Origin: Lepraria neglecta
Taxonomy: Eukaryota > Ascomycota > Lecanoromycetes > Lecanorales > Stereocaulaceae
Direction of reading: 5' to 3'
DNA length: 64,000 nt
Assembly: GCA_033220425.1 (NCBI GenBank)
Contig: CM065651.1
Coordinates: 1,860,001 to 1,924,000 of the forward strand
Every line of letters starts with the position of its first letter. Position 1 is the stretch's first letter. This document shows, in pieces, positions 1-64,000 of this stretch. Below the pieces are notes generated by a model that saw only the letters and a program-made list of their open reading frames with translations, did no database searches and was not told where the DNA came from. The position numbers and the translations under genes were made by a program.

Positions 1-1434
1 AGACCATGTTGATCTTGTTTGTGTGGGGTTTGGGCCTGCGTCGTTGGCTATAGCGGTGGCGCTTCATGATCGAGGAGTCAAGGCTAGAGTTCTCTTCACA
101 GAGCGCCAGCGGAGTTTCAAATGGCACGCTGGTATGTTGCTTCCCAATGCCCGCATGCAGATATCGTTCATGAAAGATCTCGCAACTTTACGAGATCCTC
201 GGTCAAAATTCACCTTTGTCAACTACCTCAAGTCCAAGAATCGTCTCGTTGCTTTCACGAACCTTTCAACCTTCCTTCCCTTGCGCGAGGAATATAACGA
301 CTACTTGACCTGGTGTGCTTCGCACTTTGAGCAACATGTTCGCTACGGCCAAGAAACTATCTCCGTTTCACCAATGAAGAACCGCCAAGGAACTATCCAG
401 TCATGGCGGGTGGTCTCCCAAGACGTCGATACAAATGACAGAAGCTTCATTACTGCAAGGCACGTTGTCGTTGCCGTTGGCGGAAAGCCCAAGATTCCTA
501 GCGGCCTTTTAGATGACGGTCTCGACTCAAGAATCGTTCACTCTTCCGCATATTCGACCGTGGTTCCTACCATTCTCGCAGATACAGACAAAGTCTACGA
601 TCTGGCTGTAATCGGTGGTGGCCAAAGTTCTGCAGAGATTTTCAATGACTTGCAGAACAGATTTCCAAATGCTCGAATTACCCTTTACATCGGTGCGTCC
701 GCGCTGAAGCCTAGCGATGACAGTCCATTGTGAGTTGTTTAGGTACATTTGAATTAACAATACCTTAGACTAACACGTTGGTCTTTTTCCAGTGTCAATG
801 AAATCTTTGACCCGGAACGAGTCAATACCTTCTACAATCTCCCGCACGAATCTCAGCAGAAGACCATCCTTAGCGACAAGTCCACGAACTACGGCGTGGT
901 CCGACCAGAGCTGCTGGATCATATTTATGAGAGTATGTACCATCAACGCTTTCGTGAGCCGCATCAGAGCAAATGGCGATGCAAAATTGAGGCGTGGCGG
1001 GAAGTCGTCGGATACGACAAGCTACCGGACGGTCGTCTCCAGCTGAAATTGAAAAACACATCGAGTGGAGAGGTCAGCATGTCGGAGTCGAGCTTTGACT
1101 TGGCTATTGTTGGGACAGGATACGAGAGGAATGTTCACGAGACGCTATTGGCACCTGCTCGGGATCTTCTTCCATCAGATCGCTTTGTTGTCGGGAGGGA
1201 TTATCGACTTCAATTCCGAGAGGACGCTGTAGCGGGTGATTCTGGAATTTGGTTGCAGGGTTGCTGCGAGGACAGTCATGGTGTAGGTCTTGTGCTTCTA
1301 CAAGCTCTGAATGAATTTGATTGGCTGACCACAGACATCAACAGCTCAGTGACACCTTGCTGTCAATTCTTGCTGTGAGAGGTGGTGAGATGGTCGACTC
1401 GATATTTCCATCGCTTAGACAGACAAAGCTGTGA
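1..1434 (+). CDS. sidA: L-ornithine N5-monooxygenase (SidA type), 5' end outside the window
   Basis: This enzyme hydroxylates ornithine on N5 with FAD, NADPH and O2, the first committed step of hydroxamate siderophore synthesis. The frame is open from base 2, so the true start lies upstream. I read three exons: 2-729, 793-1282 and 1345-1434. Introns are 730-792 (GTGAGT...CAG) and 1283-1344 (GTAGGT...CAG); together they give 435 residues with a stop at 1432-1434. Visible motifs are the FAD fingerprint VGFGPASLA near the left edge, the NADPH-binding GGGQSSAE at about base 615, and the C-terminal SHG-LSDTLLS signature of the family, which only appears once the second intron is removed; an unspliced reading ends too early at 1378. 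No other siderophore gene is visible in the window, so any cluster partners would lie to the left. Family assignment is strong; the exact splice sites are inferred. Confidence 0.93.
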
Positions 1435-2887
1435 TGTTTCTAGTGGGCAGAGTAGATCATTCGATTACAATGCCAAACAGAGGACTGCTGCAATGGAAGT
1501 ACAGTTGGAAATCTGCTTGTTCACCTAAAACCTTGATGTACAAAGACCAGCTTACCACAATCAAAGGCGGGGCTTGGGAAGTTTTAGGAAATCACAGTGG
1601 GACGATCTTTGGGGATCAGTAAAGTACGAAATGGATACATCTCCACGTGCCTACCACTTCTTACCTATTTGTATTACCTTAGGTCGTGACTATAATATGA
1701 TCAGTCTTTTCAGATCGTAGTACCTGTCGTCCAATATCGGAAGCTCCCAACCTCCATCTCATCAACACCCTCAAACACCCTTCCGCGCAAAGCTCACTGA
1801 CTGCATGTATACTCTCTCCCATATATATTTACTAAGGTCAGTCGATCGAGCAGCAGCTATCTTAGCCATCAAAATGAACATGGCTGCTATTTTGAAGCCC
1901 ACCAGCTATATTCTTAATGGGATGGTTTACTGATACAAAAAACTGTGTGAGTCTTCAAGATCAGACATTGTCAGCACGTTGGTGATCTCGGCGTTATTGA
2001 TCTCAACTACCTGGCCCCTGAGCGTGTTGAGGATTCACATGTCAATTTTTTAGATGGCTGCATTAGCTAAGCGAAGTTTATATTGTTCCTGAAGTCAGTG
2101 GTGGGCCTATAGCTATTGGATGGATTGGAGAAAATATGGACCATTCATGCATGAAATTGAATCAAGTCGTGTTGGAAATTCGCTTAGTCAGCCGTCTCAG
2201 GCATAAAACACCTTCATCAACTCAATAAATCTCATAAAACGTCCTAAATTTATCAAGTCGCAACATTAATCGTCTTCGAATTGTCAAATTTGTTTTTCGG
2301 ATAGGAACGGTGGGCGTCAACTATTCGTTCGGCTCGGTGACTCAGTTTTCGGACTTTTGCAGGTATATTTGCCCGTCTTCCTGGGCAAGGCTGGTTAAGC
2401 GCTGACAAGACCCCTATCCATCCCACCAAGTTATATTTAGAAACTTTGCAAGCTTATAAGGCAACAATAACGACGCTTCCCTGCATTTCCAAGCTCTAAA
2501 ACTAACCTCATTCGAGGAGATGTTAACTTGTAAACGCTGCATAGAGGCTACGTTGTCCTCGATGTTTTGGGTACGGCGTTTGCCTTCGGCCTCATGCCCC
2601 TTTCTGATCGATGTCACCATTCATTCAGTCCTCATTATCAAATGGACTAAGAACGCTCTCTCCTCGCTCCATACTCGAGGAAGACGGGATCACCGTCTTA
2701 TTCGATCTCAAACCTACTTCTTGCTTGCCTTTGCATTGGTAGGAAGCGAGAATATCTTAGTTGAATGCAGCCTGATCTATATTTGGACTCGGCTATTGGA
2801 AATCATTTCGTCTGGGGCCGGCTTTCCGATGATCTAAATTATCGTCTCCAGCTGTGAGCCTTCCGGCTTCAGCGGCATCTGCTACCA
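1435..2887. other. Intergenic, no gene recognised
   Basis: Short open frames here (for example 2520-2837) show no recognisable domain or codon pattern. The stretch is AT-rich around 1850-2300. It presumably holds the sidA 3' UTR and the promoter of the ankyrin gene at 2888. Confidence 0.5.
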
Positions 2888-4927
2888 ATGCCAGATCCAA
2901 TATCGATAGTCTCACTGATTGAGGGATCGCTCAGCCTGATTCTACAGTGTGCCAGCGCGGCACAATGCCTACACAATATCGCTGAAAACTACAAAAAGAC
3001 TAGACTTACAGCAATGTCGATGATACAAGAAGTCGAGACCGTATTGTTAGCATGGCAGCGCATTAAGGAATGGTCACAAGGCCACGGAGAAGGAGACACT
3101 GTTGATGCAGAGCTTCTTCCAAGGCTGGGAGAATTGCTGGAGGGCGGTACAGCGGTCATATCCGCTTTATATGAAGACATCGCCAAGTACACCAGACCAG
3201 AGACTCTTAGCTTCATTCAACGGTCGAAAATAGCTTGGAATGAGAAAATTCTACAGGATCACCAACATCGCGTTCGGGGCCAAGTAATCGCAGTGGGCTT
3301 GCTGTTGCAGGTCTTCCAATTAGGTGCTCCAAAGATTCAAGCCGAGCTGTTTTCGAAATCGCACGATGGACTGAGGGACTCGAATTCAAGTTCTCGCTCA
3401 ATTGTTCCTTCCCACATGTCGTCACGTCTTTCTGGATCCACTGGTACCAGGGACAGCAACATCAGCAATACTAGTGCAGACTTGGCCTACCGCCCATTAC
3501 GTTTCGAGAATGAGCTTTTCACCGCCAGAGTCTACAAAAGAAATTACAGGAACTCTGCAATGTTTAGTGGGAACTCTTCGATGTTTCCACTTTCGCATAA
3601 AAGAGCCCGAAGCAGCAACGGGATGCTTGAAGACAACAAGACAAGTCCTAGTAGCGACTCTACTTTGCTCAAGATCCTCTTGACTGAGGAGCCGAACATC
3701 CATTTTGCTCTTCTGAAAGCAGTGGAAAGCAGGAACGTTGACTACGCAAGAGTTTTGTTGGCTCATGGAGCTCGACTCAGCGACCCATGCTCTAATTCGC
3801 CATGGACCAATCTGCACTTTGCTGCGTCCAGAGGAGACTTGAAATTGACTAAGTTCCTGTTGCAAGCTGGTTCCGATGTCACTCTTCATACGATAGGTAG
3901 GATGCAGGCCATCCATGTAGCTTGCAAAGCTGGCTCTCTCGACGTTATTCAAGAGCTGCATGCCGCTGGAGCCACCATTGACTGCGAAAATGACTGCGGC
4001 TTCCAGCCGCTGCATATTGTGGCAAATGAAATAAGTGCCCCTTCAGTGATACGGTGGCTTATCAGCAAGGGCGCCAACATTGATGCCCAGACCAAGACGG
4101 CTTTCAAGGAATCGGCGTTGCAGTTGGCACGCCGCAAATCTTGGCTAAGGGACAACGTGAATGTTCTTCGGGATCTCGGGGCCAAAGAGACTCTTGAATC
4201 CTCACCGCTTCGCTCCCCTCTACACCAAGCAGTGTTGTCTCGATTTCACCGCCATGTAGTAGGACTGCTCGAGGAGGGTGCCGATCCAAACTTCCGAGAC
4301 GCCGACAACGGCTCTACAGCTATCTTATTATTTGCTTCAGCGATCTCTGACGGCGCTCACGAGAAGGCTGACGACTGGACGATGTTCAAGAGACTTCTCG
4401 AACGCGGGGCAGACGTCAAAGCCAAGGACAACATGGGAAACCAGGTCTTGCACTATCTTACCAAGCGTACCTGGTATGATAAGCCTCATTCCACCAAAAA
4501 GGCTCAAGCCAGGAGGTATTTACTCACGTATCTGATTAAATCCGGAGCTGATCCCAATGCCATCAATGCTGAACAAGAGACGCCCCTGTTCCTGGCGATA
4601 AAATACCTCAACGTTCCATTTGTGGAGACTGTGTTAAGAACAGGGGCAGGGTATTTGCTCCCTACTGAGAAGCTGCGCCTGAGGATACATCTTCATGGAT
4701 TGAAGTCGCAATCGTACCTCCATAGAAATCCGACAGCTCTGGACCCAGATATGACACTCGAAAGAGATGAGGAACTGGATGAGATACTGCGATTGATACG
4801 TCTGTTGCCAGAGAACGACATGATCGAAGAAGTACAGTCGGCAGGGAAGGCCACCATGGAAGAAGCCCAGGCGACGGCTAACGCCTTGAGAGGGCGGACT
4901 CAAAGACGCAATTCGTGTCCTTTGTAG
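2888..4927 (+). CDS. Ankyrin-repeat protein with fungal STAND-type N-terminal module (copy 1)
   Basis: A 679-residue single-exon protein. Residues 1-145 form an alpha-helical module beginning MPDPISIVSLIEGSLSLILQ, of the kind found at the N-terminus of fungal NLR-like and ankyrin proteins. A Ser/Thr-rich linker follows and contains FENELFTARVYKRNYRN (about 205-221), which recurs almost unchanged in the next gene. From about residue 265 ankyrin repeats run to about 620, recognisable by patterns such as PLHQAV, LLERGADVKAKD and TPLFLAI. No nucleotide-binding domain is present. The neighbour at 6195 is a paralogue in the same direction and a third relative lies in reverse at 9130-10737. Known members of such families act in self/non-self recognition or stress signalling, but the function here is not known. 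The frame is intact with no sign of decay, in contrast to the third copy. Confidence 0.85.
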   Translation: MPDPISIVSLIEGSLSLILQCASAAQCLHNIAENYKKTRLTAMSMIQEVETVLLAWQRIKEWSQGHGEGDTVDAELLPRLGELLEGGTAVISALYEDIAKYTRPETLSFIQRSKIAWNEKILQDHQHRVRGQVIAVGLLLQVFQLGAPKIQAELFSKSHDGLRDSNSSSRSIVPSHMSSRLSGSTGTRDSNISNTSADLAYRPLRFENELFTARVYKRNYRNSAMFSGNSSMFPLSHKRARSSNGMLEDNKTSPSSDSTLLKILLTEEPNIHFALLKAVESRNVDYARVLLAHGARLSDPCSNSPWTNLHFAASRGDLKLTKFLLQAGSDVTLHTIGRMQAIHVACKAGSLDVIQELHAAGATIDCENDCGFQPLHIVANEISAPSVIRWLISKGANIDAQTKTAFKESALQLARRKSWLRDNVNVLRDLGAKETLESSPLRSPLHQAVLSRFHRHVVGLLEEGADPNFRDADNGSTAILLFASAISDGAHEKADDWTMFKRLLERGADVKAKDNMGNQVLHYLTKRTWYDKPHSTKKAQARRYLLTYLIKSGADPNAINAEQETPLFLAIKYLNVPFVETVLRTGAGYLLPTEKLRLRIHLHGLKSQSYLHRNPTALDPDMTLERDEELDEILRLIRLLPENDMIEEVQSAGKATMEEAQATANALRGRTQRRNSCPL

Positions 4928-6194
4928 GCGTTTATTGTTTTAGGTCTCAGACTGCATGATGGCTGGCCAATGCAGGCGCCTGCTCAGTAATATAGCTGCG
5001 CCGAAAGTTCTCGAAGAAGGGAGAATTGGCCGAAGGACGAGCAGTAGAAGTTCTAGCAGCTGAGCTTAGGAAATGAAAATTGGAGGTACAATTGACGAGT
5101 TGTTGATTTACGTGTCTTTGCAAAATTTAAGAACTCGCCTGTATTCAAATTTATTCGTCCAGGAGGGCTGAGCGGCCATCCACACTGCATCTCAATCTCT
5201 CCTTCCCATTATCCTACCCCTTAAAGCCTCAAAATTCACAGTCCGTATATGATAAGACTATCAGCAGGCTGCGACCATATCTCCTTTGATGTACTTCCAA
5301 AAGATTAGTATGTTGTTGGCGAAGGCATTACGTCGACCCTCGATGATTTCCAACAGCTTCAAGCAACTCGAAAGTAGCATCATTAAAGATCTTCCCCACT
5401 CACAAGTGCCATTACGGTTTTTGGAGCAGACTCGGTGCTCTCTTGCGATTGTGAAGATCGCGACAGGGTTGTTAGGCTCGGTAGCCAATAAACCGTGAGA
5501 AGGGACGCCGCAAGGCACGAGTGGTTCAATGCTAACGGCGGGATCTTATTACCTTGCAGTAGCTTGCCTACGCGCCTGCTTCGCCGCTCTATCATAAGCT
5601 TCGCCCCCCCAATCCGTCACGCTAACCACGTTTTTTCTCCGCCTTGTCTATTATTATCATACTGTTTGCAGTGGAGACTGGTGGCTGCCGGCGCTCTCTG
5701 AGAAATCAAAAATAGGCGCATAGGTTATAGAGATCTCAGTTTTCTGAGCCTTGGATGGTCATGAATATCTTCCAGGATGAGAACAGGGTGGTCGTGATGT
5801 CCAGATTCTGCAATCACCATATCTAAGTGCGTAATGAGCCGCTCCTTTCGCAGTGGAAATGCAATTTTGACTACATGCATGGTGCGTACAGATCTGTCAG
5901 CCTAATAGCCTTGCCGAGCCTCCCGCCGCAGCTTCGCCTGAACGCAATCGATTCGGCTCAAGATCTATTGGGAAGATTCTCCATTCCTTCCCACACCTGG
6001 AAGATCACGATATATCTGATCTGATACTCACAGGTTCGTTCACGCTCGCTGCAATTCTGGAGTACAAATGAGAAAGTGGAATCGGCTGATGCGATGAGTG
6101 TGGGTCCCAGCACAGCTTTATAAGTTCATAGCTTTTTCTGTTCTCGGCTCGACCAGACGCTCGTTACTCAGATCAAGAGCTCAAATCTTAAGCA
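4928..6194. other. Spacer between the two ankyrin paralogues
   Basis: No intact gene. At about 5278-5390 one plus frame reads VVGEGITSTLDDFQQLQ between two in-frame stops, which looks like worn-down coding sequence of a helical fungal N-terminal domain, but it is too short to assign. The rest holds the 3' region of copy 1 and the promoter of copy 2. Confidence 0.4.
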
Positions 6195-8057
6195 ATGGCA
6201 GACCCCATCTCCATCTTCTCCGTTATCCAGGGCTCCATTGGTCTGGCTCTTCAATGTGGGAACGTAATCCAGAGTCTCAACGACATAGTCGGAAAGTTCA
6301 ACCAAGCGCATCTTACTATCATATCCATTATCCAGGAGGTAGAAACGATTCAGATGGCCTGGATTCGGATCAGGGAATGGTCCGAAGAGCATGCAGAAGC
6401 CGGCACCGACACGAACTTCTTCGATCGACTAGGTCGATCGCTTGACTGCGGCACCTTGGTCATGACTGCTCTAGAGCAAGACCTTGAGGACTACAATATC
6501 AAGACCGCGCGGCCGACAATTGGCTTCAGGCAACGCTCAAGGGTGGCTTGGAACGAGACAGCGCTGCTTGATCATCAAAATCGTATAAGAGGGCAAGTCC
6601 AGGCCATGAGCCTCTTGTTACAGGTCCTTGAATTACCCACTCCAAAGGATCGCGGAACGTTGTTGCAAACAACCGAACGTATCCTTCGCAAGTCAGATGA
6701 GAGCGCCTACTCTATCGTCCCTTCCCGCCAATCGTCGTTGCGGGCGGTAGGTTCCCAGACAAGTAGAGCGAGTCGAGCCAGAGACAGCCGCATTAGCATC
6801 GAAAGCGGAGAGCTAGTCTACCGTCCCTTGAGCTTCGAGGACGAGCTTTTCACCGCAAGGGTGTATAAGCGGAATTATAGAAATGCTAAGATGCGTTCTC
6901 TTTTCCGATCGAAATCAAGGACTGGCATCGAAGGGGAAAGGATTAGCAATCGCAAAATCAGTGTCACAGACCATACTAGGCCTGAACGACGTTCGAGATC
7001 TCAAATCTTACTGCGTGCTTCAGAGTTTCTGCTTGGTGATTCGGGATCGGAGCCAGGGTCGCTTAAGGATGACGCAGAAGAGTGTGGGAGCATCCTGATA
7101 GCACTCGATAATGCAAAAGCAGACACGGAAGATCAGCATCAGCTACAGTTAAGGAATAGCTCAACAGAGCGTTCGGATTACCTGACTGGGATGCGCGAAA
7201 GGAGGCAATCACCCCAACGTCTTCCGGTCGGCAGTACCGATATCAACATACCCACGCCTATTCAAGAGGAGTTTCCCAAATCAGACCGAGATAATACGGA
7301 TGAGCAAGCCGGCGAATCTGACTATTCTGCTGAAAGCACGAGTAACGGTGAATTATCCGGGCTCGACAGACAAATTGGGGGATCATTTCTCGAAGAAGTC
7401 CACCCTATTTATGACCTGCCAAGCACGAATGACATTGGATCTGACCAAGCGCTCAGTGACGTCGATACATTGGAGGGGCCTTCTAGCGAAATCCTACACG
7501 TCGTCCACCCAGTCATGCCAGAACTTGAGTCGGTCTTATCCAACGCGCCTTCTTGGGGGGCAACGAGGCAAACCCTGAACACGGCCTTACACAGTGCAGT
7601 GAGGATGGGCAAGGCTGAGGATGTAAAAAGTCTTCTGGCCCGCGGCGCTCAGATCGATAATGATGAGGATTTCCAGGGGTGGGGCCCACTCCATTCAGCT
7701 GCATCAGCGGGAAATGTCGCCATGACACGGCTTTTGGTGCAGGAAGGTGCCTGGGTTGCCAGGAGAAATCATTACAGGATACAGCCTATCCACCTGGCTG
7801 CAAGAGTAGGCTCACTGGAAGTGGCTCAAATTCTGTTTGACGGCGGAGCGTCTGTCGACTGTACCGATGATGTTGGTCGTCAGCCGCTTCATTTTGTGTC
7901 AGAACATGCCGAAGCCCCTGATATGATAGAGTTCCTAGTCAGCAGAGGAGCTAGAGTTGATGTCCAGGATCTATTACATCGAACGCCATTGCGAATGGCA
8001 CGTGAATCGAGTCACGCTCAGAGTGTTGGTACCCTTCTGAATCTTCGAGCCAAGTGA
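6195..8057 (+). CDS. Ankyrin-repeat protein with fungal STAND-type N-terminal module (copy 2)
   Basis: A 620-residue single-exon paralogue of the gene at 2888. The start MADPISIFSVIQGSIGLALQ matches the first copy position by position, and both share the LNDI/LHNI helix, IQEVET, the WNE...HQ.R.RGQV stretch and the linker motif FEDELFTARVYKRNYRN (about 214-230). The linker between this motif and the repeats is much longer here (about 230-455) and acidic/Ser-rich. Ankyrin repeats occupy about 460-620 (TALHSAVRMGKAEDVKSLL, PLHSAASAGN, QPIHLAARVG). The protein stops where copy 1 continues with several more repeats, so either this copy has lost, or copy 1 has gained, C-terminal repeats. Tandem same-strand placement implies local duplication. 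Partner and ligand are unknown. Confidence 0.85.
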   Translation: MADPISIFSVIQGSIGLALQCGNVIQSLNDIVGKFNQAHLTIISIIQEVETIQMAWIRIREWSEEHAEAGTDTNFFDRLGRSLDCGTLVMTALEQDLEDYNIKTARPTIGFRQRSRVAWNETALLDHQNRIRGQVQAMSLLLQVLELPTPKDRGTLLQTTERILRKSDESAYSIVPSRQSSLRAVGSQTSRASRARDSRISIESGELVYRPLSFEDELFTARVYKRNYRNAKMRSLFRSKSRTGIEGERISNRKISVTDHTRPERRSRSQILLRASEFLLGDSGSEPGSLKDDAEECGSILIALDNAKADTEDQHQLQLRNSSTERSDYLTGMRERRQSPQRLPVGSTDINIPTPIQEEFPKSDRDNTDEQAGESDYSAESTSNGELSGLDRQIGGSFLEEVHPIYDLPSTNDIGSDQALSDVDTLEGPSSEILHVVHPVMPELESVLSNAPSWGATRQTLNTALHSAVRMGKAEDVKSLLARGAQIDNDEDFQGWGPLHSAASAGNVAMTRLLVQEGAWVARRNHYRIQPIHLAARVGSLEVAQILFDGGASVDCTDDVGRQPLHFVSEHAEAPDMIEFLVSRGARVDVQDLLHRTPLRMARESSHAQSVGTLLNLRAK

Positions 8058-8216
8058 AAAAATTGATGCGTCACTTGCCGATCTTGGAACACGTCCTTCA
8101 AACTGTGTTTGAATAGTGAAGTAAAGCCTAAGTTGGCTTCTGGTTGTCGGTGTTAGCCGTGTGATTTCCTCGCAGTGGGCTGAAAAGGAGCCGAAAAGTG
8201 AATGTGAAGCGCTGGA
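8058..8216. other. 3' region of ankyrin copy 2
   Basis: Short spacer with no gene recognised. It is followed by a decayed fragment and then by about 550 bases (8572-9129) in which I see no gene. Confidence 0.4.
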
Positions 8217-8571
8217 GTGTCAATCAAGTATCTCACACCTTTAAAAACCCCAGTACTTGTACTCTCAAATATTTGTGAGGCCCATGACACTTACGAGTTT
8301 GGTATCGTTTCGCTGAGGAGTCCTACAAACTGGCGACAACGAGTATCAATACTCGCAACAAATCGCAAAGTCCGAGAAGAAGCCAGTGAAGTCTTCTATA
8401 CAGAGAACACATTTCATTCTAGTCTCCAATGCACGAACTTCGAGCTCTGCGAGGTGTCCGCACTTGACATTACGCGGATAAAGCACTGCCAGCTTTGATT
8501 TATCGTGGAACCTGGATATTCTCGCGCCCATGATTGGGCTATTCACTGGCAACGCCAACTGAGCGGTATAC
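8217..8571 (+). pseudogene. Fragment resembling a fungal 2EXR/F-box-like protein
   Basis: The plus frame reads ILATNRKVREEASEVFYTEN, the pattern (LL.vNRQIr.EA..vFY..NtF) found in the large fungal 2EXR/F-box-like families. It stops at 8498; a one-base frame change continues with a plausible DLSWNLDILAPMIGLFTG until about 8570. No start-side LPxEIR-type motif is visible. I read it as a short decayed remnant rather than a gene, with low certainty about the family. Confidence 0.3.
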
Positions 8572-9129
8572 TTTCCTTCAATATTTTATCTATTAGCCTA
8601 TGGGGACTGCTGCGGTCTGCAAGATCTCAGAAGGTTAGCCATAAGGGATGCTTGGAAGATGTTGTTCATAATTAAGATCATTTTCATCGAAGAAAAGGCA
8701 AAGAGGCCGAGATTTCATACATACTTGCGTCAAGTATATTCTTGAGTACTCTGACACATTCGGCTAAATGACTGATCTCATGAACTGACTCGGTGGCTTT
8801 AGCCATCACATGTAGTAATTGACACCTTTTCATTCTCAATGTACAGCGATTAAACATTGCAGCGAAACAGCTAATTTCTGTCGTATGTCCGGAGCCAGAT
8901 CTCTCTAGGTCGAATGAGAGGGTTATCTTAGAATGTCGTTTGAATATCTGGGAAGATGGCGGCGCCTTCCAGCATTTGAAACAAGTATTGCTAGCTCTCT
9001 TACCCACATGAACCAAGTACAGATGGAAATCGAGTCAGATCAGTGACATTATTTCCACATAATCTTCCTAAGGCCTGAACGGAAATGTTAACATTCTGAA
9101 AAGTACGGCTGCTTTTTACATCAAATTGA
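8572..9129. other. Intergenic, no gene recognised
   Basis: The minus frame 8684-9016 is open but shows no known motif, and I see no coding signal I can defend. The 3' end of the SH3 pseudogene begins at 9130 on the minus strand. Confidence 0.4.
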
Positions 9130-10737
9130 CTAGCTCGCCAGCTTGACAAAATGTTTGTTCCATATCCAACCGATCGGCTGGGATTCCTCATCATTATTTC
9201 TGGCAAGCCAGAGCTCGCCCTTTTCTTCGAACACATCAAAAATCTGAAGGGTGTTGTAAGCAAAGACCCATCATTTATTCCGTGACAATTGATGGATAAT
9301 CACCTCTCCAGCATCGTAAGTCAGATATGGATAGCCAGCTATGATTCCGACTTGAGATTCACTCATTTTGAACTCGTATACGCTAGCTCCCAAAAAGATG
9401 ACATTTCGGTCAGATAAAACCAGAGGGCGCTGAAACTCAGGAGTTGCCCCTGCGGACTGGGCGAGACGAGGGTCCTGTGAGCCGAAGGCGTCGTTATCAT
9501 CCGGGGTCAGTCCCCGATTTGCGATGTGGGATGGCAGTCGGACATCGAGCAGTTTCGAGTACTCGTGAAAAGCCCGCATGGAAACTTGTGGTTCTTCAAG
9601 TTCAAATTCGATAGCTTACCGTATCAGGTGGTCCATGCCTTCTGTCGTGCTCTCAAGTGCAACCTCGGGCGAGGAAACATCTCCCGTCGTTGTACTGCTA
9701 TGAACCCGTGGGCTTCCCGGATCCATAGCGAGTGTATCCAAAATTTCGGCCTCCTCTGCACCCTCGACATCTTGAGAAGTCGTCGAGCCTGCGTTTGTGA
9801 CCATAGTCTGCCCTAAGTCTGTTACTTGGACGTTCCTCCGTTTCGAAGGTTGATGCAGCATCCAACGTTTATAAGCCCGGGCAGTGAAAAGGTCGCCCTC
9901 AAAACTTCTTCGTTGGTACACTGTCTCTGCTCTCGATGCTGGTGGTGCTGTAACGCTGTTCGGCGGCTATGGACATCCGCGAAGGCACAGTTGAAAATGC
10001 GCTTTCATCGTATTCGCGGAGGCTGACGATCGAGTCACGGAGGAGTTTGTTCCGATGATGTGCTGCAGGACTAATCGAAGTCAGGGTAGTTCTTGTAGGG
10101 AAAACAAAACAAACAAGTTACAAAGAAAGCAGCTCATAGTCAAAGCGAAAATACTCTGGCTCAGCGTTATCAAGCGCAGGGACGAATCATCAAAGCGACC
10201 GGGAAGACATTGTATCACTGATCCAAACAGCAGGATCAAAGTCAGAGCGCAAAGCCTGAGCGCAAAGCCTCTTGCTTACTGACAACCGACCTTACCTCGG
10301 AAAGCTTATCGCACAGTTTCCTAGTGCCCATGGCTCTTAATTGGAACGAAGATTTCTGACAAAGTGGAGGCACAATAAGTTTGGTATAGCAAAGAATGAG
10401 CAGACTTACAGCTCTAACACCTGGAGAAGGAGCTGCATTGCCCCAACTTGACCTCTCACCCGATCTTGGTGACCTCGCAGTGTGTTTTCGTTCCAAAGAA
10501 CTTTCGAGCGCTGCCAAAATCTTAAGTCCTCTTGGCCACCTTGAAATTGCCTGAGATCATCCAAAAGTGCTGATATAACTGCTTCATAGCCATGATAGCA
10601 AGGTTGGCCTTCTTGTGCTTGTTCGTCAGATCGTTGAGACTCTTTGCCACACTGGCACACTTCAAGGCCAGACCAGTAGAGCCATTTGCAATGGCAATGG
10701 CAATGGCAATGGCAATGGCAGTCACAGGATCTGCCAT
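9130..10737 (-). pseudogene. Broken relative of the ankyrin genes: STAND-type N-terminus with SH3-like C-terminus
   Basis: The minus strand starts at 10737 with MADPVTAIAIA..., followed by GLALKCASVAKSLNDL, clearly related to the N-termini at 2888 and 6195. About 45 codons present in those copies are missing near 10583, shifting the frame; the homologous WQRSKVLWNEN...RGQV segment continues in another frame to about 10410. The linker motif FEGDLFTARAYKR appears at about 9865-9905, again after a frame change (near 9948) from the preceding STVPSRMSIAAEQ. An in-frame TAA at 9616-9618 interrupts DHLIR-stop-AIEFELEEPQVS. The C-terminus reads YLTYDAGE, then a 60-nt intron (9244-9303), then IFDVFEEKGELWLARN...IGWIWNKHFVKLAS and a stop at 9130, an SH3-like fold of fungal type. 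At least three independent lesions make it a pseudogene; exon limits in the middle are uncertain. Confidence 0.72.
10688..10717. repeat. Hexanucleotide repeat GCAATG x5
   Basis: Five uninterrupted GCAATG units. On the minus strand they encode the alternating Ile-Ala run at residues 8-17 of the pseudogene N-terminus, where the intact paralogues have unrelated hydrophobic residues. Confidence 0.95.
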
Positions 10738-11352
10738 GTGATCGGATGGCAATGATAAGGAAGGTTTCTTCCAATATCGAGGAACGCCTTTGCTGCTGAG
10801 CTGAGTGAGACTGGGACATGCTGATGGTCGTTGAAGCCAGACTCCTAATCTTTTCGGGACGTGTGCCGTAATCAAGGGCTGACGCGCAACATCTTTACGC
10901 GTTTATGGATTTCAGTCAATGAATTGTAATGGAAGAAATGGCAGGCACAATGTATATTGTCAGCTGAAGCTTGTCTATGCCCGAGACCTAGTAAGAGAAG
11001 GCAATAAGAAAGAACAGAGTTAATGCAGGGGAAAATATTCAGGAAAATGCGTCAAAGAGGCTCAAAGAAGGCTGAGGGATGCGAGTCTTCATCTTGTTTT
11101 TTGATAGAATATTCCTTCGCCCAATCGGAATTGCGACCTACAAATCGCCACTCAGTGTGACAGCTCACCCCCATTTATAATATGCAGGTGGATGCATGAA
11201 ATCACAGTTATGAAAAGCAACAGATTAGAAGACTTTTCCGCGTTCTTGGCATCACTCGGCACACCTTCCTTGAATTACCTATCGCTTCTAGCATCATCAA
11301 CCTAGCAAGCTAGCTTCCAGAAGGTATCTGGCCGCACTTATCGTCTCTTTCA
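10738..11352. other. Intergenic between divergent genes
   Basis: No coding sequence recognised. It lies upstream of both the minus-strand pseudogene and the AIM32 gene and presumably holds the AIM32 promoter. Confidence 0.5.
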
Positions 11353-12574
11353 ATGGTCACGCCTGCCACTCCCCTACGAGTCTCTCTCCTCATCCGCCAG
11401 CTCCGCCCTCCCCCCTTATCCTCGTCTTCCGGCGCTCTCTCCATCTCCGTCCAACGCCTCACTCCCCCAGAAGCCTCCCAACCCCTCCCCACAACACCCA
11501 CATGCCCCCCTTCAGGCTGCGCCTGCGCGCCCACACCCACAGAACTAGCAATCGACCGCGAAAGACAACTCAACGGCACAATGCCGCCTTACGCACAACA
11601 CGTGGTTATCCGAACAGGCAGGGATGACTGGAGCAGTAGGATAGAGGACGAGCCTGCTACGTTGGGTGCGGAGACGGGAGGAGGCAATTTCGCGAGGGCG
11701 TTGAAAGGGTTGGTGGGAAGGGGTGGGAAATTTCATGATGTGAGTGTGCTGTCGTTGCTACAGATTTGGTAGAAGCTGAGAAGCTGCATAGAGTGGAGTT
11801 ATTGATACTAATACAGGAAGTGTAATTTAGCCCCTCCGCCCCATCTTGATTACGAATAGTAACACACCACGCCATAATTCCATCGACAAAAGGACCCATC
11901 CGAATACAAGGTTCCATGCCGTGCAAATCTATCCGCAGAATGTCTTCCTGCCCCGGATTCCGAACACACCAGAGGGCTATGAGACGTTCGTGAGGAGTTT
12001 CCTCGTGTCTTACAAAGAGAAAACTCGGATGTTTGAGGCGAGGAAGGCGGTGAAGCGGGGGGATGGATTCGACGAGGAGGGATTCCCACAAACGGAAGGA
12101 GCCGAGGAGAAGCATATCCAGTATCATAAATTGCCGAGTCCGTCTATCCTGATCTGTGGGCATAATTCAAGGGATACGAGATGCGGTGTGATGGGACCTC
12201 TTTTGCAGGAAGAGTTCAAGAAACACGTCTTCAGAGAAAATCGGTGGAAGAGTCTTCAGAGAGGGGAATGGAGTCTCAAAGCCGATAGACGAGGACTCCT
12301 GCATAAGCAGGTCGAGCTACCATATGCGAGTATTGCGTTGATAAGCCATATTGGCGGCCACGCGTTTGCGGGGAACGTGGTGATTTATTTTCCGAAGAAG
12401 TGGAAGCCAATAGGGAAGGGTGAAGTCAGCCCGTTGGCTGGGAAGAGTGTCTGGTATGGGAGGGTCGAGCCGAAGCATGTTTGGGGTATCATGGAGGAGA
12501 CTTTGAAAAGTGGGAGGATCATTGAAGACTTGCTGCGAGGAGTCCAAGTGCCGAGCGACAGGGATACTATCTAG
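11353..12574 (+). CDS. aim32: AIM32-like mitochondrial thioredoxin-fold ferredoxin
   Basis: Two exons, 11353-11739 and 11831-12574, give 376 residues. The 91-nt intron begins GTGAGT, has a TACTAAT-type branch site at about 11806 and ends TTTAG at 11830; the nearer CAG at 11817 would lead straight into a stop. The protein has an N-terminal arginine-containing presequence, then the sucrose/ferredoxin-like (Aim32) core: CGHNSRDTRCG and HIGGHAFAGNVVIYFP, the Cys and His positions expected to bind a 2Fe-2S cluster in this family. Yeast AIM32 is a mitochondrial redox protein linked to thiol quality control. The next gene, on the opposite strand and converging, is also a predicted mitochondrial redox protein. 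Start codon chosen because the presequence begins there. Confidence 0.87.
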
Positions 12575-12722
12575 TACTTGGTGCTTGATAGAGTGGCCAG
12601 CCGTAAGGGCTTTGTAAATAGATAGCCTTGTTATACATAGAAAACATACAGGTTGAGCAAGGTTCTGAACGGGAAGACATCATTACTGAAGAGCGGCTGA
12701 TGATGATAATGAAAACAGAGAA

Positions 12723-14045
12723 TCATAGTTTCCAGACGTCCCAGCCTTTGAGATCAATTTTTCCGAGGATTCCACGAAGAGGACCTTGTACTTCTTTTCC
12801 GCCTTTCATGAACTTTGGACCAGCGTAAAAGTTGACAAAGCCTTCTGGTCCGGAGATCAGGATAATCCTCTTGCGGATGGGCTGATCATCCGCCGTTTGC
12901 TCCAAGCCTTGCTCGATGCTGGTCAAGTGATTCCTCAATACAGTTTCGGTGATGTAGGAATTTTCCTCGTCGACGAAGTAGTCAATATTGACTTTGCCTG
13001 CGTGTTTGATCTTAAGAGACTCAACTTCTTCGACCAGGGCTGTTTGTGGCTGGGTCGTGGGAGCAGGAACATCTTCTTGCGCTTCTTTGGACTGGGGCCC
13101 GGCATTTCCTTGCCACCTGGCGGCAAGACCTCGTAGTTTCGGAATTACTGCCTCTTGCGAATGCTGTGATTCTAGGCCCTTGTACGAATCTTCTCGCCGC
13201 CTGTTTGCCCAGAGGATGCGCAATCTTGGACCATCTTCCAACGATGATATCCGGTACTTGAAAAGAGTGTGTGCAAGTTGCAGCGCAGGAGCTATTCCGG
13301 TACCACCAGCTATGAACAGAATGTCGTTCACGTCCTGAGGGATCTCATATTCAAGATGCGGTCCGCGAAGATGGACGAGAGTGCCTCGATTGACCTTATG
13401 TAAGAAGGTAGACACCTCGCCTTGAGGTTCTTGGCGAACGAACAATCTCAGCTGTTCAGGTTCCGCATCTTCTGGAGGCGGAAGAGGTGTATACGATCTG
13501 GCAATTTGCAATTCAGGCTGCATGACCTGTACACTCCAAACCCCTGTCTTCCACGCTTCAGTGACATTTTCTGTGTTTTGACCTGGTGGTACAGAAAGTA
13601 AATTGAGGATAGCGCTGGTGGAAGAAACCTTCTCTCTTTTCTCAAGAATGAAGGGAGTGAAGAATTTGGAGTTCAATATCAGAGATCTATAAGGATCTGT
13701 TTGCCATGTGTAGACTTTGTAGCCTAGATAGCCGAGGATAGAGAAGAGGATGATTTTCCCAGGTCCTATCCGAAGCCTTTTGAGTATGTTATATTTGCTT
13801 GGCTTCGCGGACGTATTTTCTTCGACTGATTTACGTGGCGAGTCAGATGGCTTGCTTCCATCAAAAGCTGGAGATTTGCCTTTGAAAGGCCGGGGGTTTG
13901 CAGGTCCACTAGCGCTAAAGCCTGGGGAGGACTGTCGACTGATATGTCTCTGCACATTAAGAGAGAGGAATTTCCGGGAATTCGGGATGGCACATCGAAC
14001 CTGCGAAGATTGGTAGCATCTTCGCGTCCAGTGGAGACTTCGCAT
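12723..14045 (-). CDS. Mitochondrial FAD/NAD(P)-binding oxidoreductase, CYC2-like
   Basis: A 440-residue single-exon protein. The first in-frame ATG is at 14045 (MRSLHWTRR); the longer frame to 14066 begins with a non-ATG codon. The N-terminus is rich in Arg/Ser without acids, a matrix-type presequence, followed by a Pro/Ser/Lys-rich stretch and one membrane segment (IILFSILGYLGYKVYTW, about residue 100-117). The rest is a ferredoxin-reductase-type fold: RSYTPLPP for FAD binding and FIAGGTGIAPALQ for the pyridine nucleotide, then an NRRREDSYKG loop. Single-spanning mitochondrial proteins of this layout include yeast CYC2, which helps heme attachment to cytochrome c; that specific role is inferred. 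An acidic/Pro insertion splits the C-terminal lobe. It converges with AIM32 with about 150 bp between stops. Confidence 0.8.
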   Translation of the reverse strand: MRSLHWTRRCYQSSQVRCAIPNSRKFLSLNVQRHISRQSSPGFSASGPANPRPFKGKSPAFDGSKPSDSPRKSVEENTSAKPSKYNILKRLRIGPGKIILFSILGYLGYKVYTWQTDPYRSLILNSKFFTPFILEKREKVSSTSAILNLLSVPPGQNTENVTEAWKTGVWSVQVMQPELQIARSYTPLPPPEDAEPEQLRLFVRQEPQGEVSTFLHKVNRGTLVHLRGPHLEYEIPQDVNDILFIAGGTGIAPALQLAHTLFKYRISSLEDGPRLRILWANRRREDSYKGLESQHSQEAVIPKLRGLAARWQGNAGPQSKEAQEDVPAPTTQPQTALVEEVESLKIKHAGKVNIDYFVDEENSYITETVLRNHLTSIEQGLEQTADDQPIRKRIILISGPEGFVNFYAGPKFMKGGKEVQGPLRGILGKIDLKGWDVWKL

Positions 14046-14315
14046 TTGAAAGTCCCGGATATACAAAGCGTGGGAGGATTAGATGTATGGATATCAAAAT
14101 CTGTGAAAGAACCTCGATACATTGCCTCTGTAAGCTAACCAAATGCGGCAGGTGCAACCAACTTCCGCTTCAAGGTCCGAGTGCAAGTTCCATCCCTGTA
14201 TTTTACATATAGCAATGCTCTTCTTGTTGTTACTTCTAGTCGCTGATTGTTAGGGCATACATGGACAACATGATCACAAGGATAAAACAATAACCAGATT
14301 TGTACCACGGTGGCG
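14046..14315. promoter_or_regulatory. Shared intergenic region of divergent CYC2-like and permease genes
   Basis: The two genes are transcribed away from each other with 270 bp between start codons, so both promoters must lie here or overlap the 5' UTRs. I see no factor-binding site I can name. Confidence 0.4.
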
Positions 14316-16142
14316 ATGTCCCGGATTCAGTACTCGAACCTCGCTGCACCTCGAGACTCCCTAGAATTAGCAAGTCTTGCTTCCTCCGATGCAAACCTCT
14401 CACACAGCTCCCGATCTTCCTCGCCCTCAGGCATATCATCGTCTCGAAAGCAATCCCTCTCGAACGACGACCCTCGGTCTGCCTCCAACCCAGCAAGTAG
14501 ACGCCCAAATCCGCACAGCCGCTCCTATTCCGTTTCCTCTGCCTTCGACTTCGCCTCGAACCTCTTCCCCCTTTCCTCGACAGCTGCCGGCTACTCGGCT
14601 CTTGGTGACCCAAGCTCGAGACCTCCAGACCTGAATGGCGCCTCCCTTGAGAAACACAAGTCCCTCACCTACTTGAACGGCCTCTCCCTAATCGTTGGTC
14701 TCATCATCGGTTCGGGCATATTCTCGTCACCGGCACAAGTCAATATAAATGCGGGATCATATGGAGCATCACTCGTGGTATGGACAGTAGCGGGCGTATT
14801 GGCATGGACAGGGGCAGCAAGTTACGCAGAGTTGGGCGGAGCCATACCACTAAATGGAGGCGCTCAGGTCTATTTGAGCAAAATCTTTGGTGAATGGGCT
14901 GGCTTCCTGTTCACATGGTGCGCTGTGTTCGTACTGAAGCCTGGATCCGCTGCCATCATCGCTATAATATTCGGGGAATACGTCGTTCGCGCAGCTGTGG
15001 GGGCGGACGCTGAGAATGCAAGCGCATGGATTAATAAGGGCGTGGCGTTGGCAGGCATGGCACTGGTGGTGATATTGAACTGCATATCTACAAAGTTGGG
15101 CACTCGAATGGGTGACGTCTTCATGTTCTTCAAATTTCTTGCCCTGTTCGGGATCACCATCACCGGCATCGTCGTTGCAGCGACTGGATTTACCTGGCAC
15201 GGCCAACCAAACACCGACTGGAAGATGACGGGTTGGTTTGACGGAACCAGCACCGACCCCTCGAACTGGGCTGTCGCGCTCTATGCTGGACTTTGGGCTT
15301 TCGACGGTTGGGACAACACCAATTACGTCGTCGGCGAGTTCCTCTATCCTCACCGCGACCTCCCACGCGTCATCCACACGGCCATGCCCCTTGTCATACT
15401 CTCCTACCTCTTCGCCAGCATCGCCTACATCTTCGTCCTCCCCGTCTCGGTCATTCAATCCTCTAATACAATCGCCGTCCAGTTCGGCTCTGTGGTCTTC
15501 GGCCGCGTCGGCTCTCTGGTCCTTGCTATCATCGTCGCTGGCAGCTGTTTCGGCGCTTTGAACGCTGCAACATTCACAAGTGGCCGGCTTGTATATGCAG
15601 CTGGCAAAGAAGGGTTCCTGCCGGGCCTACTTGGACATGTCGGCATGCCTGGGATGGGCGAACCCACCAACCGCTTGCAGAGGCAGTCATGGGCTCGTAA
15701 AGCTGTGACTAGACTAATAGGTGACGACGAGGGCGGATTTGGCTTCACTCCCATCAACGCCATGGTTTTCAATGCCATGCTCACCGCGGTATACATAGTT
15801 GTTGGCGAATTCGGCACCCTCGTCACTTTTTACGGCGTCGCTGGCTACACTTTCTACTTCGTGACCGTTCTTGGCCTAATCATACTACGAATTAGGGAGC
15901 CTTATCTGGAGCGACCGTACAGGACTTGGATCAGTACGCCGATCATCTTTTGCTGCGTTTCATTGTTCCTCTTGAGCAGAGCGATTTTTGCAAAACCTGA
16001 GCAAACGGTTATTGTTGTGGCATTTGTAGCGGCAGGCGTGCCTGTCTACTTTTGGAGAGTGAAAGGTAGAGGCGGAAGGAGAAAAGGCGAGGAAGGGAGT
16101 TGGAAGTTTTGGAGAAGATGGGAAAGATGGATGAGAGGTTGA
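14316..16142 (+). CDS. Amino acid permease of the LAT/MUP1 (methionine permease) type
   Basis: A 608-residue single-exon APC-superfamily transporter. I start at the ATG at 14316 (MSRIQYSNL), because the open frame upstream begins with GTG. An approximately 110-residue Ser-rich cytosolic N-terminus is followed by about 12 hydrophobic segments. The first is YLNGLSLIVGLIIGSGIFSS, the unwound-helix GSGIF motif that binds the amino group of the substrate in this family. Later landmarks are SYAELGGAIPLNGG, WAFDGWDNTNYVVGE and LPRVIH. Length and signature match fungal high-affinity methionine/large neutral amino acid permeases (MUP1 group). Substrate is inferred from similarity. The C-terminus ends in a short basic tail. 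Frame and motifs are intact. Confidence 0.87.
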   Translation: MSRIQYSNLAAPRDSLELASLASSDANLSHSSRSSSPSGISSSRKQSLSNDDPRSASNPASRRPNPHSRSYSVSSAFDFASNLFPLSSTAAGYSALGDPSSRPPDLNGASLEKHKSLTYLNGLSLIVGLIIGSGIFSSPAQVNINAGSYGASLVVWTVAGVLAWTGAASYAELGGAIPLNGGAQVYLSKIFGEWAGFLFTWCAVFVLKPGSAAIIAIIFGEYVVRAAVGADAENASAWINKGVALAGMALVVILNCISTKLGTRMGDVFMFFKFLALFGITITGIVVAATGFTWHGQPNTDWKMTGWFDGTSTDPSNWAVALYAGLWAFDGWDNTNYVVGEFLYPHRDLPRVIHTAMPLVILSYLFASIAYIFVLPVSVIQSSNTIAVQFGSVVFGRVGSLVLAIIVAGSCFGALNAATFTSGRLVYAAGKEGFLPGLLGHVGMPGMGEPTNRLQRQSWARKAVTRLIGDDEGGFGFTPINAMVFNAMLTAVYIVVGEFGTLVTFYGVAGYTFYFVTVLGLIILRIREPYLERPYRTWISTPIIFCCVSLFLLSRAIFAKPEQTVIVVAFVAAGVPVYFWRVKGRGGRRKGEEGSWKFWRRWERWMRG

Positions 16143-16569
16143 GTAGTGAAGGATTGGTTTTGTATATAACAACTAGTCAAATCCACATACTTCAAAAGAG
16201 CCCACAAAGCCACACATGCCAATCATGGACAACGTACGTTGGAGAAGCGAACGACCCTTTCGGTAGCACTCTGAGCGCCATACGTGCCGTTTTGAAACGT
16301 AGTAGCGCAATGCAAGTCTGTGCTCGGAGGGCAAATGCTCAGGGATATCCGCCATCTCGTCGCCAACTTCCCCATATTCATGCGTCGTGTTTATGAGGTT
16401 GTGCTTCCAATGTACCCGCTCCTTACTCTAGGAGCAACCTATTTTGGAATATAGACCATTGAAGCGACGATTGTAGAGCGCTTCACTGCTGTTCGAATGT
16501 GGCTGGGCTGTTAGTTCATTCTGTCAAGCAGTCAAAGTGCAAGATTCATTCAGAACAGCATACTTCGTT
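16143..16569. other. Convergent 3' spacer
   Basis: Lies between the stops of the permease and the MMTAG2-like gene. No gene recognised. Confidence 0.5.
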
Positions 16570-17488
16570 TCATCGTCTGTAGTCATAATCTCTATCTCTA
16601 GAGTGCCTTCTCCGTCTAGAAAGATCAGGCGAATAGCTCCGTTCTCTCGTCCGTCTGGGTGGTCTATCATCTTCTCTCCTCCTCTCGTAGCTCCTAGACC
16701 GCTCTCGTCGATGCGGTCGCCCACCCCTTGACCGATCTCTAGACCTATGCCGTGACCTATCCTTCGATCTATGCCGCCGATGACCCCTCTCATCCCCATA
16801 CGTATTCCTCCTATGCCTCCTCTCCCTACTCCTATCTCGACTACCACTCCTCCTCCTCCTCCTCTTCTCCCTCTTCCCCTCTCCATCCCTCTCCCTCTCC
16901 CTGACCACATTCACCCCACCCACCTCCAACCCAACCCCACCAAGCACCTCCATATCCTCCCTCCCCACCCCCACCCCCTCAAACCCCCCAAAACCCACCC
17001 CCTTCGCCCCCTCCTCCTCCCCCTCCGCCGTCTCTTTAATCGCCCTCTCAACGTCCTTCTGCCCAAGAGGCGTCTCGTTCGCATTCTTGCTCATCGTAGG
17101 CCCATACCCCAGCGCCTCGCTCAATGCGCTTTCCTCCGCTTCTTTGATCTTTCGGATCTCCTCTTTTCGTTGCTCGGCGGCTGTGAGGGCGGCGGGCGAG
17201 GTGTCAGATTTGGCATACCAAGATAGGTCTTTGTTTTTTTGCCAGCGGCCGACTGGGGCCATGAGGGAGTGGCCGAGGTAGTTCTCGCGGTGTTGGGAGT
17301 CGCGGACATCTTCCCACTGGGTTGTATTAGCTATCTTATGATTGGGTTTTGGGGATGGAGAGAGCGTTACCTTGAAGTCGCCGCGGCCGCCACTGGTGGG
17401 GAAAGACGGTCAGCATATTAACAGTCAACACAGGGAGTGGGTTATCTTACCGGCTGCCCTCTTTTCGAACGCCTGCTACAAGATCCAT
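16570..17488 (-). CDS. MMTAG2-like (kinase phosphorylation domain) RS-rich protein
   Basis: Three exons on the minus strand: 17451-17488, 17371-17392 and 16570-17316, giving 268 residues. Introns are 17393-17450 (GTAAGA...CAG) and 17317-17370 (GTAACG...CAG); the middle exon is only 22 nt. The spliced N-terminus reads MDLVAGVRKEGSR-GGRGDFK-WEDVRDSQHRENYLG, then HSLMAPVGRWQKNKDL, the conserved block of the multiple-myeloma tumour-associated protein 2 family. The last 110 residues are an Arg/Ser/His-rich low-complexity tail (SRDRSRERRHRR and similar), typical of nuclear splicing-associated proteins. Precise function is unknown; nuclear location is inferred from the tail. The long opposite-strand Pro-rich frames over this gene are shadows of the biased composition. 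Confidence 0.85.
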
Positions 17489-18222
17489 GATTTGGTCCTT
17501 GGGTGATAATGGTAAAATGAGGATTGATACGGCGCCTCTGTACAGATTGTTATACCGACACAAGGGCTCCCAAAATGGTTAGCTTTAATTTTGGCATATC
17601 TCAGATCAACAGTCATAGCGACTACTATCTACGAATTTTACATGCAGGGAGGCCTAAGTCACGCACTCTTCTGCCCCTGGCGAGCAAAACCTGGCCGCAA
17701 TCGAAGCACTATTCCGCTCGGTATCCTCAATTGTGATCACACATCCTATTAAAGTCATTCATATTGAAATTGTTCCTGAAAGATAGCATTCTGGTTAGGT
17801 CGTGAGGAATCAACTTCGAGATCCAGCCTTGAGCAACTCATAAATTCCAATCACACATAGTTGACTTCACTTTAGCTCAATTTGCACTTGATGAATGACT
17901 GTTGTTAGGCTGTTGACCACCACATATTCCCCACTAATAGCCATCTCGTTAGCCCAATGTAAACATGATTCACGTCAATTTGGGCGCTTGTATGGACAAT
18001 TTTTAATGACATGTCTCGGGAAGCTGCATTCACATTACATTACCCCTCAGATCGCCCTTTTAACTTCTTCATCCCCCCACAATCTCAGCTATCTCCCCAA
18101 CTTCCAAGTCCCCCTCAGAGCGTTGCAACATTCTCACGAGACGTCAAGTCGACTGTTCAGACTCTAACCCACCTTTTCCATCACAGCCTTTTGCCGTCAC
18201 CACCACGCCCTTCGCCACCATC
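17489..18222. other. Intergenic, no gene recognised
   Basis: Upstream of the MMTAG2-like gene and of the small gene at 18223. Short plus frames (17895-18167, 18011-18226) lack any recognisable domain. A pyrimidine-rich stretch at 18060-18220 looks like a fungal promoter or 5' leader for the gene at 18223. Confidence 0.4.
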
Positions 18223-18504
18223 ATGACTCCACCGCAACTCCCCTCAACATTCGGCCAAGACATCAACGCGGACATGAAACTCCTCTGGCCGGACAGGAAC
18301 CTAGAACTCGAATATATCACAGACGACTACGTGACCTACTACGTCGATATCCTCGAGCTGTGCGGCGATCCATGTGGGCCGGAGGGACAATGGTTCGCGC
18401 CATTTCTCCCGGACTGTACGGGAGGGAGGAGCTACGATGATGCTACCAGGAAAATACATAAGAATATTAAGGATACGTTATTGAAGAAATTTGGCGCGAA
18501 GTAG
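18223..18504 (+). CDS. Small hypothetical protein, 93 residues
   Basis: I do not recognise this protein. The frame opens at an ATG preceded by a C/T-rich leader ending in CACCATC, a good fungal start context, and encodes an acidic and aromatic-rich middle (ELEYITDDYVTYYVDILELC) with three Cys, and a Lys-rich C-terminus (DTLLKKFGAK). No signal peptide or membrane segment is seen. Codon usage looks coding-like and there is no overlapping better candidate. It could be a lineage-specific gene or the exon of a larger one; I see no convincing donor site at its end. Confidence 0.45.
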   Translation: MTPPQLPSTFGQDINADMKLLWPDRNLELEYITDDYVTYYVDILELCGDPCGPEGQWFAPFLPDCTGGRSYDDATRKIHKNIKDTLLKKFGAK

Positions 18505-18925
18505 GCTGCTGGAATTGATCAGAGGCACAATTGAGCCCAGGTCGATGTGGACGTTGTTGATGAGAGACGGATTCTGAGTGGCGGGAGATTCGCAATTTGG
18601 CAGGAGGGTTGGAGCTGGCCATGGCTGGGGATTTCCTTGTTAATCAAGAAATTTAAGTTACATTGCAACAATACAATGGTTTGGTGAAGCTGCAACAATG
18701 ATATTTGTGTCGAGAGTAGAAGCGGCGTTCCCACTCATACAACGAAGGGGCGGACTTGAATGCCCATCGTTTCTAGGAGCCGAAGGGCTTCGATATGCGT
18801 GTTCTAACAGGAGGTCAAGGAGAAATTCAGATGTCTGAAGGGAATAGACGTGTGGAAGTATGTCTATTCGTCTTGCCGGGGCCGCAGCTAATGATTCCAA
18901 ATTCTCGTTTTCTTTAGTTCGTTCA
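18505..18925. other. 3' spacer, no gene recognised
   Basis: Lies between the small gene and the end of the NACHT-ankyrin pseudogene. Open frames here show no motifs. Confidence 0.4.
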
Positions 18926-21900
18926 TCACTCCTGCTGAAACAACCCTAAGATCCCCTCATTCCCACAGGCAGCAGCCACATCCAGCGGCGTCCTCTGCTC
19001 CGCATCCTCAACCTTCGGATTTAATCCCATCTCCAACAACAACAACAACAACAACAACAACCACCTAAACAAATCCGTCGTATCCTTCCGAACCAACCTC
19101 GGATCACCCTCAACCCCACTCGCCCTTCTCTTAGCTACAACATGCAGCAGCCTCTCCCCCCACTTATTTCTCGCATGTATATTGTATTGACTCAGCACGC
19201 TGCGCTGCTCTTCGGGATCGGGGTAGACGTTCGACTCGGTGTATTCAACGTCGTACTCCGGTTGCACGGCGACGTAACCGAAGTTAGCTGTATTGCCTTC
19301 CTCGTCGGAGTTTTCACGGTCGATACCAGCATCTAAGGAGCGTTAGACGAGTGATAAGAAGGGTTTGCGGTCTCCAGACCAACATTGCTGCGCCATGCAC
19401 AGGAGGAGGAAGTGGAGTGAAGTCTTACCGCCTTCGGAGTAGGTTTCCAGGGGATCAGCGCCAGGGTCCAGCAGTCGATTGAGAATTTCATGGCATTCTT
19501 GCCTGAGCGCATAATGTAAAGGCGAGAAGCTTAAGCTGTCAATCGTGTCGACTGGGGAGCCCTTTTCCAGTGGCGTGTTGACTTCGTTCTCCATAAAGGT
19601 CCAGCCCCGGGGTTGCTCTTTATTGAGATGATGAAGTGCTGTCATCCCGTGATTGTCCGTAGCCATCACCTCAACTTCGGCTTCCATCAAGACCTTTGCT
19701 GCGGCTTGGGAGCGATTCTTGCAGGCCACTAAACGGGGAGTCATTCCCTCAGAGTCTTGAGCCTCTAAATTCAGCCCGAATGAAATGAATGACTGGATGA
19801 GACCGTTCCTTGCTGCAACCGCGCTCAAGGTCGGGGTGCCATTTCCAGAAATATTTTCGATGTCGACGGTTTGATGCAAATGACGGAGCAGTAGTAAGTT
19901 TATGATTGACAGAGGGTTTTCTGGCGTTCCTCTTCACTGTTGAAATGTTGACATGCCAGGTGAAGTATGAGGGGTTCTGATTTCGGGAGGTCTATGCGAG
20001 GATATGGTATAAGAATTGTCACATTGCAGTCAGCCCCATCGAGGATTAAAGCCTGAAAAATCTCATCACCACTTATTGCTGCATGATATATCGGCGGCAT
20101 CTCGCCCAAGGAGAAATCTGCTCCATTTTGAAGAAGCGTTTTTACCATTTCAATCCACTCTGTAAATGTATCTATGTGCGCCGTCCTGCCCTTTGAGTCT
20201 ACCAGATTCACTTTGAGGGTAGCGATCTATTTTCTCCCATGCTCTGGACGAGTCTTTCGGTGACTGATGTGAGCCCACATTGGACGGTGGCATGTAGTAT
20301 TATTTTGCCATTTGGTTGAACCATCAATGGATCGGCACCCAGGCGAAGTAGCTCATCAATCGTTGCTTCATTGCCAGTTCTGATAGCGCTTGCCAAAAAT
20401 GAAGTCGTCCTCTCTGGACTTGTTGATATTCCCTGGATGATATCAACGTCAAGCTTGGCTTCGAGGCTTCTTGTCTCAAGACCCAACCACTGCTCTTCGA
20501 ATGACATTCCTGGTGGTCCTACGCCATAGTTTGACTCTGATATCCTTGCTGAAGCAATATTCGATGACTGTTTGCGAGACGAGAGTTCGCCTATTATTGG
20601 TCTGCAGCCATAGTGTATCGCAAAGTCGAGGGCAGTATTGCCCTCGTTGTCAACGCTCGAAGCGTTAGCGCCGTAGTCCAGGAGCAGCAGAACAACCTCA
20701 TTGATACCCTCAACTATCGAGCGCTGTCCAACACTATTGGGGGAACAACATTCTCTCTGCTCGAAAGACCTTGTAAGGTCACTGAACTCAAGTCTGGCAG
20801 GGTGAGACAAGTAGCTGTTGGGCGTCTTTTCGCGGTTGTCATAGCGGCAATCATTACACTGAGTAGAGTAATATTGATAGGCAGACCTCTGCAAAGCCCA
20901 TAATTTCTCCTCTTCCACGAATTCTGAAGCGGCATGAAGCGGTGTTTTTCCGCTCTTATCCTTCTTATTAAGATTTGAAGATGAGTCAAGTAGAAATTTT
21001 ACGGACTCCGGAACGCCCGACCGAGCTGCATCGTGAAGCGGGGTCCGTCGGTTCTCATCTGCTGCGTCTAAGGGCAAGAACTTCTCCTTCAAATGGGATG
21101 CGAGTAAACCAAAAACATTACTCTGCCCTGCTCTCGGAGCGTAGTGTATCGGCCTGCGTCCTGAATGGTCTGCCAATTCTATGCCAGCATCAGCCCTCAG
21201 CAATTCCGAAACGCGAAATGCCGATTTTGTCGACGCAAGATGGAGCGCAGTAAGACCCTCATTATCGGCAGCATTGACATCGAGACTAAGAATTTTCTAG
21301 AGAACAAAGTCAAGCCGTGTCTCAAAGTCGCTCCCAGAATATCCACAACGTTCAAGGAAGGGAAGAGCAGCGGCAGTATACAGAATGGTCCTCCCTTAAT
21401 GGTTGCCAATTTCTGGGTCAATCCTGACCTCAAGGGCTGTCTCCAACAGGAAAATAGTAGTGAACGCCAAGGGTCCAGTATTTTCCATTACATCATAGAG
21501 AGCGGTATGGCCAGCATAATCGGTGGTTGATGGAGCCATGATAAACAAGTTTAGGCTCTCTCTTTGTTTCTCATATTCTCAACTATCGACTGACTGATGG
21601 GACATGGGTCTACTAGCGAGCATATGTAGACTAGTCTTTCCTTGGAAATTTCTTGCGGTCAAATCTGCGCCACAACCCTGCATTAGGCGCAATTCTTCCA
21701 TAAATCCTTACTGAGCTGCATAAAGGGCCGTACTGTAGCTATGTCGATCCCTTGCATCCAGATCGAGGCCTGCTGCCAGCAGCTCCCGAACTAGTTATCT
21801 GTACTCCCCACCAGTATTCCAAGGCGAGCAGAGTTCGAAGAGACACGTTCTCCCTAGACCGTCCTTCATGTTGGGGTTCGTCCCACTTTGCAACCATTTC

Positions 21901-23700
21901 TTGAGTTCTTGCGTGTCTCTTTTCCTTCTCAGCATTGTGTGAAGGACAGTCTTCCCGTCCATATCCTGGGCGTTATAATCAACGCCGCAGCTGTCCGCAA
22001 ACTGACTCCAATCGAAAGAATCCGTGCTTGACCAATGATTAGCCGCACACATGAAGGGGGTCTGCCCGTCTGAGGATCGATGAGCATTCATGTCGCAGCC
22101 AGCAGCGATGAGAGCGCCAATGACTGCATGGAATAGCCCGTTATCGTATGAAGTGGCGTACTGCCCTTTGCATCCATGATTTTTGCGTCTGCGCCATGCC
22201 CAGTAAGTAGAGAGATGGAGCCTACAGCTGTTTCGGTATCGCTGAAGCATGCTACCCCGAATAGTGGAGTCCTTCCGTCACCGTATTTGGAGTTAACATC
22301 ACAGCCTGCTACAAGCAAGATAGACGTAGTCTCTATTGATTCTTCGCAGTTCGACCAAGCATAGCTTCTTGACGCCCAGGCATGCAACGCTGTGTATTCG
22401 TGGTTCTTACCATCCTGCTTTGTTTCCAAATTAATCCCCGTGTTACGATATGGCTAGAGGAATCTTCCATTAGGGTCTGCGCTAGACTCGAGCAGAAGTC
22501 GGAAAATGGCTGAAAATCTTCGTTCAGCTGCCAGACAAAGCGCCGTGTTCCCGGCCAAGTCTTTCCGGTTAGGATCCACATGTCCCGTGCTCAACAAGAT
22601 CTCCACGATCTCTGTTCTAGTTCGTTCAATAGCCCAGTGTAGATGTCCTTGAGCTACACCCTCTGCCCTGAAACATCCTAGCATCTCGTTTAGACTTTCT
22701 GCATGGCCGTGACGAAAGACATAATTTAAAGGATTGACACCTAAACGTAGTCTGGTACGCCTCCGCCGATGTTTAAATGTTTGGTCATAAGGGTAAAGTC
22801 CATTTGAAGGTTCTGGAGTCGTTATAAGAGGATCTGCCCGTGCTTGTAGCAGACATCTCACAATGCCAGCATAGTTCGCACGAGCTGGGTAGTGAATTGG
22901 CGCTACGCCCTTGAGAGTTGATACTGCTAGGAGCTGCACCTTGATTTAGCAGAAGCTCCACCATGCGGAGCTTGCCAGCCTGAGCGGCATACGACAATGG
23001 GGTCGGGCATCAGAGTCATGAGATTCCAAATCTGCGCCCCTTGCGCAGAGGAGTGTTCATGAAGGAGTGAAGTGTACATCTCGTCCAAACCGCTCGGCAG
23101 ATTCTCTAGTAATGTTCCAACAGATTCCAGTCCGGGCTTAGCAAGTAGCTGATGCATCATCAACCGAGCGTAAAGGAGGCCTCCAGACTTTATTGAAACT
23201 GCCTCCTTGATCTTTCTTTGTTCTTCAGTAAAGATCTTGGGTTCCTCATGTGATGTCACGAGATGATCTACATATGTGATGATGTCTTAGTCGACTAGGC
23301 AGTGCTCGAGACTGATGGCCACACAAGAAGGACTTCCAAGGATCGCTACAATGTGCGGATACTTGCGACTCGTGGCAAGTGCCCTAATGATCGAGGTTTC
23401 AGATTTGCCAAGGTCTAGTAGTTGATGCAGAAACTCATCAGTCCCGCCTTCTATCTCATCCAACGCGTCAGCAACACAGTACATATTTGGTGTAGCCGTA
23501 GCAGCAAAGCGAAAACAACCCCAGAGGTCATCGAATGGTACGTCATCAAGTCTGAGATATGCGTCCATCATCCGCTTTAGAACCATTTGGAGCATCGGAT
23601 TGTTTTCTAACAATTGAGACAGCAAATCTCAGAATCATCTGTCGAGGGGTCCTGTTCGATAATTGAGCGAGTCGGCGCTTTCGTGGCCAGTGGTGTCTGC
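18926..23700 (-). pseudogene. Decayed NACHT-ankyrin (NLR-like) gene
   Basis: Reading down from about 23640, the minus strand first gives part of a NACHT NTPase: LRLDDVPFDDLWGCFRF and a Walker-B-like YCVADALDE, then the YPHIVAILGSPS segment. The Walker A (P-loop) region is not visible, so the 5' end is missing or unrecognisable. An in-frame TAA at 23287-23289 separates LEHCLVD from DIITYVDHLVTSHEE in the same frame. After the winged-helix-like part, ankyrin repeats follow in changing frames: shifts near 23000, 22925, about 20210 and 19935, and another in-frame TAA at 19343-19345 between FLSLV and RSLDAGIDRE. The longest open piece, 20208-21203, carries several clear repeats (TPLHDAARSG, LLLDYGANASSVDNEGNTAL). 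Such proteins are fungal NLR-type sensors. Unmodelled introns could explain some shifts, but the in-frame stops inside conserved blocks argue for a pseudogene. Confidence 0.75.
19035..19062. repeat. AAC trinucleotide repeat
   Basis: About nine AAC units on the plus strand. Read on the minus strand they add a run of nine leucines inside an ankyrin repeat of the decayed NLR-like gene, an expansion that would be hard to fit into a folded repeat. Confidence 0.9.
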
Positions 23701-24257
23701 ATCATTGCGGTTCGACTCGCTTCATGTATAGTACCTGAGGCATTCACAAAGACGAAATCACTGTCGTCCTGGATCATTTGCACATCAAATTAAACAGTAG
23801 AGGCCGTGTTGGTAACGCAATGGAGGAGAAAATGCACGTTAGAGGATGCATAAAGAAATTTGTCACAATACGAAATTAAATGAAGCTGGTCGCATTGTCG
23901 TCAGTCACGCCTTCAAGAGACCGTATGGAGATGCTTGATGTTTTGTAGGAGCGTAGGATCATTGAAAGCCAGAGGCACCTGGGGCTAGGTAAATCATGAG
24001 CCATATCGAGCTACTACAGACATGGAAAGTGCTGAGCGAGGGTTCCATCCCCAATGCTTTCCACATCATGCACATCGTCCATCTCTCCTTCATGAGAAAC
24101 TCTGGCATTGGTCTAAACCTGCCAATTATATCTTCCTTTCGCCTTCAAAAAGTACTCGAAGCACTAGCACTCTTGGCGCTGACGTAATATTAAGCCAGAC
24201 AGCAGTAGGGTCGGAGAAGGAGCACTGATTGGTATATTCTCAGCTACAATACCATGT
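23701..24257. other. Spacer upstream of the NACHT-ankyrin pseudogene and of MTQ1
   Basis: On the minus strand a short open stretch (about 23660-23775, MIQDDSDFVFVNASG...) may be a linker of the pseudogene, but I cannot place it. The remainder is AT-rich without a gene; the promoter of MTQ1 should lie at its right end. Confidence 0.35.
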
Positions 24258-25470
24258 ATGCCCCGTCTCTCGACCTCTATCCTATGCCATGCTCGCCACC
24301 AGCATCCACTTCTTCCCCTGCTCCTTCGTGCCTGTCACGATCTCGACTCCGCTCGCAATGAGCTCCGCTGGCTTCGCAAGCATGCCCTGAAGACGGGCGA
24401 TTCCAAATCCCCGGCTCCAACATGGCGGCAGAGACTCCGCCAATTGTGCCTCAAACGCGCGAAAGGAGTGCCATTGCAGTATATCCTGGGCACCCAACCC
24501 TTCGGCGGCCTCGAAATTCTCTGCAAACCCGGCGTCTTGATACCCAGGTCAGCGCTTCCCTATGCCATTCCTGTCCGTGCCATACACAATCACTAATCCG
24601 AGTGCTATAAATGGTAGACCTGAGACAGAGTCCATAACCACCTACCTCGCCTCACTAATCTCGTCCGCCTTTACCCTCGAGCTCTCTCAACGTCCTAAGG
24701 GCATCGAAAAAGGCCAATTGGTAGCAGATCAAAAGCCTCTCCGTATACTAGACCTCTGCACCGGTACAGGATGTATCCCTCTCCTCATGTACGCCATATT
24801 GTATCCAAGAATCCAGAACCTCCGCATTGCAGGCGTCGATATCTCTCCAACATCCGTGAGCCTCGCAAAAGAGAATCTGAAACACAATATCAAGGGCGGA
24901 TTCCTTCAAGAAAAGGCCAACGAACAGCTCTCATTTTATCACGGGAATGTCTTTTCGGACGATCATGGCGCGGGATGGGCGAATCATACTGCTTGGGATG
25001 TGCTGGTCTCGAATCCGCCATATATATCCCCATCCGCGTTCAATAAGACAACATCGAGATCAGTGCGCAACTATGAGCCCAAAGAAGCACTAGTACCTCA
25101 TCGCGACCCCATAGACCCCACCAAAGAGAAAATCAGTGAGGATGCGGATATCGGCGACGCGTTCTATCCCAGGCTCCTCCACATCGCGCAACAAGTCCAT
25201 GCAAAAGTCCTCTTAATGGAAGTAGCAGACATAGAACAAGCGACTCGTGTCGTCGAACTGGTACTTGGCACTGGGAGATGGGAAGCTTGCCAGATCTGGA
25301 GGGACTGGCCAGGTGCGAGGAAGGAGAAGGGGAAGAGGAAGAAAGAAGTGATAATTATCAACGGGAGTATCACTAGGGTTATGGGAGAAGGTAATGGGCG
25401 GGCGGTATTGGCTTGGAGGGGTGGCGGCGGGAAGATGCTGGGGCTGAGTGAGAGATACAGGTGGCTTTGA
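24258..25470 (+). CDS. mtq1: HemK/MTQ1-type release-factor glutamine N5-methyltransferase
   Basis: Two exons, 24258-24547 and 24618-25470, joined across a 70-nt intron (GTCAGC...TAG), give 380 residues. The junction restores LIP-R-PETES, part of the conserved GVLIPRPETE block of the family. Exon 1 encodes the helical N-terminal domain (AKGVPLQYILGTQPFGGLE). Exon 2 has the SAM-binding motif LDLCTGTGCIPLL, the acidic VDISPTSVSLA strand end, and SNPPYIS, the NPPY motif that positions the substrate glutamine. Members methylate the GGQ glutamine of translation release factors; MTQ1 acts in mitochondria, and a basic, Ser-poor N-terminus (RLSTSILCHARHQ) is compatible with import. An insertion between the NPPY motif and the C-terminal strands is common in fungal members. 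Confidence 0.88.
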
Positions 25471-26101
25471 GTGGGTGCTATTGCTATTCTGCGCTCCTAA
25501 ATGTTGGGAGTATGGTCAGCTGCGGTGCCCAGACCAGTTCCACCGTGCAAATCCTTTGCATTTGTCCAGTCGAAAGTGCTCAAAGAGTGGAACAAGTCAT
25601 CTTCAACTCCAACACTTTATATGCTCATTAAGTGACCTTTTCAATAATACCAGCTCTGACGAAGCACTACAAAATACCCACTCGAGAGGACTTAACGAAC
25701 GTACGTAATGAACACGCTTCAACTCAGCACTTCGTGCTCTTCTGAAGCAACAACGGCACAAAAGTCCGCTCCGCATCGAGGTTCAATCTGCCAAATACAG
25801 CTCAACTCTTCTGTATTCACAACCAAACCATATCCTGCTTCTCGAAATAAACACTTTTCCTATCGTTAACTTTCCGTTTCGGCTATCACATAACTCCGAC
25901 GCTGCGTTAAGCAAGCTCCTTCGAACCAAAAAGTGAGCCCAGCAATCTTGACCAAATCGCTTGCTCTAAATACAGCCTCCATAATGTATACACGAAATGC
26001 CAAGCTCTTGAAAAACATATTCCCCTAGCCACAATCATGACATCCTCCCTATCCAATCCACCACACTAACTCACATATTCTCTCCACTCCCACAGCAACC
26101 C
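25471..26101. other. Convergent 3' spacer
   Basis: Lies between the ends of MTQ1 and the membrane glycoprotein gene. No gene recognised. Confidence 0.5.
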
Positions 26102-27517
26102 TTACGATATCCAACCTCTCCCGCCGCCCTGTCCCACTCCCTGACCATCCGCACCATGTGTACTATCCATCTCCACCGGTGGCCTCCCAACATCGTGCCC
26201 CGCCATCTGCTGCATCCCCTGCGGATGGCCCTCCCCAAACTGCCCGTACATCCCCGGACTCTGCATCGGGCTACTTATCAAGGAAGGCGGGTATTTTTGC
26301 TCGCCTGGAGGAGAAGCAAAGCCAGAGCTTGTGCCGTACATGGATGGAGGAGTTGCTTCCATTCTGATGGGTCTGCGTCGTCTGATTATGAAGACGAGCG
26401 CGATGATGAAGGCCAAGATGACAGCGGCACCGCCGATGGCGATGCCGGCGATTGCGCCGGGGGATAGTGCTGGGGAGGAGGAGGTTGAGGTGCCGCCCAA
26501 GGCGCCCGAGGCGCCCGAGGCGCTCGAGGATCCGGCAGAGGTAGATGATGTGGGTGCGGTAGTTGGTTGGGAAACGACAGTCGGGACAAAATGCGTAGGC
26601 ATGGCAGAGGGACCAACACTCGAGGCCGCAGAGGGAATGCCGGAAGCAGACAGATTGACATAAGCAGCGCAATCCGGGTCCAGGGCGAGAGGGCAATTGC
26701 TCGCCTGACACAAACTCAATAACTCTGGCCCTAGCATTGGGTTCAGTGTGACTGGCGGGGCGCAGGCGACGTTGTAGATGGAATTCAGGTGCGTGCTGAT
26801 GGTATTCGCGTCTTCGGTCGAGAAGCCGTATTGTTTGGCCGCTTGGGTCATTTGGTCGATAAAGTGCCCCAGGTCAGTGGTGTTTAGGTTCATGAACTTG
26901 TGGACATAGGCGAGGTTGGAGGGTGGGGGGGCACTAGAGGGGGAGGAAGGAGGGGTGGCAGGGTCCGAGCAGTCGAAGACGTGGGCGAAGGCTTCGTAGA
27001 AATGGGTGAAGAGGCGGCTGTGTGGGGGGCGGGTGGTTGTTAGTATGTGATTTATGGGAATGAATGGAGAGATGGAGGGGGTTGAAAGGAGAGGAGGGAC
27101 AGACTATTGATTTGTAGTATTGGTCAACATCACAGTGTCCGTCGAGCCATTGAGAAAAGCGTATAAAGGATCGAGTCCTCCATCATCAAGCCAGTCAATT
27201 CCCACAGCTTGATTATTCAGATTCGTCGAGTCAATCGAACCATTGAACCAGGGCAGGAGATCCACGCCAAGTGTCGTGCCTTGGTACGAATAGGTGCCTG
27301 GGTTGAAGATTCCTGTTATGTTGGACGAGATGTTAGTAGAACCGGGCGGAGCGCCCGCGAAGGCCAGTGTGACGATGTGCTGCGTGAGCTGGTACTGGGT
27401 TTGGCTGGTGTTGGTTCCATACAGCAACTGCGCGTAGTAGTCACATATTGATGCATTCTGTGGACGCTGTGCTAGAACTGTAGTTCCGAAATAGAGTGCG
27501 ACACAAATTATGAGCAT
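26102..27517 (-). CDS. Secreted-type single-pass membrane glycoprotein, uncharacterised
   Basis: Two exons, 27105-27517 and 26102-27017, give 442 residues. I start at the ATG at 27517 because it opens a clean signal peptide (MLIICVALYFGTTVLA); the open frame beyond it lacks an ATG. The 87-nt intron uses an unusual donor, GTCTGT, with a CACAG acceptor; removing it joins TNTTNQY to RLFTHFYEAFAHVFDCS, which reads as continuous protein. The ectodomain has many N-glycosylation sequons and several Cys; a Ser/Thr/Ala-rich stalk leads to a membrane helix at about 326-350 (GIAIGGAAVILAFIIALVFI) followed by RRRR and a Pro/Gly/Gln-rich cytosolic tail. The layout resembles fungal cell-surface sensor-like proteins, but I recognise no named domain. 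Confidence 0.75.
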
Positions 27518-28862
27518 ATTGGATTTTGTCGACTTCCGTCGAGCGGCTTCGAGGGGCAAAACAAGAGGAGCAGGATTCGGCCCAAATATTGCGATCGGGG
27601 GAGACCAGCCATGTTATGGGTGCAGCCTCCAGCCTGATGATGGACGTGTTTGCCGGTGCGCTATTATCCCATAGTAAGCATTAGTTCCCAAGCCCGCCTA
27701 GGTGTATGGTAATATAAGCGTGACATGGCGGGGAACGTAGTAGCACTTCCCTAGATTGTTCGTAGCTTGGCCTAAATTGGGAGGTTATCTCGTAGAAACA
27801 GCCGAGACTCGCCAAGAGCTGAAAGATCAAACCCTTTCCGGTGAGATCTTTGAGAACCCAAGCTATAAATGGCGCAACCATGAGGACCTAGCATTAAGAG
27901 ATTATGAGGACAATAGAAAGAGACCATACGCCTATTTTGTATGATTTGTTTTATAATTTGAACATGGGCAAGACAAGGCTGAGTGCAGATCGTCGATTCC
28001 AATTGATTTTCGAGCTGGTGGACCCTGAGAGCGCATGTCCTTCCCGTTCTTGGGTCACCGCAATGTCAGTGTGCTTTTGTCACGCGGAAATAATTGGCAG
28101 GACGTTCTGCTTCATGTCAAACGAGATGAAGTTCTCTAACTTTGAATGAAAACTTCCACCTGCCTACCTCTTGGCCGGAACTCGTATCGTCCCCCCCAGG
28201 GCTGAGATGCCAACGCTCTAGCACTCGTTCACCCAGGATGGCAGATGGATCTTTCCGGTCCAGTGAGCTTGGCTCCATGATCTGGAGCAATCTCGATTTG
28301 CGCTTTCTGATACCACGTGCGAATCAACAAGGGCGAGCAAGGGTCAGCTGTCAGATGGCTTTTCGCTGCAGACATTATTGGCAGGACGTTGGATGAAGCT
28401 CGCTAGCTAGAATATTAATGGTCTTCTTAGCTCCGTTGGCGGCGGGAGTGATTGCCCTATAGGGCTACCCCATTGCAACCCCTCCTCGCCCTCTCGCGGG
28501 GCCAAAAAGATTGGCACGCCGTCAAACACCTGAAAGATTTTTTTACGAAGCTTCTGCATACCATGTTGAAGATCAGAATGTCCAGAACGATTTTTATGTA
28601 CAAACAAAGACTTTAGCTCCACTCTTCGTGGAGTGGTGCTGCTGTGAAAGCCAGCTGAAGATTAGTGGCTTGGCGCATAAACAAGAGAATCTGCCAATGT
28701 GCCAATATAAAGGGCCATCCTCCCAACAGTCGCAAGGGTGGCCTGGTTCAGGAAATTTTTCAAGAGGTAAAGTCGTATTAGAGGCAAGTATCCTCCATTC
28801 ACGACTCGTGCTTAACGGCTTCGACGGTATGACTTGACAATGAACATTCATCGTGCTCGCAC
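27518..28862. other. Long intergenic stretch, no gene recognised
   Basis: It separates the membrane glycoprotein promoter from the 3' end of FAR11. Several short frames exist in both strands but none carries a motif. A 14-nt word, ATTGGCAGGACGTT, occurs at both 28093-28106 and 28377-28390. Confidence 0.4.
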
Positions 28863-31800
28863 TCATGCCCATCCCTCCATCGCCAGTGGTCCGCCTTCAA
28901 ACTCCGTTCCTCCACCAGGCCCTCCATCTACCCTCCCCTCAACTTCCTCCTCCTCGACACTCCCAATACCGCCTAAGCCCCATCCCATCTTCTCTAGCTC
29001 CCTCGAAAAGAAGTCATAATCCTCTACCCCTTCTCCATTACCCACCCCGACGTTCCCGTCTCCATCCTTCTTGCCCTCCATGACTGCTCTGAATTCTCTA
29101 AGATGCCACCAGTGAACTAAGCTCCTTCCGGCTTGCTCCAATGGCACTGCTTCCTCGACGACTCCGTCTACGTCGCCACCACAAAGCCACTCATCCCTCA
29201 GTTCAGGTCTGCAGTGTAGGTAGATGGCAGTGATGACTCGCATATTAGTCTGCCGCCACTTGCGACCACAATAGGGGACTTGTGATTTAAACAGCTTCAG
29301 TGTATACAGGCGAAGTTCAGGTTGGGGTATCTTCAACGCCTTACGCAAGATAGTACTCGACTTGTACTGTACGAGTAGCAAAGCACGGTGGGTTTTCCTT
29401 TTGGTGATCTTCTGGAGCAGCCGCAAGAGGTTGATATTTGTGAGGAAGAATCGCGGAGCGTAGTTTGTTATCGGACTCTGGGGTAAAGCTGTGGTAGGAT
29501 ATCCAAGCTCGTCGACTTCCGGCCGAGGAGCTGCGGGTGGCGGAGGAGAGTGTGGCGGGGATTGGGATGTTGGGCTGCGGCGGTGCTTGCGAATTGGTGG
29601 TGGTGCGGCTTCATCTTCGCTGGAGGTTGAGGAGGAGAGGGCCGGCTGGGGAGGTGAGGTTGGTGGATGTTTCGAATTGAGATGGCAGAAATAGAAGAAG
29701 CTGTGATTTGTCAGAAGGTGGACTTATAACGAAGGCTATCGACTTACTCAAGGTCTTCGCGGTCGTTCCTTTGATCGACCGCTCGATCAACGTCTTGATG
29801 AGCGAGGTACTTGAGGATGAGAGGTAGGTAATTAGCATCGAGGAGGAGCTGTGCGAGGTATTCGTATTTGAGAATGTCTTCGGGGAATCAGTGAGATCCT
29901 TCGAACCAGAGGCATAATATGACTCACGTGATAATTTGAACCATTTTAGAAGGATCAGGAGGACCCCGGAAACAGCTTTCGACATGATCTCTCGTGACCG
30001 GACCGCGTTCAATTCTTCGACTGCAGGGTCTGTACCATCTTCATTCTCCGCCAGCTGTCCATTGGCCATACCATTTATGTTTGCTGACGAATTTGGATTG
30101 GTCCTCTTCCTGCCTGGAGCGTCGCCATCTTCCCCAAATGAGATTCCGTTCGGCATTCCATTTTGGCCGTTTTGAGCCACCAATGCTGACACATTACTGA
30201 ACAATGCCCTCCAAAGTACCATTACCACAGACTGGAGATGCGGCAAAGTATCGCGCTGGAAGAATAGTCAGCCATGGGAGCTCAGTGACGCTAAACTCAC
30301 TCACATAGAAGTCATTGACAGCATCTAAACGCTTCTGGACGACCTCGTTGTCCGTCTCCTTTTCATTATCGGGCTCCTCGGCTTTGTGTTGGTCTCTGAG
30401 CTCGTCTTCAAGCCTTTGATCGGCTTCCTCTGCATCATTCTCCTCGTCCTCAAAGTCAGAATCGTCATGAGAACATTGATCATCATCTCTGATTTCGTCG
30501 TTCCAGCCCCTTTCATATTTGATATACCTCTCCCGAACATCCCACAATTGCCGTATTGACCTCGTCATCCTCATTCTACTGGCAAACAGTTGCCCAGCCT
30601 CAAGTATGGAAGCTGGCACATCACTGCCTTCCCATCTCCTGCCCACCAGCTGGTCTTGCAGCCCAGCGTTGCCTTTACCGCCGAGATTGTTACTTGTATC
30701 ATCCAATGGAGGGTATAAGAAAGGAAAATTTTGGTTAGTTTGATAGTTCTGTTTCTTCCCGCCTTTGCCGCCGGGTCCGGCGGGCGATGGTGGTGGAGAA
30801 GGTGCCGGCGTCGAGATATGTACAGGCTGGTTGAAGATCGAACCCCCTGTACCATTAGTGTTCGCTCCTGCCGTAGCTTGAAGATTCTCATGGCTCGGTT
30901 GTCGACTGGGATGATTAGGCAAGGGGGGCAGGATTGAGTTATTCTCAAGCTCAATTGGCACTAATGGCGGAGGAGGGCAGTAGGCGGGATACTTTGATGT
31001 GATCTCTTGGCGGAACAAATGATAGTCCAAGGGAGATGCAGTGATGATGTTCTTATCGTACTCCTCGGCACCAAGATCACTTTTCTCCCTTAGCGCGGCT
31101 TTGCTCTCCTCTATGTCGTGTAGATCGCCGAAGAGCAGGAGTACTGTCTTCCAGAATAGGAGGAGGACCTTGTGAATCTGAGTAAGCTGATGACTTTAAG
31201 ATTTATTGATCACTACGTACTCTCGGTAGCGGGATGTACGAGGTCTCGTCCCAGCGCAGCTTCGCCATTATCTGGGTCAAGACCAGCAGGATGCTTGGTC
31301 TCAGGCCAGCTATAGTCATAAGCATCAGCTATTCGATATCTAACGCCTGAACCAAATCATGCATACCAAAAGCTTCTCGCATGAATGCATCCTCCTGCTT
31401 AGAATGCTGCCATCTACTGGCCTCAACGAGTAAATATAGTGCAGTAAGAGTCTGGTTGACTTCAATCTGCTTGAGAAAACGCGAGGACGAGAGTTTTTCA
31501 TCCTGGGACGATGATACATCAGCTGACCCTTCCGCATCTCTGAATCGCAATTATTAGCTGGTCTGTGGACGATCGAAGGAGACAAATGGATGAGAGCAGT
31601 GGACTGACTGACTGTTCGCTTTCCCATAATCTCTTCAACACGTCAAGCAGTTTCTGGACAGCACCATGCTTACAGAGCATCCTTGTACCATTGACAATCC
31701 ATTTAAGTTGAAGCTTAGGCTTCGTGTGTTGAGATCCCACCCATTTGGTATCAGCAGGGGTCAGATTGGACCCTTCATCCTCCGTAACCAATCCAGCGGT

Positions 31801-32493
31801 GCCTCCCCAGACCCCAAGCGCGATGTACGATAGGCATTCCAGGCTCTTGACTCTCGACGATATTTCAGAATTGTCAAGTGCTTTGATAGCTCCAACGATG
31901 AAGCTTTCCCGATCTTCTAGCTCCACATCCGTCCACTCTAAAGCTTTATCTGACGGATCCGGACGCTCAGCCTGCGCTTGCTCCCATTTGTCGTTAAATG
32001 TCCCCTTCGCCCTTAGAAGTATGTATCGTTCCTCTTCTGTGTACGAAAACCATTCTTCCAGCTCCTCGGGAAATGACCTCGTTTCCGAGTAATCGTAAGC
32101 GTACGCGGTAGGTTCGAGCTTCGGTATGTCTGTGACCAATCTCTTCAGCTGCAGTAAGCTCAGCGAGTCTGTTGGGTTGCTTGGCTGGTCCTGCGATTGA
32201 GGAGGATTTGGCGGAGGTTGCTGGGGTGGAGCGGGAGCTGAACCTTCTCGGCGGAGAATGGGACGACTGGCAGCTTTAGGTGGACTAGGTACAGCGTTTG
32301 CTAGGATCTTGGGACTTCCTCCTGGCTGTGCATCCTGGGCTCTCCTGGACTCGATTCGAGCGTTGAAGTCTGATTCTGATGCGTCATTGGGAGAGATGGT
32401 GGAGATGTCTGCGCCGGCTTCATCAATCTCGTCGGCCTTCACGATGATCGCATCATTTGCCTCGGAAGCTTCTAGAGGCTCGGTGTATTCCAT
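28863..32493 (-). CDS. far11: STRIPAK subunit FAR11/STRIP (HAM-2/PRO22-like)
   Basis: Seven exons on the minus strand: 31613-32493, 31367-31539, 31221-31309, 30305-31177, 29928-30255, 29748-29877 and 28863-29700, giving 1,103 residues. All introns are GT-AG and 43-73 nt. The 57-nt intron 31310-31366 removes an in-frame TAG and joins EAF to AGLRPSILLVLTQIMAKLRW. Landmarks are YDYSETRSFPEELEEWFSYT near the N-terminus (N1221 domain), AKLRWDET and KVLLLFWKTVLLLFGDLHD, SPLDYHLFRQEI, and the C-terminal half with KYEYLAQLLLDANYLPLILK and YFCHLNS (DUF3402). A Pro/Gly/Asn-rich low-complexity linker lies in exon 4 and an acidic stretch in the same exon. The protein scaffolds the STRIPAK phosphatase-kinase complex controlling hyphal fusion and fruiting in relatives such as Neurospora ham-2 and Sordaria pro22. 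Length fits the family. Confidence 0.92.
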
Positions 32494-33070
32494 GATATCG
32501 AAGGGAGAGTAAGCTAGCTGGTTTATAATACTGATGAATAGTTTAGGGGCATGCTACCAGACAGAAGATTGCCATGTCAGCTCAGGCTTCACACAGCAAC
32601 CTCTTCCGTGTATAATGAATGCACCACAGCAAACAGTGCTCACTCCATAGTACTACATCAGTAGATACCAAACACCAAGAGCTTCGTACCCACATCTTGA
32701 GCGGCTACTAGCGCGCTTTTTGCTTCGGCAAACCTTCCTCACTCCGCTCTAAGTCCTAACCCCAAGTAAAGGCTGACTTAACCGTCGCCACGTGGAGAAC
32801 AGTGGCTTTTCATCGTGCGGCCGCAACCACTGACTACAATACACTTCCGGTCATCGAATTCAATGCCTCTAGAGGAAATTCACTGTCTTGCTTTCCTTAA
32901 ATCCCAGCCCTTTCCTGTGTCTACTGTGCATAGGCGAAGATTTGAAAAGTGGTTCTCTTTCGGGGAGGGTTATTCTAATATTTGTCTCAAATAAATTTCT
33001 TTTCTACTGAAAAATGACTACTGCCTACGCCATGCCTCTGATTGCTGAATGGTGCTATATTTCAGACCTT
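32494..33070. other. FAR11 promoter region and spacer
   Basis: No coding sequence recognised between the FAR11 start and the first member of the zinc-finger array. Confidence 0.45.
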
Positions 33071-33394
33071 GAATGAAGATCATTCATGAAAGGAGTTCCC
33101 GCCCAGCAAATCGCAAAACACGCTCCTTTACCCTTATCCATACCCTGATAATCAGGAGCACACTTTGCAGGTGAACTTTGGCTCCTTGGTAGGCTTCTCC
33201 GCAGGCCACTTTCTGGATTCTAGCATGCTGCTGCTCTGGTCCCGGAGACGCATTTCTAGAAGGCCTATGTCTGTCCCGAGTGTCCAGTATTTTTCTCGCT
33301 GGCGCGCGGTCCTTGGGGTCTCGCGCATGCTTGGCTTGGGGTTTGTCTTTTCAGCGTCAGGGTTCGTCGCCATGACTGGAGTTTGAGAATCCAT
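33071..33394 (-). pseudogene. C2H2 zinc-finger array, copy a (finger lost)
   Basis: The minus frame from an ATG at 33394 gives 80 residues (MDSQTPVMATNPDAEK...) ending KFTCKVCS at 33152. The last residues look like the beginning of a C2H2 finger (C-x2-C), but a stop follows at once. Directly downstream, in another frame, lies APDYQGMDKGKG, matching ADYQGMGI near the end of copy e, and then TGCTGGGCGGGAACTCCTTTC, a nucleotide match to the conserved 3' tail of the array. I read this as a copy that lost its finger by deletion. An 80-residue protein could still be made. Confidence 0.5.
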
Positions 33395-33770
33395 TGTGAA
33401 GAGTTGTCGAAGTGTTGGTGGATGTTGTGGAGATGATAGGGTTTAGTCTAAGTAGAGGGGTAGACAATGGTCTTATAACTCTCTAGGCGTGAGTGTTGAG
33501 AGGAGTCAGTGTTAAGATGTTCATTGTCAAGCGAAAAAAGCCTTTGTCGAGGACACGAGGAAAGCATCCAGGACTAATTATGGCACCTGATGCTTGTGTG
33601 CTACTTTCGAAGAGGATTGAGAAGTACTGACGAACTCGAGAATCTGTATCGAAGCTGACGCTAGAGTTGAAGCTCACAAGATTGATCATACGACATGTGA
33701 GTCCGTTCATGCCCAAGCTACCCAGCTAAGTTGCTGTTCGACAACATACACAACGGACAAGAACTTATAT
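33395..33770. other. Spacer in the zinc-finger array
   Basis: No gene or finger motif seen in either strand. Confidence 0.4.
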
Positions 33771-34195
33771 TCAAGACAAAAGTTCCCTCCCAGCAACGAC
33801 ATAGCTCGCCGTGCTTTCCATTTCATTCACTACCACAACTTTACGGCAGTGATAGAGAATATGTATTTTAATATTGTGCTCGTGCTTGATTCTCTTACCG
33901 CACTCGCCGCATTGAAAAGGCCTTCCGTCCACATGTACGGTTTGTAAATGGTGATTTAGCTTGCTCCGGCTATAAAAGCTGCTTTCGCATGTCGTACAGA
34001 CTAATAGCGGTTTTGAACGGGTGTTTGGCTTCGAAGACTGCTGGATGATTCTCTCGCGACTCTCTTGAGTATCCGAAACATTCTTTGCTGGTGGCCTTTA
34101 CTCGTATTATCTTCCGTACTTGTCTTTGCCTAGGTATCAAATGCGTTGGTTTCAGGTATACCATCAGTGGTAGTATCCACTAGGATCATTAACGG
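33771..34195 (-). pseudogene. C2H2 zinc-finger array, copy b (two fingers, start lost)
   Basis: On the minus strand a frame without its own ATG encodes two complete C2H2 fingers: CTTCESSFYSRSKLNHHLQTVH is one continuous finger of spacing C-x2-C-x12-H-x4-H, and CGECGKRIKHEHNIKIHILYH the second. It ends in the array tail ASYVVAGRELLS with TGA at 33771-33773. Upstream the frame is broken: the region matching the start of copy d reads GTG GAT ACT instead of ATG GAT ACT (about 34188), then hits a stop within 16 codons, and a frame change is needed near 34100. The fingers themselves are unbroken, so decay may be recent. Confidence 0.62.
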
Positions 34196-34683
34196 TTGTG
34201 AAGCCATTCTAGCTGGGTGGTAGTATGCAAGTGTGTCTCATGGGAATGGCAGGTGAAGCGGGGACAAAGGCTTTATACGCCTCTCGATGCAATGTTGCAA
34301 GGGTTATTGTTCAATCAAAGGGCTTTTTCGTTTCTGCTTTAACGTCTTATCCTACTCTTTGCGTTACTAACAATGGGACTTGTGTCCGCGCTCGGGACTT
34401 GACGTCTGAGAGCTTCAAGTGCATCTTATTCGTAATGGACATTATATCATTGACAAATCAGAAGGTTGGACGGCAAGGTTAGGATGACACTCAATGCTCA
34501 TTTGCTAACTTCGCTGCTGTTTCAAGGAATAAGAATGAAGTGGAAAAACCTGGATACGTTATATTAGATTGCCAGCACTAAGTTCGAAGTTCGCAAGAAT
34601 AATTCTTTATCTTAGTTGATTCCCTTTGAGAGCCCATCCTGCTAGATCCGCTATTGAATACCGGAACTTACCAGGCTTACCAC
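34196..34683. other. Spacer in the zinc-finger array
   Basis: The plus frame 34225-34482 is open but has no recognisable motif. No finger is seen. Confidence 0.35.
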
Positions 34684-34960
34684 TAAGCCAGAGTTTCCCT
34701 CCAGCTACCACGTAGCTCGCCCAATTGCTCATAGAAGGCAGACGAAAGGCGTGGGCACAGTCTTGATCTTTGGGTGCTGAGGTCGTACTCCTTTGGTCTG
34801 ACTTCGAGCGGTCTTGGATGGACCTCGATGAGCTTTTGCTTGGGTTGGGAGATGGCTGGAAAATTCGTTTTGTACTGCCTTGATTGACCAGGCGATTGGT
34901 AGTTCGCCTTGACTAAGTATCGTATGAGTGGGTTTTATATGTGAGCTGTGCATCGAAACT
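34684..34960 (-). pseudogene. C2H2 zinc-finger array, copy c (tail without fingers)
   Basis: The array tail appears again as ASYVVAGGKLWLS at about 34684-34722. Upstream, the minus frame 34729-34953 contains SQGELPIAWSI, comparable to the APGEL(S/C)xR(V/L)RS block of copies d and e, followed by a Lys/Thr-rich stretch and a stop. No Cys-x2-Cys pair is present between them, so the fingers are gone. The tail is followed by GGTAAGC, a donor-like sequence also seen after copy d. Confidence 0.45.
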
Positions 34961-35413
34961 AGATTGCACAGGCAAAGGACCTGCGTTACTCATGTCAGTG
35001 TTCATCTTCATGACTGAGAAATGGGAGGCCATGTTACCGAGACTGTGATGCAATTTTCTGTTTCGCAAAGATGCTTGAGTGAAAGAGTGCCTTTATGGAG
35101 AACTGCAAGGCGGAAGTGGCTTTACGAAGTAGTTGTTCTTGCCTGCCAAAGCGATTAAGAAACAAAACAATGAGTTGGTGAATCATTAATGAAGACATGG
35201 TAATAGACGACGACAAATCCATACTCGAAAGTCACGGTCGTATACTCAAGGTTTGCCTCCGGCTTTGACGAGTTTTTCAGTAGTAAAGCTGGAAATACAG
35301 AAGGCGATCTAATACAATTGATCGTTGTCCCCGCTAGTTGAGGAGTATGGAGAGTAACGGAAGGTCGAAGTACTACTTTGAAATACATCCAAGATCAAAG
35401 ACAAGACTTACCG
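34961..35413. other. Spacer in the zinc-finger array
   Basis: No finger or array motif seen. The minus frames 35034-35222 and 35155-35388 have no recognisable features. Confidence 0.35.
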
Positions 35414-35980
35414 CTAAGACAGAAACTTCCTTCCAGCAACCACATAGCTCGCAACTTTTCCCTTCCCCTCTCCAGCCATATCATGACCGAAATCAGGCCC
35501 GTGCGCCTGAAGGTTGCGCTTGTGACTAAATCCTGTACCGCACTCCCCGCATTTGAAAGGATTTCCCTCAATGATTTGAAGCTCGGCCTCATGTGTCTTC
35601 GCATGTCTCTTCTGAACACCCTCACGTTCATACCTGATGCCACATTCGACGCACACAAACGGTTTAGACTCAGGATGCTCGTTGCGTTGATGACGCATCA
35701 GAGAACTTGAATGACTAAAGCGCTCCGAGTAAAATCTACAGACTACCTCTTTGGGATCCGGTTGCACGGCATCCAAGGTTTTGCTCTGACTTCGAAGACG
35801 CTTGGCGACTGGCTGTCCGGCATTCGCTATCACGCTCTGGCTTCGAAGACGGCTGCATAGTTCTCCTGGGGCTATCTTCAAAGACCAAGCTTTCTTCTTC
35901 TCGTCCATTTTGCTGCGAATCGAGATTACGGCTTCTGTTGCTTGTGCAGCGTACTCCCGAGTGTCTATACCAGTATCCAT
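35414..35980 (-). CDS. C2H2 zinc-finger protein, the intact copy (d) of the local array
   Basis: A 188-residue single-exon frame. I use the ATG at 35980 (MDTGIDTREYAAQATEAV) because the frame beyond it starts with a non-ATG codon and the same MD start is recognisable in copies b and e. After an Arg/Ser/Gln-rich region (APGELCSRLRSQS) there are three finger-like units: CRFYSERFSHSSSLMRHQ..H, in which the second Cys is Tyr; CVECGIRYEREGVQKRHAKTH, complete; and CGECGTGFSHKRNLQAHGPD.GH, complete with a longer H-H spacing. The C-terminus is the array tail ASYVVAGRKFLS. Probably a nuclear DNA-binding protein, by family; target unknown. Same-strand relatives flank it on both sides, so it is one product of local duplication. 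Confidence 0.72.
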   Translation of the reverse strand: MDTGIDTREYAAQATEAVISIRSKMDEKKKAWSLKIAPGELCSRLRSQSVIANAGQPVAKRLRSQSKTLDAVQPDPKEVVCRFYSERFSHSSSLMRHQRNEHPESKPFVCVECGIRYEREGVQKRHAKTHEAELQIIEGNPFKCGECGTGFSHKRNLQAHGPDFGHDMAGEGKGKVASYVVAGRKFLS

Positions 35981-36390
35981 TGTCGAGACCACCGCTATCG
36001 TTAACTTTAACCGGGGTCCCAACAATTACTGTTAGATGCGGTTAGACTAGAGAGTCTGGCACGGAGGTTGAGGCTTGGTGTTGATGGCTGCTGGAGGCCT
36101 GTCAAAGAGAGAGAGAGAGAGAAAATTAATAGACGAGTGCTATATAAGGCCTGAGTATAAATGCTGAAAGGCCCATTGTCGTATCAAAGTGCTCTTGTAA
36201 TGGCTCAGTGACTTGGACAATCAAAGTCAACTTTAAAATAGCCTTTGCCTCTGAGACATGTTGAAGATCTGAAGCGCGGAGCGGCACGCTTTGGCCTCTG
36301 TTGTGTAGAGATAGGGAGAAAGATAGCGAAGCAAAAGTCTATTAGCCAGCCTATTTCAATAGAAAATAGCAAGGAAGCAAATGCATAACA
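35981..36390. other. Spacer in the zinc-finger array
   Basis: Contains a (GA)n run at about 36107-36121. No gene recognised; it should hold the promoter of copy d. Confidence 0.4.
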
Positions 36391-36853
36391 TTAAGAAAGC
36401 AGCTCCCACCCAGCAATAATATATCTAAACTCTATTACATTTATACCCATACCCTGATAATCAGCAGCTTGTTTACTAACATGCTTCTTAAGATCAGACT
36501 TCCACCTATGCCCGCTACCACACTGACAGCACCAAAAAATGCTTCGGCTGAGGCACGTCAGCATGGACATCGTGCCAATGGTGGGACAGCTGCTTGGAGT
36601 GGTCGAACTGTGCCCCGCAGGATTCGCAGACGTATTCGTTTCGTTTGGTTTTTGCTGGCTGCTGGCGCAGATTCATTATGTTGCTTCGGACACGATTCGA
36701 TAGTTCGCCTGGTGCTGTCCTTAGAGTGAAATTATTTCTCCTTTCGTCGATGCTGCTTGTGCTTCCTTCCGATTTTTGTCCGGCTTGAGTGGCGTAGGTA
36801 TGACTGTTGAAGTTAGGATCCATGCCGATGCCGGTGGGGAACTCACTAGTCAT
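36391..36853 (-). pseudogene. C2H2 zinc-finger array, copy e (homopolymer frameshift)
   Basis: From an ATG at 36853 the minus frame runs MTSEFPTGIGMDPNFNSHTY..., shares YATQAG, the DER block and TAPGELSNRVRS with copy d, and has one complete finger, CESCGAQFDHSKQLSHHWHD.H. It then reads into HFLVLSVW and a stop at 36515. At that point there is a run of six T on the minus strand; with five T the frame would continue as WCCQCGSGHRWKSDLKKHV, a second finger, then ADYQGMGI and the array tail YIIAGWELLS ending in TAA at 36391. One inserted base thus separates a two-finger protein from a truncated one. It may be a true pseudogene or a sequencing error. Confidence 0.6.
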
Positions 36854-37199
36854 GATTGACAGATAGTAGATTCTAACCGCTGACTCTGAAGTATAATCTT
36901 AGATTTAATGGAGATGATCTCTTAAGGACGACCAGGAGAGCGAGAGGACAATATCTTTATAAACACAAAAGAGAACCATTTTGTCGTGTCAAAAAGCTTT
37001 GTTATAGCTCACTCAAAGCTAACTGACAATAGGGGTTATCTGCGAACGTATTGAGGTTCGGGGCTCGGAATGGCATATTCTCTTTCACGATATGACTTCA
37101 AGTGTGGGATTAGGGTATTTGATTGGGAAAGGTAATACTTACTACCTAGCCTATAAGAGTAAGAAAGAGCAACCGAACAAAATGACAAAAGGTCTACCA
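36854..37199. other. Spacer in the zinc-finger array
   Basis: No gene recognised. Confidence 0.4.
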
Positions 37200-37590
37200 C
37201 TAAGAAAGGAGCTGCTTCCCAGCAACTACATGCTCGTACCACTACTCCACCTCGGCTTACATGGACCCTTGCGCTCGTGATAGCGTACATGCCCTGAAAG
37301 CATACCTCTCGATTTAAACACCTTACTACAATCAGCGCACTCAAATCGCATCTTGTCAACGTGCACAACTAGCTGGTGGTTTCTCAACCTAGTCTCGGTA
37401 GGAAAGCGCCACGTGCATGTGTCGCATGCGAAAGGCTTCGACAAGTCGATAGTGTCTGGCTCCTGAGAAGTTACGGGCGTGGTTTGCGAGAATGGCTCGC
37501 TAGGTGCTGTTTCCGACGTCGAGCCTTGTCTTTTTTTGCCGAGCGTACTCGCGATCTCTTCTATGAATCTCCGCGACTGTAAATCGTAGG
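37200..37590 (-). pseudogene. C2H2 zinc-finger array, copy f (two fingers, shifted tail)
   Basis: The minus strand encodes two complete fingers in one frame, CDTCTWRFPTETRLRNHQ...H and CADCSKVFKSRGMLSGHVRYH, preceded by an open stretch TAPSEPFSQTTPVTSQEPD. After the fingers this frame stops at 37226, while the array tail HVVAGKQLLS with TAG at 37200-37202 follows one frame over. Upstream, frames change again near a run of seven A, so no single frame links a start codon, the fingers and the tail. A protein from the ATG at 37444 (MSKPFACDTC) of 72 residues is possible. Because the fingers are intact the lesion may be recent. Confidence 0.55.
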
Positions 37591-38442
37591 AGTTGTTTCA
37601 TAGGTGATGCCTGCGCCGAAGCTGAGATGCATTGGCACGGGATTTGCGTTCCCTGTGTTTGTATCTGTCGTACACGCGATGATTGAGTATTGAAATGCGA
37701 TTCTACCGAGTGTGTTGAGTATGAATGGCGATGTTGCTTTTGGTGAGTATAATGCAGCGACGAGCTTTTTAAGGCAGAGGCAGCAGAAAATGGCTTTATG
37801 AAGCCCTCGAGTGTCAAAGTTGAAAGGATCATTGTTGCGTCAAAATGCTTTGTTCATCGCACAACATGCCTAGTGGCAGTCAAGGCCAACATGACGATAA
37901 GCTTTTTGATACAACCTCTCGAGATAAGAGGCTGCGAGTTGCGAAAGCCCTATTCGAGATCTTTCTGGAGCTTGTATTGTATATACTCTCTAAGCAGAAG
38001 TAGGATACCGTCTTCTTTACAAGTCCGGAAAATCCTAGCCATGAAAGAAAAGGCGTTTGTTTGGCTCTTCGTCGAGAGCTTCGAGAGACGTGCTTCAAAG
38101 AACATGATTCTGTGTCTGATTGATCTCTTTGCGTAAAGTAGCAGCGATTCCATCTCGACTTGGGCTTAGCAAAGGGATATTTCCGAGTCGAAAGGCCTAG
38201 ATCCAAGCTGACGTCAACGGTGCCCAAGCTACTGTTACAACGCGCCATTCGAGTAAATGCGCTCAGCGTTGAACTGGCCACTGATATATTCTTTTCGTTC
38301 TGCCATCTTTGAAATCGCCAAGCCGTCTGCTTCTGGTACGGCTCTCAGGGCTGTATGATCTTGGGTCCAAAAAGCGAGTTTCCTGACCCAATAGATTATG
38401 CAGTCAAGGATTGCATATCCATAGCTGACCTGCAAGTTTCGG
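37591..38442. other. Spacer right of the zinc-finger array
   Basis: On the minus strand at about 38170-38225 the frame reads LDLGLSTRKYPFAKP, weakly like the MDTGIDTREYAAQA start of copy d, and may be the lost 5' end of copy f. Otherwise nothing is recognised. Confidence 0.3.
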
Positions 38443-39255
38443 CTATCGATCTTCCCTTGGGTCTTTAAAACTAGCTGCTTTGGATTTCTCAGCTGGTGTA
38501 CTCCCATCAGAAGGTCCTATGGGAACTTTTGCTGGTGTAGTCGCACCCAGATCCTTCTGGTGCGTCTCTTCAGCCTTCTCGATCTCTCGCAGCACCCAGC
38601 TAATAGTCTTATCTCTTACCATTTCTAGCTTCTGAAGCGTAGCTAATGGGAGAGTCGCATAGTCTGGCACCTTCGCGCCGACGATCGCACCACTGCTCTG
38701 GGAGGAAGAAGCAGGCCGTGTCTTCTCAGCCAGTAGACCTCTCAATACCATGATATTCTGATCTCTTTCGTAGAGAACCTGCACTAGATCGTATTTCTCT
38801 CTCTCCTCAGTCTCAACCTTCACCTTCTTAGCTTGCCCTTCACTCTCCGATTCCTTCCATCGCCGGACAGCTTGACTAGCATTATTCCTAATATGATCAA
38901 AACGCACAGGACCGAGCATAACACCGCCATACCATCTAGCCACAACTACTGCGCCCTCCACCTTCATACCTACTAGCACCTTCTCCACTGTCTTTCCGCC
39001 ATACTTCTCTCCATCATCGTCGTGGCCGGTCTCAAGTACGGGTCGTGAGTTTAGCGTTCGTTGTGTGCTTGGTTTTCTCCACGCTGCTATGCGATGCGAT
39101 GCGTTTTTGAATTCTGGGAGTGCTTGGAGCTCTTGTGTGGATAGGGTAGGTGAGTAAACAGCTATGAATTTGGATGATCGGTCTTCTATTGAGTCTGATT
39201 TAAAGAGAAGCGGAGAGAAGGTGGGTGATGGCGATCGGCGTCTTTTTTGGGACAT
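38443..39255 (-). CDS. Impact/UPF0029-domain protein
   Basis: A 270-residue single-exon protein starting at the ATG at 39255 (MSQKRRRSPSP); the frame extends further but without an ATG. The core is the Impact N-terminal (UPF0029, YigZ-like) fold: SSKFIAVYSP, ASHRIAAWR, DDDGEKYGGKTVEKVL, VVVARWYGGVMLGPVRFDHI. Unlike YIH1/IMPACT there is no RWD domain in front, so it is closer to the shorter fungal UPF0029 proteins such as yeast YDL177C. The C-terminal half is charged and Lys/Glu-rich. YIH1/IMPACT restrains Gcn2 through its RWD and Impact parts; whether this shorter form does so is unknown. Frame intact, motifs complete. Confidence 0.85.
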   Translation of the reverse strand: MSQKRRRSPSPTFSPLLFKSDSIEDRSSKFIAVYSPTLSTQELQALPEFKNASHRIAAWRKPSTQRTLNSRPVLETGHDDDGEKYGGKTVEKVLVGMKVEGAVVVARWYGGVMLGPVRFDHIRNNASQAVRRWKESESEGQAKKVKVETEEREKYDLVQVLYERDQNIMVLRGLLAEKTRPASSSQSSGAIVGAKVPDYATLPLATLQKLEMVRDKTISWVLREIEKAEETHQKDLGATTPAKVPIGPSDGSTPAEKSKAASFKDPREDR

Positions 39256-39675
39256 TTGTGAAAGTAGATGGGTAAGACGGAACAAAAAGGTGTCTACAGG
39301 ATTACGAACAAACGATTGCCATGAATGGTGAGATTGACTTGGACAATAGATCTTGAGTGCGAAGCTCAGATAGTTTTAGGATCATATACTTGCAGTACTT
39401 CCGCTGTGCAAAACATGCAAGTCAACAGAAACATCGGCAATCGTAAAGGTTTGGACCCTCGGACCTAGCGCTAGTGCGTCATGCTTAGTCATCGCGCCAC
39501 TCCAAAGCAAACTCTTGGCGTACTTGTGATCGCTACCATTCGCCTGTGTTCTTCCCGATTTAGGTCGCCCTCTCAGGCCCATTCTTGGGGCGTTATACAA
39601 TGTCTATGCTCAGCTTTTAGTTTCGCAGCGCTCTGAATTCGTCTGCCGCGCCAAACTGCAGTTGTCAATCAGTCT
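39256..39675. other. Intergenic, no gene recognised
   Basis: Upstream of the Impact-domain gene and of the kinase-TPR pseudogene. The pseudogene's true start and its glycine-rich loop were not found here. Confidence 0.4.
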
Positions 39676-42455
39676 TTGGTTTCTCTCCAAACATCGCTGG
39701 CCTTCAAGCGGACGAACTTTTCCACTAGACCCCCAGGTATCACTGGCAAGCGAATAGACCAACTTATCTATCAAGCTTTGTTGTCGGAACTTGTTGTGCT
39801 GGGCTATCCGTCAATCGCGAATCATCCCAACATAGTCAACCTTACGGGTATTTGTTGGGACGTAGATACGGCAACTGAATCGTGTCGTCCTGTTTCAGTG
39901 ACTGAGAAGGCTCAGCATGGACATATACAGAACTTCCTTTTGGAGGGGTTGGGAAAGCAGATAGATGTTTCCCAGAGAATAGAGCTATGCTATGACGTTG
40001 GCCTCGCCATTACAGCTCTTCATGGCTGTGGCAAGTCCAGTCAACTTGACTTTGAAGACATTGGTGACTGCATCATAGATCTTATCCATGGTAAGGGCTT
40101 TCCTCTTGTCTATCTGAGACAAGTTCTTACTTCCGTGCAGGCGATAGAAAACCAGCCAACGTACTCATCTATGATGATTCTGCTCGACGTTTCAGAGCTA
40201 GATTGACCGACTTTGGCTATTCGACCTTGTACATTACTGAAAGTCCTAACGATACTGTGATCCTACCGTAACCTTGTCCTTGGAATGCACCTGAGCATTT
40301 TCTGGGCGGAGAATTTACGATATCACAAGCTAAACTCATGGACATCTACTCTTTTGGTTTGCTTTGCCTGTGGACACTCTTCCATGAACAACTCTCCGAT
40401 GCTTACTACTGGGCTGAACAACAAGGGTGTGTATCGTTTTTACATCCACTGAAAGAGAACAACCGTGTTGAAGACGCCAAAATCTTGAACAAAATACCGC
40501 TCCTCGCAACGAGTCTTGTAAAGAGCCTCACCGAATGCCCCAACGTCAATGCCAACGACCTAGTACGGTTCTTCGAGGCTGTCTTACAGGCAAAACCATC
40601 TTCTCGTTGCTCATGCCTCCAGAGTGTTTTACCCCTTCTCGGACTGCAAAGGTCAGTCTGATCCATGCTCCAAGATCCGGGCTGACTCACCAACGCAGAG
40701 ACGTGCCTATGAAAGATATCAACCTGGGAAAAGAAAGTTGGCATCTGACCTCAAAAGCTTTCCAGGTCAGTATCAGCGGTCTGTCGGCTGTGGGGAATAA
40801 TGTTTTTGACAGCTCTAGCTTTCAAAATCTCTCGTCGATCTTGTCAAGGTAGACTTCCGCGTCCGTAGGCACATAGCAAAATGCCTTCAAGAAGAGGCTT
40901 TAGCCGACCAGAGCCCGGATCAACGTGCATCTTGTGCTTTCCAGGTCGCGCTTTGTTATGCAATCGGATCTGGTGTTGCAAAAGATGCCAAACTAGTTGA
41001 CACGTGGCTGGATCGCGCGAAGGCTTCCTTTGATCCGCTTCAAGATACGATCGAAGAAATCGCGGCGGTGAATCTACAGGTTTATAGCAACGTTTTCATT
41101 GCTGAGCTTGATAGAAGCGGCCAATTAGGGGAGGTTGAACTTGTAGAGCAGTACCAAGATCCCAACCAGAAACGGCATGAAGCCGTCGAGAATGATTATC
41201 AGAGAGAGATAAACGACCTGGGTGTGACCTTTGAGGCAAGGAATCAAGCAGTGATTACGCTTAGGGCTATCTTAGCCGCTATACTCAGAGGCCAGGAACA
41301 GTTCGAGCTTTCGAAGACAATGCAGGTTCAGCTTCTCGATGACTTACGCCAAGATTTTGGCCCGGAGCACGAAGATACTTTGGCATGTATTGACGGCCTT
41401 GCTCAAGTTCTTACAGAGCAGGGAAACTATGATGAAGCCAAGCAACTGCATCGTGAGATCCTCGACATAAGATCACGAGCTGTAGGCCTCTCAGACCCAA
41501 CGGCTATGACAGCTGCATTTCATGTTGCCCTCGTCAACCATATGCAGGGTAAATACATTGAAGCAGAGAATGGTCTCCGGGGTGTGCTTGCAAGAGAAGA
41601 AAGCCTTTATGGAGAGACACACCAGAAGCCCTTCAAACCCTCAAGGCTCTTGGTGAAGCATTACGTGCGTAGGGAGAAGCCATCGGCAAACACGATGATT
41701 ATGCTGCTGCAGCGGACGCGTTCCGACGAAGCTACAAAGGGCTGGCGATGATCTTTGGGCATGATCAATTAGAGACACTGTCCGCGGCCAATGCGCTGGG
41801 GAATGTCCTGGCTCTCATGAGAGAAGACGATGAAGCGGAGGAGATACTTCGAAAAACCCTCGAGGGACGATCTAACGTCCTTGGCCCGGATCACCCGGAG
41901 ACTGTTTACGGTTTAATTGCACTCGGAAATCTCTTCCTGGATGAAGAGAGGTACGTCGAATCTGCTACGATGTACCAGAAGGCTCTGGACGCCCGTAAAA
42001 GGATATTAGGGCCCAACCATGATATCACTTTGTGGTCAGTTGCAAGCATGGGTAATTTGCGTCTAGCTGAAGGCGATTACGCCGCAGCTGAGGATTATCA
42101 TCAAAAAGCGCTGAATGGAAGGCTTCAGGCTCTTGGTGAGGACCACTTGGACACCTTGGAGAGCTTCAATTGCCTGGGCATAGCCTACACCAAGCAAAAG
42201 AAGTATCACAAAGCTGAGGAGATGCATCGGAGAGCTGTTGCGCTACACGAACGCACTTTAGGTAAAGATGATCCTACCACACTACTACCTGCCTGGCGTA
42301 TAGCCTACTTCTTTGACGAGGCAGATCGATTTGAGGAGGCTGAGAAAGAGTACTTGAAGGTAGCGCAAGACATGCGTAGAGTGATGCCGAAGGACCACGA
42401 ATGGACCCAAGAATGTTTGGCTGACCTGAGTAGGCTGTGGAGTCGGCTTGGATAG
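39676..42455 (+). pseudogene. Protein kinase fused to kinesin-light-chain-type TPRs, broken
   Basis: Best reading: exons 39676-40030, 40079-40090, 40141-40651, 40699-40765 and 40819 onward. The kinase part gives NHPNIVNLTGICW, then LHGCDLIHGDRKPANVL (catalytic loop) and TDFGYST (DFG). This needs a GC-AG intron (40031-40078, GCAAGT...TAG) and a 12-nt exon before a normal GT-AG intron. A TAA at 40269-40271 interrupts the activation segment (VILP-stop-PCPWNAPEHF). Exon 5 leads through a helical region to TPR-like repeats. Near 41630 the frame shifts from GETHQ to TPEALQTLKALGEAL, a TAG stands at 41670-41672, and from 41748 clean TPRs of the kinesin light chain type follow (EAEEILRKTLEGR, AEDYHQKALNGR). 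The start codon is not found. Three lesions make it a pseudogene; relatives are widespread fungal repeat-sensor kinases of unknown role. Confidence 0.72.
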
Positions 42456-42495
42456 GACGGATCTTGATTGACTAAGCTTGGCAAGTGGCCAAAGT

Positions 42496-43790
42496 CTAGA
42501 CTACTCTTTCGTCGAAGGCTATTTGTAAGGACTTGTGACTTTCTAGAAAGGTTAGGGATTCAAAAATGCCTGCGCTGATGCCCTTGTATCCCAAACAGTA
42601 TTGCACCGCGTCAGTATAGCGTGCTCCCATATATGACCCAATAAATGGAACATGCTCGTTAAGCGCGTAGTCTTGCTTCTCGTCTGGCCCCAAGGTCGTC
42701 TTCTTAAGCAGCTTTTGCGTTATATTCTGCCAGAGCCCTATCTCCAAGAGCATCATGCCAATACTGTAGTAGTCATATTGAGAAATGTATCCTACGCCTC
42801 GGCGGCGATAGTCCGGGCGTTGGTATTCTTGTCGAAGAGACCAATCTCGACCTCTCGTTCGTGGACCGTCAGAGAAGATCATTTTATCATTTGGCCGGCT
42901 GTAGTTGAAGCCAGTCACATAGAGTGCGTCCATGGAGAGATCGTCTATGGTCCTTCCACAGAAGATTAAGTTCGAAGTGGCAATATTCTTGTGGAGCCAC
43001 CCTGCTTTGTGGAGCTCCATCAGGGCACTGACAATGTTGAAGGCGAGCTCGAATCGATCCCCCAGCAGCGGATACTTAAGTCGGATGCGATATGTTTTTT
43101 CTATCACATCAGCCAATGAGAAAATCCGGGACACATCTTCTACCATTGCTGCAGAGAGAGGCAACTCAAATAAGAGTCCGAAGGCCTGCTTCGACTGATC
43201 ATGATAGTAACCACGACATCGAAGAGTCTTTAGGCTGGGGTGTTCTGCAGTGGTGTCATGAAGCTCCCCGATGATGCCGATCATGTCGAACATTATTTTC
43301 CCTATACCTTCGTTGCTCCAGTGGGCTTCGTACTCGATCCGTTCGATCAAGACAGGCAGCTTCTGGCCAGTACTCTCCAAAGTTAGCTGGCCGATGTGAT
43401 GAAATCCAAGTTCTGTTGTGACATGTACAGCATCAATGGAGAATTGAACAGCTCGGGGTTCTGTAACCAGATCTCCTCTAGACAATTCGATCATGCGCTT
43501 TACTGCCGCCAGTTTACCTACGCCAGGATACAGTGACGGATCAAAAGCAGTTTGCCCAATGTTAGTCAGCTTTTTAGGGTCTCCTTCGTCAAGGATATGA
43601 TGTTCGAGCCTTGCATGAACCTTCCTCAACTCCACTACAGGCAGAATAGCCTCCAAACTGTCATTTGCTGTTCGCACAGCAAAGAGAAATGGGCGCTGCT
43701 TGCTGCTATCATTGACGTTCTTGAGCCAACCTAGTCCTTCGCGTAGTTGGAGAAGACCAGACAGGATCGCCTCGTACTTTTTGGTTGTCT
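42496..43790 (-). pseudogene. N-terminally truncated HeLo/pseudokinase-type protein
   Basis: One long minus frame is open from about 43790 to the stop at 42496. It begins in the middle of a protein (KKYEAILSGLLQLREGLGWL), with helices like those of fungal prion-inhibition/HeLo proteins, and has no proper start. The C-terminal half is a kinase-like fold with LHKNIATSNLIF where active kinases have HRDxKxxN, and no DFG, as in the pseudokinase part (DUF7580-like) of these fungal proteins. At 43790 it abuts, out of frame, a fragment of a different kinase. So the 5' part of this gene has been lost and replaced. About 430 residues remain uninterrupted, so translation from an internal Met (for example at 43677, codon not ATG) is possible but unproven. 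Confidence 0.6.
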
Positions 43791-44518
43791 ATAGTCCCAG
43801 CAGCCGTAGACTGGAAGCAACTTCGGATGATTTGGGCCTGGATTGCGAATCTATGGCCAAAGCCCGCAAGAATGAACCCATCTTCAAGAACCAAGATATT
43901 CTTAGGCTTAAGATCGTAGTAACATCCTATCATAGCAATGTCTAGAACGTTTGAGGTATACGTGTGCATATGATTAACAGCGGAACCAAGGCCTTGCAAA
44001 GCCAACAGATAAGCTTCATCGGAGTCGAAACGTGCTGGTGCTCTTGAAAACGACATCAACTGCTCAAGGTCTTGCTCCGCTGGAGGGAAAAGTAAATAAT
44101 GCTTGTCTTTGAAGGTGAACGAACCAAGTAGCTCTACGATATTAGGGTGCCGAAGGCATCGCATGTATGACAGAACCTTTTTTCCCTGCTCGAAGTCATC
44201 ACGGGACTTTTTGAAATCTATGATCTCTTTTGAATCACAGTCGTAGTCTACGATCATTGTCAGTTGGAGAACTTTAAGCTATAGATAAGAATAGACAATA
44301 TAAGCACCTCGTCCATTGTTTGGAATAGTGATTGCTGATCTGCCCATAGGGATACCCGAGAGACAACGCCAAAACCTCTTTTGGCTAAATATCTACAGCT
44401 CTTGTATGGCAGTGTACTGTCAGGGTGGAGAGTCCTATGGGTCTGTTCACGGGAAAAATATGGAGCAATGAATTCCCATTGCACCTCGTGAAAATCAGCA
44501 GCAGCTTCAGGTATCATT
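43791..44518 (-). pseudogene. Kinase-domain fragment, degenerate
   Basis: The first part (about 44280-44500) reads FHEVQWEFIAPYFSREQ and YLAKRGFGVVSRVSL, the lead-in and glycine loop of a fungal kinase family. After a possible intron it continues as LRHPNIVELLGSF, then YYDLKPKNILVLEDGFILAG and FGHRF: the catalytic loop Asp and Lys are kept, but the DFG Asp is Gly. The sequence ends at about 43791, before the APE region, against the HeLo/pseudokinase fragment. A candidate intron (GTGCTT...TAG, about 44245-44310) does not join the frames cleanly. I call it a dead, C-terminally truncated copy. Confidence 0.55.
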
Positions 44519-44530
44519 GTGTTAAGGTCC

Positions 44531-44816
44531 TGAAGGATACCCCTTCGACAGTGGCTCGAAGCCAAATCCCTTCATATTCCACAATTTGGTAGAGGATAGG
44601 CCGGTCCAGATCCAACGACTGATTAATTTTCTATCCGCATCTGCAAAGACATTGGAGGTCGTGGGGCAGTTGGAATTAGGGATGGTTATCGACATGTTCG
44701 CAGGTTTGCCGGAGCTCAAAGAGAAGCGTTTGCCGAACTTCAAGATACTCTCCCTTGAAGCCAATGAAGATCTGGACAAAGAGGCGGAGAAGCTCTGCAA
44801 GAAAGCGGTGATCTAG
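44531..44816 (+). pseudogene. Coding remnant of an unidentified fungal protein
   Basis: The plus frame runs open for about 95 codons without a good start, ending at 44816: SGSKPNPFIFHNLVEDRPVQ, then LINFLSASAKTLEVVGQLEL and MFAGLPELKEKRLPNFKILS. The alternation of short helices and LPxLxxxxLPN strands is like the C-terminal half of fungal F-box/leucine-rich proteins, but I cannot name the family. It overlaps the lead-in of the kinase fragment on the other strand, which suggests two remnants joined by rearrangement. Confidence 0.3.
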
Positions 44817-45474
44817 ATGAGATCATACAAAGCAACTTCCTGGCTAGAGAAACCTGTATTTACTATCACCGAGCTAGTAAGCTAGGAATGAGATTCTTTC
44901 ACGGCTACTGGGCACGAGTTCCATACAGCTCGTTCACAAGAGACGCAGAGACGATTGGTTTTCTAAGATAGTTTGAGATCTACATGTGCATTAGATAGTT
45001 AGAGCGGTGGAACTGGTTTGTTTCGGCGTCGATGCTTTCTATCAAACTATGGCCATAGCCTAAATAAAGAACCATGCTCTACCATTACATCAGTCAAAAC
45101 GCCAGGGGTCTACCGCAATAGCGAGCCTTCGGTTGCAAGTCTCCACAACTAGTTTGCTGATCTCTGAACACCTCTTATATGATATCGGCCCTTCTATCCT
45201 TCACTTTCACATCTACAATGATCCGTCCCCCAGATTCAGGCCCAACCATGGACTTATATATTTCCTCCCAAGCCTAAATACGCACACCAACAGTATTATC
45301 ATAGCTCAGCTCGAGCAGAGGCAACAGGAGGCCAAGAGTAGGAGGTTTTGAAAGTGCAGCTGCTGGTCAGCAGACCCTCGCTATATAGGTGAACCCTGCC
45401 ATCACTGCCCTCAATCTGCTTACTCTTCATCTTGATCGGAATTCGAAGCCTTAGCACTCATTTCAAATTTGAAG
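44817..45474. other. Intergenic, no gene recognised
   Basis: Short plus frame 45133-45351 shows no domain. The right end should contain the old promoter of the cysteine-rich gene. Confidence 0.35.
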
Positions 45475-45899
45475 ATGTACTGACTCAGCATCACGCTTCT
45501 CAGTCTTACGTGCGCCTATATCCATGCACAAGTCCTTGCCTCAAGCACTCCTTCCCTTGCCAGCACGGATCTGACGGGCATTTCCTGCGCAGTCTATGGC
45601 CTCAGCAGCTATTGCATCGCAGGTGGCGCCTGCTGCCTTGACAGCACATGCTGCGGTATTGGCATGCAATGCGTAGCTAGTATGACAACGAATGGCTATA
45701 ACTGTGAGGCATTGAGCCAATCGAGCAGTGTCCGTGACCAAATATTCAATGTCATGACGTCTTACACCCTATTGCTCTTTCGTTGTCTTCCATTATTCCC
45801 TCTCATTGTCACCAATATTGTGATGATGATAAGTACTAACTATCCCCAGGGTTCCAGCAGTAGCAGTGGCAGTAGCAGCTCAAATGCGAGCTTCTCGAA
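45475..45899 (+). pseudogene. Small cysteine-rich secreted protein with stop at codon 3
   Basis: From an ATG at 45475 the frame reads Met-Tyr-stop (TGA at 45481-45483) and then continues openly as LSITLLSLTCAYIHAQVLA, a typical signal peptide, followed by a Cys-rich core: ISCAVYGLSSYCIAGGACC, then LDSTCCGIGMQCVASM and GYNCEALSQSSS. An intron 45730-45849 (GTCCGT...TACTAACTATCCCCAG) leads in phase to a Ser/Gly tail ([14 protein letters not shown]), as in GPI-anchored fungal surface proteins. The expected hydrophobic GPI signal is absent because a cytochrome P450 remnant begins at about 45900. A CGA or TGG codon changed by one base would give the TGA. I read it as a secreted or surface protein silenced by one nonsense change and truncated at its 3' end. 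Confidence 0.55.
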
Positions 45900-46391
45900 G
45901 CTATCCCTGATGAACGGACTATTCCGCAGTGGCAGGTTTTGGAGACACTCCCATACTTATCCGCCGTCATCAAAGAAGGACTACGCATGTCCTACGGGGT
46001 GATCAGTCGAATGCCTCGGATTTCGCCCGACGAGGCGCTCCAGTACAAAGAGTAGGTGATACTACCCAACACTCCCATGTCAATAAATAACATGGATATG
46101 CACGACAATCCGGCCGTCTTCATCAATCCCTCTACTTTTTGGCCGGAGCGTTGGCTCCAGTCCAATAGCAGCGAGCTGCAGAAGCATTTTGTGCCCCTTT
46201 GTCGAGGCACGCGGGCTTGTGTGGGACAGAACTTGGCGTATGCGGAGATGTATCTCACGTTGGCAACGCTATTTCGGAAGTCCAACTTCGAGCTCTTAGA
46301 GACCACGAGAGCCGATGTGGACGCTGCCCACGAGTATCATATTCCGCAGGTGAAGAGGGGTGCGAAAGGGTTCAAGGTGTTGGTGAAATAA
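45900..46391 (+). pseudogene. C-terminal remnant of a cytochrome P450
   Basis: The plus frame gives [20 protein letters not shown] (the K-helix E-x-x-R), [16 protein letters not shown], a TAG at 46053-46055, then VILPNTPMSINNMDMHDNP, FWPERWL, and the heme loop PLCRGTRACVGQNLAYAEMY with the cysteine ligand in CVG. It ends at 46391. In fungal P450s of this group the position after YK-E/D is usually Trp, so TGG to TAG is the likely lesion. The N-terminal three quarters (membrane anchor, I-helix) are absent; the remnant is attached directly to the tail of the cysteine-rich gene. It cannot encode an active enzyme. Confidence 0.8.
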
Positions 46392-47527
46392 CCGAGCCGG
46401 TACTAGCACAGCGAGACTCAAACTTTCGTTATATAACATTAAGAAGTCATGATTTGATTAGGTCTCTAGTTCATCTCCTGAGGAAATGGCTTTACGTGTT
46501 TTGGTTTTCATCGACATCTTTGTAAGTACATACCTTAAGGACCAAATACCGTCAGCAACCTGGAGGATGTCGAATCTTTTAACCCAGACCCAAAGCCCAT
46601 ACTCATCACTCCTAATGCCCTTTATTCGAAATGGGAACGATGTTAAGCGCGTCGAAGGTCCTTTGTATTACCCAAGGAGCATGGTTGACCACCCGAGAGA
46701 ACTGTTGAGGAACAGTGGCGACGCCGGAGAACGCGCCTCGTATAGTAAGTATACAGGTGGATTACTTCATCCAGTAAAGCGTGAAATATCCGGCTAGCCT
46801 CGACCTCCATTCACTTCCTGCTGCCCTCCCTTCGGTTTTTGGCTACCGTCATAAATCTTGGAATGCTCCCTCTGCGTTAGTGTAAATACGGCTCCGTATC
46901 CTGCGTTTTGTGTAATCTAGTCAATGTTTCTACGCTTATTAGACCTTAACTAGGCTTCCACGGAGCGAGGCGATATCATAATGCCTAGTTTATCGAAGGG
47001 CTCCTGGCCTTTTCTATTCCCTCTCCTTCTTTCTTCTTTACCCTCTACTTCTCTCTCCGACTCTAGCCTTGATGCAGACCTTGGATCACTCCGAGCGCTG
47101 TCCATCTCTTCTGTGACGCTAAAATGGGATTAGCCTCCATATTTTGTTCAAACGATCGCAGAGGTTACAACTGAATGGTCGCTCGTGAGTCGGCTTGAGG
47201 TTCCAGGCGGGAAGTGCGAAAGAAAAAGATACTCATACATAGAGGTCCTTCAAGAACTTCACTTGCTCAACCAGGCCTAAGAATCCCTTTAAATCCGAAC
47301 GCCCAAAACATCTTTCGCCATTCAGAGCGGTATTTTGGACCGATGGATATACAACAATAGCACATCCGTCTTATGGAATCTATGGTCTCGTTAGATGAAG
47401 GGCGAGCTTCCCTTATTGCTCTTCCAGTCTAAGAAACGTCAAGTACTCCGTCGAGGTGAGCAGAAATGCAATCCTCGATGCACTCCATTACGAATACGCA
47501 TGGGATTGCAAGATTCCGTGTACTCTG
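46392..47527. other. Intergenic, no gene recognised
   Basis: No frame with a recognisable domain. The right end is the 3' flank of the ZZ-finger gene. Confidence 0.45.
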
Positions 47528-50176
47528 TCACGCTTCATTGACAATACTACCATTCTTCAAGATCCTTTTCGTCAGGCGATGCTCTGGCACAAAGCAATGA
47601 ATCCCTTGAGCAACACAGATATAACAAATGTCGAAATCGGCTAAATTGCAGATGTTGCAATGATAGTGGACGTCGGTCGTCAAAGCGCCGCATTCGTCGC
47701 AATTTACGGAAAAGCGGACACAATCAGTAAGAGGGTATTTTGCGCCCAGCTCAGCCATTTCGGGCAAACTGCTTGTCATCTCTCCTCCCTGGGGAAACGA
47801 CGCGAGGAGTTCGCGCGCCGGAGGCCTGGCTTTTGGGTTGGATGCTCGGCAATTGTTGATGATCACGTTGAAGTATGCTGGAACTCCATTTGAGCAAGGA
47901 GGCAGACTCACGGGATTGGTATGATCTGCAGTGCAAGAATAGCGAGGAACTGTCGTACAGCCATTCCTTATGCAGTAATAGCCGCAGACCGTGGATTTGT
48001 GCTCTGCGAGAAGCCAAAGTATAAACCCTAGCTGAAAGATGTCTGTCCGAAAGTTCATTTTCTTCGGTGAAGGTGTGCTGCCGGGCTCTGACCGTAGCTC
48101 TGGAGGTACATAACCCCTTCGATTTGGCAAATGCCGTCCAGACGTTTTTAAAGCAGTCAACACAGCGCTTCCGTCTGCCCTAATGCCAATGGAATCGAGT
48201 TGAAGGACTCCCACAACGAAGCCTTTGCTGTGAACTTCGGAGACAGCTGTTACGATTTGCTTCGCCCAAGTTTCTCTTATAGACCACGGTATCCTCTCTG
48301 CCTTTGCTTCTGCGGTCTCCAATATTTGTTGGATTGTGCCAAGCGTAGGTGATTCGTAAAGATAGCTTTTCAGATGCTTTCTAGTATCATCCAACACGAC
48401 GCCGATAAAGCGGACTACACAGACGCAGCCACGCAAGCTGTATGACAATCTAAGGTCGTCGAAAAAATCTTCAACCCCATTTTGCCCCTGCAAGCCCGCA
48501 CCAGCAAAAGGAAGCTTTCGCTCGATGCAGCTTTGAGACTCCACCCAGACAACATACGCAGATGAGGATATGCGAGATCGTACGATGACTTCACTTTCCA
48601 GATACTGAGCACAGCCCAAATCCTCAATGTCTTGCAATCGATCCTCTTCGCTACACATCTCGATCTCTTGAAGGTCCTCGGCAAACAGCACATTTGAGGT
48701 ATCAATGGAGAGTTGACCTTGATTATCTTCTGTTATATGAAGTGAGACACTAGTGATCGTTTCGAGCAGTTTCCTGCTGCGGAAGAGTTCATCAAGCTGA
48801 GACTGGAGATCTCCTGGAAGTGTTTTGCAAGAATGCTCAAGGATATCCGGTGCTGATAGATGTGAGAGGGCCGAGTGCTCGGAGACACAACTGATGTTGG
48901 CAAGCACAGTGACCCTTCGCCATCGTCTTGGAGTCTCGGCATGTATGAGAAAATACTTGTGGAGGCGACGATTGTTCGTACAATTCAAATCCGCCATAGC
49001 AAGTACGGCTGTAGGTTCGTTGAACAGACCCTCCATAGTATATTGTTCCGGGAAGAACGTGGATGTTGCTTCAAAAAAGTAGTCAGGCGTGCCAGAGAAC
49101 ATGGAACGCAGTCGATCAATTGACTCATCTGAATGGTCTTGTGAGAATCGAGACACACAGTCGAAGAAAATCTCGGCAGCGTCAGAATGACAATCCTCAA
49201 AAAGTTCGGACGGGGTATCATCATCCAGGATGTCGTTCCCAACACTATTATCAATTACCGAAGTCGTGGGCAGTCGTCTGACCTTTCTGCCCTGAGGTTG
49301 CGCAAGTGCGTTAGTCAGCTGCTGTATCTGTGTGCGATTCTCGCCGAGTTCCCGGTAAATCTGGGCAAGGTGTTCGCAGAGGGAACGGTCGTTTACAATG
49401 ATAGCATGTTGTGTTTTGTCGACGATGGAAGCTATCAAGCTCACAGTCTGCCCTTCGGTCGTCCTGTCCTGTCCACTTGTGGCTTCTTCCTTGGCACGTA
49501 GACCGACACCAGTTATCAGCTCTGGAGGCTTTTTCTCAATCCTTGCAACTTGCTCAACTTCTTCTTTGATCAGCAATGAGGATTCTTGGACAGGTATCAA
49601 AGGCGAAGCAGTCGTTCGTGTTTGATCTCCATGCTGTGTGTTTAAATCTACACGTTGGTGAGGGGTCTGTCGGTTCTCTCTTATCTGCGCTTGTATATGA
49701 AATATAGAGGAGCTCAATGATACATTCAGTAAATGGCCAAAATCGAGGCAGGCTCACGGTGACCAAACTTACAGGTTCAAGATTGCCATATAGTCAGCAA
49801 GGCGAGCTCTTATTCCTTTCAAGTCGTCTGTGAACGCCTTTAGATGAGATTTCTGCCTGATCAAGGCTCTTCGTGTGACCTTCACTGACGTAGATGCGGA
49901 ATTGGGGCTTGCCCGATGTAACCGACTCTCAATGAAAGCGTGCACATCCCCAACTTTGGTTCGTGCCTCGTCCAGAATCTTAACAATACTAGTGGTTGAG
50001 GACCCTTCCATCAATAGACTGTTGACATCCTTCACTACGTTTTCCAGGTGATCTAGCTCTGCAACTAGAAGTTCTAATTCCCGTGGTGTGTCGCAGAGGG
50101 ATCGGACAAATCTTATGCTGTTGGAACATGCTCCAAGGATGGCAAGGATGCCTACACTGATCGACAGTGGATCCAT
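47528..50176 (-). CDS. STAND-N / pseudokinase / ZZ-type zinc finger protein
   Basis: Two exons, 49773-50176 and about 47528-49679, give roughly 850 residues. Exon 1 (MDPLSISVGILAILGACSNS...) is a fungal STAND-type N-terminal helical domain and ends at a GTAAGT donor; the acceptor is uncertain (AAG at 49680 keeps phase, other choices exist). Exon 2 has a disordered linker, then a kinase-like region (SYLYESPTLGTIQQILETAE, SIRETWAKQIVTAVSEVHSK, GVLQLDSIGIR, GYVPPELRS) in which the HRD and DFG residues are missing, so a pseudokinase. The C-terminus is a ZZ zinc finger: CDECGALTTDVHYHCNIC, CYICVAQGIHC and PEHRL. Known fungal relatives are uncharacterised; a signalling or recognition role is inferred from the N-terminal module. 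Apart from the splice choice the frame is clean. Confidence 0.72.
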
Positions 50177-50548
50177 AGCATTTAGCTGGTCATGAAAGCG
50201 CTCGTTCTGGCTGAAGAAACGACTTCATATACTGTGCATGAGTAGTTTAAGTTACATGAAAGAGAATGCGCCTGGTCTCCGTAGGGTATCTCCATCATCT
50301 CAGCCTCATCAGTAGCTGAGCTTCAGGCAGCTAGAAAGGTCTATGGTTCCGCTACCTTCGACTAGCGCGCCAAGCCGCCGGCCATTTTCTTGGCATCGAC
50401 ATTCCGCCACGGGGATTTGACTCATTTGAGTCTTGTATGAGGTAACACTGAAATTTTTCTCCGTCTAACACCACCATATCCTTATGTCACAAGGCTATTG
50501 AAGGCTTGCAGCCTCCCATGACTGCTTGCCAACACATGAACTCCCAGG
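50177..50548. promoter_or_regulatory. Shared upstream region of divergent ZZ-finger and ITT1 genes
   Basis: Start codons of the two genes face away from each other with 372 bp between them, so both promoters lie here. I see no named binding site. Confidence 0.4.
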
Positions 50549-52355
50549 ATGGCCGATGACCTTGGTGAAGAGGCGGACGATGAACGGGCACTCGAACTCT
50601 CAACGGTTGGGGCAATATACCCCGAACTTTCCCTCAATGCTTCGGGCTCGGACCCTTTCTCTGCCTGTTTAGATTTGGCAGTCGAACCTCTCAAAGGTCT
50701 ATTGATACAGTTCCCAACGGCTGAGGGCGCACCACCAGAAACGGAATTCACGCCTCCCAGCTCTACGGAGGAGGGGGCTTCTGCCCAGCATAATGTCGAA
50801 GGCAAACCGGCAACTGACGCTTTCCCGGCCACCAGTACTACACAAGATGCACATCGGCTGTCACATCTGCCTCCTCTGACCCTTGTGCTATCGCTTCCAG
50901 ACGGATACCCGGCCGAAAAGCCACCAGTATTCTACCTGTCATCACAGTGGCTCCCAGATAAAAAGTTACGAGAGCTACGCGCGGCCGGCCATACTATCTG
51001 GGATGATATGGGAAAGGATCAGGTGGTGTTTGCGTACATTGATCATCTAAGAGAAGCGGCAGAGAGGGGATTTGACCTTGGTCAGGGCGAGGCAGAGGTG
51101 CTGGAGGTCTCAACGGATCTCAAAGTGGCCCTGCTCGATTTTGACCTGAAGGCTAAGCGTGCTAAATTCGAGAAGGAGACGTTCGAATGTGGTATATGTC
51201 TTGGTACGTTCTGAGAGAGCTACGAGATTGGGCCAAGACTGATATACTGTTGCAGAGCCCAAGAAAGGCACCGTATGCCATCGCCTACTTCTCTGCTCAC
51301 ACGTGTTCTGCGTCGAGTGTCTCCAAGATTTCTACAACAGCTGTATCACTGAGGGAGACATCAGTAATGTCAAATGCATGGCTCCAAAGTGTGGTTCAGA
51401 GCCTACGTCAAGCATTGTTGCTACCCCAAAGAACCCAGAAGAAGACAGGACTTTAGAGCCAAGCGAACTTCTAAAAATACCACTAGAGCAGGAAACGGTC
51501 CAGAGATATGTCAAACTCAAGCGGAAGAAGCGCCTGGAATCGGATCCCACCACTGTCTACTGCCCGCGTCAATGGTGCCAAGGTCCAGCTCGGATCCCAA
51601 ACAAGAAGTCCGTCAAAGCAGAACCCGAGCAAGGAGCCGCGGGCGAGAATGGCAAGGAACCCGACCAAGTTGTGAACCCTGACGCATACCGGATCTCAAA
51701 TCCTGAGGCTTTACCTCCACCAGCCGAGCGCCTCGCAATTTGCGAAGACTGCGGCTTCGCATTCTGTAGAGTCTGCAAGGCAAGCTGGCACGGCGAATAT
51801 TTCGTCTGCTTCCCGCGCAGCCAATTCGAACTCACGGCCGAAGAAAGAGCTTCAGAGAACTACATGATGTTGCATACTCAACCTTGTCCTACTTGCAACG
51901 CACGCGCTCAGAAGACCTACGGCTGTAACCATATGATCTGCTTTAGGTGCAACACCCACTTTTGCTACCTTTGCGGCGCCTATTTGGAAAGAGGCAACCC
52001 ATATCAACACTATAATAACTGGAAAAGCGGATGTTATATGCGTCTTTGGGAGCTTGAACGTGGAGACGATGGTGAATTTGGTCAAGGCTTCCAAGGCGGT
52101 GGTGCAGACGGCGAGCCGGTGGAATGGTCAGATGAAGAGTCGGACGACGAGGAGAGACCGCCCCCTCCAGCTCCGGCAGCACCCGCCGTGCCACGACAGC
52201 ATGGCCAGCAAGCTCCTGCGCAGCGCGCGCGCGAGGTCAACGTCCGGCGCCGCAACGCTAACCCGGGACTTCAGCGTGCATTACGGATGATCCAAGATGA
52301 TGAAGAAGATGAATGGGATAGTGATGAGATGGATGATCTTGACGACTGGGAGTAG
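50549..52355 (+). CDS. itt1: RWD-RBR E3 ubiquitin ligase (ITT1/RNF14 type)
   Basis: Two exons, 50549-51203 and 51256-52355, separated by a 52-nt GTACGT...CAG intron, give 584 residues. Splicing joins FECGICL to EPKKGT, completing RING1. Domains in order: an N-terminal RWD (SYGIYPEL-like ALELSTVGAIYPEL, LPDGYPAEKPPVF), RING1 (CGICLEPKKGT, CSHVFCVECLQDFY), an in-between-RING region (YCPRQWCQGPA, CEDCGFAFCRVCKASWHG) and RING2 (CPTCNARAQKTYGCNHMICF), where the Cys in YGCNHM is the expected catalytic residue, then CNTHFCYLCG. The C-terminus is acidic (DDEEDEWDSDEMDDLDDWE). RBR ligases pass ubiquitin through a thioester on RING2; yeast ITT1 affects translation termination and human RNF14 handles stalled or crosslinked translation factors. 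Confidence 0.9.
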
Positions 52356-53004
52356 GGGCGGAGTGGGACTAGCTCATTAAGGGCGAACACCCTTTCAATC
52401 CGTTAAGCTGATGGGACAGGAAGTGCAGACCATCGCTGACTGATGGTTGGTGAAGCACGTACATAGTGTTTTCTTGTATATACTGCTGCATAGTGTCGGA
52501 GTATCCCGGGTGGGAAAGTATCATGAAATACTTCAAATCAGGATCAGAACACGGCAATAACACTTTTCGATTCCCCTTGTGGCTTAGCTTTTCGCAGGTT
52601 TTTGCGGAGTCTTCTCCTTTTGGTCGACTTGGTGTTTTGAAAGACCCTAATTTTATATGCAGCCTCGCCATCTCTCTTGCAGAAGCCAGTGATAAACTCC
52701 GCATAGGTGGCGAGTCATGTTAGCGCTCTCGGCTCGCCTCCATCCCGCCCGGAAAGCTGTTTTCGCTCCTCCGGCGACATGATCGACAGCAGAACATGGG
52801 CTTTCACGCAAGGCAACGTCATAAACCGCTAAGTTCGACTCGCCTCCATGAACAAGATGTTTGATGTGCCGAGAGTACATTTAGGGCAGTGTTCTTTGAT
52901 GCTTCATGATATAAAGAGGAGCTCGTGAGCGAAGATGACACGGGGAAGAAGAGAATCAGAAACAGGACGTACCCATCACAGCACGAACAATCTGAAAGAG
53001 AAAA
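52356..53004. other. Intergenic, no gene recognised
   Basis: No supported gene in either strand. Confidence 0.45.
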
Positions 53005-53960
53005 TTGCCTGATCCATCAGAAACTATTCAGCTCGCTATCAATCTGGTATCCAAAATGGTCATCTCAGAAGGATACTACGGCCTGCTTCGAGGTTGGCAA
53101 CACCGGTCAGTGATGATTAATGACAAATTGAAGAACCGTGCTGATTGTGTCAAAAGGAGACAAAACGAAGTGAACCTCTCAATAGTACCCGATCTACACG
53201 GCAAAGTAGTCCTCGTGACCGGAGCAAACGGAGGCATAGGAAAAGTCGCAGCACAAATCCTAGCTCGTCAAGGCGCCAAAGTGTACGTCCTTTAGCATTT
53301 CCAAGTGCTCAATGCTGACGGATCCTTAGGTTCATGGCATACCGTTCCAAACCCAAAGCTAAGGAAGCAATGGCCGAGATCCGCAAAACAGATGCGGATG
53401 CTGATCTTGAATTCCTGGAGTACGATGCCTCCTCGCTGAAAGCAGTACACGCAGCCGGACGAGGATTTCTTGGCCACGACCTACCGTTGGATATCGTGCT
53501 ACTAAACGCTGGTGCAATTATGTCAGAAGCTAAGGCTAGTAAAGACGGGGTGGAGTGGATGTTCGCAATCAATCACCTCGCGCATTTCGCCCTCATCATG
53601 ACTGTTATGCCGGCTTTGGAGAAGGCGGCTAGGGACAATGGCGATGTGAGAATTACGTCGACGTCATCGGCGCGGTTCGCTATGCATTCTGATGCCGTCT
53701 CTTTGCATATTGACGATGGTGAGTTGGATGTTGAGGGGGCTGGGCAACATGCTGTATGCAGCGACATCGAAAGAGGTCCAGGAGAAAGATATCAGTGGCA
53801 AATACATGACGCCGTACGGGTTCGTCAATTCAGCTCCAGATGGCAAGCTGGCCAGCGATTTTATGCTAGCGAAGCAACTTTAGAAAAGATCGATAGAATT
53901 GTGTAAGAAGCATGTGCCAGAGATGAAGATTGATGATGATATACTTCAATGAAACAATCT
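53005..53960 (+). pseudogene. Short-chain dehydrogenase/reductase, inactivated
   Basis: Exon 1 (to 53282) ends with GKVVLVTGANGGIGKVAAQI, the Rossmann TGxxxGxG; a 47-nt intron (GTACGT...TAG, 53283-53329) joins GAKV to FMAYRSKPKAKEAM. Exon 2 has LEYDASSLKAV and LDIVLLNAGAIMS (the NAG strand), then VRITSTSSARFAM with the catalytic Ser region. The expected YxxxK helix is missing; instead the frame runs into LDVEGAGQHAV, and in the next frame the C-terminal end of the family appears (GNMLYAATSKEVQEKDISGK, YMTPYGFVNSAP) up to a TAG at 53881-53883, beyond which KRSIELCKKHVPEM is still readable. A deletion removing the catalytic Tyr/Lys, a frameshift and a nonsense codon show that it is dead. Confidence 0.72.
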
Positions 53961-54763
53961 GATTGGCCTATACATAGATTGAATGATTAAGCAGGTCAAG
54001 TTCTCACGCGTGACCTATCAACATCCTAACTTCTGCTGCATCCTTCTAACTCCTTTGATCAATGCGGGTGAAATGCCCCGCTTCGATCAACGTCAAGGCA
54101 ACATCTCAAACAACGTGGTAGTATCTTCACGGCTGAGCCTGGTTCATACATATATATGGGCTATCTACCGAAAGACTTGATATTTTCAATACTCTCAACG
54201 AGCAGGGAAGGTGTAACGAAGTGCCTTCCAGCCTTACTACCGACCGATCTTCGCGGGTTTCATGCCGCTGCGTTTGCAACTTCTTTTGCGACCCCTGAGC
54301 GAAATTGGACGCCAACTATAGCTTCTTGGATAGCTTACTAGCGCCTTTACGGGCTACCCACCACGATAAACCCCTCTTCTCGTCACTAATTTGCAGCAAC
54401 AAAGACCACAGGGCAGGTTTACATCTCCGATATCCTACAAGTCGAAAGCTCCGCACCACTAGAATTGCCACTCATTGTGGTATTGCTTGAGTGAACGAAG
54501 ATTCGAAGTCTGCTTTCCAGGCCTAGTATTTGCAAACTGCTAGGATAAACCATGACAACGAGCGCCTCGTCTTATCACGGTATTGGAGCAAAAAGTGCCA
54601 TAGCCCGCTCTTCAGCCCAACCACCCTACGATTTGAGGGCTCTGTACTACTAGGACTGCCAACACTGTGTAGTGCTGGAGCGGACGAAGTCCAGAAGTCT
54701 ACTCTCTGATCCTACCACCAACCAATCTCTCAGGGCTCACCACCGCAAAAACTGTCAATCATT
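53961..54763. other. Intergenic, no gene recognised
   Basis: Short frames 54156-54341 and 54305-54490 show no domain. The area may hold old, unrecognisable coding debris. Confidence 0.35.
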
Positions 54764-55175
54764 TTGGCTAGTTGCCGATACTTTGACGGAGATGTGGGGG
54801 ATCCACTCAGCGCAACGGCGAGCATAATGGATTTTATCCAGATCAGTGGAGACGTATTAACAGCTTGCTACCAGTGCATCGGCGCAGTCCATGATGCGCC
54901 AGCCGATATCCACCGCGTAATTAGCGAGGTCAGCAGCATGAAAGTGGTGCTTATTGACCTCAAGACAATGGCGAAGGACTCAGGTAGTGAGCTTCTTGCA
55001 TTACTCAAGATCTTCTCCCTCAATACAACACCCTCACTCCGAATTTCCGCTCTTATCGGATTTAATTCGAAGCTTGCCGGCGTCTACGCAAAAGAAGGGA
55101 GCATCGGTATATGGGTCTCGACCTTCCGTAACTGTGGGATTGCGGAATTATGTTGAGCCACGCTAACCGTTAATT
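54764..55175 (+). pseudogene. Orphan fungal STAND-type N-terminal domain, cut off by a transposon
   Basis: The plus frame 54764-55156 (130 residues) contains DPLSATASIMDFIQISGDVL, then YQCIGAVHDAPADIHRVISE and SSMKVVLIDLKTMA, the N-terminal helical domain that precedes NACHT, ankyrin or effector parts in many fungal proteins. A first Met before DPLS is plausible near the frame start. The domain decays into unrelated residues and stops at 55154-55156, about 20 bases before the first repeat of the retrotransposon. Nothing on the far side of the element (from 59748) obviously continues it. I read it as a gene whose downstream part was lost or separated by the insertion. Confidence 0.5.
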
Positions 55176-55305
55176 AGTGTTCTCACTCCTGAAGCTATAC
55201 ATACCGGCACAAGTGGATATGTAAATAGATGCTTGGGCGGTCTAACGCCAGGGCTAGCAGGCCTAGAAAGGCTACAACAGGTGCCCCAGCGCTAGAAAAC
55301 TCCCA
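55176..55305 (-). repeat. Split direct repeat B2
   Basis: 130 nt, on the plus strand starting AGTGTTCTCACTCC. It differs from B1 at five positions, each one a CpA-to-TpA or TpG-to-TpA change found in the B1 copy. It is the outer 3' end of the element read on the minus strand. Confidence 0.9.
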
Positions 55306-55376
55306 TGCCTAGGCGGTATAGACCTGGAGTGTAGATAGGCTATATATAGGCTATATATAAGGTGCGGGTAGGCGGG

Positions 55377-55558
55377 AAAGAACTGCTATGGCTCTGAAAG
55401 AGATGAACTCGACTGAAGAGCTAACTGCTGGTGGGATACTTATACAAATAGTGCTCTCAGGAAGTACGGATCTCTCGCTATAGCCTATAGTCATAGCGTA
55501 TGGCTGAAACCGCATCTGATTATGAGATATACTAACCTATAGTCCCACTGTAGCGATT
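55377..55558 (-). repeat. Split direct repeat A2
   Basis: 182 nt, ending (plus strand) in CACTGTAGCGATT, immediately next to B1. By my count it differs from A1 at 15 positions, all C/T in CpA or G/A in TpG context, with mutations on both copies. Confidence 0.9.
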
Positions 55559-55688
55559 AGTGTTCTCACTCCTGAAGCTATATATACCGGCACAAGTAGA
55601 TATATAAATAGATGCTTGGGCGGTCTAACGCTAGGGCTAGCAGGCCTAGAAAGGCTATAACAGGTGCCCCAGCGCTAGAAAACTCCCA
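55559..55688 (-). repeat. Split direct repeat B1
   Basis: 130-nt copy of B2, lying between the coding body and A2. It carries the TpA state at all five sites that distinguish it from B2, so it is the more heavily mutated copy. Confidence 0.9.
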
Positions 55689-55819
55689 AATAACACCCAA
55701 ATAACGCCCCCGTAGAGGGTTTCCGAGGAAGGCCTCGTAGGGTAGCTCCTGGCGAGTATCGCCAGTACTAGCGCTACTGGTACCGACGTAATACTATAAG
55801 TATTCGCTCGGGATAAGTG

Positions 55820-56310
55820 ACTATATATAGACGATAGGAGTCCGACTTCTATCGCCCTAGTAGCTAGATTTCTTCGTTACTAAGGCCTACCTCTTATACA
55901 GAGGTAGCGGCCCCCCTACGGAAGGAGTATCCTAAATAATAACCTTCTACCCTAAGTAATATAAGTACTTAACGAAGGTAACTCGTAGCGATCTCCCTTA
56001 TAAATACGGAGCCTCCTAGCTAGAAGAGGGGACTATTTAGTATGGTCTTCTACTTGAATAAATGGCGTAACGCCTTAACTGCGTATACTCTATCGCCGGA
56101 AGCTGCGATAGTAAGGGTAATACCCCGCCTGAAAGGGTCCGTTTTTAATACTGGGAGGGTGAGCTCTAGATGGTTCTTATATAGCCTTACTGAGCGACGA
56201 GTCAGGAACTACTGGCTGAATTCGTAATTATTATAATCTTTTGCGGTATAGGTAAACTCCCCTATACGGAGGAATGCGGCGAATATAAGGCAAAAGGCTG
56301 TATATAATAT
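55820..56310 (-). pseudogene. Tyrosine recombinase of the retrotransposon, mutated
   Basis: Read on the minus strand: AAFLRIGEFTY at about 56246-56280 carries the first catalytic Arg; further on come GYSFRRGAATSV, EVGLSNEEI, LLGR and KSDSYRLYI (about 55822-55935) in one frame with TAG/TAA between them. In active relatives the first of these boxes has His where Tyr stands here (H-x-x-R), the gap after NEEI is Gln and the gap after LLGR is Trp. All three are reachable by one C-to-T or G-to-A change. The last Tyr of SYRLYI is the likely nucleophile. The fold is clearly a tyrosine recombinase, but inactive. Confidence 0.8.
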
Positions 56311-57609
56311 TGAACCAGTCTCGTTATACTAGTTAAAATAAGGGAGGATCTATAGTAGTAGATCCTTAGTAATAGGACGTCTTTCTTTTGTCCCGGCCTC
56401 GCCCTGTAGGCGTTATATACCCGCTATTATACGTTCTAATTATAGGTTATGAAATACTGCGAGGCCCCTATAGCCTATATCTATATACGTTGATCTGACG
56501 CCTGTTAAGTAGGCCTTAACTATCTTTACCTTGACCCGTTTCGTGCTGAGATCTGCTATCTAGCTAGCTAATAAGTTTACTATTACTGGGAAGGGAGGTA
56601 TACTCCCCCTAAGTATATAATAGGTGATATATAACTGCGTTAGTATAGTATACGTTTTTCGGGTTTTTGTTGCTAACCCCTACTATAGGAGTCAAGCGGC
56701 TTCTCGTGGCAGTGCGGTCTAACTATACTACGATTATAGTAGGTCCCGCCCTGACTCAGCGGGGATGTAGCTAGGTGACCTAGCTAAGGGTATCTGTCAG
56801 CGATTTTTCGATATCGGAATCACGAGAGGTTATTAGCCAGTTAGTTAGCTCCTGTTGGGATCCATTCTGGAACCAAATAGATATTATATCTAGCCGTGAG
56901 CATAGCTATATCCCTTAGTAGGGCTATAGCTAGTCCACGGATCGAGGATTTATGCAGCCTATAGATACAGGCATTATTATCGCAATAAAGGGTTAATTTT
57001 AATCCCCGGAGTCGTTCTAACTATAGCTATATCGCGTGAAGAATAGCCTTCATTTCTTTAAATTATATATCTTTACGATAATAGCGTGTAGCGACCGGTA
57101 TACTAAAGATGTCCTGGACCGAGTATAAATGGGCTGGGTGATTAAGAATATAGCCCCCTATACCAAGCCTCCTAGAGGCGTTAGTCTATATATACTACGA
57201 TGGTCGACTAACGACGTGACGTAGTAGTTTAAGGCTATTCCAGTCCTTTAGGAAGGTATACTACTATAGTAGATCAGCCTTTATGGCTGCGGTGATATAT
57301 AGGATAGCTATTAGCCTCCGAATTACGTTAAAAAGTCGCCTTAAGAAGGCCCTTCCTAGAACTACAATTTTGGCAGTAAATAATAGAAAACCGACTGCTG
57401 ACTCAAGTTCCGAATATAGGATTATAGGCCTTTTAAGGAGGCCTTATACTATATTTCTTACCCTATCTAGCTTGTCCGGAGGGAGTCGTACCTATATAAG
57501 GATGCTATCGAATTCAATTCCTACAAAGTCGGCTTTTATACCTCTCGTATCCTTCGAATAGTTAACTGACAGGCCTAATTCGTTATATACTTGATCGAAT
57601 TAATAGCTA

Positions 57610-57885
57610 TATACGATAGCGTTAGCTTGTGGTGCCAGAATAGCGAAGAAATCGTCTAAGTAGTATAATACTATAGCCTATAGTAATACTGCGGTTATAA
57701 TCTAGTTAACCGCCTTTGTAAACAGGTTAAAGAGGAACGGTACTATACGTAAACTAAAGGGTAGATAGCGTTCTTTCCAGTAGAAACCATTATAGTAGAA
57801 ACCTAGTAGCTACTAGTCTAAAGTAGCTACTAGAATATGACGAAAGGCGTCTTTCAGGTCTCGCTTAACGAATTAAGCCCCTGGA
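57610..57885 (-). pseudogene. Reverse transcriptase of the retrotransposon, mutated
   Basis: One minus frame gives FVKRDLKDAFRHI (motif A with the first catalytic Asp), LLGFYYNGFYWKERYLPFS, LRIVPFLFNLFTKAVN and YYLDDFFAILAP (the YxDD motif C). In-frame TAG codons fall where related sequences have Trp or Gln (after LD, after AVN, after LL). The sequence type, with LPFxLRxxPFxFN and YLDDFFAI, fits DIRS-order reverse transcriptases better than those of Gypsy, Copia or LINE elements. RNase H should follow toward 57 kb but I could not delimit it. Confidence 0.78.
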
Positions 57886-59224
57886 CCTTGTTATAGCAGC
57901 GTATCCACGGCGTTATTATATATTATATACTCTAAGGTACCCTAATCGTAAGGTATACCATTATTAACTGAGCTGCTGTATAGAAACGAGAGGTTATGAA
58001 TACGTCTCTAGCCCCTATTATACTTCGGGACCAAGCCTAGCGGCAAATAGACGTACCGGGGCTCCGTCTGATAGTCTACTAGAGTTAACCAGTTATACTG
58101 AAGCTGTTTTTGAAGGTCCGCAGTTAATATATCTAGTGCTGCACGTACTAATTAGTGGTTTTAACTGAGGTATTAGATGTCTATACCTCTATACCCGATT
58201 TTTGCCCCCTTCCGAAGAATAGCCGCTAGGGTCTTGGCGAAGGTTTGATCGGGGTGATTCTTTAACTATTTATACTAACTATCGACGCGCAACGGGCCCT
58301 AATAGGGTAGATCTGGATCGGATAGATCGACGAGTAAGTATAGAAAACCTTCTACTACGTATAGTAGCGATATAGGTACCTGCGGGTACTCTAGGAGTTA
58401 TTCCGACTTGGAAATTCGATTTACTAGTAGTATTAAGTTGGCGTTATTCGAGGCCGAGTTAGCCCTTGAGCACGTATTCGCTAGGTGATTCTACTAATAT
58501 ATAGAATAGATATAAAGATACCTGCAGCGGTCGCGTAGATAGTGGCCGCTATTAAATGATCTATACGTGAATAGGCCTGAAGAGGAGGATTTTGAGGCAC
58601 TACTACCTGCGTATAACCTAGTATTGCCCTATACGGATATCCTTCGGACTAAGAGGTCTAAGCAGCGTCTATCATCGATCGACTAGGCTACTAGATCATC
58701 CTAGCCACTTAGGATACGTATAGTAACGAACGCGTGATGGTATGCGCGGATAGAGTCAAATTTATAGTATATATATAGCTCTATAAGGCGAAGGCGGTAG
58801 TCCGAAAGGGCTACCTGCAACTATATACTTACTATAGGGTATATATAGTAATAAACGGCCTGGCTATATACCTCGAAATACTACAGGAGGTATACTAACC
58901 CGTTAGTCTCCTGGATAGTATCGCTATCTATACGATTGGTATAGTTATAGGCTAGCTTTATAAGGTATTCCGTTTTAAATATTCCAAAGAAGATTTGCTT
59001 AAAATACTTAATATTAACAGTATAATAGCGCTTATAAAGACTAAGAAAGGGTTTCTTACCTTCGGCATGCCTGAAAGAGACTATTAGGCTATCCCCCTCC
59101 TCCGAGTCTATACTAGAAATAGATAAGTAGCGATAACGATGACGGCAACGGCGACTATATAACTTGTAGACTCGATAGCGATCCTGGTAATCGCGCTGGT
59201 CCTTTAGCGCCGCTAGGCGGTATT

Positions 59225-59455
59225 CTAACTCGCGAATTTGATTACGGTAACTAGGAGGAGGTATTTCGTCGATGAGGCTTGGGCTGATAGTTCCCGAAGA
59301 GGTAGTAGATACCTGTAATTCGGGGGGGGTATAGCATCCCTCCGAGTGGCTGTTTTGGCTTGTTTACGGTTCTTGGAGGAGGTCTTAGGGGCCGTCTTAG
59401 AGGCTTTCTTGGAGGCTTTCTTAGAGGTAGCTGATTTACGTGTAGCGACGGCCAT
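59225..59455 (-). pseudogene. Basic N-terminal part of the retrotransposon's first ORF
   Basis: The minus frame begins MAVATRKSATSKKASKKASK and stays Lys/Ser/Ala-rich for about 45 residues, then becomes unreadable with decay. Position just inside repeat A1 and the basic, disordered composition fit the start of a gag-like ORF1. It is not an independent chromatin-protein gene. Confidence 0.55.
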
Positions 59456-59565
59456 GACTAGGTGATACTAAGGTATTTATACTTAGAAAGAGGGGGGAAG
59501 AATGTAAGTATAGATAGGATGAAAGGATAGATGGACTAATATATATATAGGCTTAATTACTGTGA

Positions 59566-59747
59566 AAAGAACTGCTATAGCTCTAAAAGAGATGAACTCG
59601 ACTGAAGAGCCAACTACTGGTGGGATACTTATATAAATAGTGCTCTCAGGAAGTACGGATCTCTCGCTATGGCCCATGGTCATGGCGCATGGCTGAAACC
59701 GCATCTGATCATGAGACACACTAACCCACAGTCCCACTGTAGCGATT
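59566..59747 (-). repeat. Split direct repeat A1
   Basis: 182-nt copy of A2 at the 5' end of the element (minus strand). It begins AATCGCTACAGTGGGACT on that strand and is followed by the coding body. Confidence 0.9.
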
Positions 59748-61702
59748 TGGAGGGCTAGAGCACATACACCACCCATGCTTATGACTACAAGAGTTCAGTG
59801 TGTCAAGATCAAGTGTAGAGTCCCATGAATGACCAGACTCCGACTCCTACTGTCTAGCGAAAGTTGGCGCGCTAAGTTCATCAGAAGCTGAGAGATTTTG
59901 GCTGCCCAGACAGTGATATTCAAAATGTGCAAACTTGGTTTTTTGTGTGTGGTAGATATCGGTTCTCTTTAGCGAGCCATGTCCGCTCTATGTATGGCTA
60001 TTGTGCGATTCTTCTATCTTGTCTGGCAGACCAGTGAGTTCATCGATGACCCCACTCTTCCTGTCTGCTCAGTCATTGAGAAATTGCAATCCTTCCACAG
60101 CCTCCTGATATTAGACTATTTAGCGCACCCTCACACTGTCCAGATTGGCCAGCAACTACAGCGCTATCCTACTCCCATTCCCCTCCACGCATTGCACCTC
60201 TCTCAACAGATTGTCGACCTCGCCTTCTCCTCCTACAACACCAACCCCGGAAACCACCATAGAGATTTTTGAATTGTGATACCAGATCGAGGCTAATCTT
60301 GGAAATCGTTCGCCCTTCCTCAATGACTCGACGATTCGATAATGTCTATCCTTTGTTTCAGCACATGTTCTAAGGTGGAAATGTCTTGTTGCATGAGATC
60401 ATTTGTGATGTGGTTATTGGCGGGAGCCATCCGGGTATGCAACCAGACTGCCGATTTTACATTGCTAAGGCGTGGCGATGGTTTCAGTGCTTGATAGTCA
60501 GAAACAAAGGGAGAACAGAAATAAGTGAATGCACTAAGAAGGGTTTGTGTTTCAACAAGCTTGCCCACTGCTGATTAATTTGTGTCTCGACGCACTTTCC
60601 AGAGGGAACGCTTTCTTTTACTTCACTAATCCTGTGACAGGGAATGAGAGATGATGGAAATTTTGTAAGACCCTTACTGGCGCCAATAGCTAACCTATTA
60701 CACCAATCTCTTGATCCTCCCTGTACCGATAGTAAAAGGCCGACCATCCGTCCACTCAATGAATTCCATATCAGCCTCAATAGGATCATACTTGTTAGCC
60801 CACCCATTTATCATCGCCGCAGTCGCCAAGCCACGATAACTATGTAGCATGAGGTATCCAATAGGTATGATAGTTAATTTCACGTTCCCAACTTCCTATG
60901 TCCTCGTGTTATAGATTGAGTTGTCCTGGTGGCCTGTAGAGTATGCCAAATCTGACATGGTGTTCACCGCTGCTTGAGCCAGGACGTCTATGGTATCACC
61001 CAACTTATTTTGCTGCCGTACTTTGTGAACTTGATGGTGAATCGAGTTGATGGGACATCCATGTACCATTGGTGGCGGCGATGTCCCCCTTGCCGAGACC
61101 CTGCTGAGTCGGAAATTGACATCCATTAGTAACGGCAGGGAGCGTGGTATTCATGGCCGTCAGAGTAGCGTTGACTGCTGGCATTGTGGCAAGTTTTGTA
61201 AGGAGAAGTTTTGGGCAAGAAGGATGGGCATTGGCTCTCGATTGAAGGGGCTCTTGAAGTTGGTACGGTGGTTGGTTGAAGAAGCTTTGATGTGAGTCTC
61301 TGTAAAGTGTGTTGAACTGAGTGTGATGTTGCGTTTGTTGAAGAGGAGCTCGAAGTGTTTATTGGACGGAGGATAGAGTCGAAAGCTCTCGAGGCGACTT
61401 GAAAGCTTTTATGGCGGCTTATGTTTTTCACATGCTTGATAAATTGAAGGAAAATGAGGATATCTGAATTTCTCATTCTTGAACTAAGCAACCTCCGCTG
61501 GGCATGTGAAGAACCTGGTGTGAGAGTTGAAATTATTCATCGATCGATTTTCACATGTTGTACGGCCGTAGTGCATTGGGTCCTCGCTGTTTCCACCCGC
61601 ACAGCCCTGTTGAAGTCTGACGCCCCGACTCAGCAAGTGCTTCTCAGGTTGAGTGAGATCTTTTCCACTTGGTATTGGTAAGTCGGGGCAATGAGCTCAT
61701 AT
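59748..61702. other. Right flank of the transposon, no supported gene
   Basis: The plus frame 59979-60272 (97 codons) is open without a known motif. On the minus strand at about 61030-61180 a frame reads GCQFPTQQGLGKGDIAATNG, then shifts to DTIDVLAQAAVNTMSDLAYS, which may be worn coding sequence of a secreted protein; I cannot name it and do not call a gene. Base composition returns to normal immediately after 59747. Confidence 0.35.
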
Positions 61703-63051
61703 TCATCGCATGCGCTGGGCAAAGTCCTTGAGGTACTCAGCCAGCTTCTGGACGTTTGCCATTGGCACAGCATTGTAGTTGCTTATCCGGATTCCACCAA
61801 CGCTACGGTGCCCTTTGAGACCCTGTAACGTTCGGCTCTCTGCGCCTTCCAAGAACTCCTTCTCCGTGGCAGCATCTCCAGCACGAAAGCAAATGTTCAT
61901 TCTGCTTCGGACGTCCTTGTGAGGTACGATTTGGTAGACACTTGGATTTTCGTCGAGGATACGGTAGATGATCTCGGCTTTGGCATTTGCAACAGCTTCT
62001 TGCCCTGAGACTTTAGTATCACCGTGGGTAGAGAGCAATGACCGCATGACCTGGCCTGCAATCCAGATGGAGAAGATGGGCATGGTGTTGTACAATGAGT
62101 TGTTTTTGGCAATGACAGACCAGTTCAGAATCGCAGGCGGAGACCATACTCCTACTGCATGTAGGAATGAGGGCGAAGGAACCGTAGCCAGGATGTCTTT
62201 GCGGACGATTACCAAGGTCACATCCGTGATTCCTATTGTCCATACATTAGTTGAAGACTGTTTTGCATTTAGGCCCGAGAATATTCACCAATATTCTTCT
62301 GTGCCCCTCCGTAGATCACTGCATACTTGCTCACGTCGACTCGACGGCTGAGGAAGTTGGAGCTCATGTCAGCGACTACCAATCTGTCGTCTTCGCCATC
62401 TTTCGACATAAGACATTTGGGAAAGCTTGGAAATTCTACACCGTCCACTGTCTCGTTGTCACAATAGTACGCAAACGCACTCCCTCCACGAGAGGTCATC
62501 TTCCACGTATCCTCGTGCGGTATCTTGCCAAATTTGCCTTCATTCCATTCCCTAGCATCCGTAACAATGCTGACAAAATTCTCGGCCTTTCCGCCGTTCT
62601 TCAACGGCTCTAGAAGGTTTGCTGCCTCTTGCGATGCCTTGAGCGACCAAGAGCCAGTGACAATATATTCAAGACGTAATCCTTCCCGAATCTCCCTCCT
62701 GACTCTCTCCAGAATCTTCTCTTCGTCACTTCCGAGCTCTTTCTCGGCCAGCCTTCTTCTCTTCTCCACCCAAACAGCTACCATGTTGTAAACCACAGCA
62801 CTGAACTCCCCGCTTCCACCACCATGCATGAAGAGGATGTCATAGTTGTCCGGTATACCCAGCAATGAGACCAGCGCAGCCTTTGTGTCTGCCAAAATCT
62901 TGTTGGCCGTGGGGGAGCGGTGGGATATTTCTGCTAACGAGAGACCGCTGTCCTCGAAGTTGACGAATGCACGGGCCCCTTCTTCGAGGACAGGAGTAGG
63001 CAGGGGGGCGGGACCTGCCCCGAAGTATGCTACCTCTTCTCTGGAAGGCAT
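61703..63051 (-). CDS. SER1: Phosphoserine aminotransferase
   Basis: Two exons, 62289-63051 and 61703-62232, with a 56-nt intron (GTGAAT...TAG), give 430 residues. I start at the ATG at 63051 ([18 protein letters not shown]), since the frame beyond it lacks an ATG and family members start here. Landmarks are [25 protein letters not shown] (phosphate-binding loop), [32 protein letters not shown] with the cofactor-binding Asp, and YGGAQKNIG, whose Lys forms the PLP Schiff base and sits two residues before the splice. It converts 3-phosphohydroxypyruvate and glutamate to phosphoserine in serine biosynthesis. The C-terminal part ([11 protein letters not shown]) is intact. It is divergently transcribed from the homoaconitase gene. 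Confidence 0.93.
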
Positions 63052-63224
63052 CTTGCAGTGCAAGTGGAGAGGAATTAATTCGTTTGCTTCAACGCTGGTC
63101 AAGACAGAATTCCGCAGCCTTTCGGACAGGACTCAAAGTCCTACAATTTTTCTCCGAACTTCGCCAGAACCACTGCCACCCCCATTGTGCTTTCTTGGAC
63201 GTTCCTTAGACTGCGTGAGGCGAG
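63052..63224. promoter_or_regulatory. 173-bp divergent promoter of SER1 and LYS4
   Basis: Start codons of two amino acid biosynthesis genes lie only 173 bp apart in opposite directions, so regulatory sequence is probably shared. It contains an inverted repeat, AGGACT-CAA-AGTCCT (63128-63142), whose GGACTCA differs by one base from the general amino acid control site TGACTCA. Whether a Gcn4/Cpc1-type factor binds there is not shown. Confidence 0.4.
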
Positions 63225-64000
63225 ATGCTTGTAAGTGCGCCATCCTATCGCTTGTAATCTGCGGTGTTGAGCTAATTGCCGCACAGAAGAGGACCGGAGC
63301 TTTACTGCTTCGCTGCAGAGCAACGAGACCTCTTCCTCGGCAACCTTTGCCCCATATCAGGCCTCGATCCTACTGTACTACTACACCTCGTAGACATGCG
63401 GATGTCTTCCCCTCCCAGATCGAGGATTCCTCCTCTGCCGCCATCCTCTCCTCCCTACAAAGCCCAGCTCTAGCCCCGCAGACTCTCACAGAAAAGATTG
63501 TCCAGCGCTACTCCCTTGGCCTCGCCAACGACCAATACGTGAAAGCTGGAGACTATGTCACCCTGTCGCCGCACCATTGCATGACACACGACAACTCATG
63601 GCCCACGGCTCTAAAGTTCATGTCAATTGGGGCATCTAAGATCCACGATCCCAGGCAGATCGTTATGACCCTAGATCACGACGTCCAGAATAAAAGCGAG
63701 TCAAATTTGAAGAAATACAGACAGATTGAGGAGTTTGCGAAGAAGCAAAAGGTGGACTTCTTTCCTGCGGGGAGGGGCATCGGCCATCAGATCATGGTTG
63801 AGGAAGGATATGCTTTCCCCGGAACCATGACAGTTGCGTCAGACAGTCATTCGAACATGTATGGAGGAGTGGGCTGTCTAGGTACCCCCATGGTACGGAC
63901 TGATGCGGCTTGTATATGGGCAACAGGAAAGACCTGGTGGCAAGTTCCACCCATTGCCAAGGTCACATTTACGGGAGCTCTACACAAAGGTGTTACCGGC
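63225..64000 (+). CDS. LYS4: Homoaconitase, mitochondrial, 3' end outside the window
   Basis: Exon 1 is only ATG CTT (63225-63230), followed by a 56-nt intron (GTAAGT...CACAG, 63231-63286); exon 2 runs from 63287 off the right edge. This join gives [20 protein letters not shown], an Arg-rich mitochondrial presequence without acids, and then the mature protein ([17 protein letters not shown]...). Other aconitase-family landmarks are [63 protein letters not shown] and [12 protein letters not shown]. The enzyme interconverts homocitrate-derived intermediates in the alpha-aminoadipate route to lysine, a fungal trait, using a 4Fe-4S cluster; the cluster cysteines lie beyond the window. The six-base first exon rests on the presequence and the perfect donor, so it is likely but inferred. 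Confidence 0.88.

What the first reader, a model, noticed from the sequence alone, without database searches (positions are those of the whole stretch)
55176..59747. Tyrosine-recombinase retrotransposon with A1 ... B1-A2 ... B2 split direct repeats in a filamentous ascomycete
Seen directly: two 182-nt copies (A) and two 130-nt copies (B) in the order A1, body, B1, A2, B2 on the minus strand, with B1 and A2 abutting. A reverse transcriptase (RDLKDAFRHI, YLDDFFAIL) and a tyrosine recombinase (LRIGEFTY, SFRRGAA, SYRLYI) are readable between them. Split direct repeats with a tyrosine recombinase are the mark of PAT/Ngaro-type elements. To my knowledge these are much less common in Pezizomycotina than Gypsy, Copia or Tad elements, so this may be a poorly described family.
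Basis: partly seen in the sequence, partly recalled or inferred. Interest (0 to 1): 0.85.

Follow-up and report, generated by a model that had tools for sequence, protein, structure and literature searches.

The report
Ngaro-type retrotransposon with short solo copies
This is a fungal jumping gene that copies itself through RNA and pastes itself in with a Cre-like recombinase; the full-length copies have been mutated by the fungus's genome defence, while a much shorter version of the same element has mostly escaped that damage.

Summary
Window 55174-59745 (minus strand) is a 4,572-bp tyrosine-recombinase (YR) retrotransposon, A1(180)-body(3,877)-B1(132)|A2(180)-spacer(71)-B2(132), with reverse transcriptase, RNase H and YR; no methyltransferase or DDE integrase was found. 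It fits Ngaro. This copy is dead, mutated in the CpA-to-TpA pattern of repeat-induced point mutation (RIP). Pattern counts in the 42-Mb host genome give 50 B|A junctions and 45 A>body boundaries. Uninterrupted paralogous target sites show that one full-length and one short copy each inserted without target-site duplication or loss. It has the same two ends and is mostly un-RIPed at its start (58 of 76 solos, 4 of 24 A2 behind a junction). Body units without the short unit are rare (3 of 44). The solo parallels SIRE, the A2-B2 short form of trypanosome VIPER, and the solo AB repeats of Cafeteria Ngaro; whether SIRE moves or is a remnant is left open in print. RIP suggests that most solos here did not come from RIPed full-length copies. 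New member of a known kind, with an informative short form.

The parts
55174..59745 (-). whole element, 4572 bp, ends TCGCTA...CACTAA
   Evidence: ends set by comparing 24 solo, 33 junction-bearing (30 distinct) and 13 A1 loci and by uninterrupted target sites
59566..59745 (-). A1, 180 nt (left end)
58881..59455 (-). ORF1 / Gag-like region, broken (approximate limits)
   Evidence: frames; longer open pieces in L046 and L089; no Pfam family at its cut-off for the pieces scanned
57189..58397 (-). reverse transcriptase region, broken
   Evidence: tblastn with P0002, 79%; P0002 hits PF00078 at 2.6e-12
56676..57185 (-). RNase H region
   Evidence: tblastn with P0243, 82%; P0243 hits PF13456 at 0.0096 in Pfam and NF041175 (ribonuclease HI) at 0.00034 in NCBIfam, all below the curated cut-offs
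55771..56796 (-). tyrosine recombinase region, broken (19 stops; catalytic His > Tyr)
55557..55688 (-). B1, 132 nt
55556..55557 (-). B1|A2 junction CACTAA|TCGCTA
   Evidence: the junction pattern matches 50 places genome-wide at <=3 mismatches, reversed control 0
55377..55556 (-). A2, 180 nt
55306..55376 (-). spacer, 71 nt, present in full-length and solo copies
55174..55305 (-). B2, 132 nt (right end); A2-spacer-B2 is the 383-bp unit also found alone

Best explanation
The locus is a RIP-killed copy of a multicopy Ngaro-type YR retrotransposon. Shown: architecture, genes, genome-wide copies, and precise insertion without target-site duplication. Inferred from the general model for this order (recalled): the transcript lacks the outer ends, the internal B1|A2 stretch serves as template to restore them, a circle carrying a B|A junction forms, and the YR recombines that junction with weakly CTAN-like target DNA. 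Because the repaired circle would hold the same junction twice (B1|A2 and B2|A1), recombination between two such sites can separate a 4.19-kb A-body-B unit from a 383-bp A-spacer-B unit. My leading account of the about 90 solos is that such recombination, before or soon after integration and before the next meiosis, leaves or inserts the 383-bp unit. That unit is then largely spared by RIP, probably because of its length, while full-length copies are mutated.
Against: No circle, RNA or protein was observed. The excess of A-spacer-B (about 90) over A-body-B (3) is not predicted by simple resolution of one circle into two. The fixed order (0 of 45 reversed) is not predicted if both junctions of a circle integrate equally. 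RIP-type change has been reported for a 275-bp repeat in S. nodorum (PMC2621366, passage), so a length limit near 400 bp is not universal. Right flanks of full-length copies tend to look more RIPed than those of solos (TA/AT above 1.2 in 10 of 30 against 5 of 24; p 0.053), so location may contribute. No DIRS-order tree with named references was built. RNase H and YR Pfam matches are below the curated cut-offs; the model is weak (pLDDT < 50) around the catalytic Tyr. Of three sites tried for an empty counterpart, one (solo L087) gave only its own flanks.
Confidence: 0.85

Rival explanations
1. The 383-bp solo is an independently mobile non-autonomous element (a fungal counterpart of SIRE): its circle or cDNA is made and integrated by RT and YR supplied in trans.
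For: It has both complete ends, and one solo is shown to sit precisely in an otherwise uninterrupted repeat. Three solos on different contigs are identical over 383 nt. Solos far outnumber A-body-B units (142 spacer>B with 50 junctions, against 3 of 44). Some variants are shared by several solos at separate loci. Most are un-RIPed at the start.
Against: Both solo subfamilies also exist as full-length copies, so no solo lineage without a full-length relative was shown. A solo has no B|A junction from which to restore its own ends after transcription (inference).
Confidence: 0.3
2. Solos are remnants of full-length insertions made by ordinary homologous recombination between A1 and A2, like solo LTRs.
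For: Proposed for solo AB repeats in Cafeteria (PMC8547959, section 11 read). It gives exactly this structure, and two of 22 scored solos are heavily RIPed.
Against: Most solos lack the RIP changes that full-length copies carry (unmutated A start in 58 of 76 solos, 4 of 24 A2 and 17 of 45 A1), so most did not come from RIPed copies. By distance alone B1xB2 exchange (383 bp apart) should exceed A1xA2 (4.19 kb apart; inference), yet A-body-B is rare (3 of 44).
Confidence: 0.25
3. The split repeats are not one element: a 4.19-kb A-body-B element inserted beside a pre-existing 383-bp element.
For: The 383-bp unit and the A-body-B unit each exist alone, and all ends are alike.
Against: B1 and B2 share the subfamily state in every pair read, although both states are common among solos (12 of 24 solos GTG). 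The order is always body unit first (0 of 45 reversed). One empty site lacks the whole 4.57-kb unit.
Confidence: 0.03
4. PAT/DIRS-type or LTR-type element rather than Ngaro.
For: Split direct repeats also occur in PAT (PMC4157794, passages).
Against: The YR ORF overlaps the RNase H ORF, leaving no room for a methyltransferase between them, and none was found in the ORFs scanned. No LTR, target-site duplication or integrase was found.
Confidence: 0.07

Closest known systems
Ngaro retrotransposons, fungal groups 1-4 (PMC3783388)
   Same: A-pol-B-A-B repeats, RT, RNase H and YR, no methyltransferase
   Different: Reported there from Basidiomycota plus one truncated copy without terminal repeats in an ascomycete; here 50 junction matches and many solos in one RIP-affected genome. 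Which of the four groups it belongs to was not tested.
Ngaro family of Zymoseptoria tritici (PMC4502367)
   Same: A complete Ngaro family in a filamentous ascomycete
   Different: The passages read give one family and a table line only; no sequence was compared.
Ngaro types 1-4 of Cafeteria burkhardae with solo AB repeats (PMC8547959)
   Same: A1-ORFs-B1A2B2 plus isolated AB repeats in the genome
   Different: There the solos are suggested to be recombination remnants; here RIP gives a time mark, and both ends, one insertion site and A-body-B units are shown.
SIRE, the short form of VIPER in Trypanosoma cruzi (PMC6681497, PMC12278014; passages)
   Same: It is the A2-B2 region of a split-repeat YR retrotransposon: about 185 + 30 + 220 bp, against 180 + 71 + 132 bp here
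   Different: A different YR-retrotransposon group and host; its origin and mobility are left open in the passage read

Membership tests
Ngaro | split direct repeats ordered A1-ORFs-B1-A2-B2 | tested here: met
   41 of 44 body>B boundaries lead into the B|A junction
Ngaro | reverse transcriptase and RNase H | tested here: met
   PF00078 2.6e-12; RNase H families only weakly (PF13456 0.0096, NF041175 0.00034), below curated cut-offs
Ngaro | tyrosine recombinase with catalytic R, H-x-x-R, Y | tested here: met
Ngaro | no methyltransferase domain | tested here: met
   YR ORF overlaps RNase H ORF; no methyltransferase family in P0001, P0002, P0243 or the ORF1 pieces scanned
Ngaro | insertion without target-site duplication | tested here: met
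   uninterrupted paralogous sites for one full-length and one solo copy; 24 solos against shuffles
Ngaro | RT/YR placed with Ngaro in a DIRS-order tree | not tested
PAT / DIRS | methyltransferase domain with RT-RNase H | tested here: not met
LTR retrotransposon | long terminal repeats, DDE integrase, target-site duplication | tested here: not met
   the body was scanned as ORF pieces, not in every frame
Crypton | YR without reverse transcriptase | tested here: not met
   RT present
SIRE-like short form (A2-spacer-B2) | short element corresponding to the A2-B2 region of a split-repeat YR element | tested here: met
   definition from PMC6681497 (passage)
SIRE-like short form (A2-spacer-B2) | mobilised in trans (a reading, not a settled trait of SIRE) | not testable with these tools
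   needs strain comparison or an assay

The most novel reading that the evidence does not exclude
In this fungus the 383-bp A2-spacer-B2 unit is a mobile non-autonomous element in its own right, moved by the Ngaro recombinase and short enough to escape RIP. The split direct repeat would then be two independently excisable units in tandem, and the short unit, needed as repair template, would also be the element's RIP-proof way of persisting.
Probability: 0.3. Interest if true: 0.65.

Novelty: new member of a known kind. Interest (0 to 1): 0.45.

Why it matters
Curated Ngaro elements in filamentous ascomycetes are little documented in the papers found here, and this genome gives a large sample with two subfamilies, one little-damaged copy and uninterrupted target sites. 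Short A2-B2 forms have been reported from trypanosomes (SIRE) and a marine flagellate, and the passage read on SIRE leaves open whether it moves or is a remnant. RIP acts as a natural time mark that those hosts lack as far as I know (recalled), so comparing strains of this fungus could decide the question. It also offers a test of how length shields repeats from RIP.

Tried and rejected
Considered and rejected: unrelated tandem insertion; LTR or PAT/DIRS element; a structured RNA in the 383-bp unit (z -0.90, 17 of 100 shuffles fold as well).

Withdrawn along the way: after I thought the GTG subfamily existed only as solos (0 of 30 full-length). One search showed GTG B units beside junctions and one search showed 297T in B1 of L098, L099, L100, L101 and L103, so full-length GTG copies exist.

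Bias: of the 22 solos scored were fetched with an un-RIPed start pattern, which favours clean solos; L027 came and L087, L088. The last two are heavily RIPed and, by their flanks, probably copies of one duplicated segment. The less biased comparison is, on the 100 listed of 142 spacer>B places; these 100 are the ones without mismatch, and the 24 behind a junction include one solo-solo dimer. Of 24 solo-type loci classified, the two of 372 nt (L031, L032) were left out. Solos whose A or B is split or cut (for example L033, L054, L055) were left out. The 33 junction-bearing loci are 30 distinct copies.

Led nowhere: NCBIfam named no YR-retrotransposon family; a search of solved structures with P0001 alone gave nothing; no empty site was found for solo L087. 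Paper searches. I make no claim that RIP dating of such short forms is absent from print; I did not see it in these listings.
Full report
What is there. One search confirms two direct-repeat pairs in window 55173-59747. Read on the minus strand the order is A1, body, B1, A2, B2. Comparing many genomic copies fixes the ends: the units begin TCGCTA (TTGCTA in two mutated A2) and end CACTAA (TACTAA in four), so the element is 55174-59745, 4,572 bp: A1 180, body 3,877, B1 132, A2 180, spacer 71, B2 132. B1 and A2 meet as CACTAA|TCGCTA.

Copies in the genome. The window lies at G000:C6:1860001-1924000 in a 42.02-Mb assembly of 11 contigs. Patterns with up to 3 mismatches count, genome-wide, 192 A starts, 192 B ends, 50 B|A junctions, 142 spacer>B, 44 body>B and 45 A>body boundaries, with 0 for each pattern read backwards. 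41 of 44 body>B boundaries run into a junction; nine junctions have no listed body>B boundary, five of which have mutated body sequence upstream by alignment and one a second short unit. 24 of 45 A1 lie 4,142-4,175 bp from the next junction match; 17 lie farther and four have none within 60 kb, presumably through nested insertions or decay (not examined one by one). No A1 (0 of 45) is preceded by a listed junction, so the body unit comes first.

Short forms. 142 spacer>B against 50 junctions leaves about 90 units A-spacer-B without a body, 383 bp long (372-384 in the 24 loci classified); among the 100 spacer>B places listed, 76 have no junction before them. Three body>B places (C1, C5, C9) lack the A2-spacer-B2 part; at C5 and C9 both ends were read and are complete, at C1 only the right end was found. 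One locus (L102) has a truncated A-spacer-B unit joined to another A-spacer-B unit.

Insertion. For the full-length copy at C3:2117290 the two flanks joined give 180 nt that match 26 uninterrupted repeat copies over 180 of 180 nt (three more over 173-177), and for solo L040 (C1:6239721) the joined flanks match six uninterrupted copies without change of length (42 matches listed, 40 of 58 candidates scored). Eight and six of these sites were read: the element sits between two adjacent target bases, with nothing duplicated or lost. A third site (solo L087) gave only its own flanks. In 24 solos no target-site duplication of 1-8 bases stands out clearly from shuffles (2 of 24 at two bases against a mean of 0.4). 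The left flank resembles the element's own right end: A at -2 in 27 of 37, C at -4 and T at -3 in 19 of 37 each; A is rare at -1 (4 of 37) and at +1 on the right (3 of 54) (binomial tests, not corrected for the positions looked at). Exact CTA at -4 to -2 occurs in 7 of 37, so the preference is weak.

RIP. In the 383-bp part of 30 full-length copies, 601 of 635 changes relative to the commonest base of solos are CpA>TpA or TpG>TpA. The median is 19.5 of 58 sites, against 1 in 22 solos; the solo sample is biased toward clean copies. On the 100 listed spacer>B places, an unmutated 26-nt A start is found in 58 of 76 solos and 4 of 24 A2 behind a junction (Fisher p 2.5e-7); for A1 it is 17 of 45. 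Two of 22 scored solos are heavily RIPed. Right flanks of full-length copies tend to be more RIP-like than those of solos (10 of 30 against 5 of 24 above TA/AT 1.2; p 0.053), so location could contribute. RIP is said to need more than about 400 bp (PMC2621366, passage, citing Neurospora work), but the same paper reports RIP-type change in a 275-bp repeat, so length is a likely, not proven, reason.

Two waves. Three linked positions in B (284/297/314) separate ACA and GTG types. 12 of 24 solos are GTG (ten in its table, L031 and L032 by their printed sequence). In the 33 junction-bearing loci (30 distinct copies) all B units are ACA. Genome-wide an exact 31-nt pattern finds 44 GTG-type B units, of which 3 lie as B1 and 6 as B2 beside a junction and one in the C1 body unit; the other 34 have no listed junction beside them. 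The B1 of five further, more decayed body-bearing copies has the GTG mark at 297. No copy with mixed B1 and B2 was seen among those read on both sides.

Mechanism. Shown: architecture, genes, precise insertion, both single units, co-varying repeats, RIP. Inferred: the replication cycle through an RNA and a circle repaired on B1|A2, as described for this order (recalled; PMC5006619, passages, mentions circular intermediates for DIRS-1). A repaired circle would contain the same junction twice, so the YR could separate the two units. The excess of solos over A-body-B units (about 90 to 3) and the fixed order are not explained by free resolution of a circle. They fit better if the left end and the internal junction recombine preferentially, or if solos are moved on their own.

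Comparison. The element meets the tested features of Ngaro; tree placement is missing. Solo AB repeats are known from Cafeteria Ngaro (PMC8547959, section 11 read), and the A2-B2 short form SIRE from VIPER (PMC6681497 and PMC12278014, passages), with its mobility left open. The contribution here is another lineage, exact insertion sites, the counterpart A-body-B units and the RIP time mark. Relatives of both proteins are numerous in public sequence (604 and 2093 at E<=0.001), and repeat tables list Ngaro in several ascomycetes (PMC4502367, PMC7542391, PMC9281073, passages), so the family is little described rather than rare.

Noticed in passing
L033 (C1:1992980) and L073 (C2:1193172): Other insertions inside units of this element: about 608 bp in B with a 3-nt overlap and about 586 bp in A with a 9-nt overlap, as expected of elements that duplicate their target.
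   Followed up: no
L041 and L058 flanks: A repeat of about 143 bp at 97-98% identity lies beside two solos and again elsewhere in L041.
   Followed up: no
full-length copies: RIP fades toward the outer ends: A1 is less mutated in its outer part than near the body, and the outer end of B2 less than the spacer.
   Followed up: partly
C4:1291827-1296402 (L029, L104): One full-length copy is nearly free of RIP in its A2-spacer-B2 part (1 of 58 sites) and has uninterrupted RT and YR frames; a stop separates RT from RNase H, and its ORF1 was not read.
   Followed up: partly
left flanks -1 and right flanks +1: A is under-represented directly at both insertion borders (4 of 37 and 3 of 54); unexplained.
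   Followed up: no
window 2858-4927, 6192-8057, 14286-16142, 51243-52355, 62269-63132: Neighbouring genes: an ankyrin-repeat protein, a second ORF similar to it by eye, an amino-acid permease, an IBR-domain protein and a class V aminotransferase (the second ORF was not scanned).
   Followed up: no
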